Notes under the pieces: generated by a model
The model's database searches: none
Told to the model about the DNA's origin: nothing
Seen by the model: only the letters and a program-made list of their open reading frames with translations
Program-made: the position numbers and the translations under genes
From: Runella rosea
GTDB taxonomy: Bacteria > Bacteroidota > Bacteroidia > Cytophagales > Spirosomataceae
NCBI RefSeq assembly: GCF_003325355.1
Contig: NZ_CP030850.1
Span: 372,001-436,000, forward strand
DNA: 64,000 bases
Reading direction: 5' to 3'
Part shown: one piece after another, positions 1 through 64,000 of the stretch
Position numbering within the stretch: position 1 is the stretch's first letter
Layout: each line of letters opens with the position of its first letter

Positions 1-1318
1 TAGATTCGCGTTGGTTCACCAAAAATAATTGGCTTTCACCGATGCTGAAGCGTTGTTCTTCTGCCCGCAGCACTTGGGCTTGGCGTTGCACCGCGATTTG
101 TTGCTGAATAATTTGCCCTTCCAAATTTTTTACATCATTGTAAGCGGCCTGAACTTCGTTGTTGATTTCTCGACGCAACTGCTGGGTTTCAAGCGTGTTC
201 TGGAACTGTTTTACGCGGATAATTTCAAGTTTTCCCCGTTCTTTCCGAAACAGCAAAGGCAGTGAAAAATCAACATTTATTTTGTAAAAAGCAGGAAATG
301 CCCCAGCATCGGGAATTTTGGAACCCGTAATAAAACGGTGGGCGTAATTGAGGGAAGATAGGCCTATGTCAAAGCGGGGTTTGAGCATTTCGCGGCCGAG
401 ACGTTCGTCAACATTGAGTTGTTGCGCTTTTAAATCTAGCTTTTGAATTTCAGGGTGGCGAAGGCGGGCAGTTTCGAGTAGATTTGCCAAGGTTGTTACG
501 TCAATCACTTGGCCAGCGCTTAATTGCGGTACGGCTGTTTCGGGCAATTCTAGCGGGGAGCCGTTTGCGTCCCACAGGTGGTTTGAAAGCTTGAGGCGGG
601 CATTTTGAAGTTCAACCGTGGCTTGTTCAAACATTACACGTCGGTCGAGTAGGGTTACTTGGGCATCTGCGGTATCAATGGCAGGAAGGTCGCCTTGCAT
701 TACACGTTTGCTTACGAGCTGGAAGCGTTGCGCTGCCAGCTCATAAAACTCTTTGATAAGTAACTGGTTACGATAACTAAAATACCATTCCCAATATTCC
801 TTTGCCGCGGTAAGGATTAATTTGTTAATCATTTTGACGCGCTCCGCTTCGGCGATATTCTGAAAAATACGGGCGTTTTGGAGGGTTGCGCGGCGTTCGT
901 CAATGACAAATCGTTGCAAGATGGGTACGTTTATTCCCACGTAACTTACCCCGTCAAGTGGGGTACGAATGTCAGTTCCGAGCACATCCCCTACGTTGCG
1001 TTCAAAACCTGCCTTGATATCCATCCCGCCCCAATAGAGGGGTACTTTCAGCTGGTTATCCCAAAAGTTAAAATAGGCTTTGTTTTCAAAATATTTACGG
1101 TCAAAATTAATGTCCAATTTAGGGTCAAACCCTCCTTTTGCCATCAACAACTCGGCCTTTGCCTGCCCTGAAAGGGAGTTGGCTTGGCGCAACACGGGGT
1201 GATTTTTTAGGACTAAATCGTAAAAATCGCGGTAAGAAAATACCTTTGCCGTGTCGGTTTGCGCCCACAAGGCGGTATTCATTACGATTAGCAGAATTAT
1301 TATTATTGTTTTTTTCAT
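1..1318 (-). CDS. TolC-like outer membrane efflux protein (C-terminus beyond window)
   Basis: Translating the minus strand from the ATG at 1318 gives an uninterrupted frame of 439 codons to the window edge. It begins with a short signal peptide (Lys-rich start, then ILLIVMNTALWAQ), followed by the long, Gln/Glu/Ala-rich helical sequence typical of the outer membrane efflux protein (TolC/OEP) family, including stretches such as NARLKLSNHLW and the repeat-like LRRPEIQKL type segment (here ARLRHPEIQKL). TolC-family proteins form the outer membrane channel of type I secretion or efflux machines. It is the third gene of a minus-strand operon after an ABC protein and an HlyD-like adaptor, 33 bases downstream of the adaptor, so it is probably their channel. 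The 3' end is missing. Confidence 0.88.
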   Translation of the reverse strand, partial: MKKTIIIILLIVMNTALWAQTDTAKVFSYRDFYDLVLKNHPVLRQANSLSGQAKAELLMAKGGFDPKLDINFDRKYFENKAYFNFWDNQLKVPLYWGGMDIKAGFERNVGDVLGTDIRTPLDGVSYVGINVPILQRFVIDERRATLQNARIFQNIAEAERVKMINKLILTAAKEYWEWYFSYRNQLLIKEFYELAAQRFQLVSKRVMQGDLPAIDTADAQVTLLDRRVMFEQATVELQNARLKLSNHLWDANGSPLELPETAVPQLSAGQVIDVTTLANLLETARLRHPEIQKLDLKAQQLNVDERLGREMLKPRFDIGLSSLNYAHRFITGSKIPDAGAFPAFYKINVDFSLPLLFRKERGKLEIIRVKQFQNTLETQQLRREINNEVQAAYNDVKNLEGQIIQQQIAVQRQAQVLRAEEQRFSIGESQLFLVNQRES

Positions 1319-1351
1319 AAACTACTGTTTGGGTGTTCACTTAAGAACTAA

Positions 1352-2719
1352 CTATTTTTTTGCTTCTTTTTCGCCCTCTTCGGGTAAAATATCAGCCAGA
1401 TAATCAGGCGGAAAGCCATTGAGTTGACGCCAGATTTCCCACCAAATAGGTACATCTTGAAGCATGACAAAGCCGTTTACGCCCGAACCAATGCGGAGTT
1501 GATCGGGCCATTTTTCATTTTCGTTTCCTCGCTGATTGGTTTTGATTAATAGGCGATATTGACCGTTTTTGCTGTTTACACGGTCTACAACGGCCACTGA
1601 CCCACCAAAAGTGCCGACCGAAGTGCCGGGCCAACCCGAAAATTGCAACGCGGGCCACCCATCAAACTCTAAGCGTACGTGGCGGCCAGGGGCAATCAAA
1701 GATAAATCCATGGCTTTGACGTACAATTCCACCGCCAACTCGGGTTGCCGAGGTTGGAGGGTCACAATCGACTCACCTTCTTTGATGGTTTCGCCGATTC
1801 CCGCTTTGAGGGTCTTGATGACGTAGCCGTCTTGGGGTGAGCGAACCACGTATTGATCTCGCCGGATGCGGATATTTTCGTATTTATTCTGAAGTTTGGA
1901 AAGCTCCGACTCGCCCTCAGCCACGCTCGAAAGCGCCGTACTGCGATCCGAAAATGCCTTGGCAATGTCTTTGCGGTAATCAGCTTCTACCGAGCTCAAC
2001 TCAATACGGGCGTTGATCAATTCATTGCGGGAAATATTAAGTTTTTGGGTTTGCGCCACCACTTTGGCTTGGTCTTCCTGTAGCTTGAGGCGACGGGTTT
2101 CGAGGTCAACCAACGAAATGGTTCCTTCTTTGTACATTACCTCCGCCCGGTCGAGGCGCTCTTTGGCAATTTGAAAATTGCGATTAACGGCCACCATGTC
2201 GGCGCTGTCGCTGCGGACTTTCAATTGAGATTGAATGACTTTATTGCGGGCCTTTTCTAGGCTGAACTGCAATCCTTGGCGCAGAGCAGAAATTTGATTG
2301 TCGGTGGCTTCTATTTTGGCTTTATACGCGGCAATGCCGTCGGTTTTTGCCTGAATTTGTTCTTGGGTACGTACCAGAACCTGCGGGTCAAAATAGTCAT
2401 CTTTTACTTCTGTAATGACCAGAATCGTATCTCCTTTCTTGACGTAATCACCCTCCCGAACGTTCCAGCGGGCTATTTGCCCCGCCACGGCATTTTGAAT
2501 ATTTTGAGGGCGGTCCTGGGGTGTAAGGGCCGTTACGTAGCCTTTTCCGTTGATGTTTTGCTGCCAGGGCAAAAACATGATCAATAGTAAGGCAATGACA
2601 ATTCCCAAAATCCATCGGTAAACTATTCGGGCCGTTTTGGGTGAATGAAGCGTATTGAGTGAATTTACTTCTTTTTCTATGGCGGGTATATTGACCCGTT
2701 GCTTTGATAAGTTCAGCAT
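1352..2719 (-). CDS. HlyD/membrane-fusion-protein family adaptor
   Basis: About 455 residues. A short cytoplasmic N-terminus is followed by one membrane helix at about residues 36-55 (WILGIVIALLLIMFLPW), then a biotinyl-lipoyl-like segment (GQIARWNVREGDYVKKGD), a long coiled coil (about 100-280) and a beta-barrel region containing VRSPQDGYV, which is the usual order for HlyD-type periplasmic adaptors. These bridge an inner membrane ABC exporter to a TolC channel, and both partners are encoded next to it. The frame could open earlier with TTG at 2740; ATG at 2719 (MLNLSKQ) is preferred. It lies 26 bases after the ABC gene stop. Confidence 0.9.
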   Translation of the reverse strand: MLNLSKQRVNIPAIEKEVNSLNTLHSPKTARIVYRWILGIVIALLLIMFLPWQQNINGKGYVTALTPQDRPQNIQNAVAGQIARWNVREGDYVKKGDTILVITEVKDDYFDPQVLVRTQEQIQAKTDGIAAYKAKIEATDNQISALRQGLQFSLEKARNKVIQSQLKVRSDSADMVAVNRNFQIAKERLDRAEVMYKEGTISLVDLETRRLKLQEDQAKVVAQTQKLNISRNELINARIELSSVEADYRKDIAKAFSDRSTALSSVAEGESELSKLQNKYENIRIRRDQYVVRSPQDGYVIKTLKAGIGETIKEGESIVTLQPRQPELAVELYVKAMDLSLIAPGRHVRLEFDGWPALQFSGWPGTSVGTFGGSVAVVDRVNSKNGQYRLLIKTNQRGNENEKWPDQLRIGSGVNGFVMLQDVPIWWEIWRQLNGFPPDYLADILPEEGEKEAKK

Positions 2720-2745
2720 CGTGTTCTGTTTATAAATCAAACCAC

Positions 2746-4932
2746 TTATTTTTCCGGTAAAGAGAGGTGTTTGAGTACGCTCTTGTAAGGGCCTTCGGCA
2801 ATAATTTCTCCTTCATTCATGACGATAACCCGGTCACAGGCTCCCATAAACTCAGGTTCGTTAGACAATACCAATAAGGTCCAACTATTGGAAGAATCGG
2901 TCAGTAAATCAATGATACGGAGGCGTTCATTGCGCTCAATTTCCCGGAGAGCGTCGGTATAAAGCATCAATTTCGGTTGGGTTAACAAACAACGCGCCAA
3001 GGCAATTTTGGTGACAAAACTCAGGGAAAGACGACGCCCGCCCGAAATAATGGGCGTACTGAGTCCTTCTGGAAGGGACGAGATTTCATCGGTCAAATTT
3101 AATTTGTCAAGCACTGCCTGCAATTGTTCGAGCGTGATTCCACCTCGGCCCATGGTGAGGTTTTCGAGAATGGTTCCGTCAAAAATTTCCTGATTGGGAA
3201 AGTTCATACTTACATGGGTGCGGAGGAGGTTCATGTCCAAATCACGCAAGGAGATGCCGTTGTACATCACACTGCCTTCGTAGCTGTTTAAGATTCCAGA
3301 AAGGACTTTGAGCAGGGTATGCTTACCAGAGCCATTTTGACCCGTGATGCAAATTCGCTCACCAGCCCTGATATCCAGATTGATATTTTTCAGGGCTGCT
3401 TTGGGCGAACCTGCGTAGGTGTAACTTAAATTGTGGGCTTTCAGCGCCATTTCTTCTTTTGGCGTTTTGAACGTGAGGCCGCCATCTTTTTCCAGAGGAA
3501 GGTCGCTGACGTAGCCGAGTTTATCCACAGCGGTCAGCAAATCAAAGACTACGTCGATGCTTAAAAAGAGCTTTTCAACCGCTCCCGTCAGCAACACAAT
3601 CACGATTTCGGAGGCCACAAACTGTCCAAGTGAAATTTGACGGTTAACCAATAGGTAGGTTCCTAACACCAATAAACCACCAATAACCAATACTTTGAAA
3701 ATCAGTGCGTAATAGTAAAATCCTTGAAGAATTTTGAAGTGTTTGGTACGGTAAGTGAGATAGTTGGTCACCAAACCGTCCATCCGTTGAATGGGTAAAT
3801 TGGTGGCACCTGCTGTTTTGAAGGAGAACAGTGTCCCCGCCATGCCTTCCAACCAAGCCACTACGCGGTATTTGTATTTGGATTCTTTGATGCTGGTCTC
3901 TAGTCCTTTACGGCCATTGAGACGAACAATGGTAAAGAAGACAAAAATAACAAAGAAGCTAAAAGCAATAAAGAATGGGTGATAAAACGACAGCAACAAC
4001 AGTCCGAAAACAATTTGAAGAACTGCCCCAGTGAGGTCAATTAAAAATTTGGGCAGGGCCTTTTGAACCGTTAGTACGTCGAAAAAACGGTTCATTAGTT
4101 CCGTCGGGTTATCTTGCGAAAGCCCTTCTGAGTTGAGGCGAGGAACACGATACGTAAATTCAAAAGCGGCTTTAGCAAAAATGCGCATTTGGAGGGTTTC
4201 TACCAGCGTTACCTGAATGATTTGCATGATACCGCTACCTATCAACCCCAGTACCACCAAACCCATCAGTACATACACCGAACTAAAGATAGAGCCACTC
4301 GAAACCAAACTAAAAATGGCCTGTACACCCAACGGCAAAATGAGGCTAATAAGCCCCACCACTACTGCGTAAAAATAAATATAGCCAATGTCTTTGCGTT
4401 CGTTTCGAAGTAGGCGCGTGAGGCGTTGGACTGGTGACAAATCTTCCTTTTCTGCCTGCCGCAGCGAACTATCGTCACTGACCAACGGCTGCATCGGGAA
4501 AGTTGTAATGTAAACTACCTGCCCGTTTTTGCTGGGGTCGGGGTGATTTCTGAACAGGAGCGGGTCTTTACAGCTTATTTGTTCAGAAGGCTCATAGGTT
4601 ATCACTGGCGACCAAGCTATTTTCTTTCCTTGGAAATCGCTCCCGCCAATAATTGGGGTGAGTCCTAAGTTTAGTTGTTCAAAGTAAAGAACTGGATACG
4701 CCGAGCTATTAATTAATTCGTCAAATTGGTCAACGGGGCAACTGTTGACGATGATGGTTAAATCATTTAAACGTGCTGAGTTGCTTAGTGCTTCAATAAA
4801 ACGGTCAATGTCTTTGGCGGTATAGGTTTTGGACTGCTCAACTAAATCTACTTTGGCTTTTTGAGCCACCACGGGTTGGCCAGTGGCCAAAACCAATTGC
4901 TCAACTATTTGCTTAATGTATTGTGAATTCAT
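2746..4932 (-). CDS. ABC exporter, fused membrane and (degenerate) ATPase domains
   Basis: 728 residues: a soluble N-terminal region (1-175) in the position of the C39 peptidase-like domain of type I secretion exporters but with no evident Cys-His catalytic pair, a six-helix type-1 exporter domain (about 180-480), and a nucleotide-binding domain (about 490-728). Its neighbours (HlyD-like, TolC-like) make it the inner membrane part of a type I secretion-like machine. The ATPase motifs are unusual: Walker A reads GQNGSGKHT with His538 where Ser/Thr follows the lysine; the signature is ISGGRRLS with extra residues before IALAR; the Walker B region is LMLYTDAL with Tyr658-Thr659-Asp660; the switch histidine is Asn691 (VLSNEPE). 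The A-loop tyrosine and D-loop region are recognisable. I know of Bacteroidota relatives with an altered signature and Asn in the H-loop, but the Walker A change looks more extreme. Activity is doubtful. Confidence 0.88.
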   Translation of the reverse strand: MNSQYIKQIVEQLVLATGQPVVAQKAKVDLVEQSKTYTAKDIDRFIEALSNSARLNDLTIIVNSCPVDQFDELINSSAYPVLYFEQLNLGLTPIIGGSDFQGKKIAWSPVITYEPSEQISCKDPLLFRNHPDPSKNGQVVYITTFPMQPLVSDDSSLRQAEKEDLSPVQRLTRLLRNERKDIGYIYFYAVVVGLISLILPLGVQAIFSLVSSGSIFSSVYVLMGLVVLGLIGSGIMQIIQVTLVETLQMRIFAKAAFEFTYRVPRLNSEGLSQDNPTELMNRFFDVLTVQKALPKFLIDLTGAVLQIVFGLLLLSFYHPFFIAFSFFVIFVFFTIVRLNGRKGLETSIKESKYKYRVVAWLEGMAGTLFSFKTAGATNLPIQRMDGLVTNYLTYRTKHFKILQGFYYYALIFKVLVIGGLLVLGTYLLVNRQISLGQFVASEIVIVLLTGAVEKLFLSIDVVFDLLTAVDKLGYVSDLPLEKDGGLTFKTPKEEMALKAHNLSYTYAGSPKAALKNINLDIRAGERICITGQNGSGKHTLLKVLSGILNSYEGSVMYNGISLRDLDMNLLRTHVSMNFPNQEIFDGTILENLTMGRGGITLEQLQAVLDKLNLTDEISSLPEGLSTPIISGGRRLSLSFVTKIALARCLLTQPKLMLYTDALREIERNERLRIIDLLTDSSNSWTLLVLSNEPEFMGACDRVIVMNEGEIIAEGPYKSVLKHLSLPEK

Positions 4933-5007
4933 GGTACGAGTGGGTAGTGAAAAAAATAGGCATTCGCAATAATTGATTTTAACTTTTATTGATTATACAA
5001 TATGCTG

Positions 5008-5039
5008 TTGAACTAAAAAGCATAAAGAGGTTATATTTG
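5008..5039 (+). promoter_or_regulatory. Probable Bacteroidota promoter for the lipoprotein gene
   Basis: TTG at 5008-5010, 21 bases, then TATATTTG at 5032-5039, an exact match to the TAnnTTTG -7 element of Bacteroidota primary sigma factor promoters. It lies about 70 bases before the ATG at 5109. Inferred from sequence only. Confidence 0.5.
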
Positions 5040-5108
5040 TTCCGATTTTTTTCAATTCTAATTTAATTCTAATTTTAGGCTTTTAGTTAGGCAATAATAA
5101 TCCATTTT

Positions 5109-5852
5109 ATGTATTTTTTGTCATATTTTGCATTTTTTAAGTCCAATAATGTGCTACTGAAATATGCAGGTCGTTATTTTATGTTGTTTGTTTTACTGGG
5201 AGGATGTACGCGGCAGAAATGTGACGATTGCCTGAATCAACCTGCTGGTTCGGCATTTTTCCCAACTGAAGTGGGCCGTTTTGTAGAATACGATGTTAGA
5301 GAAGAAGGGTATACGCTCGACGGGAGTGTAGCCATTAGACAGTACCAATTGAAGGAAGTAGTGGCCGAACGCTATACCGACCCAACGGGACAGGCCGCTT
5401 ATCGGATCGCCCGTTTTCGTCGCAATGCCGATGGCCAACGCTGGCAAGCCGATTCTACGATTACGTTGCGGATATTGACCGACTATGCGGTGCGCAACGA
5501 AAACGGCAAAGACTACGTAAAGATGTTATTTCCTCCCGCTGAAAGGAACGTTTGGAATGGTAATCTTTATAACAATGCTGGGGAGGATAATTACGAACTG
5601 AAAAACGTCAATAAACCTTACACAACAGGAACGACGACTTTTGACCAGACGGCTATGGTTATTCAGCAAAATGATTCGACGTTGGTAAATCAGGACAAAC
5701 GCGTGGAAGTATACGCTGTTGGGGTCGGATTGGTGTATCGTGAACGGATTCAATTGCAATTTTGCTCGTCTTCGCCGGCCTGTGTGGGGAAAGCAAAAAT
5801 TGACTTTGGTAACAGGCAATATTTTCGGTTCAAAGCCGCTGGCAAAGAATAA
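5109..5852 (+). CDS. Putative lipoprotein of unknown function
   Basis: 247 residues from ATG 5109, or 223 from ATG 5181, which begins MLFVLLGGCTRQKC and would place a lipobox (LLGGC) directly after a very short hydrophobic stretch. A lipid-anchored, probably surface or periplasmic protein is therefore likely. The mature part has no domain I recognise; it contains four cysteines near the start (CTRQKCDDC) and a CSSSPAC pair near the end, and is rich in beta-type sequence. It is divergent from the exporter operon and 67 bases upstream of the subtilase gene, with no terminator between, so the two may be co-transcribed. Confidence 0.7.
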   Translation: MYFLSYFAFFKSNNVLLKYAGRYFMLFVLLGGCTRQKCDDCLNQPAGSAFFPTEVGRFVEYDVREEGYTLDGSVAIRQYQLKEVVAERYTDPTGQAAYRIARFRRNADGQRWQADSTITLRILTDYAVRNENGKDYVKMLFPPAERNVWNGNLYNNAGEDNYELKNVNKPYTTGTTTFDQTAMVIQQNDSTLVNQDKRVEVYAVGVGLVYRERIQLQFCSSSPACVGKAKIDFGNRQYFRFKAAGKE

Positions 5853-5919
5853 AACAAAAGAGCGGTTTTGTACGTAATTACATAAAGAGTTTTTATGCAA
5901 ATGGTAATCAGGAACAGCT

Positions 5920-7620
5920 ATGAATTTCAGTTTACAACGCAGTAAGGGTGCTTTGGGTGAGTTTTCGTCGCAAACGGCCTTTTTTTATGGGCTACTAATG
6001 GCGGCTTGCCTGCTGGTGTCGGCGGTGCAGGCGCAGCAAGCCAAGTACCTTGTATTATTGAAAGACAAAGCAGGGACCGCGCTTACGGTAACCAAACCCG
6101 AAGCTTTTTTGACCAAGCGTTCTGTGGAGCGGCGTCAACGTCAGAATATCCCTGTTAGCACCCGCGATTTACCCGTTAGTGCATCTTACGTAGCTCAAAT
6201 TCGGCAAACAGGTGCCAAAATTTGGTATACCTCGCGTTGGTTGAATGCCGTACTGGTCGAGGCTACTGCCGCGCAGCTTACGGCCATTCGTGCCTTGCCT
6301 TTTGTGAGTGGCTTGGAGTTTGGTAGAGCGTTGATGAATGCCCGTTTGTCGGCGGAGAATCAAACCAAAACTACCCACCAAAAATTTGGACAGGAAAGTT
6401 TAGACTATGGTTCTTCCCAAAATCAAATAGAAATGTTGGGAGCACACACCATGCACGACCGGGGATACAGCGGTGCTGGAATGTTGGTGGCGATTTTGGA
6501 TGGTGGCTTTAGAAATTCAAATACCAACCCTGCCCTGAAGCCGATTTTTGACGACAAAAGGGTAGTGGCTACTTACGACTTTGTTGCCAAAGAAACGAGT
6601 GTATACGAGGATGATTCGCACGGCAACAACGTTTTTAGTATCATGGCGAGCTATTTGCCCGGGTCATTGATTGGGCCTGCTTACAGTGCGTCGTATGTGT
6701 TGCTACGCTCAGAAGATGCGGGCTCAGAATCGCATCTGGAAGAAGCTAATTGGCTTTTTGCGGCCGAATACGCCGATAGCTTGGGCGTGGATGTCATCAA
6801 TACGTCGTTGGGGTATACCGAATTTGATAACCCCGCTGACAATTACACCTATGCCGATATGAACGGTCGTAATGCGCTCGTAACAAGAGCTGCGGATTGG
6901 GCCGCTGGTGTGGGCATGGTAGTGGTGGCATCGGCTGGCAATGAGGGCAGCAGTCCGTGGAAATACATAGGCGCTCCCTCCGACGGGGATTCTGTGCTGG
7001 CGGTTGGGGCCGTTAACAGCTTAAAAGGCTTGGCCGCTTTCAGTTCGTTGGGGCCATCAGCCGATGGCCGAGTTAAGCCCGATGTCAGCGCCCGAGGGCA
7101 GGCTACGACGCTATCAAACCAAAACGGCACCGTTACAACGGGCAACGGTACTTCGTATTCTGCGCCGTTGATTGCGGGGTTAGTCACGGCTTTTTGGCAA
7201 TCGCAACCGTATCTAACGGCCATGCAAGTGGTAGATTGTATTCGCCGAGCGGGGGATCGCTTCAGTGCTCCGACGCCCCAATTTGGGTACGGAATACCCA
7301 CTTTTGAAAGCGCCGTTCAGGTAGCCAAAGAAAGATACCCTGTCACGGCTATTGCGGATTGGATAAAGCCCGTTGATGCTAATGTTTATCCCAATCCGTT
7401 GGGCGCGTCCTCTGAAGTAAACATTTATTGGGGAACCCTTTTTGCGGGGAAAAACGTGTCGGTTCAACTGTTAGATGCGACAGGCCGGGTGGTGTATCAA
7501 CAGTGGGTTTTGGCAAATGAGGCCACGGTAAAAATGACATTTCCGCCGTTGGTAAATGGGGTCTATTTCTTAAAAATGAACGATAATCAACGTGAGAGGG
7601 TTTTGAAGGTAATTAAATAA
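5920..7620 (+). CDS. Secreted S8 (subtilisin-like) serine peptidase with T9SS sorting tail
   Basis: 566 residues. A signal peptide (ends VSAVQAQQ) is followed by an inhibitor-like propeptide and an S8 catalytic domain with the full triad: Asp194 in VAILDGG, His234 in DDSHGNN, Ser412 in NGTSYSAP; the oxyanion Asn is in ASAGNEGS. The last 80 residues, containing VYPNPLG, VQLLDATGRVV and the closing NGVYFLKM..RVLKVIK, match a type A T9SS C-terminal sorting domain, so the enzyme is expected to be exported by T9SS and anchored or released at the surface. A ribosome-binding-like GGAACAG precedes the ATG. Similar Bacteroidota subtilases degrade extracellular protein; the substrate is unknown. Confidence 0.93.
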   Translation: MNFSLQRSKGALGEFSSQTAFFYGLLMAACLLVSAVQAQQAKYLVLLKDKAGTALTVTKPEAFLTKRSVERRQRQNIPVSTRDLPVSASYVAQIRQTGAKIWYTSRWLNAVLVEATAAQLTAIRALPFVSGLEFGRALMNARLSAENQTKTTHQKFGQESLDYGSSQNQIEMLGAHTMHDRGYSGAGMLVAILDGGFRNSNTNPALKPIFDDKRVVATYDFVAKETSVYEDDSHGNNVFSIMASYLPGSLIGPAYSASYVLLRSEDAGSESHLEEANWLFAAEYADSLGVDVINTSLGYTEFDNPADNYTYADMNGRNALVTRAADWAAGVGMVVVASAGNEGSSPWKYIGAPSDGDSVLAVGAVNSLKGLAAFSSLGPSADGRVKPDVSARGQATTLSNQNGTVTTGNGTSYSAPLIAGLVTAFWQSQPYLTAMQVVDCIRRAGDRFSAPTPQFGYGIPTFESAVQVAKERYPVTAIADWIKPVDANVYPNPLGASSEVNIYWGTLFAGKNVSVQLLDATGRVVYQQWVLANEATVKMTFPPLVNGVYFLKMNDNQRERVLKVIK

Positions 7621-7636
7621 CCATAAAAATTGCCGA

Positions 7637-8338
7637 ATGAAACCGCATCTTAAAATAGACATTGTATCTGATGTAGTATGTCCTTGGTGCTATATTGGAA
7701 AACGTCGCCTCGAAAAAGCCGTTGAGCAATTGAAAGACGACTACACTTTTGAACTCCGTTATTTACCCTTTCAACTTTCGCCCGATACCCCTGCCGAAGG
7801 CGAAAATACCAAAGAGCGTCTGGTCGCTAAGTTTGGCAGTGAAGACCGTTACAATCAAATTATTCAACAGGTTTCGGGCGTGGCAGCGGCTGAAGGCTTG
7901 CGTTTTGATTTGGAAAATCAAACGGTATCTCCCAATACCCATACATTGCATCGGTTGATTGGCTACGCCCAACAACAAGGCAAACAATTGGAAATGGTCG
8001 AGACATTTTTTAAGGCTTATTTTGAAGAAAGGGTAGATTTGACCCAAACCGAAACGGTCGTACAACTTGCCGCAGGCATTGGTTTGGATGCCGAAAAAGT
8101 GCGTGAGGTGTTGGTGAGCAACGTAGGGGCGGAGCAACTCGATAAGCAATTGTATCAAAATCGATTGATGGGGGTAAGTGGAGTGCCGTATTACATCATC
8201 AACGATAAATATGCCGTTTCGGGGGCACAGCCTACCGAACTGTTTTTGGAAGCCTTGCCCGAAATCGCCCTTAAAGCGCCGATTCAAGCCCCCGTTGTTG
8301 CGGGCGAAGCCTGTGATATTGAGACGGGTGTGTGCTGA
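7637..8338 (+). CDS. DsbA-family (FrnE-like) thiol oxidoreductase
   Basis: 233 residues with no signal peptide, so cytoplasmic. The thioredoxin-fold motif CPWC lies at Cys15-Cys18 after a first beta strand (KIDIVSDVV), and the cis-proline strand is GVSGVPYYIIN near residue 180. This arrangement is that of the DsbA family protein group including FrnE and 2-hydroxychromene-2-carboxylate isomerase-like proteins; presence of both cysteines favours a redox role. It sits 16 bases after the subtilase gene and may be read through from it. The C-terminus carries two further cysteines (GEACDIETGVC), a short tail seen in some FrnE-like proteins. Confidence 0.87.
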   Translation: MKPHLKIDIVSDVVCPWCYIGKRRLEKAVEQLKDDYTFELRYLPFQLSPDTPAEGENTKERLVAKFGSEDRYNQIIQQVSGVAAAEGLRFDLENQTVSPNTHTLHRLIGYAQQQGKQLEMVETFFKAYFEERVDLTQTETVVQLAAGIGLDAEKVREVLVSNVGAEQLDKQLYQNRLMGVSGVPYYIINDKYAVSGAQPTELFLEALPEIALKAPIQAPVVAGEACDIETGVC

Positions 8339-8388
8339 TTTTTCTGATTTTATGGGAAGTGCCTATTTTATTTTTTATAAAAAAATCG

Positions 8389-8396
8389 TACTTTTG
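8389..8396 (+). promoter_or_regulatory. Promoter -7 element of the rpsP operon
   Basis: TACTTTTG followed by CGCC, an exact TAnnTTTG match, 56 bases before the rpsP ATG. The upstream region is T/A rich without a clear TTTG -33 box. This arrangement is usual for ribosomal protein operons in Bacteroidota. Confidence 0.55.
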
Positions 8397-8411
8397 CGCC
8401 ACGTTTCATCC

Positions 8412-8428
8412 GAAGGACGTGATCCTTC
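8412..8428 (+). promoter_or_regulatory. Small hairpin in the rpsP leader
   Basis: GAAGGA-CGTGA-TCCTTC is a perfect 6-base stem with a 5-base loop inside the roughly 50-base leader between the promoter and the rpsP start. It could be a leader structure, but a stem this short could also be chance. Confidence 0.25.
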
Positions 8429-8451
8429 ATAAGTAAACCAATGCAAATACC

Positions 8452-8976
8452 ATGGTAAGAATTCGTTTAGCGCGTCGTGGACGCAAAAAAGCAGCTATGT
8501 ATGATATCGTTGTAGCTGATGCTAAAGCACCACGTGATGGTCGCTTTATTGAGAAATTGGGTACATACAATCCAATCTCGAATCCAACTAAGATTGTTTT
8601 GAACGTGGACAAAGCGGTAAAATGGCTCCTTAACGGTGCTCAACCTACTGACACAACCCGTTCTATTCTGAGCCACGAAGGTGTATTGATGCGTAAACAC
8701 TTGCAAGTAGGTGTAATCAAAGGCGCCATTACCCAGGAAGTAGCTGACGAACGTTTCGAAGCTTGGAAACAAGAGAAGCTTGGAAGAGTTGAAGCCAAAA
8801 AAGATGGCTTGGACAAAAAACAAGCAGTGTCAAAATCAGCTCAATTGGAAGCTGAACGTAAAGTAAATGAGGCTCGCGCTGCTGCTATTGCTAAGAAAAA
8901 CGTAGTGGAAGAGGCTCCTGCTGCAGAACCTGCCGCTGAAGAAGCTGCTGCCCCTGCCGAAGAAGCTGCTGAATAA
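8452..8976 (+). CDS. rpsP: 30S ribosomal protein S16
   Basis: The first 80 residues are classic S16 (VRIRLARRGRKKAAMYDIVV, DGRFIEKLGTYNP, KWLLNGAQPTDT). The protein is 174 residues, about twice the length in most bacteria: after the core comes a Lys/Glu-rich helical stretch and a low-complexity Ala/Glu/Pro tail (about 145-174). Such extensions are common on S16 of Bacteroidota. It is the first gene of an rpsP-rimM-trmD operon, but a strong hairpin terminator follows its stop codon. Confidence 0.97.
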   Translation: MVRIRLARRGRKKAAMYDIVVADAKAPRDGRFIEKLGTYNPISNPTKIVLNVDKAVKWLLNGAQPTDTTRSILSHEGVLMRKHLQVGVIKGAITQEVADERFEAWKQEKLGRVEAKKDGLDKKQAVSKSAQLEAERKVNEARAAAIAKKNVVEEAPAAEPAAEEAAAPAEEAAE

Positions 8977-8992
8977 TTGTGAAAGCTTTCAT

Positions 8993-9035
8993 AAATGGTA
9001 TGAGCCTCTTTTGATAGGTTCATACCATTTTTTTT
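8993..9035 (+). terminator. Strong intrinsic terminator between rpsP and rimM
   Basis: A 15-base-pair stem (8993-9007 with 9016-9030, one G-U pair), 8-base loop, then a run of eight T. It ends only 11 bases before the rimM ATG, with no promoter visible in between, so rimM-trmD must depend on read-through of this terminator. Confidence 0.8.
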
Positions 9036-9046
9036 AATACGAAATT

Positions 9047-9616
9047 ATGCAGTACAACGATTGTTTTCAATTAGGACACATCACTCGTACCCACGGCACG
9101 CGCGGGGAGGTCGTCATTTTTCTGGATGTTGATTTTCCCGAAGATTACGAGGAACTGGATTCGGTGTTTGTAGAAATAAAAGGACAGCTTGTTCCTTATT
9201 TTATCAAAAACATCAATGTTCAGAAGGGCAGTAAGGCCATCGTGAAGTTTGAGGATATTAATTCCATCGAAGCCGCTACGCCGTTGATTAACTGCGCGTT
9301 GTTTCTGCCCGAAGAAAACCTAGATGATTTGGACGGAAGCCAATTCTATTACCACGAAATCATTGGGTTTAAGGTGGTGGATGAAAAATTGGGCGCGCTC
9401 GGAACCGTTACGACGGTATATACGATGTCAACGCAAGATTTGATTGCGATGAGTTACAACGGAAATGAAGTACTGATTCCCGTCAATGATGATATTGTTT
9501 TGAGAGTGGACCGTGAACAAAAAATCCTGCATGTGGCGTTGCCCGAAGGATTGTTGGAAGTATACACCGAAGAAACCACCACGCCCGAAGACGGACAGGA
9601 AGACGAACAAGAATAA
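9047..9616 (+). CDS. rimM: Ribosome maturation factor RimM
   Basis: 189 residues. The N-terminal RimM barrel is visible ([14 protein letters not shown]) and the second PRC-like barrel follows ([33 protein letters not shown]). RimM binds S19 and assists 30S head assembly. It lies between rpsP and trmD in the order conserved across bacteria. The acidic tail ([12 protein letters not shown]) is an addition beyond the usual fold. Translation is close to that of trmD, which starts 2 bases after the stop. Confidence 0.95.
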
Positions 9617-9618
9617 TT

Positions 9619-10293
9619 ATGCGCATTGATATCATCACTTGTTTGCCGCGTTTGTTGGATAGCTTTTTTGCTCATTCTATCTTAAAACGCGCCCAAGACG
9701 CCAACCACGCACAGGTACACGTACACGACCTGCGCGATTATTCGACCAACAAACAGCGTCAGGTGGATGATTATGCCTTTGGCGGTGGTGCGGGTATGGT
9801 GTTGATGATTGAACCGATTGCCAAATGTATCCGTCAATTACAGGCGGAGCGCACCTACGACGAAGTTATTTACATGACCCCCGACGGTGAGCGTTATGAG
9901 CAAAAAATGGCCAACCGACTGTCGATGACCGAGAATCTCATTATTTTGTGTGGGCATTACAAAGGCGTTGATGAGCGTCTCCGCGAACACTTCATTACCA
10001 AAGAAATCAGCATTGGAGATTATGTACTGTCGGGCGGAGAGCTTGCTGCCTGCGTCGTTGCTGATTCCATCATTCGGCTTATTCCTGGCGTTTTAAATGA
10101 TGAAACTTCGGCCTTAACGGATTCATTTCAGGATAATTTACTGGCCCCACCAGTATATACCCGCCCTGCCGAATTTGAGGGTTGGAAAGTCCCCGACATT
10201 CTTCTTTCGGGTCATGAGGCCAAAATTTCAGATTGGCGTTTTCAGCAATCTTTGGAGCGCACCCGCACCCGCCGACCCGATTTACTAGATTGA
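9619..10293 (+). CDS. trmD: tRNA (guanine37-N1)-methyltransferase
   Basis: 224 residues, full length for TrmD. It carries the SPOUT-fold hallmarks: [13 protein letters not shown] at the start, [14 protein letters not shown], the knot region [13 protein letters not shown], and [12 protein letters not shown]. It methylates G37 of tRNAs reading CNN/GG codons using S-adenosylmethionine. It is the last gene of the rpsP operon; rplS, which follows trmD in many bacteria, is absent here and a convergent gene comes next. Confidence 0.96.
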
Positions 10294-10326
10294 ACTTTCA
10301 GCACTGATTAAATCCCGTTTTCTTCA

Positions 10327-11811
10327 TTACCATCCCATCTCATTAATAATATCAGACGCAATAAGCGCGGGTTGCGTGCATTTTTGGGCAGCGCGGTCAC
10401 CAGCATTGCCGTGCTGAAATACGCCGAAAATAGCCGCATCGGCGGGAGGCATTCCTTGAGCGAGTAAGCCCGTAATAATTCCCGTCAAGACATCGCCGCT
10501 TCCACCCGTTGCCATGCCCGGATTACCCGTCGAATTAAAATGTATACTTCCATCGGGCAATGCTATAGCAGTGTGAGCGCCTTTCAAACAGACGATGAGT
10601 TGAAGTTTTTGGGCAAATGTGCGCAACATGGCTAATTTTTCAAAATCATCTTTCCATTGATCATTCAACAATCTTTGAAACTCCTTGGGGTGCGGCGTTA
10701 AAATAGCGTTTTTGGGTACTGAATGCAGTAAATCAGGATGTTTGCTGATTAAATTAAGGGCGTCGGCATCCAAAACAATAGGGGAAGTAAGTGAACTTAA
10801 AAGCCCTTTTAGCATCAGGAGTGTTTGGGGATCTTGCCCCAATCCTGGGCCAATTCCGATGGCGGAATAAGGTTTAATGTCGGGGACCGTTGTATTGACC
10901 ATCCAATGCCAATCAGGCAGAACCATTGCTTCCGGTAAGCTTGTTTGAAGAATGTCGTAACCACAACGCGGCGCCTGCACCGTCAGAAGTCCAGCACCAG
11001 AGCGGAGACAGGCCTTGGCTGACAAAACAATTGATCCCATCTTGCCGTAACTGCCGCCAATCAACAAAGCGTGTCCAAAAGAACCTTTGTGCGAATACTT
11101 TTTACGAGCTTTAGTGAGGGAAGAAAGAGCAGCTGCTGTTGTGTAAAAATAAGGGGTCGGGGTTTGGGCCTCGTAACTTTCCGAAAGGCCAATTGAAACA
11201 AGATGCCATTCGCCGACATACTCGGCGCATTGAGGCTGAAAAAAAGCCAATTTAGGGCACTGAAAAGCAATTGTGTAGGCAGGCTTGATGATAACGTCTG
11301 AGGGGGCATTGGGAGAATCGGCAAAAAGGCCACTAGCAATGTCGACAGAAATAGCGGTTGCTTCCGAATCATTGACTTGCTGAATGACTTTTGCGATGAG
11401 CCCCGTAGCGGGACGGGTAAGGCCTGACCCCAGCAGCGCATCAATAACAAAAGAGTTGGAGGTAAAGGTTGGAATTTGTGCCTCCTGTTCAATCCATTGA
11501 ATGGAGGTTTGTGGATGTAGCCGTTGCAGATTTTGGGCAAAATCGGGTGTGCCCTTTTCGGTATGTTTTACAATGTAGACCTGAACAGCGTAACATTTTT
11601 GAATCAATATTCGGGCAATGGCCAAACCGTCTCCTCCATTATTGCCCATTCCGCAAATGATAGTGACTGGGCACCGGTCGTCAAAGTGGGCACAAAACCA
11701 CTTTACAAATGCAACGGAGGCACGCTCCATTAAGTCAATGGAATGAATGGGCTCGTGAGCAATTGTAAATGCATCCCATGCACGTATTTGATTTACAGAA
11801 AAGACTTTCAT
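10327..11811 (-). CDS. nnr: Bifunctional NAD(P)HX epimerase/dehydratase
   Basis: 494 residues in two domains. The N-terminal YjeF_N epimerase domain shows ICGMGNNGGDGLAIAR near residue 52 and a lysine-rich core; the C-terminal ribokinase-like ADP/ATP-dependent dehydratase shows GGSYGKMGS, VLDADALN, ILTPHPKEF and the phosphate-binding TGNPGMATGGSGDVLTG. Together they repair hydrated NADH and NADPH. The fusion of NnrE and NnrD is the usual bacterial form. It is convergent with trmD, 33 bases apart, and lies 10 bases after the stop of the upstream CapD-type gene, so the two may form an operon. Confidence 0.95.
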   Translation of the reverse strand: MKVFSVNQIRAWDAFTIAHEPIHSIDLMERASVAFVKWFCAHFDDRCPVTIICGMGNNGGDGLAIARILIQKCYAVQVYIVKHTEKGTPDFAQNLQRLHPQTSIQWIEQEAQIPTFTSNSFVIDALLGSGLTRPATGLIAKVIQQVNDSEATAISVDIASGLFADSPNAPSDVIIKPAYTIAFQCPKLAFFQPQCAEYVGEWHLVSIGLSESYEAQTPTPYFYTTAAALSSLTKARKKYSHKGSFGHALLIGGSYGKMGSIVLSAKACLRSGAGLLTVQAPRCGYDILQTSLPEAMVLPDWHWMVNTTVPDIKPYSAIGIGPGLGQDPQTLLMLKGLLSSLTSPIVLDADALNLISKHPDLLHSVPKNAILTPHPKEFQRLLNDQWKDDFEKLAMLRTFAQKLQLIVCLKGAHTAIALPDGSIHFNSTGNPGMATGGSGDVLTGIITGLLAQGMPPADAAIFGVFQHGNAGDRAAQKCTQPALIASDIINEMGW

Positions 11812-11821
11812 TGCTCGTTGA

Positions 11822-13759
11822 TTAACTGAGTTCTAATCCATCCAATTCTTCGTACATCGAGTTGTTGCTAACGAATTCAGGTACAATCGTTTTTAAGTGC
11901 GTAACCATCAAGGCCTTATCGCCTTCTCTTAATGCTTTGCGCAGGTCTTGGAGTGAAGTCGTGATTTCGGTGAAAGGGGAAGAATATACCTTTGCAATTT
12001 GAATTTTGGGGTGGTATGTGGCAACGGTGCGCTCCTTGTCGCTCAATAGTTCTTCGTAAAGCTTCTCGCCTGGCCGTAAGCCCGTGTAGGTGATTTGGAT
12101 GTCTTTCTCAAGGCGTAAACCAGAGAGTTTAATCATTTTCTGGGCTAAATCGGCAATTTTAACGGGTTCACCCATGTCAAAAACGAAGATTTCGCCGCCT
12201 TTGCCCATGCTTCCCGCTTCCAACACCAATTGACATGCTTCGGGGATGGTCATAAAATAGCGGATAACGTCGGGGTGGGTGACGGTAATCGGCCCGCCTG
12301 CCTGAATTTGTCTCTGAAACAGCGGGACCACCGAACCGTTGGAGCCGAGTACATTTCCAAAACGGGTGGTGATAAAACGTGTACTGTTGGGGAAACGATT
12401 GTTGAGACTTTGAACGTATAATTCGGCCAAACGTTTGGTCGCACCCATGACGTTAGTGGGGTTGACAGCCTTGTCGGTCGAGATCATGACAAATTTATTG
12501 ACGCCCGTTTCGACGGCCAAATCTGCCAAAATTTTTGTTCCGAAAACGTTTACTTTAATCGCCTCGTAGGGATGGTCTTCCATCAGCGGGACGTGCTTAT
12601 AAGCGGCCGCGTGAAAAACAAAATGAGGATGGTATTGACTAAAAATATGCCGCATCCGGATTTCATCCGTTGCGTCGGCTACTTGTAAAATAACCCTTGT
12701 TCCGTCGCCTAAATATTTTCTAAATTGTTGCTTTAGTTCATTATCCAAATCATAAAGCCCAGATTCGGATTGGTCGAGTAAAATCAGGGTTTTGGGTTGA
12801 AAGCGAATCAGTTGACGAATGATTTCACTGCCGATAGAACCCGCCGCGCCCGTTACCAACGCCACTCTTCCGGCCAGTTGGCGACTAATGTTTTGGTTAT
12901 CAATCTGTATGGGGTCGCGTTCAAGCAAATCTTCGATGCGGATATTACGGATTTCTTCCGTTTTTAGTTGATAATCACCCAGTTTGTCGTAAATAGAGGG
13001 TGCTACTTTGACGATGATGTCCTGCTGTAAAAAACGCTCAATGATTTGGTTTTTACGCTGGGGTTTAATGTCATTGATGGCCAGAATTACTTCAATATCT
13101 TCTGGATTACGGCCTTCAATGAACTGATTGACTGCGTCCGATTCGGAATAAACCACGACTCCTTCAAGGGACTTAAAACTTAAAGATGGATTGTCATCAA
13201 TGAATCCAAGGATGTTGTATTTTTTGTGTCGATTGCGGAGTAGGGTGTTTTTGATTAAAATTCCCAGCTCTCCCGCACCATAAATCAGTACGTTCACTTT
13301 TTCTCCTGGGGCATTGACAATCAGTGTTTTATAAATATTTTTTACCAGTAAACGACTCGCAATCATCAAAAACAATGAGATGAAATACTCAATGCTAAGA
13401 ATAGAAATTGGTATATAAAAAAGGTTATTATCGGTGGAGCGGGATAGGGCCACCGAGATAATCATGGTCAGCAGACTACTTGTTGTAATGGCCTTAAAAA
13501 TCAGGGAAGTATCAGCAATGCTGGTGTGGCGAACAATTCCCGTATACGACCGAAAATAGAAGAAAAAAATGATTCTATTGGCTAACAGAACCAACAGGTA
13601 GTATTTATAGAGCGACCAGTTTACGGCAGAGATTTCGAGGTTAAAGCGGAGGGTACAGGCAATAAAAAAAGCGACAATAACGACTGCTATATCAATGGCT
13701 AATATCAAATGTTGTGATACAAAGCGGGTAGAATATCTAGTCAGTAAATGCTCAATCAT
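11822..13759 (-). CDS. Membrane-bound nucleotide-sugar 4,6-dehydratase/epimerase, CapD/WbpM/PglF type
   Basis: About 645 residues. Four N-terminal membrane helices (about 15-150), a first Rossmann-like regulatory domain (NVLIYGAGELGILI), then the polysaccharide-synthesis SDR domain with NAD-binding VTGAAGSIGSEI. The active site reads STDKAVNPTNVMGATKR: Met replaces the usual catalytic Tyr of YxxxK, as in the WbpM/PglF/FlaA1 dehydratases, which favours UDP-GlcNAc 4,6-dehydratase over a plain epimerase. It probably supplies a deoxyamino sugar for surface polysaccharide or glycoprotein. The frame can open at TTG 13810; ATG 13759 (MIEHLLTRYS) is preferred. Confidence 0.93.
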   Translation of the reverse strand: MIEHLLTRYSTRFVSQHLILAIDIAVVIVAFFIACTLRFNLEISAVNWSLYKYYLLVLLANRIIFFFYFRSYTGIVRHTSIADTSLIFKAITTSSLLTMIISVALSRSTDNNLFYIPISILSIEYFISLFLMIASRLLVKNIYKTLIVNAPGEKVNVLIYGAGELGILIKNTLLRNRHKKYNILGFIDDNPSLSFKSLEGVVVYSESDAVNQFIEGRNPEDIEVILAINDIKPQRKNQIIERFLQQDIIVKVAPSIYDKLGDYQLKTEEIRNIRIEDLLERDPIQIDNQNISRQLAGRVALVTGAAGSIGSEIIRQLIRFQPKTLILLDQSESGLYDLDNELKQQFRKYLGDGTRVILQVADATDEIRMRHIFSQYHPHFVFHAAAYKHVPLMEDHPYEAIKVNVFGTKILADLAVETGVNKFVMISTDKAVNPTNVMGATKRLAELYVQSLNNRFPNSTRFITTRFGNVLGSNGSVVPLFQRQIQAGGPITVTHPDVIRYFMTIPEACQLVLEAGSMGKGGEIFVFDMGEPVKIADLAQKMIKLSGLRLEKDIQITYTGLRPGEKLYEELLSDKERTVATYHPKIQIAKVYSSPFTEITTSLQDLRKALREGDKALMVTHLKTIVPEFVSNNSMYEELDGLELS

Positions 13760-13854
13760 TGGATGTAAAACTGCAATTTTACTTGAAATAGGGTAAAATT
13801 TATTTGTCAAAGTTAAAAAAACATTTCAAAACTGTACTATGGTTCTTTGCCTTT

Positions 13855-14769
13855 TTAGGAATTAAGCAAGTCTTGCAGGGCCGCCGAAACAGATTCAAAT
13901 GAGTAGGTAAAATCGGTTGTTTTAGCAATTCTATCATTAACTACGTAATTGCTTCCGAGCACTACATCTGCCATTTGACCAAACAAAATTTTTAAAGCCA
14001 AAGAAGGAACGTTTGGAAGCCACAGAGGGCGTTTTAACACTTTAGCTATCTGACTTGTTAAGTCTTTATTGGTCACAGGGGTTGGGGCTACTGCATTGTA
14101 AATACCATTCCATTTTTCATTCTCTAGGGCTTCAATGTACATTTTACATAAATCCTCAATGTGAATCCATGATACCCATTGCTTGCCGCTACCAAGCGGG
14201 GAGCCGACTCCCCAGCGAATGGGGGCGGCGATTTTAGGCAATGCGCCTCCTTCTTTACTCAACACCACACCCACCCGGAATTTAGTTGTTCTGACCCCTA
14301 CATTATGGATGAGTTCAGAGGCGTTTTCCCACGACCGTGTAACGTGTGATAAAAAATCTGTGCCAGAGCGGGTTTCTTCCGTTAAACGAATATCGCCAGT
14401 ATTTGCCCCGTAAAAACCCGTTGCGGAAGAAGATACAAAGGCTTTTAACTTATAGGGACGTCCTTGCAAGTGACGGGCAATCAGCTCAATGCTTTGGGTA
14501 CGACTCGTGATAATTTCCTGTTGCCGCTCGCGCGTCCAACGTTGATCGGCAATTCCGGCACCCGCTAAGTGAATCAGATAATCAGCTTTGGCCAAGGCCT
14601 CCTCTTCGATTATTCCTTTGGAAACGTCCCATTTATACACCTTCACATTGGGAACAGGTTCTTTTTTTCGACTTAGGTAAGAGACTTCATACCCCTTTTC
14701 TAGTAAAAGTGTGGTAAGGTGGCTTCCTATCATTCCGGTGCCTCCCGTAATTAAAACAGTTTTTGACAT
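13855..14769 (-). CDS. TIGR01777-type SDR epimerase family protein
   Basis: 304 residues. N-terminal NAD(P)-binding GGTGMIGSHLTTLL, then AGAGIADQRWT, SSATGFYG, SWENAS, RVGVVLSKEGGALP, WIHIEDLC and the C-terminal DUF1731-like segment (LALKILFGQMADVVLGSNYV). This pattern identifies the YfcH/SDR39U1 family (TIGR01777). Its substrate is not established. It lies upstream of the CapD-type gene on the same strand, 95 bases apart. Confidence 0.9.
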   Translation of the reverse strand: MSKTVLITGGTGMIGSHLTTLLLEKGYEVSYLSRKKEPVPNVKVYKWDVSKGIIEEEALAKADYLIHLAGAGIADQRWTRERQQEIITSRTQSIELIARHLQGRPYKLKAFVSSSATGFYGANTGDIRLTEETRSGTDFLSHVTRSWENASELIHNVGVRTTKFRVGVVLSKEGGALPKIAAPIRWGVGSPLGSGKQWVSWIHIEDLCKMYIEALENEKWNGIYNAVAPTPVTNKDLTSQIAKVLKRPLWLPNVPSLALKILFGQMADVVLGSNYVVNDRIAKTTDFTYSFESVSAALQDLLNS

Positions 14770-15232
14770 CTTTTGCCTTTTTTACATGAGTTGAAAAGAG
14801 TACTAACCTATAAACTAAATATACGCCCAAAAAGTGGTACAGACCCGAAAAAAATACCGTGAAATAAGCGCGGGACTTGTATTGAAGGTTTTGTACTCAA
14901 GAAATTGATGAAGTAAAAAGCATGCATATTTTGAACGTGTATGGTGAAATTTGAGTGTTTTTTGCAGTAATTAATTGATATAGAATGATTTGTATGTGAT
15001 TGTGTTGCTATTGTATTCTTGCAAAGCATAATTGTATGGCATGTTTTTTTTAATTTGTATAGTTTGGCATTATCCTTGTCCAATTTGTTTTATAATATAA
15101 TAGAGTAGGGTATTTTGGCATTAGCCTCACTTCTTTGGAGTGAGGCCATGTTTTTTTATGGGGAGGAAGTAATTGGAGCGAACTTTTAAAATAAGTTAGT
15201 TTGTTGCTAATTATGGACTTAACAGCCTTACT
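14770..15232 (+). other. 463-base gap with no convincing gene
   Basis: AT-rich region between divergent genes. One weak minus-strand reading frame (14808-15083, 91 codons) has an atypical composition (many Ile, Asn, Lys, His) and no recognisable feature, so it is not called. The gap contains a terminator-like hairpin in plus orientation at 15124-15157 with no gene upstream for it to serve, which hints at a short plus-strand transcript. Confidence 0.5.
15124..15157 (+). terminator. Orphan terminator-like hairpin upstream of uvrB
   Basis: GCCTCACT-TCTTTGG-AGTGAGGC, a perfect 8-base stem with a 7-base loop, followed by CATG and seven T. The nearest upstream gene lies on the opposite strand, so this hairpin either ends an unannotated small RNA or acts in a uvrB leader. 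Confidence 0.5.
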
Positions 15233-17251
15233 ATGTCATTTAGACTCATCTCTGATTATCAACCCACGGGAGACCAACCGCAGGCTATTGCCAAATTAGT
15301 AGAAGGAATACGTGAGGGAGAGCGGGCCCAAACCCTGTTGGGGGTGACAGGTTCGGGAAAAACCTTTACCGTAGCCAATGTGGTAGCGCAACTGGATCGA
15401 CCCACTTTGGTGTTGAGCCACAATAAAACCCTTGCTGCTCAGCTGTACGGAGAATTCAAGCAGTTTTTCCCAGACAATGCTGTCGAATACTTTATCAGTT
15501 ACTACGACTACTACCAGCCAGAGGCGTATATTTCCACCACCAATACCTATATTGAGAAAGACATGGCTATCAATCAGGAGATTGATAAGTTACGCCTTTC
15601 CACGGTTTCGTCTTTGATGTCGGGGCGGCGTGATGTGCTCGTGGTGGCGTCGGTGTCGTGTATATACGGCGCGGGCAATCCCGAAGAATATCGCAAAAGC
15701 ATTTTGCGTGTTGGGGTGGGTGAAATCATGAGCCGAAATCAGTTTTTGTTTCGATTGGTTGAAATTCTTTATAGTCGTACCGAAGCGGAGTTTGCCCGGG
15801 GAAATTTTAGGGTTAAAGGAGATACCGTCGATATTTATCCCAGCTACGCTGATTTTGCGTATCGCGTTATATTCTTTGGCGATGAGATTGAGGAAATTCA
15901 ACGCATTAATCCCACCAACGGCAAGAAAATCTCATCCGAAAAAATGGTGGCTATTTTCCCCGCCAATTTATTTGTAACGGGTCGAGAGGTGCTCTTGAAC
16001 GCCATTCACGAAATTCAGGATGATTTAGTGGCTCAAGTGCGTTATTTTGAGTTGGAGGGCCGACACATGGAGGCCCAGCGCATAAGGGAGCGTACGGAGT
16101 TTGACATGGAAATGATGCGCGAACTTGGGTATTGCTCGGGCATCGAAAACTATTCGCGGTATTTTGACCGTCGTAAGCCTGGAGAACGCCCTTTTTGCCT
16201 GATTGATTATTTCCCAGAAGATTTTCTGCTCGTGGTGGACGAAAGCCACGTGACCATGCCCCAAATCAGAGCCATGTGGGGAGGCGACCGCTCGCGTAAA
16301 GAATCTTTGGTCGACTTTGGATTTCGATTGCCAAGCGCGTTGGACAATCGTCCGCTTACTTTTCAGGAATTTGAAGAATTGGCTGGACAGTCGGTGTTTG
16401 TGAGTGCTACCCCCGCTGATTACGAATTACGCCGAACAGACGGCGTAGTGGTGGAACAGATAATTAGACCAACAGGCCTGCTTGACCCTGAGATTGAAGT
16501 GCGGCCGAGCATCAACCAAATTGATGATTTGTTGGAAGAAATTGATAAGAGAGTCAAACGAAACGAACGTGTATTGGTGACTACACTCACCAAACGGATG
16601 GCCGAAGAATTGAGCAAATATTTGGAACGCGTTGGAGTAAAGGGGCGCTACATTCACTCCGAAGTAAAAACCCTCGAACGGGTTGAAATCCTGCGTGATT
16701 TACGCTTGGGGGCGTTTGATGTATTGGTCGGCGTAAACCTACTTCGCGAAGGGCTAGACCTCCCTGAGGTATCTTTGGTGGCCATTATGGATGCCGACAA
16801 AGAAGGTTTCCTCCGTGATATTCGTTCGTTGATTCAGACCATTGGCCGGGCAGCACGTAACGAAAACGGCAAAGTGCTGATGTACGCCGACCGAATGACG
16901 GGCTCAATGCAAAAAGCGATTGATGAAACCAACCGTCGTCGAGCTATTCAATTGGCTTATAATGAAGAACACGGCATTACGCCCAAAACCATTTTCAAAA
17001 GCCGGGAAGCCATTATGGAGCAGACTTCGGTGGCAGATTCCAAAGGTTCTGGAAAACGGTTTTATGTGGAGCCGGATGAGATTCGAATTGCAGCCGACCC
17101 CGTTATTCAATACTTGGGCAAACCCGAAATTGAAAAACTTATTGCCGAAACCCAGCGCAAGATGGAAATTGCGGCCAAAGAACTCAACTTTTTGGAGGCG
17201 GCCCGTTATCGTGATGAGATGTTGCAGCTAAGAGAAAAATTGAAGAACTAA
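15233..17251 (+). CDS. uvrB: Excinuclease ABC subunit B
   Basis: 672 residues, the usual length. Walker A GVTGSGKT ends at Thr44, the beta-hairpin region carries [10 protein letters not shown] (about 90-100), the Walker B/DEAD-like box is [11 protein letters not shown], and helicase motifs V and VI appear as [15 protein letters not shown] and QTIGRAARN. The C-terminal UVR motif ([20 protein letters not shown]) that binds UvrC is present at the end. UvrB is the damage-verifying helicase-like subunit of nucleotide excision repair. No other uvr gene is in the window. Confidence 0.98.
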
Positions 17252-17273
17252 GATTTCGAACTTACTATCCCCG

Positions 17274-17675
17274 ATGTCATCCAACGCTGCTTTCGCCCTA
17301 ACGATTGTTGTTTCAGCCGCTGATATTGACGAACTTAATCACGTCAATAATGCCGTCTACTTGCAATACGTGCAGGAGGCGGCCATGAGCCATTGGCAGC
17401 ACGTAGCCACGAAAGCACTTCAGGATGAGGTAGTTTGGATGGTACGTCGGCACGAAATAGAATATTTGCGGCAGGCGGTATTGGGAGATACGCTCCTCAT
17501 TAAAACGTGGGTAGGCCAATACACCGCCGCCACTTGGGACCGGCATTATGAGATTTATCGGGCCAGTGATAATCGGTTATTGGTCAAGGCCATGAGCGTT
17601 TGGGTGCCGCTCGACCGTCAAACCCACCGCATCAAACGCCTCGAAGGGGCGCTGTTAGATTCCTTTTTGGGGTGA
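17274..17675 (+). CDS. Acyl-CoA thioesterase, hotdog fold (YbgC/FatA-like)
   Basis: 133 residues. The single-hotdog signature DIDELNHVNNAVYLQYVQEA (about 17-36) is that of the 4-hydroxybenzoyl-CoA thioesterase/YbgC group, with the conserved Asp/Asn positions; a later strand RRHEIEYLRQAVLGD matches the family. It likely hydrolyses acyl-CoA or acyl-ACP. It starts 22 bases after uvrB and is probably co-transcribed with it. Confidence 0.88.
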   Translation: MSSNAAFALTIVVSAADIDELNHVNNAVYLQYVQEAAMSHWQHVATKALQDEVVWMVRRHEIEYLRQAVLGDTLLIKTWVGQYTAATWDRHYEIYRASDNRLLVKAMSVWVPLDRQTHRIKRLEGALLDSFLG

Positions 17676-17718
17676 GGTGAGTGCATTGTATTTGCACCCC
17701 TGAAATTTCTTTATGAAC

Positions 17719-17749
17719 TTTCGGCAAAATACAAGGGTATATGCCGAAA
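17719..17749 (+). repeat. Inverted repeat spanning the start codon of the toxin remnant
   Basis: TTTCGGCA (17719-17726) and TGCCGAAA (17742-17749) are perfect 8-base inverted repeats separated by 15 bases. The right arm overlaps the ATG at 17741, so in RNA the hairpin could hide the start codon; in DNA it could be an operator for the antitoxin. Confidence 0.45.
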
Positions 17750-17998
17750 TATGAAGTAGAAATTACGCAATATGCAGAAAGACAATTTAAGAAAATTGAC
17801 CGGAAGCATTGGAATAATCTGCGTGAGGCAATTGTGGCATTAGGAGAAGACCCTCGACCCTTTGGATATAAAAAGCTGAAAGGAAGAGAGGCGTATCGAA
17901 TTCGAACGGGTGACTACCAGGTGATTTATGAGATTTTTGACAAAAAACTTATTGTATAGGTAATAGAGATTGGACACCGCTGGGAAATTTACGATTGA
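17741..17998 (+). pseudogene. RelE/ParE-type toxin gene interrupted by an in-frame TAG
   Basis: The first 72 codons encode a RelE-superfamily toxin (YEVEITQYAERQFKKI, DPRPFGYKKLKGREAYRIR, GDYQVIYEIFDKK) and stop at TAG 17957-17959. The same frame continues past the stop with VIEIGHRWEIYD to TGA at 17996-17998, exactly the C-terminus expected of this family. The gene therefore seems to be an 85-codon relE-like gene carrying one nonsense mutation. The lost end holds the GHR..IY residues equivalent to the catalytic Arg81 and Tyr87 of E. coli RelE, so the truncated product should be inactive. The antitoxin-like gene lies tail to tail on the other strand and overlaps the last 10 bases. A sequencing error at the stop cannot be ruled out. 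Confidence 0.8.
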
Positions 17999-18186
17999 GG
18001 GGTTTCCAATTCTTTGATAAAATGTTCGAAAGTTCGTTTTTGCCCAGCATTTTTCTTAGCTCGGTCGTATGCTTTGATTTCTGCTAATTCTTCTAATTCA
18101 TGCATTAATTTTTGATATTGTTTCATGGTTAAAAAAACACCCGTTTTTTTTTCCTTTTCGTCTGTAATAAATTGTACACTGCTCAT
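17989..18186 (-). CDS. Antitoxin-like protein, probable partner of the RelE-type toxin
   Basis: 65 residues: VQFITDEKEKKTGVFLTMKQYQKLMHELEELAEIKAYDRAKKN. The N-terminal beta segment followed by YQKLMHELEELAEIKAYD is typical of the small antitoxins found next to RelE/ParE toxins in many bacteria; the C-terminus (TFEHFIKELE) would wrap the toxin. The usual order is antitoxin then toxin on one strand; here it is on the opposite strand with its 3' end overlapping the full-length toxin frame by 10 bases. It has its own promoter-like element 20 bases upstream. Confidence 0.68.
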   Translation of the reverse strand: MSSVQFITDEKEKKTGVFLTMKQYQKLMHELEELAEIKAYDRAKKNAGQKRTFEHFIKELETPQS

Positions 18187-18205
18187 AATGTAGGCGTATT
18201 TTAGA

Positions 18206-18213
18206 CAAAAATA
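18206..18213 (-). promoter_or_regulatory. Promoter -7 element for the antitoxin-like gene
   Basis: Reads TATTTTTG on the minus strand, an exact TAnnTTTG match, 20 bases from the ATG at 18186. It suggests the antitoxin is transcribed independently with a very short leader. Confidence 0.45.
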
Positions 18214-18235
18214 AGTAGAGTTATTACATAAAAGT

Positions 18236-18640
18236 ATGATGAACCCTGAAATTCTTCACCCCGAACTCCTGTTTCAAACCGCGCGCAGCGGCGGAAAAGG
18301 CGGGCAGAATGTAAATAAAGTCGAAACAAAAGTTGAACTGCGCTTCGATGTCGCCAATTCATTGCTTTTGTCGGAAGAAGAAAAAGCCCTTTTATTGGAA
18401 AAACTCGCTAACAAACTGACTAACGAAGGCGTATTGGTGCTGTATCATCAAACCGAACGTTCGCAGTTGGGCAACAAAGACAAAGTGATCAAGAAGTTTG
18501 ACGCCCTGATTCACAAGAGTTTTGAAAAGCCCAAGCCCCGCAAAGCCTCCAAACCAACGGCCGCGTCGAAAGAAAAAAGATTACAGACCAAACAGCGAGA
18601 CGCGGAAGTGAAAGCCATGCGTCGGAAAATATCGGAATAA
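18236..18640 (+). CDS. arfB: Alternative ribosome-rescue factor ArfB (peptidyl-tRNA hydrolase)
   Basis: 134 residues. The release-factor GGQ motif lies in the N-terminal domain (ARSGGKGGQNVNKVETKVEL) and the C-terminus is the Lys/Arg-rich tail (KPRKASKPTAASKEKRL..RRKISE) that enters the empty mRNA channel in ArfB/ICT1 proteins. No codon-recognition domain is present. It frees ribosomes stalled on non-stop mRNA. The stop TAA directly abuts the ATG of the following GNAT gene. Confidence 0.95.
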   Translation: MMNPEILHPELLFQTARSGGKGGQNVNKVETKVELRFDVANSLLLSEEEKALLLEKLANKLTNEGVLVLYHQTERSQLGNKDKVIKKFDALIHKSFEKPKPRKASKPTAASKEKRLQTKQRDAEVKAMRRKISE

Positions 18641-19183
18641 ATGATGAGTGATTTTAATTTTGAAATACGGCCTTTAACAGATATTTTACGAATAAAACAC
18701 CTTGGTTATCAGACGTATATGCCGCATTATGCGCATTTATGGTACAACGCCGAAGGAATGGATTGGTATTTACACAAATGTTTTAATGAATCACAACTCG
18801 CCCTTGAGTTAGCCAATCCTGAGGTTTCTTATTATTGTATTCAAGTAAATGGGGAAGATGCGGGTCTGCTCAAACTCGTCAAAAATAAAGCGCCGCTTGA
18901 CCAAAACCCGCAGCAGTGTCTTTACCTAGAAAAAATCTATTTTCTGAAGTCGTTTACGGGCTTGGGGTTGGGCCAGAAAACCATGCGTTGGGTATTTGAA
19001 AAAGCCCATCATGCCGACTTTGAGCTTGTTTGGTTGATGGCGATGGACTCTTCGCAAAAAGCCATTGAAAGTTACAAAAAAGCGGGATTTTCGCTGCTTG
19101 CGCCTTCTCGTCTCGACGACATTGAGTTCAGTCGTTTGAGATCAGAGCTTCGGGGAATGGTGATTCTTGCCAAAAAAATATAG
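18641..19183 (+). CDS. GNAT-family N-acetyltransferase
   Basis: 180 residues with the GNAT core: CIQVNGEDAGLLKLV, LYLEKIYFLKSFTGLGLGQKTMRWV (motif A with the acetyl-CoA-binding GLGLGQ loop) and the final SYKKAGFSLLAP motif B. The acceptor is unknown. Its start codon follows the arfB stop without a gap, so the two are translationally coupled or at least co-transcribed. Confidence 0.87.
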   Translation: MMSDFNFEIRPLTDILRIKHLGYQTYMPHYAHLWYNAEGMDWYLHKCFNESQLALELANPEVSYYCIQVNGEDAGLLKLVKNKAPLDQNPQQCLYLEKIYFLKSFTGLGLGQKTMRWVFEKAHHADFELVWLMAMDSSQKAIESYKKAGFSLLAPSRLDDIEFSRLRSELRGMVILAKKI

Positions 19184-19231
19184 CACGCTTTTTTTAAGAA
19201 GATTTTTTGTGGAATTTATTTCTCAACTCAT

Positions 19232-19254
19232 AGGGGAATATTTTACCCCTTTTT
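19232..19254 (+). terminator. Possible weak terminator after the GNAT gene
   Basis: AGGGG-AATATTTTA-CCCCT followed by TTTT. A 5-base stem with a 9-base loop and a T run; short, so only a possible terminator. Confidence 0.35.
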
Positions 19255-19353
19255 ACTCGAATGGAGACCGATAACGGCTTGACAAGCTGGTTGGGCATTT
19301 ATCAGATGACCGCGTGGGTTTGGGGTATACTAAACAAAAACTTATCTTGCGGC

Positions 19354-20187
19354 ATGGATATTCGTGATTACATTCGTTTAGCAATTTCAGAGGATGTGGG
19401 CGACGGCGACCACACTTCTCTTTCTACCATCCCCCGCGACGCTGAGCGCCGCGCCCGTCTATTGGTCAAAGAAGACGGCATTGTTGCGGGAGTCGAGGTC
19501 GCCAAAATCATTTTTGAAGAAGTTGATCCGTTGTTGCAGGTAGAGCTTTTGATGCAAGATGGACAGGCCATTCAAAAAGGAGATATTGTTTTGACCGTCA
19601 GCGGCGATGCACAGGCTATTTTAAAGGCGGAGCGCTTGGTACTCAATACGATGCAACGTATGAGCGGCATTGCCACTTATACGCGTTCGCTCGTAAATAT
19701 GTTGGATGGATTGCCAACCAAGCTCCTTGATACCCGTAAAACAACCCCTAATTTTCGGATTTTTGAGAAAATGGCCGTCAAAATCGGGGGAGCGGTCAAT
19801 CACCGGTACGCGCTTTATGACATGATTTTAATCAAAGACAATCATGTAGATTATGCGGGGGGCATTGAGGCGGCCATTACGCAAGCCAATGATTATCTGG
19901 CTCGTACGGGACGAAAACTGCAAATCGAAATTGAAGTACGAAGCCTCACCGAGCTGGAAGAAGCCCTGCGAGTGGGTCGTATTCAGCGCATTATGCTCGA
20001 TAATTTTAGCCTCGAAAACCTCCGCACTGCCGTAGAGCGGGTAGGAGGGAAGTACCCTACCGAAGCCTCGGGCGGTATCCGGGAAGATACGATTCGCGCC
20101 GTTGCCGAAACGGGCGTTGATTACATTTCATGCGGCGCACTTACCCATCAAATTAAAAGCCTTGACTTGAGCCTGAAGGCGTATTGA
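19354..20187 (+). CDS. nadC: Nicotinate-nucleotide pyrophosphorylase (quinolinate phosphoribosyltransferase)
   Basis: 277 residues from ATG 19354 (MDIRDYIRLAISEDVGDGDHTS), the usual start and length; an upstream in-frame ATG at 19261 would add 31 atypical residues. Family motifs: LNTMQRMSGIATYTR, LLDTRKTTPNFR, KIGGAVNHRYALYDMILIKDNH, IEIEVRSLTELEEA, IMLDNFS and ASGGI..TGVDYISCGALTH. It converts quinolinate and PRPP to nicotinate mononucleotide in NAD synthesis. nadA and nadB are not in the window. A strong hairpin follows. Confidence 0.96.
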   Translation: MDIRDYIRLAISEDVGDGDHTSLSTIPRDAERRARLLVKEDGIVAGVEVAKIIFEEVDPLLQVELLMQDGQAIQKGDIVLTVSGDAQAILKAERLVLNTMQRMSGIATYTRSLVNMLDGLPTKLLDTRKTTPNFRIFEKMAVKIGGAVNHRYALYDMILIKDNHVDYAGGIEAAITQANDYLARTGRKLQIEIEVRSLTELEEALRVGRIQRIMLDNFSLENLRTAVERVGGKYPTEASGGIREDTIRAVAETGVDYISCGALTHQIKSLDLSLKAY

Positions 20188-20205
20188 TTAGCTTTTGTAT
20201 AATCT

Positions 20206-20255
20206 AAAATGGGAGGATTTTTATCAAGACTTATTGATAAAAATCCTCCCATTTT
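20206..20255. terminator. Bidirectional terminator between nadC and a convergent gene
   Basis: A perfect 22-base inverted repeat (20206-20227 and 20234-20255) with a 6-base loop, A-rich on its left edge and T-rich on its right. It can act for nadC and for the convergent gene that ends at 20348. Confidence 0.8.
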
Positions 20256-20347
20256 GACTTTCTGTTAGAGGGGATATATTACCTTTGAATCGAAGTGAAA
20301 AGAAGGTAATATGTTGAAAATCAGGCTGATAATTCGTCTTTTTGTGC

Positions 20348-21097
20348 CTACTGGTTGATTGGAAAGCTAAGTCCGACGTAGAGCATTTTGGAGCGCAATC
20401 GAAAACGTCTATTGTCGTCTATGAGGATATTGTTTGTTTTATATTCGCTCACTGCCAGTAGGTAGCTTACCTTGACCGCAACTCGTTCTGTAATACGCAA
20501 ACGGGCAAATAACTCACTGTTTAGCGTACCTTTTACATGGTCTTGGGGGAATTGAATCGCCAAGCCAGTGGGGCGAGCTTCTTGGTAGGTTTGGTGGAGA
20601 TTTAATGAATCTACTTTATTGAAACCCGACGAACCCAAATAAAAGCCAGAACGGCGTGTTCCTAAGGCAAAACCTAAAATGTCGGCGTTGGCACCAAGGT
20701 CTAATCGGTTGAATAACGATAACTGAAAACCTAGATTAAAATTAAAGGAAGTGATGGATGTTTTGAGTTGAAGTGTGTCAATATTCTTCATAATTATAGG
20801 CGCATTGATGGCCAATCCAGACTTTCCCCGGGTTAGTTCTGATGGGGCAGTTGTGTAATCTAACGTATTGGTTTTCAGATGAGAACCTCTCACTCCCCAA
20901 CCTACTTGGAAAATGCCTTTGCTATCGAGTTTGAGGTATTGATTGTAAAGAAAACCGATATTTAATGACTTATCTTTCCAAGCAACTCCCACATCCATTC
21001 TGGTTTGGATTGGATTAAACAACTGAGCTAATGATGTTTTAGGAAATAATGATAAATAAGTACATACTAATAAGGATAAAAATGCTTTATATCTCAT
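20348..21097 (-). CDS. Putative outer membrane beta-barrel protein
   Basis: 249 residues. A signal peptide (LSLLVCTYLSLFPKTSLAQ) is followed by alternating amphipathic strands through to a C-terminal aromatic/Ile strand (KMLYVGLSFPINQ), the style of small outer membrane barrels in Bacteroidota. Some resemblance to PorP/SprF-like proteins can be seen (alternating strands, RLRSKMLYVGLSF end), but I cannot assign a family. It stands alone on the minus strand with terminator hairpins on both sides. Confidence 0.6.
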   Translation of the reverse strand: MRYKAFLSLLVCTYLSLFPKTSLAQLFNPIQTRMDVGVAWKDKSLNIGFLYNQYLKLDSKGIFQVGWGVRGSHLKTNTLDYTTAPSELTRGKSGLAINAPIIMKNIDTLQLKTSITSFNFNLGFQLSLFNRLDLGANADILGFALGTRRSGFYLGSSGFNKVDSLNLHQTYQEARPTGLAIQFPQDHVKGTLNSELFARLRITERVAVKVSYLLAVSEYKTNNILIDDNRRFRLRSKMLYVGLSFPINQ

Positions 21098-21452
21098 TTT
21101 TGGGCTAATTTTGGTTGGTTTGCTAATAACATTACGTGCAAAAGAATATGTTTATTATTGAATCACAAAAGTTCGAGTGGTTATTTTTATAAAAAACTAA
21201 AAAAGCCAGAGGCAACTGCCTCTGGCTTTTTTTCCTAACCTAACCTATGAGAAAAAATCTTGCACCATTGAGATGCTGATTCAACCAAACCCGTTACAAA
21301 TGTCGTGCCTGATGATTAAATATTTTAGCGTAGAAATACCTGTTTTTCAAAAAACACAAATTTAGTTTCTTCAATTATCCAACGGTTTGCATATCTATTA
21401 CCCCTTCTTTAGCTTGCGGCATTGTTTCACTTTTTTAATCCCTTTTACCAAC
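21098..21452. other. 355-base gap with an orphan terminator and a possible short peptide
   Basis: No normal-sized gene. It holds a strong terminator hairpin at 21200-21233 and, 14 bases after it, an ATG (21247) opening an 11-codon frame (MRKNLAPLRC, stop TGA). The frame that runs into the next gene from 21387 is probably untranslated before 21453. Confidence 0.4.
21200..21233 (+). terminator. Strong orphan intrinsic terminator
   Basis: GCCAGAGGC-AACT-GCCTCTGGC, a perfect 9-base GC-rich stem flanked by five A on the left and seven T on the right, so usable from either side. No plus-strand gene lies directly upstream and the minus-strand gene starts at 21097, so it either ends an unseen transcript or shields that gene and the CPGFCNP cluster from each other. 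Confidence 0.72.
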
Positions 21453-21857
21453 ATGCCAAAAATTGCAGGACGCTTTTTTTCAAAAGCAGAAATCGACAAG
21501 TACCGTGGCGAATTCAAAAAAAAACATCAGCCCTTAGCCCACGAGCCCAAAAATCCAGATGAAAACCGACAGGCAGAATACTTTAGCCGCGAGATTTTAC
21601 AACAACTCCTCGACACTGGCTGCGACGGCCTGCGTATTTACTACGGCGTAGCGCCCGAAACCAACGGAGAAATTGACCCCGCAGGCACAGCCATGATGCG
21701 CCGCCTGTTTCTGGTGCCCGTAAAGATTGACGAAAAAGGCAACGGAAGAGATTTTCAGTTTAAAGCTATCAAAAATACTTCGGGTGAGAAGGATGGAATT
21801 CCAGGAGATGGCGGTGCTGGAGGGGGATTGCCTTGTCCTGGATTTTGTAATCCATAA
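21453..21857 (+). CDS. Unrecognised protein with C-terminal CPGFCNP motif (A)
   Basis: 134 residues from ATG 21453 (MPKIAGRFFSK); an earlier in-frame ATG (21387) would add an unlikely 22 residues. No signal peptide is seen from the chosen start. A charged helical N-terminus precedes a compact core with GLRIYYGVAPETNGEIDPAG and LFLVPVKIDEKGNGRD, a Gly-rich linker (GDGGAGGG) and the last eight residues PCPGFCNP. The downstream lipoprotein 22587-23015 shares this plan: GLRFYF, LVFVGIDKDGRD, DGGAGG and an identical PCPGFCNP end. I do not know the function. It ends 6 bases before the membrane protein gene, so they are probably coupled. Confidence 0.78.
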   Translation: MPKIAGRFFSKAEIDKYRGEFKKKHQPLAHEPKNPDENRQAEYFSREILQQLLDTGCDGLRIYYGVAPETNGEIDPAGTAMMRRLFLVPVKIDEKGNGRDFQFKAIKNTSGEKDGIPGDGGAGGGLPCPGFCNP

Positions 21858-21863
21858 AATTTT

Positions 21864-22517
21864 ATGATTACTTTATTTCTTGCATATTTTGCTGATTTAA
21901 GTATAATCATACCGACAATTATTGCAATAATTAGGAGGGGCTATTTTAGTACTGATATTTACAAACTAATAGGTATCTATGGTTTTTTAACACTACTGAG
22001 AAATACAGTTACCCTTGTAATGAATCAGTTAGGAGTGTATAATATTTACATCTATAACTGGCATAATTTGTTGGAGTTTATTCTTATTGCAATCATTTAC
22101 AAGATTGCTGTAAAAAATCACTATTTCAAATATTTAGCAATTGGGGGCATTCTTATTGTAATATGTACCGCATTTTTGGATTACAATACACTACTTAATG
22201 CCAAAACAAAAGACTTTAATCAATTTTCCTACAACGTATCAGGCTTTATTGCAATCGTTTTTATTCTTTTTTACTTTTATCAACTTTTGAAAAGCCTCCA
22301 CGTTCCTAATTTGACAAGATACCCTTTGTTTTGGTTTAGTGCTGGTGCTTTACTTTATTATGCCGGTACCATATTTTCTTATATTTTTATTGAAACTACT
22401 TTTAACAGTACTATTGAATTGAGGCAACAATATTGGATGATTGATGCAGTGCTTTCCATTGTGTTCAGTCTATTTCTGTGTTTTTCCATTTGGTACATGA
22501 AGCCAGCAAAGGATTAA
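21864..22517 (+). CDS. Seven-helix membrane protein of unknown function
   Basis: 217 residues with about seven hydrophobic helices (roughly residues 3-23, 33-53, 66-86, 91-109, 126-145, 156-178, 190-212). Polar or aromatic residues inside or beside helices (NWHNLLE, FWFSAGALLYYAG) are reminiscent of receptor or sensor modules but no named family is recognised. The gene is clearly richer in A and T than its neighbours. It starts 6 bases after CPGFCNP gene A and is followed by CPGFCNP gene B, so the three probably form one unit. Confidence 0.8.
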   Translation: MITLFLAYFADLSIIIPTIIAIIRRGYFSTDIYKLIGIYGFLTLLRNTVTLVMNQLGVYNIYIYNWHNLLEFILIAIIYKIAVKNHYFKYLAIGGILIVICTAFLDYNTLLNAKTKDFNQFSYNVSGFIAIVFILFYFYQLLKSLHVPNLTRYPLFWFSAGALLYYAGTIFSYIFIETTFNSTIELRQQYWMIDAVLSIVFSLFLCFSIWYMKPAKD

Positions 22518-22586
22518 GTATAAAATAGTTAATTCACAGCTTTTATAACTTGAACTAATCTGTTAACTTAAAACCAACCAACTTTC

Positions 22587-23015
22587 ATGAAAAAAATGCT
22601 TACTACCCTCTGCCTTGCGGCGTTTGTATTGGCCTGTCAAAAAGATCAGGATGTGAATGTTACACCTCAAAAAACATTGCTGACAGCCGAAGAAGCGCGC
22701 GTAGCTGCGAGTATTGGTACGTTAGTGCCCTTCAAAGAGGCAAAAGCCCAAATGGCCGCCTTCCAAAAAACAAGCCCCGATGAAATCCGAGGAGTAGCCT
22801 TTGGGAAAGACGTTATTGAAAAACTAATGAACCAAAAAGGAGTAGTGGGGTTGCGATTTTATTTCACAAAAGATAATGATGGTAAAAATTCATTGGTGTT
22901 TGTAGGCATTGATAAAGATGGAAGAGACATTACGTCGCTTGCAAATGCCCGCACAACCGAGGACGGCGGCGCAGGTGGAAATGCCTATCCTTGCCCAGGA
23001 TTTTGTAATCCTTAA
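22587..23015 (+). CDS. Lipoprotein with C-terminal CPGFCNP motif (B)
   Basis: 142 residues. The start MKKMLTTLCLAAFVLACQKD is a lipoprotein signal with lipobox VLAC, so the protein should be lipid-anchored outside the cytoplasm. The core GVVGLRFYFTKDNDGKNSLVFVGIDKDGRD and the ending DGGAGG..YPCPGFCNP match protein A encoded 700 bases upstream. The two terminal cysteines (C-P-G-F-C) may form a disulphide or bind a ligand; this is inference. A terminator follows, closing the three-gene unit. Confidence 0.8.
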   Translation: MKKMLTTLCLAAFVLACQKDQDVNVTPQKTLLTAEEARVAASIGTLVPFKEAKAQMAAFQKTSPDEIRGVAFGKDVIEKLMNQKGVVGLRFYFTKDNDGKNSLVFVGIDKDGRDITSLANARTTEDGGAGGNAYPCPGFCNP

Positions 23016-23069
23016 GGAGTGCATCAATAGGGGTGAGTGTCAACTTTGCCTGATTGTTCCGTTTTTTAT

Positions 23070-23098
23070 ACCGAGCGAGTCACTCGCTCGGTTTTTTT
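23070..23098 (+). terminator. Intrinsic terminator closing the CPGFCNP cluster
   Basis: ACCGAGCGAG-TCA-CTCGCTCGGT, a perfect 10-base stem with a 3-base loop followed by seven T, 55 bases after the lipoprotein stop. Confidence 0.85.
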
Positions 23099-23141
23099 GT
23101 GCCGTTAACTAAAAAAATAAAGCGTCCCGAGTTTTTCTACG

Positions 23142-23149
23142 TATTTTTG
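23142..23149 (+). promoter_or_regulatory. Promoter -7 element of the two-component pair
   Basis: TATTTTTG, an exact TAnnTTTG match, 33 bases before the kinase ATG and after the terminator. It indicates that the kinase and regulator are transcribed apart from the CPGFCNP genes. Confidence 0.5.
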
Positions 23150-23181
23150 AGCGGCTCATATTACAGTCATCTAGCCCGGAT

Positions 23182-24012
23182 ATGGAATCTCCCTATGTCA
23201 TCATTATCGGGACGGGCATCATGCTGATTATGGCAATGTTCATTGTGCTGTTTGTGATGTATTATCAACGCAAGCAGATTGAACAACAGATGCGCGTCAA
23301 AGACATGGAAGCCGAATTTCAACGCAAGCTTCTGGAGGTTTCTATGGCTTCAACCGAAGCCGAGCGCCGGCGCATTGCTCAGGATTTGCACGATGATATT
23401 GGGGCGTTGTTGTCGGTTACAAAGTTGACATTCAATGCTTTATACGGTCAGCTAGGCTCCAAAGATCAAGCCGAGCGGCTCGCCAAACAGGTACGAGAAG
23501 CCCTCGACGAAACCATCAGCCACGTGCGGCGCATCAGTCGCGAACTCGTGCCTACCACGTTGGAGCGCTTTGGGCTGCCAGCAGCGTTGCAGGAATTTGC
23601 AGCCAAAAGTATCGGCAGCCATACGGTTCGGATTACGTTTGGCTACTCGGGAGACGAAAATATACGTTTGGAGCCGAAAGTAGAACTGATGCTGTACCGG
23701 GTAGCGCAGGAACTTATCAACAACGCGCTCAAACATTCAGGCGGAACCAACGTTCACGTTCAGCTGTCGTTACCGCCCGAGACCTTTGGCTTGGTTGTAG
23801 AAGACAACGGCCACGGGTTTAATTTGCAAGAGGCCCACACGCGTCCTTCGCCGGGGTTGGGGCTAGACAGCATTGAAGGGCGGTTGCGGGTTATCAACGG
23901 AAAGATTAATTACGAAACAGGTCCCCAAAAAGGTTGTCGTGCGGTGGTAGAACTCAGGCAGCTGGTGCTGTTTGAGAAAGCAAAAAAACGAGACGTAGAA
24001 AAAGCACAATAA
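23182..24012 (+). CDS. NarL-type sensor histidine kinase with one membrane helix
   Basis: 276 residues. One N-terminal membrane helix (about 4-27) is followed directly by a coiled coil and the HisKA_3 domain with phospho-accepting His70 in AQDLHDDIGALLS, then the HATPase domain: N-box ELINNALKHSGG, VVEDNGHGF and GLGLDSIEGRL. There is no extracellular or PAS/HAMP input domain, so the signal must arrive through the membrane helix or a partner protein. It is paired with a LuxR-type regulator 39 bases downstream. Confidence 0.93.
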   Translation: MESPYVIIIGTGIMLIMAMFIVLFVMYYQRKQIEQQMRVKDMEAEFQRKLLEVSMASTEAERRRIAQDLHDDIGALLSVTKLTFNALYGQLGSKDQAERLAKQVREALDETISHVRRISRELVPTTLERFGLPAALQEFAAKSIGSHTVRITFGYSGDENIRLEPKVELMLYRVAQELINNALKHSGGTNVHVQLSLPPETFGLVVEDNGHGFNLQEAHTRPSPGLGLDSIEGRLRVINGKINYETGPQKGCRAVVELRQLVLFEKAKKRDVEKAQ

Positions 24013-24051
24013 GACGACTGTAGCAGATAAATACAAAGTGTAACAAATCGG

Positions 24052-24702
24052 ATGGAAAAGATTAAACTCGTAATAGCAGATGATCATAACCTTTTCAGAA
24101 AAGGGATGACGGCTATGTTGAATCAAATCGGTGATTTTGAGTTGATTGGGGAAGCCGCCAACGGCAAAGAATTGTTGGATCTGCTGGCGCGCGTCACGCC
24201 CGACATTGCCCTGCTGGACCTTCAAATGCCCGTAATGGATGGGGTCGAAACGACCGAGCACATTCAGTCGCAGTTTCCACACGTCAAAGTGATTATCGTT
24301 TCCATGCACGAAGAAGACCGTTTCATCATTCACCTGCTTGAAAAGGGCGTCAACGGTTATCTGCTGAAAGACTCCGAGCCGGGAGAAGTCGAAAACGCCA
24401 TTCGCCGTGTGATGTCTGATGGTTTTTATTATAGCGATTTTGTGTCTAAAGCCTTGCACCGCAAAGTAATCACGCGGGCCACGCCTCCAGCGCCGCTGTT
24501 TAATAGCAAAGTACAAATCTCTCCGCGCGAAATGGAAGTATTACAACTGCTCTGCGAGGGCCTTTCAACGCTAGAAATCAGCGAAAAGCTATTTGTGAGC
24601 CCCCGCACGGTGGAAGGCCACCGGCTGCGGTTGTTGGAAAAAACGGGCACCAAAAATACTGCGGGGCTGGTGGCATACGCGTTCAAAAACGATTTGCTTT
24701 AG
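24052..24702 (+). CDS. NarL/LuxR-family response regulator
   Basis: 216 residues. Receiver domain with acidic ADDHNLF, phospho-acceptor Asp56 in LLDLQMP and switch lysine in GYLLKDS; then a LuxR-type helix-turn-helix (ISPREMEVLQLLCEGLS, LFVSPRTVEGHRLRLLEKTG). It should be phosphorylated by the kinase upstream and act as a transcription regulator; targets are unknown. It is convergent with the desaturase gene, 14 bases apart. Confidence 0.95.
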   Translation: MEKIKLVIADDHNLFRKGMTAMLNQIGDFELIGEAANGKELLDLLARVTPDIALLDLQMPVMDGVETTEHIQSQFPHVKVIIVSMHEEDRFIIHLLEKGVNGYLLKDSEPGEVENAIRRVMSDGFYYSDFVSKALHRKVITRATPPAPLFNSKVQISPREMEVLQLLCEGLSTLEISEKLFVSPRTVEGHRLRLLEKTGTKNTAGLVAYAFKNDLL

Positions 24703-24716
24703 CCCCGGCCAAGACG

Positions 24717-25832
24717 CTACCCGATGGCTTCGTTGAGGTCGGGAAGGCGTCCGAGTTGGTGCAGATTGGCAATGTGTGAGCGCAAAGCCACCCCAAACGA
24801 CGGATTTTCTAGATAAGGAATCCCAAATTCTTCGGCGGTTTCTTTGACAATCGGCGCCAATTCTGGGTAGTGAACGTGCGCGATTTTGGGGAAAAGATGG
24901 TGCTCTACCTGAAAATTCAGTCCGCCTACGTACCACGAAAGCCATTTGTTATGGCGCGAGAAATTGACGGTCGTGTTCAACTGGTGAATGGCCCAATCGT
25001 TTTCGATGATGCCTTTTTCGTTAGGAAGCGGATGACTCGTTCCTTCTACCGCGTGGGCAAGTTGAAACACCGTGGTTAGAATCACGCCGCCTACAAAGTG
25101 CATCACCAAAAATCCAAGGATTACTTCGCCCAATGGCAGATGATAGACCAACGTGGGTACGCCGATAATAATGGCAAAATAAACAACTTTAACCAGCGTG
25201 ATTCTGAGCAGTGTCAGGGCATTTTCTGCTTTGGTCCCTTTATTTACGCCGCTTCTGGTGAACCCAATGAACTGAATATAGTCTTTGGCCAATACCCAAT
25301 ACAGTGTCAAAATTCCGTAGAAAAAAAAGGCGTATACCCACTGAAGCTGATGGAAGGATTTGACGGGTGTATGTGGCGAAAATTTTAACACCAATTTATC
25401 ATTGATATCCTCGTCGACGTGCACCACGTTGGTGTACATGTGGTGTAACACATTGTGTTGCAGGTTCCAATTGAAGGTAGAGCCGCCCAGCATATTGAGG
25501 TAAATATTACCAATCCAATAGTTTGTTTTGGCGTTTTCTGAATACGCGCCGTGGTTTGCGTCGTGCATTACGCTCATTCCCAGCCCCGCTAATCCCAGCC
25601 CCATAATAAACCACAACACAAGGCTGATGCCGAGGGGAGGTTGCAACCATAACAAAACGATAAAAGGAAGTAGATACATTGCCGTCAGAACGGCTGTTTT
25701 TATAATCAGCGTGCCATTGGCGTTTTTTGAGAGTTGACGGTCTTGAAAATAGGCATCGACTCTTTTCTTTAACGTAGGGAAGAATTGGTTTTTGTCTTTG
25801 TTTACGAATCTAATTTGCGTTTTTTGTTTCAC
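24717..25832 (-). CDS. Membrane fatty acid desaturase
   Basis: 371 residues. Three histidine boxes of acyl-lipid/acyl-CoA front-end desaturases are present: HDANHGAYS, HNVLHHMYTN and QVEHHLFP, set between four or more membrane helices. The Gln-x-x-His-His form of the last box resembles DesA3/linoleoyl-CoA desaturase-like proteins. It likely introduces a double bond into membrane lipid acyl chains using di-iron chemistry. The start is GTG at 25832 (MKQKTQIRF); an ATG 7 bases upstream is out of frame. Confidence 0.92.
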   Translation of the reverse strand: MKQKTQIRFVNKDKNQFFPTLKKRVDAYFQDRQLSKNANGTLIIKTAVLTAMYLLPFIVLLWLQPPLGISLVLWFIMGLGLAGLGMSVMHDANHGAYSENAKTNYWIGNIYLNMLGGSTFNWNLQHNVLHHMYTNVVHVDEDINDKLVLKFSPHTPVKSFHQLQWVYAFFFYGILTLYWVLAKDYIQFIGFTRSGVNKGTKAENALTLLRITLVKVVYFAIIIGVPTLVYHLPLGEVILGFLVMHFVGGVILTTVFQLAHAVEGTSHPLPNEKGIIENDWAIHQLNTTVNFSRHNKWLSWYVGGLNFQVEHHLFPKIAHVHYPELAPIVKETAEEFGIPYLENPSFGVALRSHIANLHQLGRLPDLNEAIG

Positions 25833-26029
25833 TTTTCATAAGGTTAGGTGAATTGACTGGTATTAGTGACGTAAAAATAAGGACGGTAGGCTAAAATTTC
25901 TAACGATTAATAAAATAGCCTTTTACAATTCGGTGAAATGTCATTGTTATTTGTAACATTGCGGACTAAATTGTGTTCGTAATGTCAAATGTTAACATTG
26001 TAAGATTGGTAATTTTAACTGGTAAAAAA

Positions 26030-26674
26030 ATGAAAAAGATTCTGTTGATTGCTGCTTTAAGCATTTTTTGGGGGTATACTTGCGAAGCACAGACCGTTTT
26101 GCCTGATAAGCGTGAAATTGATAAATCAAGTTTTGAAGGCTTATATGTAACGACAAAAATCGAAGAAAAGTATCTTGGTAAATATTGGGAAGAATACCTC
26201 AAACAGTATGGTAAGGTAAGCAGCTCACGGGGCGGGGTGTATCGGGCACCTAGTGCTAGTATACCTAGTATTTCATCCTCGCCCATCAATTTAGCGAGTC
26301 AGGTGAGCTCAAAAAAGGGGCTTTCTCAGGTGTTTATTTACCTCGATTTGGGCAATGGCTCGTATGTGACGCAGGGCACCAAAGGATACGCAGAAGCCGA
26401 AACATTTCTGAAAAGATTTGCGGAAGACGCCATTCTCTACGACGACGCCCGGGTAGCCGAAGAAGCCATGAAAGAATCGGAAAAGAACTTTAGCAAACTG
26501 ACGCGCAAGGGCGAAAGTCTTAAAAAAGACATTGAAAAAACCGAAAAAGAACTCGCTAATTTGCGTAAAGATCTAGAAGTCAACGTAAAAGACGTAGCTA
26601 CCTCTCAGACGGATTTGGAAACCAAGAAAAAGACGTTTGAAGACGCAAAAGCCAAAGTACCTACCAAACAATAA
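26030..26674 (+). CDS. Exported coiled-coil protein of unknown function
   Basis: 214 residues from ATG 26030, which opens directly on a signal peptide (KKILLIAALSIFWGYTCEAQ); an in-frame ATG at 25973 would place 19 residues before it. A Ser/Pro-rich region (about 65-85) is followed by a segment with LDLGNGSYVTQGTKGYAEAE and a long Lys/Glu coiled coil (about 140-214). No family recognised. It ends 8 bases from the convergent murF-alr gene. Confidence 0.7.
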   Translation: MKKILLIAALSIFWGYTCEAQTVLPDKREIDKSSFEGLYVTTKIEEKYLGKYWEEYLKQYGKVSSSRGGVYRAPSASIPSISSSPINLASQVSSKKGLSQVFIYLDLGNGSYVTQGTKGYAEAETFLKRFAEDAILYDDARVAEEAMKESEKNFSKLTRKGESLKKDIEKTEKELANLRKDLEVNVKDVATSQTDLETKKKTFEDAKAKVPTKQ

Positions 26675-26682
26675 ATCTTGGG

Positions 26683-29181
26683 TTATTCTTTGTAAAAAAC
26701 GCGTTTGACTCGCTCACTGATGCCCGTCAAAAGTTCGTAAGAAATGGTTCCGATTTGATCTGCCAATTGTACGATTGGCAGGTCATTTCCAAAAATAATG
26801 ACTTCGTCGCCTTCCTGAACTGTGACGCCCGTTGCGTCTACCATGGTCATGTCCATGCACACATTGCCAACTACCGGGCACAAAGCACCGTTGATAAGTA
26901 CTTTGCCTACCCCCTTGCTAAAACGGCGGTCAAAGCCGTCGGCGTAGCCAATGGCAATGGTTGCGATGGAGGAGGCTTTCTCTAAAATTCCGTTGCGGCT
27001 ATAGCCGATTGTTTCGCCAGCGGGGAGGTGTTTTACCTGAGAAACCACCGTTTTGAACGTACCGATTTGCTGCAAGGCCCGTTGTTCTAGCCGATTGACT
27101 TCTACGCCATAGAGGCCGATTCCCAACCGCACCATATCCAGTTTATAATCTGGAAACCGCACGATTCCCGCCGAATTGAGAATATGGCGCAGTGGTTGAT
27201 AACCCAAAGCCTGTTCAAGCAGCGAAGCCCCCGAAACAAAACGCTCGTATTGTGAACGGGTAAATTCATTGTGAATGGCTTCATCTGCTCCCGCCAAATG
27301 GCTAAAAACTGAAGCAACTTTTAAAGTCGGGAACTGTTGTAATTTATGAATCAGCAATGGCAAATCAACTTCCGTAAAACCTAGCCGGTGCATACCTGTA
27401 TCAAGCTTGATGTGAATCGGCACCTCCTGCATTTCATCTTTAACCTCTTCTTCCGTTGTAGGGCCCGAATACTGAAAACTGAGCCATTCGTCCAGGATTT
27501 TGTGGCTGTAAATCTCAGGTTCAAGTTGATATTCAATGAGTTTCTCAAAAGTAGAAGGCGATGGGTTCATGACCATAATGGGCAATTCAATGCCATTTTG
27601 GCGCAGTTGAACCCCTTCGTCGGTGTAGGCCACGGCCAAATAATCAACCCGGTGAAACTGCAATAATTGAGCTACTTCGGCGCTGCCGCTACCGTACGCA
27701 AACGCCTTGACCATGACCATAATGCGTGTGTCGTTGCCGACGCGGTTTCGGTAAAAGTTAAGGTTGTGCGTCAGAGCATCCAAGTTGATTTCCAACACGG
27801 TTCCATGGACTTTTTGCTGTAAACGGTGTACAATTCGCTCAAACTGAAAGGGCCTGGCTCCTTTGATAAGTACCAATGAATCTCGGAAGGAGTGGGTAGA
27901 TAATTTGGCAAGAAAGTCATTAGTTGTCGTAAAATATTGGGCTTCCACCTTAATGAATTGGGCATTTCGTTTAAAGGCTTCGCCGATGGCGATGAGTTTT
28001 TGAACGCCCTTTTCGTGCAGTAAAGTGTTGATTTGGGTATACAGTTCGTCCTCTTTTTGTCCCGTTTGCAGCAAATCAGACAAAATCGCTACTTTTTGGG
28101 TACGCTGTTCTTGTTGGCTCAAAAAATTGAGCGCAATCGTCAATCCTACAAGGTCGTTATTGTAGGTATCATCAATTAAATAGCAGTTGTTAATCCCTTC
28201 TTTCAGCTCAAGACGCATGGAAATGGGCCGTAAACGCCCTATGCGTTGCCTAATTTCAGCCGAAGGAATGCCCAGTGTAAGCAGTAGAATTAGGCAATGA
28301 ATGCAGTTTTCTACCGATGCTTCGTCGGTAAAAGGAACAGCAAAAAGTTGGTTATCGTAGGTTTCAACGGCCGATTTTAGCACCACGTAGGTTTGTTCGG
28401 TGTCTTGATGCCACTCGGCCTGAATCAGGCAGTTTTCGCTTGAACCCCAGCTGATTAACTCGCATTTTGGATTAACGGATTTTAAAATAAGGTTAATCTC
28501 TTCGTCAATATCCGTGTAATCGGCGCGATAAATGAGTTGGTTACATTGGGTAAAAAGGCGCAGCTTTTCGGTTACTTTTTGCTTCCGACTTCTAAAGCCC
28601 TCATCGTGAGCAGAGCCGATGTTGGTGAATATGCCGATGCTGGGCTGAATGATTTCCTGAAGTGCCTTCATTTCGTGAATCTGCGAAATCCCCGCTTCAA
28701 AAATCCCCAAGGTATGGGTATCGTTCATCTGCCATACCGACAGCGGCACGCCGATTTGTGAGTTATAGCTTTTGGGACTTTTTACCGTTCGATAATCGGC
28801 ACTGAGCAGTTGCCCCAGCCATTCTTTGACGATGGTTTTGCCGTTACTCCCCGTGATACCTATGACTGGTATGTCAAATTGAGCACGGTGGCGTTTTGCT
28901 ACGTTTTGTAAGGCTTTTAAACTGCTATCTACGCTCCAAATTCGGGCGTTTTCAAAAGACTCAATGGTGGCTAAGAGCTTATTGTCGAGGCTTTTTTGTT
29001 CAATCACAAATTGGCGAACGCCTTTTTTGTACAGTTCGGCCACGAATTGATGTCCATCGTGGCGGGCGCCGTTGATGGCAAAAAAAATGGTTTGCTGGGG
29101 AAAAACTAACTGCCGGCTGTCGGTGAGCAAATAGGCGGCGTTGGTATCAATCTGGGTATTTTGGAAAATCGTTGCGGTCAT
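26683..29181 (-). CDS. murF-alr: Fused MurF ligase and alanine racemase
   Basis: 832 residues from ATG 29181 (MTATIFQNTQI); the frame extends upstream to 29271 but those 30 residues are atypical. The N-terminal half is UDP-MurNAc-tripeptide:D-Ala-D-Ala ligase (ATP-binding GITGSNGKTIVKEWL, IFTNIGSAHDEGF, DDTYNND); the C-terminal half, from about residue 450, is a PLP-dependent alanine racemase (VMVKAFAYGSG with the PLP lysine, KLDTGMHRLGF, RLGIGLYGV, CMDMTMVD). The fusion couples D-Ala supply to its incorporation in peptidoglycan precursors and is common in Bacteroidota. Confidence 0.96.
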   Translation of the reverse strand: MTATIFQNTQIDTNAAYLLTDSRQLVFPQQTIFFAINGARHDGHQFVAELYKKGVRQFVIEQKSLDNKLLATIESFENARIWSVDSSLKALQNVAKRHRAQFDIPVIGITGSNGKTIVKEWLGQLLSADYRTVKSPKSYNSQIGVPLSVWQMNDTHTLGIFEAGISQIHEMKALQEIIQPSIGIFTNIGSAHDEGFRSRKQKVTEKLRLFTQCNQLIYRADYTDIDEEINLILKSVNPKCELISWGSSENCLIQAEWHQDTEQTYVVLKSAVETYDNQLFAVPFTDEASVENCIHCLILLLTLGIPSAEIRQRIGRLRPISMRLELKEGINNCYLIDDTYNNDLVGLTIALNFLSQQEQRTQKVAILSDLLQTGQKEDELYTQINTLLHEKGVQKLIAIGEAFKRNAQFIKVEAQYFTTTNDFLAKLSTHSFRDSLVLIKGARPFQFERIVHRLQQKVHGTVLEINLDALTHNLNFYRNRVGNDTRIMVMVKAFAYGSGSAEVAQLLQFHRVDYLAVAYTDEGVQLRQNGIELPIMVMNPSPSTFEKLIEYQLEPEIYSHKILDEWLSFQYSGPTTEEEVKDEMQEVPIHIKLDTGMHRLGFTEVDLPLLIHKLQQFPTLKVASVFSHLAGADEAIHNEFTRSQYERFVSGASLLEQALGYQPLRHILNSAGIVRFPDYKLDMVRLGIGLYGVEVNRLEQRALQQIGTFKTVVSQVKHLPAGETIGYSRNGILEKASSIATIAIGYADGFDRRFSKGVGKVLINGALCPVVGNVCMDMTMVDATGVTVQEGDEVIIFGNDLPIVQLADQIGTISYELLTGISERVKRVFYKE

Positions 29182-29276
29182 TTTTATTCTAAAATTTCCG
29201 CCAAAAATAATGTTTCTGGTTGAAGTTATTCGCTTTATTGTCAGAATGTCATGAAAGGGAACTCTGACCAATAGGC

Positions 29277-29672
29277 TTAATAAGCATTGCTTTTACTTTC
29301 CAAGAGGTCCCATTTATTGCCGTATAAATCCTGAAATACTACTACCCGTCCGTATGGCTCCGACCGTGGTTCTTCCAAAAACGTTACCCCCTGTGCCTTC
29401 ATATTTTCGTAGGTTTGCCAGAAGTCATCGGTGTACAAAAACAGGAAAACACGTCCTCCCGTTTGGTTTCCAATGTGTTGTTTTTGTTCGTCCGTAGCGG
29501 CTTTGGCCAAGAGTAAGCCAGCGCCTTGCGCATCAGAAGGGGCAACGATTACCCAGCGTTTTTCGGGTGTGAGCTGAATGTCTTCGAGGAGGATAAAACC
29601 TAATTTTTGGGTATAGAAGAAGATGGCTTCGTCGTAGTTGTTGACCAATAGTGTAAGGTGTCCGATTCTCAT
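29277..29672 (-). CDS. VOC-family (glyoxalase/bleomycin-resistance-like) protein
   Basis: 131 residues. The repeated beta-alpha-beta-beta-beta pattern of VOC proteins is clear: IGHLTLLVNNYDEAIFFYTQKLGF at the start and VTFLEEPRSEPYGRVVVFQDLYGNKWDLLE at the end, with metal-ligand-type His3/4 and Glu near the C-terminus. A glyoxalase-like or dioxygenase-like activity is possible but not specified. It lies 95 bases upstream of murF-alr on the same strand. Confidence 0.88.
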   Translation of the reverse strand: MRIGHLTLLVNNYDEAIFFYTQKLGFILLEDIQLTPEKRWVIVAPSDAQGAGLLLAKAATDEQKQHIGNQTGGRVFLFLYTDDFWQTYENMKAQGVTFLEEPRSEPYGRVVVFQDLYGNKWDLLESKSNAY

Positions 29673-29778
29673 GCGTTAAATTAATTGAACTTGTTGTTCT
29701 AATACCGCAATCGTCCACGAAAAGGTTCAACGGTAAGACTGTACGAAGCTAAAAAAACTTTGCACAGTGCTCCATTTT

Positions 29779-30189
29779 CTAACCTTGTTTTTTAAAATCC
29801 TGACTGTCGCGCGTGTTTTTCTGCACGGCGATGGCGCCAAACATACTGAGCAAAAAAGCGAAGGCATAAAAGCCCTTTTCGCTAGGCAGCATGGTGGCAT
29901 TCCAAAGCCCGACGGCCAAAAGCGTAACGGCCAAAATGGTGGAAAACCAACTGATGCCGTAGTAAATATCGGTGACGGGGACACCCTCCAAACGGTCGCG
30001 GACGCATTTTTGCACCGATACGGCGGAGAATAATCCGTACATAAGAATCGTAAAATAATACCCTTTTTCGTTAAGTAGCATTTCGGCTCTCCAAAGTCCG
30101 ATGAGGTAACCTAACATTCCTGCGCCCAATGCCACCCAAGAGGCACCGATAAAAGCACTTGACGGTTTTTGATACATGGCTGTTGTCAT
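29779..30189 (-). CDS. YiaA-like inner membrane protein (YiaA/B two-helix repeats)
   Basis: 136 residues with two copies of a two-helix module: [44 protein letters not shown] and [45 protein letters not shown]. The repeated LW.A..L..KG[YF] and S..AVQK..RD are the hallmarks of the YiaAB domain. Four membrane helices in total. The role of the family is unknown. No clear operon partner. Confidence 0.88.
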
Positions 30190-30366
30190 TTTGTTTTTTC
30201 TTTACGTGAAATTCGTGGGACGAAGTTTGAAGAAAAACTTAAAATGGCCAACTAAACACCTGATTTTCTGACGTTCTACTTATTTTAAGGTCCATTCTGA
30301 AAATGCCCCTTAAAATGCAGTTGTCTCAAACGGTAAGTCCGAGAGAATGAGAAGGAAGGCGGGGGG

Positions 30367-31098
30367 CTACGGATTTATTTTTTTTAGTACCACCGAAAGC
30401 TCGTAACTTTCTTTAATAGATTGCTTTTCTTCGGCGGTCAGAACGATGTCGCGGTTGAATTTTCGGCCTTCAAAACGCACCTTTACGGGTTTGGAAGTGG
30501 AATCAGCAATGGCTTGAATAATGCCATTGTCGCCCGTTTCGCGGTAGTATACATTTTCCCAAAAGGTATCGCCCGCGTACTGCTGCTTATTGTTCTTGTT
30601 GTAGGATTCAATTTTTGGACTGCTTAAATACAGACTTCCCACTTTCACTTTAATATGGGTGTGAAAAATCCAATCGTTACCGTAAAATTGCGACTCAAGG
30701 TAGATAAATCCGTCTTCGCGTACGTGGGCTTTCAGGGTTTTGCGACCGGCGGCTTTTTTACCGAAATTCTTGTGTGAATACCAGCCTTTGGTTTGAAAAT
30801 CATCTTTTGCAAAAGTGAAATTGTCGGCCATTTTGGCGAATTTTGTCTTATAAAAAGCTCTCTCAGCGGCGCGCTCTGCGGTGATATTGGGCGCTTTAAC
30901 CGATGCGGCGGTGTCTATGAGGTCTGCATCTTTGTTGGCTGATTCAGCCGTTGGGATTTCGGAAGCGGAATCAGTAGGTGATAAAGGGGTGTAAACACTC
31001 CTTACAATCAACAGAATACATACGGCAAGTGAAATAACAATAACAGTTATGACCGACGAATTTATTAAGTTTTTTGGGCGAGGTTTTGAGTTTTTCAT
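30367..31098 (-). CDS. Membrane-anchored protein of unknown function
   Basis: 243 residues from ATG 31098 (MKNSKPRPKN); the frame also has ATG 31113. One N-terminal membrane helix (about 12-33) is followed by a Ser/Ala/Pro-rich linker and a soluble domain (about 75-243) with many aromatic strands (FTFAKDDFQTKGWYSHKNFGKK, FIYLESQFYGNDWIFHTHIKV). No family is recognised. A promoter-like element lies 84 bases upstream. Confidence 0.7.
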   Translation of the reverse strand: MKNSKPRPKNLINSSVITVIVISLAVCILLIVRSVYTPLSPTDSASEIPTAESANKDADLIDTAASVKAPNITAERAAERAFYKTKFAKMADNFTFAKDDFQTKGWYSHKNFGKKAAGRKTLKAHVREDGFIYLESQFYGNDWIFHTHIKVKVGSLYLSSPKIESYNKNNKQQYAGDTFWENVYYRETGDNGIIQAIADSTSKPVKVRFEGRKFNRDIVLTAEEKQSIKESYELSVVLKKINP

Positions 31099-31181
31099 GT
31101 TGATTCCCTGCATATCTATGGAATGAAAACAGAGGTGCTGCCGTCAGTCAATAGCCAAACTGTTTTGTGTTTGTTTAGTTA

Positions 31182-31189
31182 CAAAAGTA
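31182..31189 (-). promoter_or_regulatory. Promoter -7 element for the membrane-anchored protein gene
   Basis: Reads TACTTTTG on the minus strand, an exact TAnnTTTG match; no strong -33 box was found. Confidence 0.4.
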
Positions 31190-31267
31190 AAGAAACTAAA
31201 AACACAACGGGGAGAAAGTTATCAAAATGAGAGAGAGGGGTTTTTAAGCGCTATATAATGGCTTTAT

Positions 31268-33988
31268 TTATCGTTGAAGAATGACCACACCTCGGTATTC
31301 ATGAATCGAATTGTCGTTGCGAATCTTGTACCGAAACACATAAGGATAGGTGCCTTCTGGCGAAAGTGTCCCATCTACTTGCCCGTCCCATCCTGGATTT
31401 TCGTTTTCATTTCTTTTAATAAGTTGCCCCCATCGGTTATAGATGTCTAAACAAACGGGTTGACCACTGGCGACAAATAGAGAGAAAACATCATTGATGC
31501 CGTCTCCGTTGGGAGTGAAGGCATCGGGAGCATATACGTGCGGAGGACAATAGGCGTTGACGCTGATGTTGCGAGTAGCAGTGCAACCGAATGTATTTGT
31601 GATTTTTACCTTGTAGACTCCCAATGCTGAAATCGCAATAACAGGTGTACTTTCACCCGAATGTTGCCACTGATAGGTTAAATCTTCCTCTAGTCCACCC
31701 GCTTCAATTTCTTTGTCCAAACATACCGTTTCAGTGGTTTTTATTTTGGGTAAAGGGTTGATAATAACCTTGATAGAGTCAACGGTTTCGCATACCGATT
31801 GCTTGGTGGTTAAAGTATATGTACCTGACTTTTCGGGTTTAATCGTTCGGGCATTCTCCCCTGATGACCAGCGGTAAGAAACGGGGTTGGGGGCATTGGT
31901 CACGGTGGGCGATAATTCGATGGGGTCACCCTCACAAATGGTGATATTGCTACCCAATGTTACTTTTTGCAACTCGACTACGTTGATGGAGCGCGATGAG
32001 CTACAGCCTTGGGGGGTGGTAACCCTAACGTGGTAGCTACCCGCTTTATCAACGATCAATGAGGCATTTTTGGAGGAATTCGGAGCCCAGTCGTACAACA
32101 GATTTTCGCCGTTGGCACCTGCTTGAAGTTCCAAAGTTGAAGATGCAAGGCAAAAACTTTCATTGGTTCTCATGGCGGGTGATGGGTGAATGATCACATT
32201 GAGTGTGTCTTTGGTCACGCACTGCGTTTGCGTATTTTCTACGAAAACAATGTATTGTCCGCTTTGGCGTACGGTTACTTTGTTAGCATTGACGGTTGAA
32301 TTGTCGAGGAGTTTCCACTTATATGTATCCCAATTTGGGCTGATTGGCGCAATCAGCGTAAGGGTGTCGCAGGAGACAAGTGATTTTTTTTCAAGTTTGT
32401 ATGATTGGGTAGGTGGAAATACGACACTTAACTCTTTCTGAACAAAACAGGAAGTGTTATCGGAATAAAACATTTTCAGCCTATACTTTTGAACACCATA
32501 GCCTGCAACCGTCAATGTATCTTGCGATTCCTGTTCCCGTGGAATATCATTGCCTATCCATTGAAACGGTGCATTAGCATTGGCTTTCAGCAATACGTTG
32601 TTGCAATTGGCGATGGTAAATTCAGGATTTGCATTTAAAAATTCAACATCAAGTTCCTCGGACCTGATGGTGTCTTTGTTGCAACTGCCTACTTCATTTA
32701 CAATGACCTGATAGCTACCCGATTGGGCTGGTGTGATACTTGTTTGAGTAGCTCTATGTATTGGTTTTCCATCCAAAAACCACTGATAATGCCAATTACC
32801 GACCCTGGGAGCAATATCTGCCTTCAAAGTTATGTCCTTGCAAGTTTTTCCAACACTACGAGATATAAATACCCTTGGTTGGGTGTTGAAAGGCGCAGAA
32901 ATGAAGTTAGGAAGGCCAATGCCGCTTTTTTTGCCACCTAAACTGACCCCGTCCTTGATAAATCCGCACTCCGTGCCTTTGAGGGTTGGATTGTTGATAA
33001 CAGCCAGATGATTATGTCCGTTGATGGCTACATAAATTTTATTATCAGGCCCCAATTGTAATGCTCCAAAGTAAGAATCCGCGATTTTTCCTACTGATGT
33101 CTTGGATTGCAGTACAGCCGAAGCAGAACCAGCAGTGATGTCAAACTGATATATTTGTTTACCATCTACAAGGGTCCCCGCCATGTAGAGATAGTGGTTG
33201 TCGGCCGAAAACTCCAACCCATACGTGGGGTGAAATTCGGGATGACGTATCAGCATTTGATTTGATACGATGCCCGTATTTGGGTTAAAATCAAAGAGTT
33301 CAAACGAATCACTGAACAATGCAATGGCGATTTTTTGACCGTTGGGAGACGCTTTTAAATGTCCCGCAGGGCCTTTTCGGGCGCCAATTTTACTTTCGAT
33401 GAATTTTCGATTTATGCCTTCTTTCGTCAATTTAAAAGCTTTGAATGAATTAGTACCGAGTTCATTCGCTAAAATCCAATAATCTATAGAATTACAATGT
33501 TTTATAACCGTCAGACCTTCTGATGAATTGGTAAGTAGGATATTGTTTTTTGAAACAAGACCTCCTAGCCCTTCATTTAATTGCATATCTACAATAGAAT
33601 ACTGTAATATTTTCTCGCCTCCCGAAAAATCAATCGAAAAAACATAGTAAATATTGTCCTCTTCGGGTAGCGGTACGATGGTTGCCGATTGGGTAGTGGA
33701 ACTGTGCCCCCCTAAATCTACCGCTCCTGGAACAACCAGGTGTTTTTTATTGCGGATTGTACTTCCATCGGTATAAAACAACAAATTTCCATTGTTGTCG
33801 CTGATACTTGCGCAACCTTCCCACGTGCTTATTATTCCCCCTGACAATGGCTTGGGAGTGCCATCCATAAAGCTGATTCCTGCATTGTACCCAAAATACC
33901 AATTAGCTGCCCACTTTTTGGGTTGGGCAATTAAGAAAGAGGTACTCAGAAGAAAAAAGTAGGGGATAAAAAATATCCCTTTCAGCAT
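31268..33988 (-). CDS. Large secreted protein with propeller and gliding-motility (T9SS type B) C-terminal domain
   Basis: 906 residues. Signal peptide (ends FLIAQ) and then a WD/propeller-like N-terminal half (about 25-370, e.g. WYFGYNAGISFMDG, NGNLLFYTDG, YLYMAGTLVDGKQIYQFD). The middle holds several Ig/PKD-like repeats with regularly placed cysteines (about 370-810). The last 90 residues, starting YAPDAFTPNGDGIND and containing DIYNRWGQLI and GTYPYVFRY, match the gliding-motility-associated C-terminal domain, the type B T9SS sorting signal. It should be exported by T9SS to the cell surface, perhaps as an adhesin. Confidence 0.9.
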   Translation of the reverse strand: MLKGIFFIPYFFLLSTSFLIAQPKKWAANWYFGYNAGISFMDGTPKPLSGGIISTWEGCASISDNNGNLLFYTDGSTIRNKKHLVVPGAVDLGGHSSTTQSATIVPLPEEDNIYYVFSIDFSGGEKILQYSIVDMQLNEGLGGLVSKNNILLTNSSEGLTVIKHCNSIDYWILANELGTNSFKAFKLTKEGINRKFIESKIGARKGPAGHLKASPNGQKIAIALFSDSFELFDFNPNTGIVSNQMLIRHPEFHPTYGLEFSADNHYLYMAGTLVDGKQIYQFDITAGSASAVLQSKTSVGKIADSYFGALQLGPDNKIYVAINGHNHLAVINNPTLKGTECGFIKDGVSLGGKKSGIGLPNFISAPFNTQPRVFISRSVGKTCKDITLKADIAPRVGNWHYQWFLDGKPIHRATQTSITPAQSGSYQVIVNEVGSCNKDTIRSEELDVEFLNANPEFTIANCNNVLLKANANAPFQWIGNDIPREQESQDTLTVAGYGVQKYRLKMFYSDNTSCFVQKELSVVFPPTQSYKLEKKSLVSCDTLTLIAPISPNWDTYKWKLLDNSTVNANKVTVRQSGQYIVFVENTQTQCVTKDTLNVIIHPSPAMRTNESFCLASSTLELQAGANGENLLYDWAPNSSKNASLIVDKAGSYHVRVTTPQGCSSSRSINVVELQKVTLGSNITICEGDPIELSPTVTNAPNPVSYRWSSGENARTIKPEKSGTYTLTTKQSVCETVDSIKVIINPLPKIKTTETVCLDKEIEAGGLEEDLTYQWQHSGESTPVIAISALGVYKVKITNTFGCTATRNISVNAYCPPHVYAPDAFTPNGDGINDVFSLFVASGQPVCLDIYNRWGQLIKRNENENPGWDGQVDGTLSPEGTYPYVFRYKIRNDNSIHEYRGVVILQR

Positions 33989-34395
33989 ATTGTGAAAGGT
34001 CTATTAATGTAAAATGGCGTTTCTGTCCTTCGAAAAGGCACAGGAATTGTGCGTAACGGAAGCGGGTTCGTTAGGTTTTTCATGATAATAAATTTTCAAA
34101 ATAGGGTAAATTGATATATAAATATACCAAAAGGTTTTGCAAAAGTTTATATAAATAATCAGATATGCAACACTTTAGCTGTAAAATATCGTAAGAGTAT
34201 ATAATTTTTTTTTAAATGGATATACTTACGAACAAAATAGGATGAAAATATGCCTAATGGGAGAGGAAAAGGGGTTTAAAGGTATATATATAATTATATA
34301 CTTATTGGTTAAATGTAGCTTAAGCAATCGGGATGTTTATTGAAAGTAATTCTTTCTATCTAAGTTTGCAGCCAAACAAACCCATTCAAGAAGAG
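33989..34395. other. 407-base AT-rich gap between divergent genes
   Basis: No gene supported. Contains many short TATA-type alternations (for example around 34285-34305) and the promoter of the following receptor gene at 34340-34368. The frame open from 34333 overlaps that promoter, which argues for translation starting at 34396. Confidence 0.5.
34340..34368 (+). promoter_or_regulatory. Promoter of TonB-dependent receptor gene
   Basis: TTG (34340-34342), 18 bases, then TAAGTTTG (34361-34368), an exact TAnnTTTG match 27 bases before the ATG at 34396. AAGAAG just before the ATG may serve as a ribosome-binding site. Confidence 0.5.
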
Positions 34396-37128
34396 ATGAT
34401 AAATCGTTATTTTAGTCCCATTTTACTTATTTTAACAATTACTGAATTTTCATTTTCACAAATTTCTACCCCCAAAAAATCGCTTGAATTAGACACATTG
34501 TACCTCAATGAAGTCATTGTTTCAGCTTCGCGTACGGCCGAACCCATCATGGAAACGCCCGTCACGGTTGAGCGTGTTTTAGGCACGCAGCTGCAAAAAC
34601 AACCTTCTTCTGAGTTTATTTCATCCTTATCGCGGCTCAAAGGTGTCGATGTGAGTCAATCAAGTTGGTTGATTACCAGCTTCAGTACGCGGGGTTTTAA
34701 CAGCTCAAAAGCCGAGCGCGTAATTCAGCTGGCCGATTACGTTGACGTGACCTCTCCCACGGCGTCGTTGTATTACGGAAACTGGGTCGGCATCGGTGAG
34801 CTGGACTTAGAAAGTTCAGATATTGTGTTTGGAGCCAACTCGGCGCTTTATGGCTCCAATGCCTTCAACGGTGTGTTGCTGATGCATTCCAAAGACCCTT
34901 TTAAGTATCAAGGACTCTCGGCTTCTTTGCGCGGCGGAAACCGTTCGATGATTGACGGACAAATTCGCTACGCTAAAGTGCTTGGAAATAAAGTGGCCCT
35001 AAAATTCAACGCCAACTATTTTGAGGCCGACGAATTTTTATCATCCAATGATACCGCCATCAAACGCGTTACTTCGGGCGGTTTGGCTGGCTCAGACCCG
35101 GTCAATAATGCGACTGGAAACCCCGCAGGATGGAATGCTGTGAATCGGTACGGTGATGTAGGGACCACGGTCAGTAACCCTGCTTTGACTTCGCTCAACA
35201 ACAATGCCGCCTACCGCATTTATACCCAAGGCTATACCGAAGCAGCAATGGCCAATTGGTCCGAATCGGCAGGAAATCCGTTTAAATTATTCAATAATGG
35301 CAACTACAAAGCGGGAAACTATCGGATCAATCCTTCGCTCCATTGGCAAATCAACGCCAAAGTTCGGGCGGTGTATGAATATAAATTGGCGGTCAGTAAC
35401 GGTATTTTTCAAAGTACCAGTCGATACGCCCAGCGCGGAATGAAGTATGATGTACATCGCATGGAGTTAAAATCCGATAAATGGTTCATAAGAGCATACA
35501 CTGTTTTTGATTACGGCGGCAAAGCTTACGATTTGAACTCCCTCGCGGGCGGCCTTCTAAACGCCCCCATGGCTTCAGGAACCCAAGCCAACGGAAGCCG
35601 CTACCCTACCTTTGCGTCTAATTACTATTCGCTTTGGAATCAGGTATTTACGGCGGCTCGTACCAACGGGCTTTCGGCTGGGGCGTCGGTTCCGAATGTA
35701 TTTGCCGCTAATCCAAACGGCGGTACTCCATCGGCTTATACATTGCCGCAGGCCATCGCCGGTGGGCAGAGCATCGAAGCCGCACAGGCATTGGCGTCGC
35801 AGTTGGCGGCGGGGGTACAGTTGCCAGTCGGAAGTCCTCATTTTAATCAGCTTCGCGAGCAGATTGTTAGTGGTGTAGGTTTGATTGACGTAAACGGAAC
35901 CAAGACGGTACGGGGGGCGGCTTTTGCCAATACGGCCCGTTTTTGGGATATAAGCGCCCAGCGCGAATGGACTATAAACAAGCTCAATGTCATAGCGGGG
36001 GCCTCGTACCGGACGCATTTGCTGCAATCAGCAGGAACGCTGTTTTCTGACGGGCCTAATTCGCCCATTTCTGCCAACACCAACGATATTCTACGTCGCG
36101 ACCGCATTGTAAACTGGGATGGTGGGGCGTATGCGCAACTTCGGTATGCCGTATGGCAAAATCGCTTGAAATTGGCGGCAGCGGGTCGTTTTGACCGCTT
36201 TCGTAATTTTGGCAGTCGGTTTTCTCCCCGTATTTCGGCCGTGGTATCGTTGGGAGAAAATCGTCAACATAATTTTCGGGTAAACTACGCGCAGGCTTAC
36301 CGTCAGCCCGCGCAGTTAGATCAATTTATCTACCTTGATTTTGGGACGCTGTTGGTGGCTGGAAATGTTGAAAATGGCTACCAAGGGCTAAACGCTGTTT
36401 CAGCATTGCCGAATGGACAAGCAAATCCTGATTTCCTAAAACCTGTTACTATAAAAAAAATTACTCCTGAGCAGGTCAATACGTGGGAAGTTGGCTACAA
36501 AGCACAGCTTATCAAAGGGTTATACGTTGATTTGAGTTATTATCGGTCGTGGTACAATGATTTTATTGGTACTCTTCGGTTTTATGGCCGTGAAGATGGC
36601 GTAGTACCAACGGGCGCACCGCTGCCAACCGCCAGCGGCGATTTTGCCAAACCCACCACTGACCGTACTCGAGGCCGTTTGATTCAAACGTGGGCCAATG
36701 CCGACCGTCAAGTACGCACACAAGGGCTGATGGGAAGTGTTGAGTATTTTTGGCATAAAAAGCTTAACCTGAATGCCAATTATACATGGTCACATATCAA
36801 TGAAGACGATGTGCCTGGTTTGATTTTGGGCTTTAATACCCCCGCGCATAAAGTGAATATGGGAATCAATGGAGAGCCATTTAAAAATATAACTTACGCG
36901 GTCAATTATCGGCACATCAGCGGCTATACGTATTTTATGCCCATTGATGAAGGCTACATTGATGCCTTCGGAACGGTAGATGCGCAGGTAAATTATCGTT
37001 TGCCAAAACTAAAAAGTAACTTAAAAATTGGAGGTACTAATTTGTTGAATGCCAATGCCGTGCAGGTATACGGAGCGGCTTCTATTGGCCGCATTGTGTA
37101 TCTTGGCTGGACGCTTGAAGGCCTATAA
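34396..37128 (+). CDS. TonB-dependent outer membrane receptor
   Basis: 910 residues from ATG 34396, which opens on a signal peptide (FSPILLILTITEFSFSQ). A plug domain follows (LNEVIVSASRTAEPIMETPVTVERV, SSLSRLKGVDV, FSTRGFNSSK, DIVFGANSALYGSNAFNGV), then a 22-strand-type barrel with the closing LGWTLEGL. The TonB-box-like segment is LDTLYLNEVIV. No N-terminal carboxypeptidase-like domain or SusD partner is present, so it is more like a siderophore, metal or small-molecule receptor than a SusC glycan importer. Substrate unknown. Confidence 0.92.
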   Translation: MINRYFSPILLILTITEFSFSQISTPKKSLELDTLYLNEVIVSASRTAEPIMETPVTVERVLGTQLQKQPSSEFISSLSRLKGVDVSQSSWLITSFSTRGFNSSKAERVIQLADYVDVTSPTASLYYGNWVGIGELDLESSDIVFGANSALYGSNAFNGVLLMHSKDPFKYQGLSASLRGGNRSMIDGQIRYAKVLGNKVALKFNANYFEADEFLSSNDTAIKRVTSGGLAGSDPVNNATGNPAGWNAVNRYGDVGTTVSNPALTSLNNNAAYRIYTQGYTEAAMANWSESAGNPFKLFNNGNYKAGNYRINPSLHWQINAKVRAVYEYKLAVSNGIFQSTSRYAQRGMKYDVHRMELKSDKWFIRAYTVFDYGGKAYDLNSLAGGLLNAPMASGTQANGSRYPTFASNYYSLWNQVFTAARTNGLSAGASVPNVFAANPNGGTPSAYTLPQAIAGGQSIEAAQALASQLAAGVQLPVGSPHFNQLREQIVSGVGLIDVNGTKTVRGAAFANTARFWDISAQREWTINKLNVIAGASYRTHLLQSAGTLFSDGPNSPISANTNDILRRDRIVNWDGGAYAQLRYAVWQNRLKLAAAGRFDRFRNFGSRFSPRISAVVSLGENRQHNFRVNYAQAYRQPAQLDQFIYLDFGTLLVAGNVENGYQGLNAVSALPNGQANPDFLKPVTIKKITPEQVNTWEVGYKAQLIKGLYVDLSYYRSWYNDFIGTLRFYGREDGVVPTGAPLPTASGDFAKPTTDRTRGRLIQTWANADRQVRTQGLMGSVEYFWHKKLNLNANYTWSHINEDDVPGLILGFNTPAHKVNMGINGEPFKNITYAVNYRHISGYTYFMPIDEGYIDAFGTVDAQVNYRLPKLKSNLKIGGTNLLNANAVQVYGAASIGRIVYLGWTLEGL

Positions 37129-37277
37129 GTTGATCTAACGGTTAAAAAAAATATGTTAAATTAGAGCAAGGATATTTGTTTTTTAATGCTTACTAACTGC
37201 ACAGCGTACAGAAACAATGTCCTTGCCCAATTAATAGTCTTTTTTATCATAAAACAATGTCTTTTATGATTTAACGG

Positions 37278-37310
37278 TTTGGGGAAATGGGGGGTAGTTT
37301 TGTACTTTTG
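37278..37310 (+). promoter_or_regulatory. Promoter of the 37345 membrane protein gene
   Basis: TTTG (37278-37281), 21 bases, TACTTTTG (37303-37310): both Bacteroidota promoter elements with close to usual spacing, 34 bases before the ATG. Confidence 0.55.
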
Positions 37311-37344
37311 GTAAAACTGCATCTCTCATAACCTCATTTTTAGG

Positions 37345-38136
37345 ATGAAATTGACCAATCAGCTTTCGTATTGGGCTTCTCGCCAGCCGTATCAGGCCAT
37401 TCCTTTGATTATTGTGATTGAAATTACCAATGTTCTTCTTGGTATCATTGTGGGCAGCGCTATGCTTAAAGGGTGCTCGCCTGCGGTTTTCATGGGGATG
37501 ATTGCGGGTTTGATTCTACTCAAAGTCATTATTCGTCGTTATGCCGCACTTCGCTTGGTTGATATTACTTCGCAAGCGCGGTTTGTATTTCAGAAACAAG
37601 CTTTTTTTTATCTTTTTTGCCTTAACCTCTTTACCTATACCATTGCGGGAGGCATTCTGGGACGCATGACGGCCCATCCTGAAGGAACCGCCGCATTGTA
37701 CAGCAGCCTCTCGTCTACCTCTGAAACCGTAAGTAGCCGTACCTCAGGGGAGACTAAACTGTCTTTTCGGGAGAAAATGTACCAAAAAATGGCCCGCCGT
37801 TCTACCAATTCTGCGGATGGCAACGCGGGTCATCGTGTGGGTTACTTCTTGTTATTTTTATTGGGAGTCGGATTGGCGATTCTTGGGGCTGCCTTATCGT
37901 GTAATATCGCCTGTTCGGGTTATGGAGTGGCGGCGGTACTGGTTTTTCTGCTCACAATCGGGGTGCTTGCGGGTGGGTTTTACTTTTTTGGCAGGGGCAT
38001 AGATCAAAATATGAAACCTTACAAAGACATGACCCGTGACGAGCGAAAACGTGAAGGACGCCGCTATTTAAGAACCTTGGCGGGTACGGTCGGCGCAATG
38101 GGATTATTGATGCTTATATCAGCACTGACGAATTAA
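37345..38136 (+). CDS. Membrane protein of unknown function
   Basis: 263 residues with about five or six hydrophobic helices (near 19-40, 48-65, 88-108, 166-186, 193-214, 243-262) and a cytoplasmic-type charged loop (about 120-160, rich in Ser/Thr/Arg/Lys). A charged stretch (MTRDERKREGRRYLRT) precedes the last helix. No family recognised. It has its own promoter and stands between a TonB receptor and a LytTR regulator. Confidence 0.75.
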   Translation: MKLTNQLSYWASRQPYQAIPLIIVIEITNVLLGIIVGSAMLKGCSPAVFMGMIAGLILLKVIIRRYAALRLVDITSQARFVFQKQAFFYLFCLNLFTYTIAGGILGRMTAHPEGTAALYSSLSSTSETVSSRTSGETKLSFREKMYQKMARRSTNSADGNAGHRVGYFLLFLLGVGLAILGAALSCNIACSGYGVAAVLVFLLTIGVLAGGFYFFGRGIDQNMKPYKDMTRDERKREGRRYLRTLAGTVGAMGLLMLISALTN

Positions 38137-38372
38137 ACAAATATGGATTTTGGCGATGGGGTATTTGATTTGTGGGTAGAAAACCGCCGTTAATAAACCG
38201 AAGCGGGCCGTAGGTAAGATTGTGGTTGTGTTATATTGAGCAGGCTGTTATTTTCGGAACAGAGTCGTTATGAGAGTGTAAGTTGTTGATATATAGCTAT
38301 TGTTGCTCCTGATTTTAACTCTTTTAACCATTTTGACTGTCCGGTCCTTCACATTCATACCTTACTGCTCGC

Positions 38373-40034
38373 TTGAAAAACAAACGCTATTTCCTCGCCA
38401 TTATTTGGTTTGTATGCCACCATTGTTGTAAAGCACAATCTGCTGGGTTGGTCTATACAGACATTCATCAATTGATAGAAATTGGTGGTCATGCAAGGTA
38501 CTTTATTGATAGTACCAACAAACTTTCTCACCTTGATATTGAGAAAATCCCCGACAGTCGGTATGCGAAAATTCCCGATAAAATCATCAATATGGGTTTT
38601 TCTCCTTTTCGAATTTGGTTCAAGTTTGATTTGAAAAACAGTACTGATGAAAATCTCTACGCCATTATGTTGGCGCAGGATATTGATTACGTAGATGTGT
38701 ATGCGGTGGGCGGAGATACCACCTTTTTTTTGGAAACGGGTGCTTTACGACCTTTTGAAAGCCGCTACTTTGCGCTCAACAGCATCGTCCTGAATTTAGG
38801 ACGTAAGCCCCAAAAACTTTATATAGGGCTTAAAGACATGAATGGATTGATTTCACAGATTGAAGTGGGTGCCATCAGGCCGTTGATGAAAAGAGTGTAT
38901 CGAGAAACGTCGATCAATTTTTTCGTATTAGGTGTTTTGGCTTTGTCGGCGCTGTTTAGTTTTTTTATGTACCTTTTTTTGAAGGAAAGAACCTATTTTC
39001 TCTTTACACTGCACGTTGTTTTTTCTGCGTTGACCTTGCTTTCTTTGGAAGGTTATCTGTTTGATTTTCTTTGGCGAGATATGCCATTTATGAATAATGG
39101 CGTCAATTCTAGCCTGATACGTTTATGTACGCTTTTGACGAGTATCGGGTTTTCAGTAGAATTCCTGAACCTTCGGGAAGTGTTGCCCAAACTGCACCGG
39201 GTTTTTCAGGTTCTCGGGGTTTTGGCTACTACGGCTGTTTTGACCAAACTAATCGGTATTCAACAAGCAGAAGTGGGTTTTAACATCATGATTTTGATCA
39301 TATTTGGGTCTTATCTAGCAACGGGAATGTGGCTTTATCGGCGAGGATTTGGCCCCGCTCGATTTTATTTATTAGGTTGGGGTATTTATATTTTTGAAAT
39401 ACTGCTTATCGTTTTTACCCTCTTTAATGTCCTTACCTTTGAGCATTTTTATACTTATTATGGCTATCACATTGGTGTAATATTCCAAACTGCGTTGCTC
39501 ACTTTTGCGTTGATGGATCGTATCAATACCCTTCGTCGTGAAAACTTAGAAGCCCGGGAGTTGGCTATGCAGCGGTTGACTGAAAATGAACGCTTGATGG
39601 CCGAACAGACCGTATTGCTGGAAAAGGAACTTGAGCAGCAGCCCGTTGCCAATAATGACCTCCAAAAACTCCTCAAACTCATGCGCGATGAGCGGGAAAA
39701 AATAAAAAAGATTCCCATCGCAACCCTCGAAGGCGTTTTACTTTTTCCGGTGGCAGATATTGTACGTATAGAGGCAATGGGTAGTTATGCCAATGTCCAT
39801 TTTTTCAATCATCAGAAAATGGTCGCCTCACGCTCTTTGGCTGAGTTTGAACAACAATTGAGTGAATACGATAATTTCTTCAAAGTCCATAAGTCGCACA
39901 TCATTAATCTCAACTTCGTTACTAAATACGTAAGGGGCGACGGAGGCATTGTATTCATGCAAGATGGCAGCGAAGTGGACGTAGCACGTCGGGTGAAACC
40001 TGATTTTTTGCGGGCGATGGGGCTCGAAAACTAG
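38373..40034 (+). CDS. 7TM (7TMR-DISM-like) LytTR-family transcription regulator
   Basis: 553 residues. An N-terminal signal sequence and an extracytoplasmic beta domain (about 25-175, like 7TMR-DISMED2), seven membrane helices (about 180-385, starting NFFVLGVLALSALFSFFMY), a coiled coil (about 395-430) and a C-terminal LytTR DNA-binding domain (about 450-553: VADIVRIEAMGSYANVHF, HKSHIINLNFV, VARRVKPDFL). The combination makes a membrane-bound one-component regulator. The only start that keeps the signal sequence is TTG at 38373; no in-frame ATG precedes it. Confidence 0.88.
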   Translation: MKNKRYFLAIIWFVCHHCCKAQSAGLVYTDIHQLIEIGGHARYFIDSTNKLSHLDIEKIPDSRYAKIPDKIINMGFSPFRIWFKFDLKNSTDENLYAIMLAQDIDYVDVYAVGGDTTFFLETGALRPFESRYFALNSIVLNLGRKPQKLYIGLKDMNGLISQIEVGAIRPLMKRVYRETSINFFVLGVLALSALFSFFMYLFLKERTYFLFTLHVVFSALTLLSLEGYLFDFLWRDMPFMNNGVNSSLIRLCTLLTSIGFSVEFLNLREVLPKLHRVFQVLGVLATTAVLTKLIGIQQAEVGFNIMILIIFGSYLATGMWLYRRGFGPARFYLLGWGIYIFEILLIVFTLFNVLTFEHFYTYYGYHIGVIFQTALLTFALMDRINTLRRENLEARELAMQRLTENERLMAEQTVLLEKELEQQPVANNDLQKLLKLMRDEREKIKKIPIATLEGVLLFPVADIVRIEAMGSYANVHFFNHQKMVASRSLAEFEQQLSEYDNFFKVHKSHIINLNFVTKYVRGDGGIVFMQDGSEVDVARRVKPDFLRAMGLEN

Positions 40035-40168
40035 TTATTTTCTGCCGAAGATAAACCGATATCTGCCGTTAAGAAATTGACCAAGGAAGTCTATTCATTC
40101 AACTAGCATCTTTGTCTTAACAAAGCGCAGTCGCTATTCTAATACATTAACCCTCAACCTTATTGTGT

Positions 40169-40519
40169 ATGCCTTTAGAACGACTTTTTCGATTTTCACT
40201 GGGGCTGTATACCCTTGATGTTACAACAAAATCCGAGAATAATTTTGCGGGGATGTCACTCGGATTTGGGGCTTTCAGTTTGTTTTTAATTATCATGGGT
40301 TTACTGGTCAAATCTCCGCTTTTATTTCCTGCGGCCATTGTTGGAGGCATCCTCTCCATTGGATTAGGCATAGGAGGGATAAGGAGACGGGCCCAATTAT
40401 TAACCTCAAAATACCGCGATTTTGCCGAAAAAGAGTTGCTTCGACTTGGAAAAAAGCGGTCTTGGCTAGGTATTGTTTTAGGCATAATTAGTCTTTGCCT
40501 TGGTCTATATTTCTATTGA
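40169..40519 (+). CDS. Small membrane protein of unknown function
   Basis: 116 residues from ATG 40169 (MPLERLFRFS). Three hydrophobic segments (about 30-47, 52-70, 98-115), with a positively charged loop (RRRAQLLTSKYRDFAEKELLRLGKKRS) between the second and third. Gly-rich helices resemble DUF4190-type proteins, but this is not a firm assignment. It ends 28 bases before the sterol-desaturase-family gene and is probably co-transcribed with it. Confidence 0.65.
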   Translation: MPLERLFRFSLGLYTLDVTTKSENNFAGMSLGFGAFSLFLIIMGLLVKSPLLFPAAIVGGILSIGLGIGGIRRRAQLLTSKYRDFAEKELLRLGKKRSWLGIVLGIISLCLGLYFY

Positions 40520-40547
40520 TGTTTCATCGTTTCAACCCTTCAAAGCA

Positions 40548-41783
40548 ATGGAAGACTTACCCGTTTCTACGCAGAATATTTATACGCTGCTCACGCCCCT
40601 TGCGTTATTTTTTATCGTTGTGGAAGTTGGTTTATGTTTCTACTACAAAAAGAATCTCATTACTTTCGCCGAGGCGATTTCCAACTTCGGGACCGCGTTG
40701 GGCAATCAGACCGTCAATGTATTGGTGGCGGCGGGAGTCTACGTTTTGTATGGATATTTATGGGAAAATTATCGGTTGATTGACCATATTCCGATGAATG
40801 TGCCCAATTTTTTACTTTTACTTTTGGGCATTGACTTTATCTTTTACTGGGTGCACCGCTGGGGGCACGAAATCAATATCCTCTGGGCTGCTCATTCGCC
40901 GCACCACAGTGCGCAGGAAATGAATTTTTTTGTGGCACTGCGGGCAAGTGTGACCCAGCGACTGTTTTCTTTCTTTTTCTTTTGGCCACTTACCATCATT
41001 GGTTTCCAACCGTTTGATATTTATATGATGACGGGTATTCACCTGTTTATCTCTTTCTTGCATCATACCGAACTGATTCCCAAGCTGTGGCGCTGGGTGG
41101 AGTTTATTTTCACTACGCCTTCGCATCATCGTGTGCATCACGGGGTTAATTTTAGATACTTGGACAAGAACTACGGGGAGTTTCTCATCATTTGGGACCG
41201 CTTATTCGGGTCTTTTGAGGAAGAGACCGACAAGGTGATTTATGGCATGTATGGCCAGGCGCAGACTTGGAATCCGATTGTGATTAATTTTCATTATTAC
41301 AGTATTCTCTGGAAAGATGCCGTGGCCGCCACCGATTGGTGGGATAAAATCAGGATTTGGTTTATGCCTTTGGGATGGAGGCCTGCCAATTTGCCTCCTA
41401 AGCCGCCATTACAGGAGATTACGTTACAAAACCAACACCGCATTAGTACGGTGGCTTTCCCTCGTGCCAAAGTGTACCTGATTCTGAGTGCAATATTTGG
41501 CATTGTCTTGATGATGCTCATCATTAATCCTGCGTCTGATTGGACAACCCTCCAAAAGATGATCGGAAGCGGCTTGCTGTGGCATTTAATCATCAATTGG
41601 AGCGGAATTTTGGAATCAAAACGATGGTTGTTGATGTCCGAAATTATCCGAATTCTGATTACTGCACCCGTTTTGATTCTGTTTACAAATCTCATCGATA
41701 AGCCAGTCTGGATGGCTATCAGCATTGTCTATCATCTTTATTGTGTGATTTGGACGCTAAGGTTTTTCAGAAGTAAATCATAA
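40548..41783 (+). CDS. Sterol desaturase/fatty acid hydroxylase superfamily membrane enzyme
   Basis: 411 residues from ATG 40548 (MEDLPVSTQNI); the frame can be opened by TTG 40500 but this would overlap the previous gene. The fatty acid hydroxylase histidine boxes are present: HRWGHE, HSPHHS, HTEL and HHRVHHG, within several membrane helices (about 25-100 and 140-170), plus three or four helices in the C-terminal 130 residues. Family members use di-iron to oxidise sterols or lipids; the substrate here is not known. Confidence 0.92.
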   Translation: MEDLPVSTQNIYTLLTPLALFFIVVEVGLCFYYKKNLITFAEAISNFGTALGNQTVNVLVAAGVYVLYGYLWENYRLIDHIPMNVPNFLLLLLGIDFIFYWVHRWGHEINILWAAHSPHHSAQEMNFFVALRASVTQRLFSFFFFWPLTIIGFQPFDIYMMTGIHLFISFLHHTELIPKLWRWVEFIFTTPSHHRVHHGVNFRYLDKNYGEFLIIWDRLFGSFEEETDKVIYGMYGQAQTWNPIVINFHYYSILWKDAVAATDWWDKIRIWFMPLGWRPANLPPKPPLQEITLQNQHRISTVAFPRAKVYLILSAIFGIVLMMLIINPASDWTTLQKMIGSGLLWHLIINWSGILESKRWLLMSEIIRILITAPVLILFTNLIDKPVWMAISIVYHLYCVIWTLRFFRSKS

Positions 41784-41817
41784 AAAATCAACCCTAAGCA
41801 TTCCTAAACTGCCTAAA

Positions 41818-42267
41818 ATGATGAAATATTTAACCTTCTTTCTGCTGTGCATACTTGGGCTGACGACGACCAAGACGCAATCGGCGAGCAGCACATCCAC
41901 GCCTATTTCGATACCCAAAGCGATTGTTTATGCCTCTGATTCCTTGGTTGTGAAAGATCCAAAAAAACAAAAACGAGCAAGAGTTATCTCGGTGCTGTCA
42001 GCGGGAGCTGGTGCTGTACTAACGATTGGTGGACTGGTTTCTGGGAGCATACCGATAGTTATTATTGGAGGAGTATTGGTTATATTAGCAATCCTCACTG
42101 CTCAAAAAAAGTCCCCAAAAATACCCCAAAAAACACCTGAATCTAAGTCTTCAGATTCTTCGACGAAAGGTGTAGCATCTCCAGGATGTGCGGTCACGGC
42201 AGTTGTTGGAGGAGTAGCAGTGGCTGGAATATTATTGTATCTGCTGCTAAATTATGGTCAGTCTTAA
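41818..42267 (+). CDS. Small exported or membrane protein of unknown function
   Basis: 149 residues. An N-terminal signal-like helix (TFFLLCILGLTT), a basic stretch (KDPKKQKRARV), a hydrophobic hairpin (about 60-98, Gly/Ile/Val rich) and a final helix (about 122-143). Similar low-complexity Gly/Val helices occur in the other small proteins of this neighbourhood. No family recognised. It is 34 bases after the sterol-desaturase-family gene. Confidence 0.6.
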   Translation: MMKYLTFFLLCILGLTTTKTQSASSTSTPISIPKAIVYASDSLVVKDPKKQKRARVISVLSAGAGAVLTIGGLVSGSIPIVIIGGVLVILAILTAQKKSPKIPQKTPESKSSDSSTKGVASPGCAVTAVVGGVAVAGILLYLLLNYGQS

Positions 42268-42482
42268 AATAAGAATCATGTAAACGCATTCTTCCTTCGT
42301 TAGCTTTCGGGATGTTGAACTTCGGCTCCTTAGCAGTCAAGTCAATACATCCAGTCTTCTAATTATTAAAACATGTTGAACAAATAAATATTCAGCTATG
42401 CGGAGCCGTTTAGAAATTCTTTGCTTCTTTGCGGCTTCGCGTGGTTTAAAAATCTTCTTGCGATACCTCTAAACCATTATTT

Positions 42483-44912
42483 ATGAAAAAGCTACTTTTA
42501 CTCTTTACATGCTCAATCATTGCATTTGTGGGTTTTGCCCAGCCTACCCAAACGATTCGTGGAAAAATTGTAGACAAAGAATCAAAGTTTCCGTTGGTAG
42601 GTGTAACAGCGCTTTTGATGAACAACGCAGCGCAGCCTGTAGGGGCCGTTACCGATGTAGATGGCACTTTTCGGGTGGCCAATGTGGCTGTTGGTCGGCA
42701 AACGTTACGCTTCACGTTGGTTGGATACAAAGAAATTTTGCTTAACAATATTGTGGTGGAAGCGGGCCGCGAAACAGTGCTTAACCTTGAAATGGAGGAG
42801 GCTATTACTGAACTCAATACCGTGGTGGTGAAAGTCAAACGAAGCGGCGAAGCAGCCAACGAAATGGCAATGGTCAGTGCGCGGCAGTTTTCGGTGGAGG
42901 AAACAGAGCGCTACGCGGGTAGCAGGGGAGAGCCCGCCCGGATGGCCTCTAATTTTGCGGGGGTTCAGGGGGCCGATGATTCGCGCAATGACATCGTGAT
43001 TCGCGGAAACTCACCCTCGGGCGTGCTGTGGCGTCTCGAAGGCGTCAGCATTCCCAATCCCAACCACTTTGCCATCTCGGGTACTTCGGGAGGGCCAGTG
43101 AGTATCATCAACAATAAATATTTGGCCAATTCCGACTTTTTTACGGGAGCTTTCCCTGCTGAATTTGGCAACACTACCGCGGGAGTTTTTGACCTGAAAC
43201 TCCGCAATGGTAACAATGAAAAACATGAATTTGGCGCTCAGTTTGGTTTTTTGGGCACCGAGGCTACCGCTGAAGGGCCCCTTTCCAAAAAATCAAAATC
43301 ATCGTATTTGGTCACGGGTCGGTATGCCAACCTTTGGCTGTTCAACAAAGCGGGCATCGACATCGGTACGCAGGCCGTGCCGTCGTACGCTGATGGCTTT
43401 GCACGTTTCAATTTTCCGCTCAAAAACGGCGGGAATGTGGCCTTGTGGGGGATTGGCGGCACGAGTACCGTTGATATTTTGGTGAGCGAACAGGAAGTAA
43501 GCGACCGTAATATTTTTGGTCAGAACGACCGCGACCAGTATTTTACGTCCAAGATGGCGCTGGGTGGAATTACGTATAACCAACCGCTCAATAAAAGCAC
43601 GTTTTTTAAAGCAACGCTGGCGGTTTCCAACAATATTCAGGACGCCAACCACGATTTTTTATTCCTCCGAAAAGATGCCGTGGGAAACCCACTGGTGCAG
43701 AACCAAAAATACGTTATTGATTCGCTGCGACCGATTCTTGATTATAAATTTTCGGATACCAAGTATTCGTTGGCCACGGCCCTGAACAAGAAATGGGGGG
43801 CGAAGAGCACGCTGAAAGTGGGAGTTAATGCTGATATGATACGTTTTACGGCTTTTGATGATGTTCGAAACTTGAATGAAACCACCAATCAGCTGACACC
43901 TTGGCGCCGACGTTGGAATGCGGATGCTGAAGGTTTTATTCAGTTGCAACCTTACATTCAGTTCAAACATTACCTGACCCAAAATGTTGCGCTGAACGTC
44001 GGATTGAGCAGTTTTTACAGTTCGATCAATAAAAACAGTTATTCTCCGATTGAACCACGGGCGGGACTTTCGTGGGAATTGCCTAATCGTCAGAAGATTA
44101 CATTTGCCACGGGGCTGCATAGCCAAGGTTTGCCAACCTATTTGTACTTTTACAATCCCGCAAATACTGGTACGGCCAATACTTTCCCCGCCAAAAACGT
44201 GGGTTTGATGAAAAGCTGGCATTTTGTGGCAGGATACAGTAAAATGTTGGCAGAAAACCTCCGATTGTTGGCTGAAGTCTATTATCAGCGTTTGTATGAT
44301 GTTCCCGTAGAAATTCAGAAATCGTCATTTTCTATCCTAAACAGTGGCGCGGGATTTTCGAGGTTTTTTCCAAATCCTCTTCAAAACGCGGGCAAAGGAC
44401 GCAACTACGGCGTAGAGCTGACGCTGGAGAAGTTTTTTAGCAATAACTACTATTTTCTGGTGACGGCTTCTGTTTTTGACGCTAAATATCAAGGGTCAGA
44501 CGGCGTTTGGCGCAATACCGATTTCAACGGAAAATACGCTTTCAATGCGTTGTTTTCTAAAGAATTTACCTTCAAAAAACGTAAATCCCTGAACATCGGT
44601 GCCAAGTATACGGCCACTGGCGGGCGTTGGTATGGTCCGGCAGATATTACTGCGTCACGTCAAAGTCAGGAAGTGATTTATGCCGATGCTACTCGCAATT
44701 CGCTGCAATTCAGTCCTTACAATCGCTTCGACATCAAGACGGAATATAAAATAAACCGTAACCGCCTTACCCATACCATCGCCGTTGATTTGGTCAACGT
44801 GCTGGGGATTCAGAATTTGCTGAGTCTGAGCTATGTGCCGCAGGCTCCTTACGTAAAGCAGGAGTACCAACTGGGCTTTTTACCCGTATTCTTTTATCGG
44901 ATTAATTTTTGA
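42483..44912 (+). CDS. TonB-dependent receptor with N-terminal CarboxypepD_reg-like domain
   Basis: 809 residues. Signal peptide (LLLFTCSIIAFVGFAQ), a carboxypeptidase-regulatory-like beta domain (about 22-105: IRGKIVDKESKFPLVGV, TDVDGTFRVANVAVG), a plug domain (about 110-240: VQGADDSRNDIVIRGNSPSGVLWRLEGV, FPAEFGNTTAGVFDLKLR) and a barrel ending VFFYRINF, with the terminal Phe usual for BAM recognition. No SusD-like gene is adjacent. The gene is closed by a strong terminator. The ligand is unknown. Confidence 0.93.
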   Translation: MKKLLLLFTCSIIAFVGFAQPTQTIRGKIVDKESKFPLVGVTALLMNNAAQPVGAVTDVDGTFRVANVAVGRQTLRFTLVGYKEILLNNIVVEAGRETVLNLEMEEAITELNTVVVKVKRSGEAANEMAMVSARQFSVEETERYAGSRGEPARMASNFAGVQGADDSRNDIVIRGNSPSGVLWRLEGVSIPNPNHFAISGTSGGPVSIINNKYLANSDFFTGAFPAEFGNTTAGVFDLKLRNGNNEKHEFGAQFGFLGTEATAEGPLSKKSKSSYLVTGRYANLWLFNKAGIDIGTQAVPSYADGFARFNFPLKNGGNVALWGIGGTSTVDILVSEQEVSDRNIFGQNDRDQYFTSKMALGGITYNQPLNKSTFFKATLAVSNNIQDANHDFLFLRKDAVGNPLVQNQKYVIDSLRPILDYKFSDTKYSLATALNKKWGAKSTLKVGVNADMIRFTAFDDVRNLNETTNQLTPWRRRWNADAEGFIQLQPYIQFKHYLTQNVALNVGLSSFYSSINKNSYSPIEPRAGLSWELPNRQKITFATGLHSQGLPTYLYFYNPANTGTANTFPAKNVGLMKSWHFVAGYSKMLAENLRLLAEVYYQRLYDVPVEIQKSSFSILNSGAGFSRFFPNPLQNAGKGRNYGVELTLEKFFSNNYYFLVTASVFDAKYQGSDGVWRNTDFNGKYAFNALFSKEFTFKKRKSLNIGAKYTATGGRWYGPADITASRQSQEVIYADATRNSLQFSPYNRFDIKTEYKINRNRLTHTIAVDLVNVLGIQNLLSLSYVPQAPYVKQEYQLGFLPVFFYRINF

Positions 44913-44941
44913 AAAATTGTAATCTGCTGGGAGATATAAAA

Positions 44942-44981
44942 AATCAAAGAAGGCGAATCCTCGGATTCGCCTTCTTTGATT
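44942..44981. terminator. Bidirectional terminator between receptor and terC genes
   Basis: A perfect 19-base inverted repeat (44942-44960 and 44963-44981) with a 2-base centre. It lies between convergent genes (stops at 44912 and 45005). No long T run follows in plus direction. Confidence 0.75.
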
Positions 44982-45004
44982 GAATTGCAGGAAAATGGCT
45001 TGAA

Positions 45005-45832
45005 CTATTCCTCCTGTTTACCCAATATACCTTCGCGCTCGGCTTGCGACTTATAATCGTGCAATTTGACGGGCTGTGAGTTTTTACGCATATTGATGTT
45101 GAGTACTTCGACCAAAAGAGAGAATGCAATGGCAAAATATAGGTAGCCTTTAGGGACAGAACCCACTTCTGAGTCAAAAATGGACACTTCGGCCAAGTGA
45201 GCGCCCTCGGCAATGAGCATAAATCCGATGGCAATCAAAAAGGCCAGTCCGAGCATTTGAACGGATGGGTGACGGTTGACAAAGTCGCCGACGGGGCCTG
45301 AGAAAAGCATCATGATAATGACCGATAGGACCACGGCCACAATCATAACGGGAATGTTGTTGGTGAGACCGATGGCCGTCAAAATAGAGTCAATCGAAAA
45401 CACAACGTTGATGAGAGCGATTTGTAATACTACGCTGGTAAGTTTGTTGCTGGCACTTCCTTTTGGCTTTTGTACTTCCTCATTGATTCCTTCCAGTTTG
45501 TGGTGAATCTCTGACGTACTTTTATAAAGCAGGAAGAGTCCTCCAATGACCAAAATAACACTCTGCCCCGAAAAAGCCGCCTTAAACCACCCCGCGTCTA
45601 CGTGGGTAAAAGGTTGAGAAAGTGAAATAATAAACGAAATTCCAAAAAGTAAACTGACCCGAAAAATCATGGCGAGAATCAAGCCAATATTGCGGGCTTT
45701 GGGTTGGTCTTTGCGGGAAAGTTTGTTGGCCGCAATGGAAATAAAGATAATGTTGTCAATGCCTAAAACGATTTCTAAAAACGTCAGGGTTAATAAGCTG
45801 ATGAGTGCTTCAGCCGTAAATAATGATTCCAT
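45005..45832 (-). CDS. TerC-family membrane protein
   Basis: 275 residues from ATG 45832 (MESLFTAEALISLLTLTFLE); a longer frame to 45943 adds 37 unlikely residues. The TerC motifs are present: LEIVLGIDNIIFISI with the acidic residue in the first helix, and VFSIDSILTAIGL near the middle, with 7-8 membrane helices. TerC proteins are linked to tellurite resistance and, more recently, manganese export or metalation of secreted proteins. No other ter gene is nearby. Confidence 0.92.
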   Translation of the reverse strand: MESLFTAEALISLLTLTFLEIVLGIDNIIFISIAANKLSRKDQPKARNIGLILAMIFRVSLLFGISFIISLSQPFTHVDAGWFKAAFSGQSVILVIGGLFLLYKSTSEIHHKLEGINEEVQKPKGSASNKLTSVVLQIALINVVFSIDSILTAIGLTNNIPVMIVAVVLSVIIMMLFSGPVGDFVNRHPSVQMLGLAFLIAIGFMLIAEGAHLAEVSIFDSEVGSVPKGYLYFAIAFSLLVEVLNINMRKNSQPVKLHDYKSQAEREGILGKQEE

Positions 45833-45987
45833 CGTTGAATGAATAGATGAGCGAAAAATGAAAAGGTTGCTAATAAAGGCAATACGATTAACAAATAAAG
45901 CGATTGAAATGCAAAAATGGGCGATTTTTAAACATGAATACAATATTTTTACACGAAATTACCTAACACTACATAGAAGGTCTAAAA

Positions 45988-47133
45988 ATGGAGTCAAAAC
46001 TTCCCAACGTCGGTACGACGATTTTTACGGTCATGTCGGCGTTGGCCACTGAGCACAAAGCCATCAATCTTTCGCAGGGTTTTCCTGATTTTGACATGCC
46101 CGAAGCACTCGTGCGCCTCACAAGCGAGGCCATGCAGAAAGGGTTCAACCAGTATTCGCCCATGGCGGGTTGGATGCCGCTGCGAGAAAGTATCGCCGCC
46201 AAAATCCATGATCTGCACGGAGTTTCGGTTAATCCAGACACCGAAATTACCATCACCCCTGGCGGTACTTATGCGATTTATACCGCCTTTACGGCCGTAT
46301 TACGCCCTGGTGATGAGGTCATTGTGTTTGAACCCGCTTATGATAGTTATATCCCAAATATTGAAGTAAACGGAGCCATTGCCGTTCGAATTTCCCTCGA
46401 CTTTCCGACTTACCGTATCAATTGGGACGAAGTGCGGGCCCGTATCACGCCCCGCACGCGTATGATTGCGCTCAATACGCCCCACAATCCTACGGGGAGT
46501 ATTCTACGCGACGATGATATCGAGCAGTTACGTCAGATTGTTCAGGAACACGATTTGCTGATTATGTCTGACGAAGTCTACGAACATTTGATTTATGACG
46601 GGGAGCCGCATCGGAGTATGTTGCGTTACGAAGATTTGCGGCAACGGGCATTTGTGTGTTTTTCGTTTGGGAAAGCGTACCATTGCACGGGTTGGAAAAT
46701 GGGTTATTGTGTAGCGCCGCCCGCTTTTACCGTAGAATTTCGTAAAATCCACCAATTCAATTGTTTTTCGTGTTTTACGCCTGCTCAGGTAGGATTGGCG
46801 GAGCACCTTAAAGATTCGGTAGAATACCGAAGCATTGCGGGTTTTTATGAGGGCAAGCGTAATTATTTCGCCAAACTCATGGAACAAACTCGTTTTAAAC
46901 CCTTGCCAAGCTACGGTAGTTATTTTCAGCTTTATTATTTTGATCATCTGTCCGAAAAATCAGACAAAGATTTTTCCATTTGGTTGACCAAAGAGCACAA
47001 AGTGGCTTGTATTCCCGTATCGGCTTTTTATCAAGAAGCAACTGACAACGGCGTTGTGCGCTTTTGTTTTGCCAAAAAAGAAGAAACGCTTGAGCGAGCC
47101 GTTGAGCGATTGGTGAAGGTATTTCCTGCCTAG
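45988..47133 (+). CDS. PLP-dependent aminotransferase, methionine aminotransferase (YbdL)-like
   Basis: 381 residues, class I/II fold. Visible features: INLSQGFPDFDMPE, YSPMAGWMPLRESIA, ITPGGTYAIYTAF, NTPHNPTGSI, MSDEVYEHLIYDG and the PLP-lysine SFGKAYHCTGWKMGY. The sequence pattern is closest to E. coli YbdL and kynurenine aminotransferase-like methionine aminotransferases, which recycle 2-oxo-4-methylthiobutyrate. The divergent terC gene starts 155 bases away. No SAM riboswitch is visible upstream. Confidence 0.92.
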   Translation: MESKLPNVGTTIFTVMSALATEHKAINLSQGFPDFDMPEALVRLTSEAMQKGFNQYSPMAGWMPLRESIAAKIHDLHGVSVNPDTEITITPGGTYAIYTAFTAVLRPGDEVIVFEPAYDSYIPNIEVNGAIAVRISLDFPTYRINWDEVRARITPRTRMIALNTPHNPTGSILRDDDIEQLRQIVQEHDLLIMSDEVYEHLIYDGEPHRSMLRYEDLRQRAFVCFSFGKAYHCTGWKMGYCVAPPAFTVEFRKIHQFNCFSCFTPAQVGLAEHLKDSVEYRSIAGFYEGKRNYFAKLMEQTRFKPLPSYGSYFQLYYFDHLSEKSDKDFSIWLTKEHKVACIPVSAFYQEATDNGVVRFCFAKKEETLERAVERLVKVFPA

Positions 47134-47250
47134 CAGCAGGTTTTTAACATTAATTAGAGAAGTTCAAAGTTAGGGTTAGATTGCTACGTGGCTATTCATA
47201 AAATAAGTGCGTAGCACTGACCTGAGTTTTTACTTCTTGTTTTAATTGAA

Positions 47251-47742
47251 TCAATTTGATTCATGGATGATGCGACGGATACCCACGTAACGTTTACGAT
47301 AATAATCGGCATTCAGAAAATCGTAGCGTACGCCGCCTTTCCAGGCCGAATGAATGAATTTCACGTAGTTGGTGCCCACTTCCACGATCATACCAACGTG
47401 CCCTACACGTTGACTGCCTGAATTATGGCCTTTGAAAAAAATTAAATCTCCTGCTTTGGCTTGGTCAATGTCTACTTCGATGCCGTGAGAAATCTGGGCG
47501 GCGCTAGAATGCGGCAAGGTAAAACCGAATTGAGAAAAACAATAGCGGACAAACCCTGAGCAATCAAATCCTTTTTTGGAAGTACCTCCTGAGCGGTAGC
47601 GTAGTGACAAGTGCTTTTTGGCAAAACTAAGCAACTCAGCAGACATCGAAGCTTTTTGCGTGGTGTCCTTTTTGGCCGTTTGGGCAAAAATAGTTTGGCC
47701 AAAACTGGAGAGTACCAGTAATAAAATTATTTTTTTTATCAT
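47251..47742 (-). CDS. NlpC/P60 (C40) cell wall peptidase
   Basis: 163 residues. Signal peptide (IILLLVLSSFGQTIFAQ) followed by a single NlpC/P60 domain: catalytic Cys in KKGFDCSGFVRYC, His in RVGHVGMIVE and the third residue in FIHSAW. It should cleave within peptidoglycan stem peptides in the periplasm. It has no separate binding domain. Single gene, no partner evident. Confidence 0.94.
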   Translation of the reverse strand: MIKKIILLLVLSSFGQTIFAQTAKKDTTQKASMSAELLSFAKKHLSLRYRSGGTSKKGFDCSGFVRYCFSQFGFTLPHSSAAQISHGIEVDIDQAKAGDLIFFKGHNSGSQRVGHVGMIVEVGTNYVKFIHSAWKGGVRYDFLNADYYRKRYVGIRRIIHESN

Positions 47743-47940
47743 AAGTTCTGAGGAACGGGTTGACTTTGTTTAGAACAAAGACTATGCCAAGTAAAGTAAA
47801 AAATTTGGTAAAAACCAATTTTGTTGATATAAATCTCCAATTAACGCCAAGTTGTCCAATTTTTATTTGTTTTCAATTCTTGTCTTAACTCCTTGAAGGT
47901 GAGTGAAAAAGAGCTTAATATTTGTTTCATAAAATATTTA

Positions 47941-47956
47941 ATCGTAATATTGCGAT
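47941..47956. promoter_or_regulatory. Palindromic operator upstream of arsR
   Basis: ATCGTAATATTGCGAT, a 16-base near-perfect palindrome (one mismatch), 21 bases before the arsR ATG. Fourteen of its sixteen bases are repeated in the site before arsM (48323-48338). It is the probable ArsR binding site. Confidence 0.6.
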
Positions 47957-47977
47957 GTAAAACGTGTAACAACTATT

Positions 47978-48304
47978 ATGGGACTTTCTAAAAGTGAAGT
48001 ATTCAGTGAGACAGATAACCGTATAGCCGATTTAGCCAAAGCCTTGGCGCATCCGGCGCGGGTTGCCATTTTGCGGCTGTTAGCCCAAAAAAAGGCCTGC
48101 GTGTGTGGAGACTTAGTAGATGAGCTTCCCCTTTCTCAGGCTACAGTTTCTCAGCATTTGAAAGAGCTTAAACGCATTGGTATCATTCAGGGAAGCATTG
48201 ACCCACCCCGCGTTTGTTATTGTATCAACGAACAAGTGTGGGAAGAAGCTGAAGAAGCATTTGGTGGCGTATTTGCCCTTTTTTCAAAAGTAGGTTGCTG
48301 TTAA
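47978..48304 (+). CDS. arsR: ArsR-family arsenic-responsive repressor
   Basis: 108 residues with the winged-helix ArsR fold ([40 protein letters not shown]). Cysteines occur in KKACVCGDL, like the ELCVCDL metal-binding helix of classic ArsR, and at CYC and a terminal GCC, so As(III) sensing by thiols is likely. It is followed 51 bases later by the arsM fusion and both have the same palindrome in front, which indicates autoregulation and control of arsM. Confidence 0.9.
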
Positions 48305-48322
48305 ATTTTTTTACCCTTATAT

Positions 48323-48338
48323 ATCGTAATATTACAAT
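48323..48338. promoter_or_regulatory. Palindromic operator upstream of arsM
   Basis: ATCGTAATATTACAAT, one mismatch from a perfect palindrome, in the 51-base gap between arsR and arsM. Differs in two positions from the arsR site. A second ArsR operator inside the unit suggests that arsM has its own regulated promoter. Confidence 0.6.
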
Positions 48339-48355
48339 AGAAAATCAAATACATT

Positions 48356-49708
48356 ATGAACACAGAACAGTCACTCAAAGAAATAGTCCGTGAAAAATAC
48401 ACGGAAGTAGCCAACCAATCAAAAGACCAAAATGCTGCTTCTTGCTGTGGTTGCGGCCCTACCTGCGGTACCGACGAAGATTTTATCGGTATCATGGCCG
48501 AAGATTATTCCAAACTAGGTGGGTACGTAGCCGATGCCGACTTGGGATTAGGATGCGGTTTGCCGACAAAATTTGCGCAAATAAAACCAGGTGACACGGT
48601 CATTGACTTAGGTAGTGGAGCGGGCAATGACGCTTTTGTAGCACGTGCCGAAACGGGTCCAGAAGGCAAAGTAATCGGGATTGATTTTACGGAAGCAATG
48701 CTCACCAAGGCCCGCGCCAATGCCGAAAAATTGGGATTCAACAACGTGGAGTTTCGTCAAGGAGATATTGAGCAAATGCCTGTTAATGATTCGGTTGCGG
48801 ATGTGATTGTGAGCAATTGCGTACTGAATTTGGTGCCCAACAAAGCCAATGTGTTCAAAGAAATTTACCGGGTTTTAAAACCCAATGGCCATTTTAGTAT
48901 TTCAGACATTGTGTTGGTAGGTCAACTGCCTGCGGGCTTGCAGCAGGCCGCCGAAATGTACGCGGGCTGTGTATCGGGTGCCATACAGAAGGAGTCTTAT
49001 CTTGGCCTGATTGAGCAATCGGGTTTTACAAACGTCACGTTGCAAAAAGACCGAGAAATTTTTCTGCCAGATTCAATTCTAAGTACATTTTTGTCGCCTG
49101 AAGAAATCGCCTCTTTCCGAACAAGTGGCACAGGAATTTACAGTATTACGGTCTATGCTGAAAAACCAGTAGTGTCCGACGGTTCTAAACCGTCTGAAGC
49201 GGTAGAAGTCGAAATTCGATTGGCGCAGCCCGCTGATTATGAGTCTGTTGTTTCGCTTCTGAAGTCTGTTGGGTTACCTACCGAAGACCTAAATGCGAAA
49301 TTGCCCGATTTTTTATTGGCTTTTGTCAACGAAAAATTGGTAGGTTCGGCAGGAGTGGAGGTCAATGGTACGGTCGGATTGCTGCGCTCAGTGGCGGTAG
49401 TGAAAGACTTTCGGAACTATAAAATTGCGGGCCGTTTGGTGAATGATTTAAGCAAACAAGTGAGGCTGAAAGGAGTAAAAGACTTATATCTAATTACCAC
49501 AACGGCGGATGGCTACTTTGAAAAGCAAGGCTATGAGCGCGTAGAACGCGAAAACGTGCCCGCCGAAATAACGCAATCTCAACAGTTCAGCAGTGTTTGT
49601 CCAAGTTCGGCCGTAGTCATGAAAAAAAGCATTGAAAAACCGAAAATCAAGCTATCTGACTTGGAGCAAGTCTCTGCTTGCTGCACACCCAATTCGGGTT
49701 GCTGCTAG
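48356..49708 (+). CDS. arsM: Arsenite methyltransferase fused to an ArsN2-like acetyltransferase
   Basis: 450 residues. The N-terminal 280 residues form an ArsM: N-terminal ASCCGCGPTCG cluster, SAM-binding VIDLGSGAGNDAFVA, and the three catalytic-type cysteines Cys67 (LGLGCGLP), Cys155 (VSNCVLNL) and Cys205 (YAGCVSGA), which correspond to the As(III)-binding thiols of ArsM. From about residue 283 a GNAT domain follows (VEIRLAQPADYESVVSLLKS, LLRSVAVVKDFRNYKIAGRLV, YLITTTADGYFEKQGYERV, VCPSSAVVM) with the pattern of ArsN2, a proposed N-acetyltransferase of arsenic-bearing compounds. The end carries SACCTPNSGCC, a further Cys cluster. The fusion would join methylation and acetylation in arsenic detoxification. 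Confidence 0.9.
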   Translation: MNTEQSLKEIVREKYTEVANQSKDQNAASCCGCGPTCGTDEDFIGIMAEDYSKLGGYVADADLGLGCGLPTKFAQIKPGDTVIDLGSGAGNDAFVARAETGPEGKVIGIDFTEAMLTKARANAEKLGFNNVEFRQGDIEQMPVNDSVADVIVSNCVLNLVPNKANVFKEIYRVLKPNGHFSISDIVLVGQLPAGLQQAAEMYAGCVSGAIQKESYLGLIEQSGFTNVTLQKDREIFLPDSILSTFLSPEEIASFRTSGTGIYSITVYAEKPVVSDGSKPSEAVEVEIRLAQPADYESVVSLLKSVGLPTEDLNAKLPDFLLAFVNEKLVGSAGVEVNGTVGLLRSVAVVKDFRNYKIAGRLVNDLSKQVRLKGVKDLYLITTTADGYFEKQGYERVERENVPAEITQSQQFSSVCPSSAVVMKKSIEKPKIKLSDLEQVSACCTPNSGCC

Positions 49709-49744
49709 TCCAAAGTAAAGTGGTTTAGAAAATGCTTTAATAAT

Positions 49745-49806
49745 ACAAATCAGCGTCAATCGTATTCTTTTTTCACCGAATAGAATGCAGAATGGCGCTG
49801 ATTTGT
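49745..49806. repeat. Long inverted repeat between convergent arsM and AraC-type genes
   Basis: ACAAATCAGCG (49745-49755) and CGCTGATTTGT (49796-49806) are perfect 11-base inverted repeats 40 bases apart, with weaker pairing inside. It may be a shared terminator structure; no T run directly follows in plus direction other than CATTTTT. Confidence 0.45.
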
Positions 49807-49811
49807 CATTT

Positions 49812-50687
49812 TTAGCGGATTCGTTTTTTTTGTTCCGTTTTATACTGGAGCGGAGAGATGCCCGTTTGACGTTTAAAAATTTGATGAAAGTTAGATAAAT
49901 TCCGAAAGCCGCATTCCAACCCAACCTGCGCTACGCTCAGGTCAGAATTGCTGAGAAGCTTTCGGGCGTGACTAATGCGAAAACTATTTAGAAATTCAAC
50001 ATACGTTTTCTGCGTCCTTTTTTTAAAATAACGACAAAAAGCAGGGACGGTCATGTGCGCTGTTTCGGCTACGATTTCCAGCCGAATTTCTTCCTGAAAA
50101 TGCGCCAAAGTAAACTCAATGAGGCGTTTCATGCGCTCGGTATCTGCGTCGTCGGGCGTGATTTGGTAGGCTGTACTGGCCAATGCTTCAGCAGATTTAT
50201 CCTTTGCCAAAGTTAAAAGAATACTTAAAAATGAAATAAATCGGCTTCCTTCGGGTAAATACGGTAATTGGAGAATGTCTTTCTCGATTGTATGGATGGC
50301 TTCTGGGCTAAACCTAATGCCCCGCGCCGACCGTTTCATCAATTCCTGAATTGAATTGAATTCGGGAATTTTTTCGATGAAATCATGAACCAGACTTTGC
50401 GGAAACTGTATCACCACCGATTCGGCCCACAATGCGATATTGGACTGATAAAAGGCGTCATCATTTCGCCAAAAATGGGGGAGGTTTGACCCTAACAAGA
50501 CCAAATCTCCTTCATAAAATGGCCCTACATGATCACCCACAAACCGCTGTCCGTGGCTTTTTATAATGTAAGTAAGTTCATATTCTGGATGATAATGCCA
50601 CGGGGCATCAAAAAACGCCATTTTGAAACCACGCGCTAAGTAAGACAAAGAACCTTCGATGCTTAATTTTTCAAGTTGTGGTTTCAT
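49812..50687 (-). CDS. AraC-family transcription regulator
   Basis: 291 residues from ATG 50687. An N-terminal cupin-type sensor domain (about 20-100: FFDAPWHYHPEYELTYII, GDLVLLGSNLPHFW) and a C-terminal double helix-turn-helix (about 190-285: LEIVAETAHMTVPAFCRYFKK, VGLECGFRNLSNFHQIFKRQTGISPLQYK). It is divergent from a phytanoyl-CoA dioxygenase family gene, which is a likely target. A perfect palindrome CAAATATTTG lies at 50725-50734 in the shared gap. Confidence 0.93.
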   Translation of the reverse strand: MKPQLEKLSIEGSLSYLARGFKMAFFDAPWHYHPEYELTYIIKSHGQRFVGDHVGPFYEGDLVLLGSNLPHFWRNDDAFYQSNIALWAESVVIQFPQSLVHDFIEKIPEFNSIQELMKRSARGIRFSPEAIHTIEKDILQLPYLPEGSRFISFLSILLTLAKDKSAEALASTAYQITPDDADTERMKRLIEFTLAHFQEEIRLEIVAETAHMTVPAFCRYFKKRTQKTYVEFLNSFRISHARKLLSNSDLSVAQVGLECGFRNLSNFHQIFKRQTGISPLQYKTEQKKRIR

Positions 50688-50858
50688 CACTTTAAGTTGT
50701 TAAAGCTATAATATAAAAAATATCAAATATTTGCCTTATTTAATAGTATATAATTCATTATAAGTTAATATACCATATATTATAGTCAAAAAAACGTATT
50801 TTCTCATTTTAAAAATTCTGTTATTTTGTATCAACAGTTAAGCTAACCATCTATACTT

Positions 50859-51686
50859 ATGCTCGCAACAATTGATACAACGGTTTTGAAGGAAGAACTA
50901 AATACTCCTTATTCGGTTTCGCCCGAAGCCATTGCATTTTACCGTGAATTTGGCTACGTCAAACTCAAAAATGTGTTGAGTCCAGAAATCCTTTCGTATT
51001 ACGGTGACATCATTACCGATTTGGTCTTTAAACTCAATAAATTGACCAAACCAATGGAAGAGCGCACCACGTATGAACGCGCTTTTTTACAAATCATGAA
51101 TCTTTGGCGGGAAGACGAAACGGCCAAGGAGTTTGTGTTTTCGAAGCGTCTCGCCCAAATTGCCGCCGACTTAATGGAAGTGGACGGAGTTCGTTTATAC
51201 CACGATCAAGCCCTCTATAAAGAACCGACGGGCGGTATTACGCCTTGGCACGCGGATCAGTTTTATTGGCCATTGGCTTCACCTAAGACCATAACCGTTT
51301 GGATTCCATTGCAGGCTACACCGATGGAAATGGGCCCGTTGGCGTTTGCTGAAAAAAGCCAAGCCGTTGAGATTGGGCGTGACCTCGAAATTAGTGACGA
51401 AAGCGAATCTTTGATGTCTCAAAGTCTGACGCAATTTAATCTCAACGAAGGTCCTTTTGAGTTAGGAGAAGTGAGTTATCATGCTGGTTGGCTGTTTCAC
51501 CGCGCGGGACCCAATGTCTCTAAAACTGCTCGTAAAGTAATGACGATGATATACATGGACAAAGACCAACGCGTGATGCAACCCCGAAACAGCTATCAAA
51601 CCGCCGATTGGGAAACATGGCTGGCGTCGGCGCCCGTTGGAAGTATACCAGATAGCCCGCTGAATCCGATTTTATTCAGTCGTTAA
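50859..51686 (+). CDS. Phytanoyl-CoA dioxygenase (PhyH) family oxygenase
   Basis: 275 residues. Fe(II)/2-oxoglutarate fold with the metal triad visible: HxD in TPWHADQFYWPL and the distal His in WLFHRAGPN, plus the 2-oxoglutarate-binding Arg in the same motif or just after (SKTARKVMTMIYMD). PhyH-family enzymes hydroxylate small molecules; the substrate is not predictable. Divergent from the AraC-type regulator, whose cupin domain may sense the substrate. It ends 29 bases before the ComF-like gene. Confidence 0.9.
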   Translation: MLATIDTTVLKEELNTPYSVSPEAIAFYREFGYVKLKNVLSPEILSYYGDIITDLVFKLNKLTKPMEERTTYERAFLQIMNLWREDETAKEFVFSKRLAQIAADLMEVDGVRLYHDQALYKEPTGGITPWHADQFYWPLASPKTITVWIPLQATPMEMGPLAFAEKSQAVEIGRDLEISDESESLMSQSLTQFNLNEGPFELGEVSYHAGWLFHRAGPNVSKTARKVMTMIYMDKDQRVMQPRNSYQTADWETWLASAPVGSIPDSPLNPILFSR

Positions 51687-51715
51687 AAAATAGATTTGAC
51701 TAATAATAAACCAAA

Positions 51716-52423
51716 ATGCCTCCAAAACTGCAATTTGCCCTTTTCTGGCGCGACGTACTTGATTTGTTTTATCCAAATCTGTGTAGCTCTTGTAAGGCGC
51801 AATTGGTAGGTAATGAGGAGTGTATCTGCACTAAATGCCGGGCAAATTTACCCCGTACGCAGTCTCATTTGATGAAGATTCCTGCACTAGCAGAAAAATT
51901 TGCGGGGAAAGTACCCGTGGAAAATGTTTACTCCTTTTTGAAGTTTGAAAAAGGAGGCGGAGTACAACGGATGCTACATCAACTCAAGTACGGCAAACGC
52001 CCCGAAGTGGGAAAGGTGCTGGGACAAATCTATGGGCATGAACTTTTGCAAGCGGGCGAGGGGCATTCTTTTGATTGGGTGCTTCCCATCCCTCTTCATC
52101 CCCGAAAATTGGCGCAGCGGGGCTATAATCAAAGCGACCAATTTGCGGCGGGCCTTTCGGCAAGTTTAGGAATTCCGTGGTCGGGTGAAATTTTGAAACG
52201 GGGCAAATTCACGGAGACTCAAACGCATAAAACCCGCTTCGAACGATTTGAGAATGTGTCGGGCATTTTTGAAATCACACAGCCCGAAAAAATCCATACC
52301 CGACGCATTGCCTTGGTAGACGATATCGTTACGACGGGTTCAACGTTGGAGTCGGCAATCATTGAATTGCGCAAAAACGGCGCGAAGGAAGTATCGGTCA
52401 TAACAATCGCGGCGGCGTATTAG
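51716..52423 (+). CDS. ComF-family phosphoribosyltransferase-like protein
   Basis: 235 residues. N-terminal zinc-binding cysteines CSSCKAQL..ECICTKC (about 22-42), then a PRTase core with LPIPLHPRKLAQRGYNQSD and the PRPP loop IALVDDIVTTGSTLES near residue 200. ComF proteins assist uptake of single-stranded DNA during competence in some bacteria; in Bacteroidota the role is unproven. No other competence gene is nearby. Closed by a terminator. Confidence 0.92.
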   Translation: MPPKLQFALFWRDVLDLFYPNLCSSCKAQLVGNEECICTKCRANLPRTQSHLMKIPALAEKFAGKVPVENVYSFLKFEKGGGVQRMLHQLKYGKRPEVGKVLGQIYGHELLQAGEGHSFDWVLPIPLHPRKLAQRGYNQSDQFAAGLSASLGIPWSGEILKRGKFTETQTHKTRFERFENVSGIFEITQPEKIHTRRIALVDDIVTTGSTLESAIIELRKNGAKEVSVITIAAAY

Positions 52424-52444
52424 GAGGAATTATCTCAAAAAAAG

Positions 52445-52477
52445 GAGGGGCGACTGCATTTGCAATCGCCCCTCTTT
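52445..52477. terminator. Bidirectional terminator between comF-like gene and gldJ
   Basis: GAGGGGCGA (52445-52453) pairs with TCGCCCCTC (52466-52474), and inside it TGCA pairs with TGCA, giving a 14-base stem with one mismatch and a TT loop, flanked by A and T runs. Serves both convergent genes. Confidence 0.8.
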
Positions 52478-52498
52478 CTATTTCAAAAAATGGAATGT

Positions 52499-53806
52499 CT
52501 ATTTATTTCTTCCCGTTGAAATCATTGCGCAACGGAAACCGATGGTTGCAGTAGATGAATCCTGCGATAAGAAACGACGCGTACCTGGTGAAAGCCAATA
52601 GGCTACGTCATTCCAAGAGCCGCCTTTATAAACCCGCAACTTATCATTGACGACTGAGTTGCTATTTTTGGCATCGTAGCGTTTTTCGTCATCAAGAAAA
52701 CCATCTCGACGCAGTGGGTTCAAATCTTTGAAGTCCATGAACGAAAGTGGACGATAGACGTCGTATACCCACTCGTTTACGTTACCAGCCATGTTGTACA
52801 AGCCGAAATCATTTGGCGGATACTTGTAAATTTCTTCGGTAATGATGGCACCATCGTTTGATTTACCAGCAATACCCGCGTAATCACCGCGCGCCCGTTT
52901 GAAGTTGGCCAACATTTGACCTTTGTTTTTACCGCGAGGATTGCGCAATGATGAGCCATCCCAAGGATAAATCCGCTGATTGGATTGGTTTTCATCGGCA
53001 TACTGCGTACCAATCATGGCTTTAGATGCATATTCCCATTCGGCTTCTGTTGGCAGGCGATAATTAGGTAAAACATAGCCGCTTTCTACCGCAGGGCGTG
53101 CTGAAGGTGAACTTGCCATCAATGCCTCTGATTCGGCAGCAGCTTGTCCTTTTTTCTTGCTACGCTTCATAGGAGAGCCTTTCTTGCTTTTGCCGTTGGC
53201 TTGTTTAGCCAAGTTGCTGTTCACAAAATTGGTCCGCCACGTAGAATAATCGTTGGCCTGAATCCATGAAATACCTACTACAGGGTACATACGGAAGCCT
53301 GGGTGACGGAAATAATAGGTTACGTATGAATCATTGAAAGACAATGGATCGTACCAAACCGTGGTATCAGGCAACGCTTTTGCATATACTTCTGCCGACG
53401 AGTCGCGTTGTGTATAGTGCAAATACTCCAAATAGTGCAAATTGGCAATTTCTGTTTCGTCCATATAAAATGACTGCACACTCACAGTACGCTCGCGGTT
53501 ATCGTGCGTACTCATCACATCTTCTTCCAATGCCCCCATCGTAAAACGACCGCCTTCAATAAAGACAAGGTTGGGTCCTACTACTTGTGACTTGTAAGGT
53601 AATACCACAAAACCGTCTGATTCCTGCGAATCTGCCGCACCTTTCTTCTTTTTACTTTTCTTTCCATTCTTAGAGGCAAAGTCGGAGTTTGTAGCCGTAC
53701 TTTTTTTACCTGGATTAAGGCTGGAAGGATGTTTTGACTTACAAGCACTAAACAGCACCGTGGCTGCCAGTACCCAAATCGCCGCTTTCATACTGAATTT
53801 GACCAT
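52499..53806 (-). CDS. gldJ: Gliding motility/T9SS lipoprotein GldJ
   Basis: 435 residues. Lipoprotein signal with lipobox FSAC (near residue 20-22), a Lys/Ser-rich linker, then an FGE-sulfatase (SUMF1) domain: MVFIEGG-like NLVFIEGGRFTMGALE, VQSFYMDETEIANLHYLEYLHY, RMYPVVGISWIQANDYSTWR, YRLPTEAEWEYAS, NMAGNVNEWVYDV and KGGSWNDVAYWLSPGTRRF. The segment ALPDTTVWYDPLSFNDSYVTYYFRHPGFR is typical of GldJ rather than GldK. GldJ is required for gliding and supports T9SS in Flavobacterium; here it stands alone. The T9SS cargo proteins in the window imply the system operates in this cell. Confidence 0.92.
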   Translation of the reverse strand: MVKFSMKAAIWVLAATVLFSACKSKHPSSLNPGKKSTATNSDFASKNGKKSKKKKGAADSQESDGFVVLPYKSQVVGPNLVFIEGGRFTMGALEEDVMSTHDNRERTVSVQSFYMDETEIANLHYLEYLHYTQRDSSAEVYAKALPDTTVWYDPLSFNDSYVTYYFRHPGFRMYPVVGISWIQANDYSTWRTNFVNSNLAKQANGKSKKGSPMKRSKKKGQAAAESEALMASSPSARPAVESGYVLPNYRLPTEAEWEYASKAMIGTQYADENQSNQRIYPWDGSSLRNPRGKNKGQMLANFKRARGDYAGIAGKSNDGAIITEEIYKYPPNDFGLYNMAGNVNEWVYDVYRPLSFMDFKDLNPLRRDGFLDDEKRYDAKNSNSVVNDKLRVYKGGSWNDVAYWLSPGTRRFLSQDSSTATIGFRCAMISTGRNK

Positions 53807-53890
53807 TTAGATTAAATAGTTAATCGTTATTTGATATTCGTTGCTCGTTATTGTGCTACAAGTAGTACTGTTATTTGGTAAAGAATCGGG

Positions 53891-53898
53891 CAAAAATA
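53891..53898 (-). promoter_or_regulatory. Promoter -7 element of gldJ
   Basis: Reads TATTTTTG on the minus strand, an exact TAnnTTTG match, 85 bases before the gldJ ATG; TTG lies 18 bases further upstream. Confidence 0.45.
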
Positions 53899-53949
53899 CG
53901 ATTATTGCCTAAAATACAACTAAAATTCTATTGATTTGTTCTGTATCAA

Positions 53950-53957
53950 TAACTTTG
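53950..53957 (+). promoter_or_regulatory. Possible promoter -7 element for the 54060 gene
   Basis: TAACTTTG, an exact TAnnTTTG match, about 100 bases before the ATG at 54060. The -33 box is poor. Confidence 0.35.
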
Positions 53958-54059
53958 CCAAACTTAAATAACCCCGATTTTTTGATTATATCTAAGGATT
54001 ATTCCGTTTAATTTACCGGTCTAATAACGAACATAAAATTGGGTCTATTGTCTGTCCTG

Positions 54060-55619
54060 ATGAGATTTTCAATAAATATTATCAAAGGGTGTTTTGAACA
54101 GCTGCACAAATTGGAGTGCTTGAACCTAAGCTCTTTTCGCCATGTCCAATGGGTGATGGGATGGCTTTACTTTTTTTTACTTCTTTTTTCGTCTTTTCAA
54201 ACAGCAGCCCAGTCGAAAATTTCATTTGATACGCTTCAAAATGATTTGAAAGAGGCGCTTCAATTTTTAGCGGATGTGCAGTGTAAAGAAACCATTGAGG
54301 GAAAAACGTACGCTGGAGAATGGCCGGCTTACATGCAAATGCATAAGCGTTTTGTAATGCTGGGCACGCGCCAAAAGTACCGTGATTCCAATAGTTTTAC
54401 AACGTCGGGTATTTATAACTTGCTGTCGGAGATGTACTTAACAGATACGTCTTTAACACAAATCCTGCCGATGTTGCGCGCTTCGTTTCCTGAGATTCAA
54501 AGTTATGCCACCAGTCAACAATACAATTTTTGGAAGCTACTACCACCCAATCGGGATTTGCAGAAAGGTCCCCAACCTAGCCCTGTGCCGTGGGTGCGGC
54601 GTCCTACGCACTACAAACTTAGGTCGCGCTATATAAATAATGCGGCCAATGTCGAAAATGACGCCGACGATACGGCGTCGGGAAACTTGGCGGGGTTGTA
54701 TCATTATCAAATTTTTGGAAAACAAATAAGCCTGAGAGTTGAAAGTGATTCGTTGTCAGATTTCAGGGGGGCATCAGAACACCGATTGGCGTCCTTTCAA
54801 TTATTTGATACCTATCTTGACACGCTCAGAAAAAATCGGCATTGGTATAATTATTTATTTAACGGTTGTGCACATTCGGGGGCGTACATGACTTGGCTAG
54901 GGCAGGAGGAAGCTTTCAATAAATGGAGCATTGTCAAAACTTTCGGCCACAATCAGATATTTTATTTGAAACAAAGTATTTGTTATCCAAAGCCATATCG
55001 ACCTTATATTCCCTATGGAACCAATGACGTTGACGCCGTCGTCAATGCCAATGTGCTGGCTTATTTAGCCCAAAAAGGTGAGTTAGCTTCGAGCAGGGGC
55101 ACAACTGGCGCTCATCGTTTTATTTATCATCAGGCCGTCAGAAAACGTTGGAGCCGGGCGGGGCATTATTATCCCAATCGGTATCATTTTCATTATGCCG
55201 TTTCGCGGGCTTTGGCGGCGGGAGATACTGCCCTGATTCCCACTGCGCGCTTGATGCTTCAGCATTTGATGGAATCGCAAAGGCAGGCAGGAAGCTATCG
55301 TAGTCGTCGTCGGGTCAATCATGGTGATGAATTACAGTCGACAACTTATGCGTTGTTGGCCCTTCTGAATTTTAGAAAGATAGGGTTAAATGTCCCTCAA
55401 ACTTCATTGAATCAGGCTGTAAAATTCTTGCTTAATCAGCGGCAACGGGTTGATAACAAGGTATTTTGGAGAGGAGGGGTTTATTTCTCAGGCGGAACGG
55501 TGGTGCGTAATGTGCTTTATTTTACATCAGACGCTTACACAACGGCGCTGGTGGCGCAGGCACTGCAAAAATACATGATGCAAGAAAATCTCAGTCAATC
55601 AATCACTGGGCGTGACTAG
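54060..55619 (+). CDS. Exported protein with probable alpha/alpha-toroid fold, function unknown
   Basis: 519 residues from ATG 54060; the signal-like helix (MGWLYFFLLLFSSFQTAAQ) begins at an internal ATG, 54156, which may be the true start. Helical repeats of toroid type can be seen at both ends: LKEALQFLADVQC and, near the C-terminus, LMLQHLMESQRQAGSY, STTYALLALLNFR, AVKFLLNQRQR and DAYTTALVAQALQKY. This resembles terpenoid cyclase/prenyltransferase-like or squalene-hopene-like toroids, but the catalytic motifs are not visible. The 3' end overlaps the convergent gene by 17 bases. Confidence 0.72.
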   Translation: MRFSINIIKGCFEQLHKLECLNLSSFRHVQWVMGWLYFFLLLFSSFQTAAQSKISFDTLQNDLKEALQFLADVQCKETIEGKTYAGEWPAYMQMHKRFVMLGTRQKYRDSNSFTTSGIYNLLSEMYLTDTSLTQILPMLRASFPEIQSYATSQQYNFWKLLPPNRDLQKGPQPSPVPWVRRPTHYKLRSRYINNAANVENDADDTASGNLAGLYHYQIFGKQISLRVESDSLSDFRGASEHRLASFQLFDTYLDTLRKNRHWYNYLFNGCAHSGAYMTWLGQEEAFNKWSIVKTFGHNQIFYLKQSICYPKPYRPYIPYGTNDVDAVVNANVLAYLAQKGELASSRGTTGAHRFIYHQAVRKRWSRAGHYYPNRYHFHYAVSRALAAGDTALIPTARLMLQHLMESQRQAGSYRSRRRVNHGDELQSTTYALLALLNFRKIGLNVPQTSLNQAVKFLLNQRQRVDNKVFWRGGVYFSGGTVVRNVLYFTSDAYTTALVAQALQKYMMQENLSQSITGRD

Positions 55620-56616
55620 CCGTCAAATCAGAATCAACTACGGTGATGTGTAGCAGCGTTTGCGCACTTCCGATGGCCAGCGCGGTATGGTCGGAGGTGA
55701 AAATAGCTTCATATATACTAAATTGGTCGTTGAGCTTTATCCCGAATCGCTTATAATTCCCCGTTTTATTGTCCAAAACGATTTGTCCGTCACAGGCGGT
55801 ATAGAGGTCGTATTTGTGGTTGGAAACCCGTCCCCAAATCAAGCCAGCATCGTTGATAACCTTTTTTTGAGTGTTGCGATAAATGCGTCCTTTCTTACCA
55901 ATCCAACCGCCCATTGCTACAAAATCGGTGGCATTCTCAAACTGTATTTCGTGAAATATACTGTTTCCTACTTTTTGTTTTCGTTGCCAGCGGTCATTTT
56001 CGAGTGTGTACAGGTGGGTGCGGTTGGGGGTGTACATAAGCGCATAAACCTGCTGATTATGAGGGTTGTACTTGACGCACCAGACCATTTTGAACGCATT
56101 GCTGTACACTTTTCGCCACGTACGACCCCGGTCGGTAGACTTTAGAATAAAACCCAGGGGAATGGTTTTTTGAGAATGGGCAATGGCGGTATTTCCCCCG
56201 CATACAAACGCCGTGGAGTCATTTACTACAGCCATGTTGTAGAAACAGGCTTTTTCGTACCCTTTTACCTTGATGACTTCCCAAGTCTTGGCCAGAAGAT
56301 TGTGCTTATAAATAACGCCTTGATCGGCGCAGGCAATTAAGTTTTGAGCATCAAAACGGTCAATTTTATAAATATCAACGTGAAGGTTTGGGTAGGAAAC
56401 ATCCGTGAGATTGCCGAGAGAATCACTAGATTTTAAGGTGCCATACTTGCCCCCAATCCAGAAACGATTTCCTACGGGAACTATGTCATAAAAGGAAGAG
56501 TCTTTAAACGTTTTGCCTTGTTGTAACACCTGAATACGTACTTCCTGCGCTTGGGCGCTGCAAAAAGCAATAAAAAGGGCATAGACGAGCGTTATTTTGG
56601 CGGTAAAGTTCAACAA
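55603..56616 (-). CDS. Exported BNR/propeller-like protein of unknown function
   Basis: 337 residues. The frame opens on a signal peptide (ITLVYALFIAFCSAQAQE) with TTG at 56616 as the only fitting start. The mature protein is built of repeated beta strands containing BNR-like units (ILKSTDRGRTWRKVYSN; WIGGKYGTLKSSD; FVCGGNTAIAHS), as in photosynthesis-system-stability-like beta propellers. Partner unknown. It overlaps the 3' end of the convergent toroid-like gene. Confidence 0.72.
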   Translation of the reverse strand: MLNFTAKITLVYALFIAFCSAQAQEVRIQVLQQGKTFKDSSFYDIVPVGNRFWIGGKYGTLKSSDSLGNLTDVSYPNLHVDIYKIDRFDAQNLIACADQGVIYKHNLLAKTWEVIKVKGYEKACFYNMAVVNDSTAFVCGGNTAIAHSQKTIPLGFILKSTDRGRTWRKVYSNAFKMVWCVKYNPHNQQVYALMYTPNRTHLYTLENDRWQRKQKVGNSIFHEIQFENATDFVAMGGWIGKKGRIYRNTQKKVINDAGLIWGRVSNHKYDLYTACDGQIVLDNKTGNYKRFGIKLNDQFSIYEAIFTSDHTALAIGSAQTLLHITVVDSDLTASHAQ

Positions 56617-56733
56617 TGACGAGATTTTCTAAGGGTTCGCGTTTATAGACTTATTTGCAAAAATAGTCAAGAGACCTTTCTTTACAAATTTACAAGAAGA
56701 CAACTTCGCGGGGTTTTACCACTATTTATTAAA

Positions 56734-56761
56734 AGGAAATGAGGTTTTTGCCTCATTTCCT
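56734..56761 (-). terminator. Terminator of ruvC
   Basis: AGGAAATGAGG and CCTCATTTCCT form a perfect 11-base stem with a 6-base loop; read on the minus strand a T run (TTTT) follows. It begins 8 bases after the ruvC stop codon. Confidence 0.75.
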
Positions 56762-56768
56762 ACTTCAA

Positions 56769-57359
56769 CTATTTGATTCGGTTGGGGTTTTCGCTGACAA
56801 ACGCTGACCAGCCACCTTTTTTTGCTCCTTTCTTTTTGGAGGCGGCCGAGGGAAGCGCATTGGCGTGATAATGATGACAAATAGCAATGGCCACAGCATC
56901 GGTAGCATCTAGGTATTGGGCTTCCAATTTTTGTTTGAGAATGCTTTCGAGCATATAAGCGACTTGCTCTTTAGAGGCGCTTCCGCTACCCGTGACCGAC
57001 ATTTTTACGGTTTTGGGCGAATATTCCACAATCGGAATGCTGCGATTGAGGGCGGCGGCCATCGCAACCCCCTGTGCGCGACCGAGTTTAAGCATGGATT
57101 GGGGGTTTTTTCCGTAAAAAGGGTCTTCTATGGCCATTTCATCGGGCAAAAACTCTTCGATTAACTGCGTGATGCGTTCAAAGATTTTCTTCAGTTTCAG
57201 TTCGTGGCTGTTATATTTGTCAAGTTTTAACACGCCGTATTGTAGGAGTTCAATGCGATGTTCGATGATGCGGATGATCGCGTAGCCCGCAATGCGGGTG
57301 CCAGGGTCGACGCCCAAAATGATTTTTTCAGTTGGCTGATTTGATAGGTTTTGTTGCAT
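56769..57359 (-). CDS. ruvC: Holliday junction resolvase RuvC
   Basis: 196 residues from ATG 57359 (MQQNLSNQPTEKIILGVDPG). The four catalytic acids lie in ILGVDPGTRIAGYAI, MAIEDPF and YLDATDAVAIAICHHY, and the FYGKNPQSMLKLGRAQG and SVTGSGSASKEQV motifs are intact. It resolves Holliday junctions in recombinational repair; ruvAB are not in the window. The Lys-rich C-terminal tail is an extension of the core. The frame extends further to 57428 but the extra residues are unlike RuvC. The divergent flippase-like gene starts just 2 bases away. Confidence 0.95.
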   Translation of the reverse strand: MQQNLSNQPTEKIILGVDPGTRIAGYAIIRIIEHRIELLQYGVLKLDKYNSHELKLKKIFERITQLIEEFLPDEMAIEDPFYGKNPQSMLKLGRAQGVAMAAALNRSIPIVEYSPKTVKMSVTGSGSASKEQVAYMLESILKQKLEAQYLDATDAVAIAICHHYHANALPSAASKKKGAKKGGWSAFVSENPNRIK

Positions 57360-57366
57360 TATGCAA
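57354..57366. repeat. Palindrome containing both divergent start codons
   Basis: TTGCAT-T-ATGCAA: a perfect 13-base palindrome in which each arm holds one ATG, that of ruvC on the minus strand and that of the flippase-like gene on the plus strand. Confidence 0.6.
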
Positions 57367-58359
57367 AGTAACACCCGTTCGTGGTTTTCTCGGTGGTATT
57401 CTCTCAAAAAAATCGGATGGGTTTTCAAATGGCTACTATTGGTAGCTATGCTTTCTTACCTGTACGTGACGATTCGGGAAAAAGGCCAAAGTTTACAGGA
57501 TGTCCTTCAATTACTGCGGGAGCGGCTTACCGCCAATCATTTAACTGAGCTGGCGATGGTGATTTTGTTAACCCCTCTCAATTGGGCCTGCGAAAGTAGA
57601 AAGTGGCAATTGTTGGCCCAAAAGATTGAGAATATCAGTTTTCTACAATCGCTGAAAGGTGTTCTGTCGGGATTGGCGTTAGGGTTTATCATGCCCAACA
57701 ACGTAGGTGATGCCGCAGGACGGGTGCTGTCGCTTCAAAGCCATCAGCGCCTGACTGGAGTAGGAGCGGCGCTGCTATCCAATGGCCTACAATTTTATGT
57801 ATCATTATTTTTTGGAACACTTGGATGGGGATTCTTCATTGGGCAGCATTCCACACTGCAAAACTGGCCGCAGCTAACACTGCTAGGGGTATTAATAGTT
57901 ACCTTGGTTTTTGGTATTTGGTTGATTATAAGTAGAAAAAATGCTGAGCGTTACTTGGAGCGTTTCAAATGGTTTCGGTGGATTGAACCCTACGTAGACG
58001 TGATTGCTCAATACGATTTGGTTGAAATTCGTCGGGCTTTTCGTTGGGCTGTACTTCGTTATGGGGTATTTACCCTTCAGTTTGATTTGTTGCTCTCGAT
58101 TTTTGACGTCTCACTGCCCATTTTGACGGCGCTTGCCTGTATTTTTTTGGTATTTTTTGCCAAAACCCTCATTCCAGCGCTCAATTTTTTGGGCGATTTG
58201 GGCATCCGAGAAGCGTCCTCATTGTACTTTTTTAGCTTTTATAACATTGCCCCCGCCCAGGTGGTGGCCGTAACGCTAACCTTATGGTGCATTAATATTT
58301 TGCTTCCAGTGTTGGTGGGCGCGTTTTGGACGTTGAAGATGAAGTGGTGGCGGGAGTGA
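57361..58359 (+). CDS. Lysylphosphatidylglycerol synthase-type (UPF0104) flippase-like membrane protein
   Basis: 332 residues with about eight membrane helices. The family pattern of LPG_synthase_TM/YbhN proteins is visible: an N-terminal helix after a Lys/Trp-rich start, ALGFIMPNNVGDAAGRVLSL, and NFLGDLGIREASSLYFF. These proteins move lipids or lipid-linked sugars across the membrane. It heads an operon with a glycosyltransferase and a polysaccharide deacetylase, so a role in export of a lipid-linked saccharide is a fair inference. Confidence 0.85.
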   Translation: MQSNTRSWFSRWYSLKKIGWVFKWLLLVAMLSYLYVTIREKGQSLQDVLQLLRERLTANHLTELAMVILLTPLNWACESRKWQLLAQKIENISFLQSLKGVLSGLALGFIMPNNVGDAAGRVLSLQSHQRLTGVGAALLSNGLQFYVSLFFGTLGWGFFIGQHSTLQNWPQLTLLGVLIVTLVFGIWLIISRKNAERYLERFKWFRWIEPYVDVIAQYDLVEIRRAFRWAVLRYGVFTLQFDLLLSIFDVSLPILTALACIFLVFFAKTLIPALNFLGDLGIREASSLYFFSFYNIAPAQVVAVTLTLWCINILLPVLVGAFWTLKMKWWRE

Positions 58360-58406
58360 TTAATAAGTTGAGGCATGGAATGACCAGTTTTTTGTAATTT
58401 CGCCGC

Positions 58407-59537
58407 ATGATGTATGGCGTCTTTTTTATTTTTTTTCTTTATGCGGCGGCTTGCCTGTGGCTCTGTGTACAGTGGATACGTATTCCTCAACGACATTCTG
58501 AAACAATTTCCGTTCCAAACGATTTTAAATTATCAGTCATTATTCCTGTTCGCAACGAAGAACGGAACATTGGCGTATTGTTGAATGACTTGCAGCAACA
58601 GACGTTGGATAAGCGGCATATTGAAGTAATCGTCGTGAATGATGCTTCTACCGATGCAACTGAAGCGATTGTTCGGGCGTTTGAAAAAGAACAATTTTTA
58701 GATTTAAAGCTTATTTCTTTAAATGATGTTGCGGTAATGTCACCAAAAAAACGGGCGATAACCGTGGCATTGAAAATAGCCTCTGGCCAATTGATTGTCA
58801 CTACCGACGGCGACTGTCGGGTGGGAGCGAAGTGGTTGGAGACGATTGTTCAGACCTATCTGCTAACCAACGCCAAGTTTATCAGTGGCCCTGTAACTTT
58901 TTTGGATGAAAAAAATAGTTTTGATATTTTTCAGACCATTGAATTTGCCAGCTTGATAGGTACGGGTGCCTGTTTGCTAGAAGCGAAGCACCCCACGATG
59001 TGCAATGGCGCCAATCTTGCGTATCAACGGGCGGCATTTGACGAAGTCGGCGGGTATGAAGGAGTAGACCAGATAGCGTCGGGAGATGATGAGTTTTTAC
59101 TCCAAAAAATCCATCAGCGGTATCCTGGAAGTGCGTATTTTGTGAAAAATGGAGCGGCCATTGTTCGTACTCAACCGCAGGAAAATTGGCGGACTTTTTA
59201 TCGGCAACGGATTCGCTGGGCGGGTAAGTGGGCCGTGAATCGTAGGCCAGCAACGATGATTGTGGCCGTTTTTGTGTTTATTGTCAATGCTTTGACGATT
59301 GTGTTAGTGGCCAAAGCATTGGGAGAAGAAATGAGGGATTTTGGGATGAATACAATTTTAATACTTAAATTTCTTCCTGAATTTCTATTTTTAAGTTTGA
59401 TTATCAGTTTCTTGAAGAAACGTACCTTTGTTTGGTATATTCCTTTAGTGCAACTTTTTTATCCTTTTTATGTGTTGTTTTTTGGACTGGCGGCCCAACA
59501 GAGAGAGTATGAATGGAAGGGGAGGAGATTGCGTTAA
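58407..59537 (+). CDS. Membrane glycosyltransferase, family 2
   Basis: 376 residues. One N-terminal helix, a GT2 catalytic domain (LSVIIPVRNEERNIGVLL, VVNDASTDATEAI, TTDGDCRV, SGDDEFLLQ, QRIRWAGKW) and two or three C-terminal helices. The D-x-D-like TDGD, the base-bearing DDE and the QxxRW motif together indicate a processive or transfer enzyme that uses UDP-sugars. It follows the flippase-like gene by 47 bases and is likely to act on the same envelope glycan. Confidence 0.93.
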   Translation: MMYGVFFIFFLYAAACLWLCVQWIRIPQRHSETISVPNDFKLSVIIPVRNEERNIGVLLNDLQQQTLDKRHIEVIVVNDASTDATEAIVRAFEKEQFLDLKLISLNDVAVMSPKKRAITVALKIASGQLIVTTDGDCRVGAKWLETIVQTYLLTNAKFISGPVTFLDEKNSFDIFQTIEFASLIGTGACLLEAKHPTMCNGANLAYQRAAFDEVGGYEGVDQIASGDDEFLLQKIHQRYPGSAYFVKNGAAIVRTQPQENWRTFYRQRIRWAGKWAVNRRPATMIVAVFVFIVNALTIVLVAKALGEEMRDFGMNTILILKFLPEFLFLSLIISFLKKRTFVWYIPLVQLFYPFYVLFFGLAAQQREYEWKGRRLR

Positions 59538-59576
59538 AAAGTACAGTTGACGGACAAAACTCACTATTTACAGCGA

Positions 59577-60251
59577 ATGATTCCATTGTTTGTTCACAAA
59601 TCACCCCGCCTGCTCAAGGCTTTCTACACACCTTTTGTGTGGAATATTTCGACGGACGAAAACATTATATATCTTACCTTCGATGACGGTCCCATCCCCG
59701 ACGTGACAGAGTGGGTTTTGGAACAATTGGAGCGCTTTAATGCCAAGGCCACCTTTTTTTGTATTGGCGATAATGTGCTGAAATACCCTGATATTTTTTC
59801 GCAATTGGTTGTCAATGGACACAGCATTGGCAATCATACGCAAAATCACCTCAATGGTTGGAAAACCGACGACTCAACCTATTGGCAAAACGTGGCCCAA
59901 TGTCAAAAGATCTTGCCCGTAAAAACAAACTTGTTTCGACCTCCATACGGTCGTATTAAGCTGAGTCAAGCTAAGCCGCTCCTCAATAATTATCACATTG
60001 TGATGTGGGAAGTATTAACGGGCGACTTTGAAAAATACCTCTCTCCCGAGCATTGCCTCGAAAAAACGCTGAAACACACGCAGGCGGGTTCTATCGTAGT
60101 CATGCACGACAGCCTCAAAGCATGGCGTAACATGAGTTATGTGCTGCCCCGGTTTCTTGAACATTTTTCAGCTTTGGGCTACCGTTTTGAAGCATTACCT
60201 CAGCAGGTTTCGGTAGAATTCAAGCTGGGCGAGGCCATGAAAGTCTACTGA
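59577..60251 (+). CDS. NodB-type polysaccharide deacetylase
   Basis: 224 residues from ATG 59577 (MIPLFVHKSP); a TTG start at 59547 is possible. The NodB homology domain shows motif 1 TFDDGP, motif 2 HSIGNHTQNH, motif 3 RPPYGR and the later MHDS. It removes N- or O-acetyl groups from a saccharide, as a metal-dependent deacetylase, and is the third gene of the flippase/glycosyltransferase operon. No signal peptide is evident, though a Phe-Val-His rich start is seen. Confidence 0.92.
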   Translation: MIPLFVHKSPRLLKAFYTPFVWNISTDENIIYLTFDDGPIPDVTEWVLEQLERFNAKATFFCIGDNVLKYPDIFSQLVVNGHSIGNHTQNHLNGWKTDDSTYWQNVAQCQKILPVKTNLFRPPYGRIKLSQAKPLLNNYHIVMWEVLTGDFEKYLSPEHCLEKTLKHTQAGSIVVMHDSLKAWRNMSYVLPRFLEHFSALGYRFEALPQQVSVEFKLGEAMKVY

Positions 60252-60264
60252 GCAAACCAAACCG

Positions 60265-60939
60265 TCAGACGGCTTGATTTGATTTTTCACGAAAAAAGTA
60301 CGAATAATTCTTCTCCTCTATATCATCATAAGTGTACATCCGTGAGGTACGGTTTTTGTAAAAATAACGAATCAGGATAAAATCGCCCATGCAAGCGAAA
60401 GTATGCAGGAATAGGGCGCTTCCCCAAAAAAACTGCCATTGCGGAAAAATAAACCATAAAACGGTGAGCGAAATTGTAATGACCACAAAAGGCATGGCGG
60501 CCACCAATGCATTTTCGCGGAGGGTCATGACAAATTTTTGAGCGTAGGCGTACACAATCAGGCTTTTCATTGACCACCCAAAACCTACTTTTTGGGCACC
60601 AATCAGCTTAAAGAATAACCCGTGAATGGCTTCGTGGATGGGGAGTAAAACAATAAAAAAACACAGGAACGCGAGACCGAATTGGGTGGCAAAGGAATCT
60701 AATCCACCTTCAGATTTTGGAATGAATTTTCCGATTGACCAGCCCACAACGCCCCCAATGCCAGCAAACACTGCGAAAAAAAGCAACGATTTGGCGTTTA
60801 ATTTGGGTTTTGTGGGTTGATTATCAGGCTGTTTTATCCCTAATTCTTGCATCAGAAATTTCCCCATTTCATCCACGTGGAAAGAGTCAATCAATTCATA
60901 AGAGTTTGCATCGTGCAGTTGTTCTACGGTGGGTTTCAT
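60265..60939 (-). CDS. DUF3267-like putative membrane metalloprotease
   Basis: 224 residues. Four membrane helices (about 50-70, 85-105, 145-165, 170-190). The zinc-binding HEAIHGLFF motif (His-Glu-x-x-His) follows the second helix, and a hydrophobic helical pattern with GFGWSMKSLIVYAYAQKFV next to it resembles DUF3267 proteins. Peptidase activity is only inferred from the HExxH motif. It is convergent with the deacetylase gene. Confidence 0.8.
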   Translation of the reverse strand: MKPTVEQLHDANSYELIDSFHVDEMGKFLMQELGIKQPDNQPTKPKLNAKSLLFFAVFAGIGGVVGWSIGKFIPKSEGGLDSFATQFGLAFLCFFIVLLPIHEAIHGLFFKLIGAQKVGFGWSMKSLIVYAYAQKFVMTLRENALVAAMPFVVITISLTVLWFIFPQWQFFWGSALFLHTFACMGDFILIRYFYKNRTSRMYTYDDIEEKNYSYFFREKSNQAV

Positions 60940-60978
60940 ACGTTGTTTTTCATGAAAACCACGAAGGAAATAAAAAGT

Positions 60979-62703
60979 TTACAGGTTCATTTTTTTCATT
61001 TCTTTGACGGCATGGTCAGCGGCGCGTGCCGTGAGGGCCATGTACGTCAGCGATGGATTTTGGCAGGCCGATGAAGCCATGCTTGCGCCATCTGTGACAA
61101 ATACATTCTTGCAGGCGTGAACCTGATTGAAGCCGTTGAGAACCGATGTTTTGGGGTCGCGGCCCATGCGGGCGGTGCCCATTTCGTGGATGGCAAGCCC
61201 TGGGGCTTGGTGGTTATCAAACGCCGCCGTAACTTTAATTCCCGCATTGTGCATCATTTCCTGCGCTTGGCTGAGCGCATCCAACACCATTTTATCTTCA
61301 TTTTCGTGCCATTGGCAATCAATTTTCAGCGTTGGCATTCCCCATTTATCCTTTTTATCAGGGTCAAGTTCAATTTTGTTGTCCACGTGCGGGAGCATTT
61401 CTCCCATGCCAGTCATGCTGAATGTCCAGGGGCCGGGCTTGGTCATACTTTCTTTAAAATCCGCCCCAAAACTTTCTGTTCCGTTGCAACGCTCCCAACC
61501 TTGGCGCCCCGCTCCGCAGGCATAGGCATAGCCGCGTACGAAGTCTTTTTGTCGGTCATTTCCGAGATTTCTGAAGCGAGGTACATACGAGCCTGCGGGC
61601 CGACGACCAAAATAATAGCTATCATTAAACTCTGGTCCTTCGTAAATGCCACTCACCCGAATTCGGTAATTATGGTCCATCAAATAACGGCCCAGCGCGC
61701 CGCTGTCGTTGCCCAAACCGTTGGGAAAACGCCCCGAAGTAGAATTCATTAAAATGGCGGTACTGTTGATGGTAGCGGCATTGACAAAAATAATGCGGGC
61801 ATAAAACTCCGTCATTTCTAAGGTATTGGTGTCAATGACGCGTACTCCCGTGGCCTTTCCCTTTTTTTCGTCGTAAATAATCGAATGAACAATCGAAAAC
61901 GGGCGTAATGTCAGCTTACCTGTTTTTATAGCGGCTGGAAGGGTGGAGGATTGGGTACTGAAATAAGCCCCATAAGGACAGCCACGGCTGCACCAGTTGC
62001 GGGACTGGCAGGCCGCGCGTCCCAAGGCGGTATGAATCGCCGAAGGCTTGCTTAAATTGGCGGTGCGACTGATGATAAAATGCCGGTCGTTGTATTTATT
62101 GGCAACGGTTTTTTGGAAATGTTTTTCAAGGCAATTAAGCTCAAAAGGCGGCAAAAACTCGCCGTCGGGCAAGGATTTAATGCCGTCTTTATTGCCCGAA
62201 ACCCCAATAAAACGCTCAACGTAGCTGTACCACGGTGCGAGGTCTTTGTAACGAATGGGCCAATCAACCCCGATGCCTTCGCGGGCATTTTCTTCAAAAT
62301 TATCTTCGTTCCAGCGCTGTACCCACCGCGCCCACATCAGCGATTTACCGCCTACCTGATAGCCGCGTGTCCAGTCAAAGGGCTTGATTTGGGTATAAGG
62401 ATGCTCGTCGTCTTTGACAAAAAAATGATTGCCGTATTCATTGGCGGCCGGGCCCGTTTTGCGCTGAATCGGCACGCGTTCAGCGAGTTCGAGCGGCAGA
62501 CGTCCACGGTGGGTCATCTCCCACGGTGCGGACATCGTGGTGGGATAATCGACAACATGTTTTACGTCGCGACCGCGTTCGAGCATTAGGGTGCGTAAGC
62601 CTTTTTCGGTCAATTCTTTGGCGGCCCATCCGCCGCTGATGCCTGAACCAATGACGATGGCGTCGTAGGTATTATTTTTCTGAACGTCGGTATTGAGGTA
62701 CAT
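60979..62703 (-). CDS. GMC-family FAD oxidoreductase
   Basis: 574 residues from ATG 62703 (MYLNTDVQKNN). N-terminal FAD-binding YDAIVIGSGISGGWAAKEL, then the GMC substrate-domain signature (GGKSLMWARWVQRW), CQSRNWCSRGCPYGAYFSTQ and the C-terminal catalytic region HEMGTARMG..VFVTDGASMASSACQNPSLTYMALTARAADH. It probably oxidises sugars or alcohols. In many Bacteroidota a small gluconate-2-dehydrogenase-like subunit gene lies next to such enzymes; none is adjacent here. Confidence 0.94.
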   Translation of the reverse strand: MYLNTDVQKNNTYDAIVIGSGISGGWAAKELTEKGLRTLMLERGRDVKHVVDYPTTMSAPWEMTHRGRLPLELAERVPIQRKTGPAANEYGNHFFVKDDEHPYTQIKPFDWTRGYQVGGKSLMWARWVQRWNEDNFEENAREGIGVDWPIRYKDLAPWYSYVERFIGVSGNKDGIKSLPDGEFLPPFELNCLEKHFQKTVANKYNDRHFIISRTANLSKPSAIHTALGRAACQSRNWCSRGCPYGAYFSTQSSTLPAAIKTGKLTLRPFSIVHSIIYDEKKGKATGVRVIDTNTLEMTEFYARIIFVNAATINSTAILMNSTSGRFPNGLGNDSGALGRYLMDHNYRIRVSGIYEGPEFNDSYYFGRRPAGSYVPRFRNLGNDRQKDFVRGYAYACGAGRQGWERCNGTESFGADFKESMTKPGPWTFSMTGMGEMLPHVDNKIELDPDKKDKWGMPTLKIDCQWHENEDKMVLDALSQAQEMMHNAGIKVTAAFDNHQAPGLAIHEMGTARMGRDPKTSVLNGFNQVHACKNVFVTDGASMASSACQNPSLTYMALTARAADHAVKEMKKMNL

Positions 62704-62934
62704 TTTATTACCGTTAATGCGATTTTTCTTTAACTTATTATAATAAGTCAATCACCGTTTTTTTATACTCTCGTTTCAGTTGTTTTTAAGCAGCCCAAAC
62801 GAAGCAATGAGACGATAAAAAAAAGTGTAATTTGCGGCAGGAAAAAGAAGCGAATAATTGAGCGTAAAGTAACTTCAGTACGATTTTCCGACAGTAATAA
62901 ATATAAATTAATTAGCAAATCAACTACCCTAACC

Positions 62935-63783
62935 ATGAACCTCCCCTTTGAAGGAACTGATAAATACGTAGCAACCCGCGAATTGTCGGTCGCGGTCAAT
63001 GCTGCCGTTAGCTTACAAAAGCCACTTTTGTTGAAAGGTGAACCGGGTACTGGCAAAACCATGCTGGCTTACGAAGTGGCCAAAGCACTGGGTAAACGGC
63101 TCATAACGTGGCATATAAAATCAACCACCAATGCGCATCAGGGGCTTTATGAATACGATGCTGTATCGCGTTTGCGGGATTCGCAATTGGGCGACAAGCG
63201 CGTATACAGCGTCGAAAACTACATCAAAAAGGGCAAATTATGGGAGGCATTTGAGTCGGAAGAACAAGTGGTGTTGCTGATTGATGAAATTGACAAAGCC
63301 GATATTGAATTTCCCAATGACCTTTTGCAGGAACTCGACCGCATGGAGTTTTACTGTTATGAACTCGACCGTACCATCGCGGCCAAACAGCGCCCGATTG
63401 TCATCATTACTTCAAACAACGAAAAAGAATTGCCAGATGCGTTTTTGCGGCGGTGCTTTTTCCACTTTATTCGTTTTCCCGACCGTGATACCATGCAGCA
63501 AATTGTACATGTGCATTATCCCGAACTGGACAAAGAGCTGCTAGAACGCGCCATGAAAGCATTTTTTGCCGTGCGCGACGTAAAAGCCCTGAAAAAGAAA
63601 CCTTCTACGAGCGAACTACTGGATTGGATAAAATTGCTTTTGTGGGCAAAGGTCTCCGCCGACGACCTCAAAGACCTCGAATCTCTGCCCGAAGTGCCAC
63701 CGTTTTTGGGTGCTTTGCTCAAAAATGAACAAGACAATGATTTGTACGCGGCCCTCCGGGCAAAGGGTTTTAAACCGTATTAA
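62935..63783 (+). CDS. MoxR-type AAA ATPase
   Basis: 282 residues. Walker A GEPGTGKTM near residue 39-47, Walker B LLIDEIDKAD near 114-123, sensor 1 VIITSNNEKELPDAFLRRC, all as in MoxR-family AAA ATPases. It ends ...LRAKGFKPY. MoxR ATPases act as chaperones for metal or cofactor insertion together with VWA proteins; a VWA-type gene begins 34 bases downstream. Confidence 0.93.
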   Translation: MNLPFEGTDKYVATRELSVAVNAAVSLQKPLLLKGEPGTGKTMLAYEVAKALGKRLITWHIKSTTNAHQGLYEYDAVSRLRDSQLGDKRVYSVENYIKKGKLWEAFESEEQVVLLIDEIDKADIEFPNDLLQELDRMEFYCYELDRTIAAKQRPIVIITSNNEKELPDAFLRRCFFHFIRFPDRDTMQQIVHVHYPELDKELLERAMKAFFAVRDVKALKKKPSTSELLDWIKLLLWAKVSADDLKDLESLPEVPPFLGALLKNEQDNDLYAALRAKGFKPY

Positions 63784-63816
63784 TGACTGCGTTTTGTGTG
63801 ATTATTTTCTGATTTA

Positions 63817-64000
63817 ATGGTTGAAAATATGTTTTTAGAATTCTTCTTACTGCTAAAAAAACACGCCTTGCCCGTTTCTATCGGGGAGTACTTGAACCTG
63901 TTGGAAGGGCTCAAACGACAGGTGATTGACATGAGTGCGGAGGAGTTCTATTATTTCAGTCGCACGGCGCTCATCAAAAACGAGATGCACTATGATTTGT
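63817..64000 (+). CDS. VWA/CoxE-like protein, N-terminal part (runs off window)
   Basis: An uninterrupted frame from ATG 63817 to the window end (61 codons): MVENMFLEFFLLLKKHALPVSIGEYL, then LLEGLKRQV and FYYFSRTALIKNEMHYDL. This pattern (LRxxGLPVSxxEYL..L..GL) is that of the VWA-domain CoxE-like partners of MoxR ATPases. The VWA domain itself lies beyond the edge. Start could also be ATG 63829. Confidence 0.75.
   Translation, partial: MVENMFLEFFLLLKKHALPVSIGEYLNLLEGLKRQVIDMSAEEFYYFSRTALIKNEMHYDL

Follow-up and report, generated by a model that had tools for sequence, protein, structure and literature searches.

A putative signalling cassette in Runella rosea and other Bacteroidota that joins a tail-bearing protein and a seven-helix membrane protein to a two-component system

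Introduction

At one locus of Runella rosea two related proteins, here called A and B, carry the same C-terminal octapeptide and flank a membrane protein, M, which raises the question of what such a shared ending serves. The locus lies in a window of 64,000 nucleotides, the whole stretch of DNA that was analysed, and an earlier sequence-only reading had described it as two tagged proteins enclosing a seven-helix protein. The answer that we favour, with a probability of about 0.55, is that the tail of A and B docks on M and thereby controls a histidine kinase encoded downstream, so that the locus would represent a four-protein signalling cassette. As judged from the sequences, the tail-bearing A and B proteins are then best read as a putative ligand for the 7TM protein.

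Organization of the locus

The features of the locus are collected in Table 1. The likeness of A and B starts from their common ending and extends past it over the cores, where the cysteine of A is replaced by valine in B (GVVGLRFYF). Moreover, both proteins keep a DGGAGG segment before the tail, so the resemblance first pointed out is real in the sequence. Searches of the own genome connect the two in either direction (E 0.0018 from B to A, 5.1e-4 from A to B), and a DNA pattern of the tail allowing one mismatch at most finds two sites only in the window, those of A and B, where 0.08 were expected. Inspection by eye gives A no signal peptide, whereas the N-terminus of B, MKKMLTTLCLAAFVLACQ, contains a lipobox. 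The start codon of M follows the stop codon of A by 6 nt.

Table 1. Features of the locus in window coordinates
Feature	Position	Strand	Description
Divergent neighbour ORF	20348..21097	-	249 aa; looks signal-bearing and outer-membrane-like by eye; without Pfam match
Protein A	21453..21857	+	134 aa; ATG start at 21453, stop codon ends at 21857; GLRIYYG..LFLVPV core, Gly-rich linker, C-terminal PCPGFCNP
Tail of A, PCPGFCNP	21831..21854	+	constrained at protein level
M, 7TM protein	21864..22517	+	217 aa; N-out/C-in
Protein B, A-type lipoprotein	22587..23015	+	142 aa; lipobox LACQ (by eye)
Tail of B, PCPGFCNP	22989..23012	+	same residues as the tail of A; three synonymous codon differences
Terminator-like hairpin	23070..23092	+	between B and kinase; 10 pairs, 7 of them G-C, six T after
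Histidine kinase	23182..24012	+	one N-terminal TM; HisKA_3 and HATPase_c
Response regulator	24052..24702	+	receiver and GerE; LuxR/NarL type

The unit had been thought to be closed by a terminator behind B. A terminator-like hairpin is indeed found at that place (the scan that detected it gave six such sites against 5.1 in shuffled sequences, a count not above chance), but the unit continues beyond it with a kinase and a regulator. The domain scores of both exceed the curated cut-offs (HisKA_3 9.2e-13 and HATPase_c 7.8e-12 in the kinase; Response_reg 3.4e-26 and GerE 3.6e-15 in the regulator), and by these matches the two genes make up a HisKA_3/NarL-type two-component system. A separate sensor domain was looked for in the kinase and none was found. 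Neither gene had figured in the earlier description, and it is their presence that makes the locus a signalling cassette. On the other side of A, divergent ORFs resembling the one of the window are also present in relatives.

Occurrence and gene order in relatives

The order A-M-kinase-regulator recurs across the phylum sample. Within the family, relatives show this order, with B present in the window and in locus L037 and absent from L036 and L038-L040. The A/B pair flanking M, as first described, therefore holds for the window and is not a fixed trait: B is a lineage-limited second A-type protein. A contig of a Runella sp. MAG (L004) repeats the order of the window with a cut-off M, a B-type protein 76% identical to B, the kinase and the regulator, and L270 repeats independently the arrangement with a second A-type protein (A') behind M. 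Other loci differ in the numbers of A and M, such as L045-L048 with A-M-A'-M'-kinase-regulator and L268 with A-M-M-M-HK. An annotated example is found in the Spirosoma oryzicola plasmid NZ_CP089539.1, where WP_232562942.1, WP_232562943.1, a histidine kinase and a response regulator follow each other; the first hypothetical protein ends in ...VCPPQCDEESPLFIASDQPCDC, and three genes annotated as tail fiber protein, the first with a Collar domain, lie behind the regulator.

With the single A sequence as query and a threshold of E 0.01, 62 of 150 genomes of the family had a match; an A profile, at a threshold of E 0.001, was positive in 54 of 241 genomes of the order and in 20 of 296 of the phylum. 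A broader A profile found 61 places in 42/296 phylum genomes and 24/139 genera, while the M profile found at least 139 places in at least 62 of the 296 genomes and 38 of the 139 genera, a census that is a lower bound, as ten candidates at most were scored per genome. The supposed link to a 7TM neighbour proved to be conserved, 55 of the 61 A-profile places being followed on the same strand by an M-profile place at no more than 1.5 kb. Five of the six remaining ones also belong to M-bearing clusters: G558 and G234 have M directly behind, unlisted by the M search; B of the window and G382 stand directly behind the M of their own cassette; G182 has an unrecognised ORF with four TMs behind it, and its cluster also contains two kinases and, farther along, a recognised M. 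The sixth (G639) lies at a contig edge.

For gene order, 100 M loci were used, comprising 20 stretches in which M lacks an A-profile hit upstream and 80 of 117 M regions. To these 80, the first 20 regions, most of them profile seeds, contributed one and the remaining 97 contributed 79. The 100 loci contain 107 M ORFs in 99 of them (none in L259), which correspond to 105 distinct genes since two were seen twice. A kinase lies within 3.2 kb downstream of 93 of these 105 genes, a regulator of 83, and both of 82, leaving 12 without a kinase and 23 that lack at least one of the two genes in the stretch examined. A and M are separated by a median of 11 nt; between M and the kinase the median is -8 nt, and these two genes usually overlap in relatives. 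Much of this co-occurrence would also result from operon partnership alone.

The seven-helix protein

M is a 7TM protein with its N-terminus outside and its C-terminus inside. The seven helices proposed at first sight agree with the alternation of charge over 159 M sequences, whose successive loops carry on average 0.11, 3.05, 1.04, 3.01, 0.90, 2.30, 1.39 and 2.67 K+R. Behind the start, the best-conserved positions are G161, F156, N60 and W157. An AF2 model built from two sequences is weak (pLDDT 62.9); it shows seven long helices plus a short one of five residues, and its best structural matches are mainly 7TM rhodopsins and GPCRs (TMq 0.67 for a cryorhodopsin, 0.58 for Ste2 and 0.49 for adhesion GPCRs), none of them at E 0.001. 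A shallow seven-helix model may drift to the rhodopsin/GPCR fold, so that this resemblance carries little weight; among PDB chains, no sequence relative of M was found.

Several known classes of membrane proteins can be recognised by a few residues. Microbial rhodopsins keep a retinal-binding Lys in helix 7, AgrB-type membrane peptidases a catalytic His and Cys, and CREST 7TM hydrolases metal-binding residues such as His and Asp. Conserved His, Cys and Asp were sought in the M columns of the 159 sequences, with maxima of 0.20, 0.12 and 0.21, respectively, and a single Glu column reaches 0.43. M was thus rejected both as a CREST hydrolase and as an AgrB-type peptidase, for which a profile match is also missing. 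As for a microbial rhodopsin, the only late Lys among the 25 best-conserved columns is K213 (K 0.60, R next), located behind helix 7 (residues 183-210 in the weak model), and this candidate was dropped as well.

The lack of peptidase residues bears on an alternative view of the whole locus, in which A would be a precursor whose tail is cut off as a peptide signal, either secreted or periplasmic, in the manner of agr-type quorum sensing. M would then be the exporter and processor or the receptor, the kinase-regulator pair would mediate the response, and the peptide might hold a disulphide in Cys-bearing lineages. Such a role would suit a short tail at the extreme C-terminus past a Gly-rich linker, the variable middle residues of CPxxC and an operon holding a membrane protein, a kinase and a regulator. 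We consider it unlikely, since M lacks both a conserved Cys or His for a peptidase and a significant Pfam match, inspection by eye showed no peptidase or transporter gene as a recurrent neighbour, the body of A is conserved in addition to its tail, and B is an anchored lipoprotein.

The C-terminal tail

The converse test was carried out with M as bait, in which the tail had no part in the selection; 78 of the 139 M places lack an A-profile hit within 2.5 kb upstream. In most of the 100 loci the gene before M encodes a protein of about 70 to 370 aa with a Pro- or Pro/Cys-rich end, as in CPPDCGGDEIQ, PCPPLCPLNYNI, NHGALIPPDSVKTESF, NYGNMGPPPRMVYPSESN, VPPYGGS or YDLGNLRP. The 99 distinct upstream proteins were filtered to 89 (60-400 aa, gap of -110 to 150 nt), a set that still holds probably unrelated genes (L208, L217, L245), an entry that is probably no gene (L189) and near-identical relatives, so that its counts overstate independence. 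PP occurs in the last 20 residues of 59 of these 89 proteins against 11 of 232 other ORFs of the same loci; among the partners of the cassette it is found in 0/97 kinases, 0/95 regulators and 1/106 M proteins, and internal 20-residue windows of the same upstream proteins contain it in 4.2% of 624 cases. Of the 52 upstream proteins missed by the A profile, 36 have a PP tail.

When CP is also counted, 73 of the 89 proteins bear the motif in their last 20 residues. The other 16 end in NLWP, QIYP, LGGLKP or LGNLRP, among others; they include the apparently unrelated ORFs of L208, L217 and L245, and also L193, L196 and L240, which are clear A-profile hits yet have neither PP nor CP. An upstream candidate is absent for 7 of the 107 M ORFs, or six distinct genes (L176, L209, L263, the second M of L180 and L194, and one gene in L206/L260). 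The gene before M is very variable, yet the tail is usual. A functional, recognised C-terminus, as suggested at the outset, is supported by these comparisons, most homologues keeping both the tail and the 7TM neighbour. The supposed invariance does not hold across the family: by a count of the list, 46 of 49 near relatives have CPxxC and three have PIPP(Y/F)G, and the Pro-rich tails of remoter homologues are more variable.

Codon comparisons revealed that the tail acts as protein in near relatives, its codons being constrained at that level. When ten near A genes are compared, codon pairs in the tail (the last eight codons) differ synonymously in 140 cases and nonsynonymously in 29, against 1447 and 1688 in the rest of the gene; for four B genes the respective figures are 24 and 6 against 205 and 246.

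A Pro-rich end directly before another gene also recalls translation-arrest sequences, and stalling at the end of A could in principle set the translation of M. A conserved C-terminal motif directly before the gene to be regulated is indeed found here, at a median of 11 nt from M, and stable structure (z < -2) occurs in slight excess at the M starts, with 12% (of 90), where kinase starts have 4% (of 97) and A starts 2% (of 88). The mean z at the M starts is, however, -0.35 only. Moreover, B retains its tail behind M, where the next gene is the kinase, 166 nt on and past the hairpin, and so does A' of L270, 148 nt before its own kinase, which argues against a purely cis-acting translation signal. 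Arrest peptides that serve as monitoring substrates carry an N-terminal export or membrane signal, which 60 of the 89 upstream proteins lack, and the downstream gene encodes no Sec/YidC part. We give this explanation little credence.

The tails of one cassette were also compared among themselves. YDGTRP(S/C)PP is common to A' and A of L270, which together with the window would fit a shared docking site, but the tails of L274 differ (PIPPFGQ on A, PCPGFCNP on B), so that identity within a cassette was discarded as a proof of such a site.

The two cysteines of the tail had suggested a redox tag, and a CPxxC switch reporting thiol or metal state to the kinase would be in line with the conservation of C128, P129 and C132, each of which reaches 90% or more in the broad alignment of A (37 rows). 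Nevertheless, 53 of 87 cassette tails, counted for M rows of 180-280 aa whose upstream protein had been accepted, are without the Cys pair, PIPP(Y/F)G replaces CPxxC in the three near relatives already mentioned, and M has no conserved Cys for exchange. As a general role the redox tag is thereby rejected as unlikely, and a redox or metal switch appears improbable as the explanation of the cassette.

Family and literature searches

The A, B and M proteins that were scanned gave no usable Pfam, NCBIfam, PDB-sequence or Rfam family, and in this regard no known domain was found that would explain both tail-bearing proteins. The scans covered 38 near A/B proteins against Pfam, 37 broad A proteins against NCBIfam and M against both; of the 52 upstream proteins missed by the A profile, those of L175 and L184 were included, together with the second lipoprotein of L184 and the A protein of L277 (Pfam). 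Matches under E 0.1 concerned one member each, for example PA5502_lipo (0.0085), an SbtA-type RiPP precursor (0.018), POPDC1-3 (0.012) and PRK14770 (0.0022), and being far below the printed cut-offs, where such are printed, they were read as chance. The AF2 model of A (pLDDT 45.8) is too poor for a fold search. None of the libraries searched has a model for the A and M families. The full-text literature, as covered by titles and the starts of abstracts and with subscription papers mostly outside coverage, yielded no description of the cassette, which is a two-component system with accessory proteins and apparently unnamed.

Export state and side of the membrane

The sequence-only reading had placed A inside and B outside the membrane, a prediction that remains plausible from their N-termini. 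By a hydrophobicity rule, an N-terminal signal is missing from 60 of the 89 upstream proteins, 12 count as lipoproteins and 12 have a segment of exported type; the same home-made classifier gives three inward-facing anchors and two unclear cases, and in total 24 apparently exported proteins. Some of the 12 of exported type look like lipoproteins too by eye. The M tree (87 rows) requires a minimum of 13 changes in the predicted export class of the A-type protein, in comparison with a mean of 23.8 and a minimum of 19 in 200 shuffles, and the leaderless A and lipoprotein B of the window seem to mirror a switch that happened many times. The loop charges of M hardly differ between cassettes with and without an exported A. 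The prediction of A-type proteins on both sides of the membrane is awkward for a single docking site on M. A loss of the core Cys in exported forms was considered and dropped, because the proteins of L080, L082, L083 and L102 look exported and keep it.

That A is a mere assembly factor or co-translated stabiliser of M, with no signalling role, would agree with the very tight A-M coupling and with the varying numbers of both (A-M-M-M-HK in L268), but B-type copies, lipoprotein forms and the extent to which the A bodies have diverged point to a role tied to particular conditions and make it a poor candidate.

A model for the cassette

We therefore return to docking of the tail on M. The parts of the proposed cassette are the tail-tagged A, with its lipoprotein copy B, the 7TM protein M, the one-TM HisKA_3 kinase and the NarL-type regulator. 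M would be the sensing or receptor part and, within the membrane, would control the kinase. A condition, such as a ligand, the export state or the state of the envelope, might be reported by the variable body of A or B, while the Pro/Cys tail would be the plug common to all, switching the kinase on or off by docking on M. B would let M be addressed from the periplasm, and A from the cytoplasm or after export by some route. The regulator may act on neighbouring surface-protein genes, such as Collar clusters and perhaps the divergent ORF of the window. Several observations count against this model: the terminator-like hairpin parts the kinase from B in the window, the tails of L274 do not match, and 16 of 89 upstream proteins are without PP or CP.

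Collar-domain genes (PF07484) occur in 24 of the 62 M-bearing genomes. Seven of 32 Collar clusters have an A gene at a distance of at most 0.6 kb and are divergent from it in every case, where uniform placement would give 0.16 beside cassettes within 3 kb; these genomes had also provided the loci that first drew attention to the link, so that the count is no independent test. The Collar clusters beside cassettes are possible output genes, as suggested by their position. In Runella-type loci the divergent neighbour is the outer-membrane-like ORF instead of a Collar gene, and this ORF is possibly an output gene too.

More tentatively, the cassette could exemplify a phylum-wide class of receptors, in which a 7TM protein is switched by the Pro/Cys tail of a partner, acting as agonist or antagonist, and passes the signal to a sensor-less kinase. 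We rate this wider proposal as doubtful. Were it true, different A bodies would fit the same receptor module to different inputs, and the tail carrier would be cytoplasmic or lipid-anchored, which could parallel protein-ligand receptors in bacteria.

Comparison with known systems

The cassette joins two families without a model, A and M, to a kinase-regulator pair, and it offers a candidate signal source for kinases without a sensor domain of their own. Moreover, tail and M together represent a sequence handle for placing many hypothetical genes, some of them linked to Collar-domain genes.

Among the known systems, RAPP and NAP-stop arrest peptides are reported to have a Pro-rich C-terminus just before a partner gene (PMC10987492, PMC12992588). 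A of the cassette shares this feature with respect to M, whereas the tail is also found behind M (in B and in A' of L270), most of the upstream proteins are devoid of an N-terminal signal, and the partner is not Sec/YidC. Peptide and tethered-agonist GPCRs might be said to work alike, with a 7TM protein of N-out/C-in topology; the fold resemblance of the weak M model is slight, with no match at E 0.001. They differ in that M has no sequence relative in PDB chains and no G protein is proposed.

A seven-helix sensor module feeding a kinase is also found in 7TMR-DISM, HisKA_7TM and LytS-type sensors, of which the LytS-type BtsS is reported to be a 7TM receptor for pyruvate (PMC10653868). The 7TMR-DISM, HisKA_7TM and LytS models gave no M match at E 0.1; M is, in contrast to those sensors, separate from the kinase and has a partner gene in front.

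LiaS and LiaR are of the HisKA_3 and NarL types, and VraT is the accessory membrane protein of VraTSR. When two sets of M proteins, of 38 and 32 members, were scanned against Pfam, no LiaF model was among their matches at E 0.1. The accessory protein of the cassette differs as a 7TM protein lacking a significant Pfam match, and the cassette, found here in Bacteroidota, has the tail-tagged A/B proteins in addition. As in LiaFSR and VraTSR, a kinase, a regulator and an accessory membrane protein come from one operon, and LiaF inhibits LiaRS signalling (PMC3543457). LiaFSR is the nearest working parallel of the cassette.

Tail variation and copy number in relatives

The A gene (tail-tagged protein) and the M gene (7TM protein) of the cassette, which also encodes a histidine kinase and a NarL-type regulator, vary among the loci of relatives (L numbers). 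In the near relatives L015, L016 and L020, PIPP(Y/F)G is found in place of the CPxxC tail of A, and PCPGFCNP is still present on the copy of B, the A-type lipoprotein, in L016/L274. Clear matches to the A profile without a Pro/Cys tail precede M in L193, L196 and L240, which are natural tail-less cases where this tail was lost or never present. Tandem A-A fusions of 250 aa occur in L090 and L103; their outer copy seems to carry a full tail (DCPPWCSEVNSLNG) and the inner one a decayed version (LRPAWCGAANVLN).

In L268 and L269, a single A precedes a row of three M genes, behind which the kinase gene lies, an arrangement that suggests hetero-oligomers of M or repeated duplication. The Runella rosea genome itself carries three more M genes, each with a separate upstream gene of its own, and kinase and regulator also accompany those of L165 and L167.

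Features and coordinates
Feature	Position	Strand
Start of outer-membrane-like ORF (classed by eye)	21097	-
Strong 15-pair hairpin, then T	21199-21232	-
Start of A	21453	
Further M genes (L165-L167)	C1:2724456, 3783007, 2656717	

Genomic surroundings

The hairpin sits in the intergenic stretch from which the outer-membrane-like ORF and A diverge, an unusual position for a terminator, and could perhaps mark the end of a short transcript. Clusters of Collar-domain genes diverge from the cassette in seven genomes (loci L207, L212, L214, L227, L231, L270 and L277; G639 counts as the seventh genome on the basis of its coordinates); on a Spirosoma plasmid such a cluster lies downstream.

In genomes of family f19, the gene immediately 5′ of A (L265, L267) and the ORF picked as upstream of M (L208) resemble secDF by eye. 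This neighbourhood is noteworthy because terminal-Pro uORFs ahead of secDF are known from Bacteroidota (PMC10987492).
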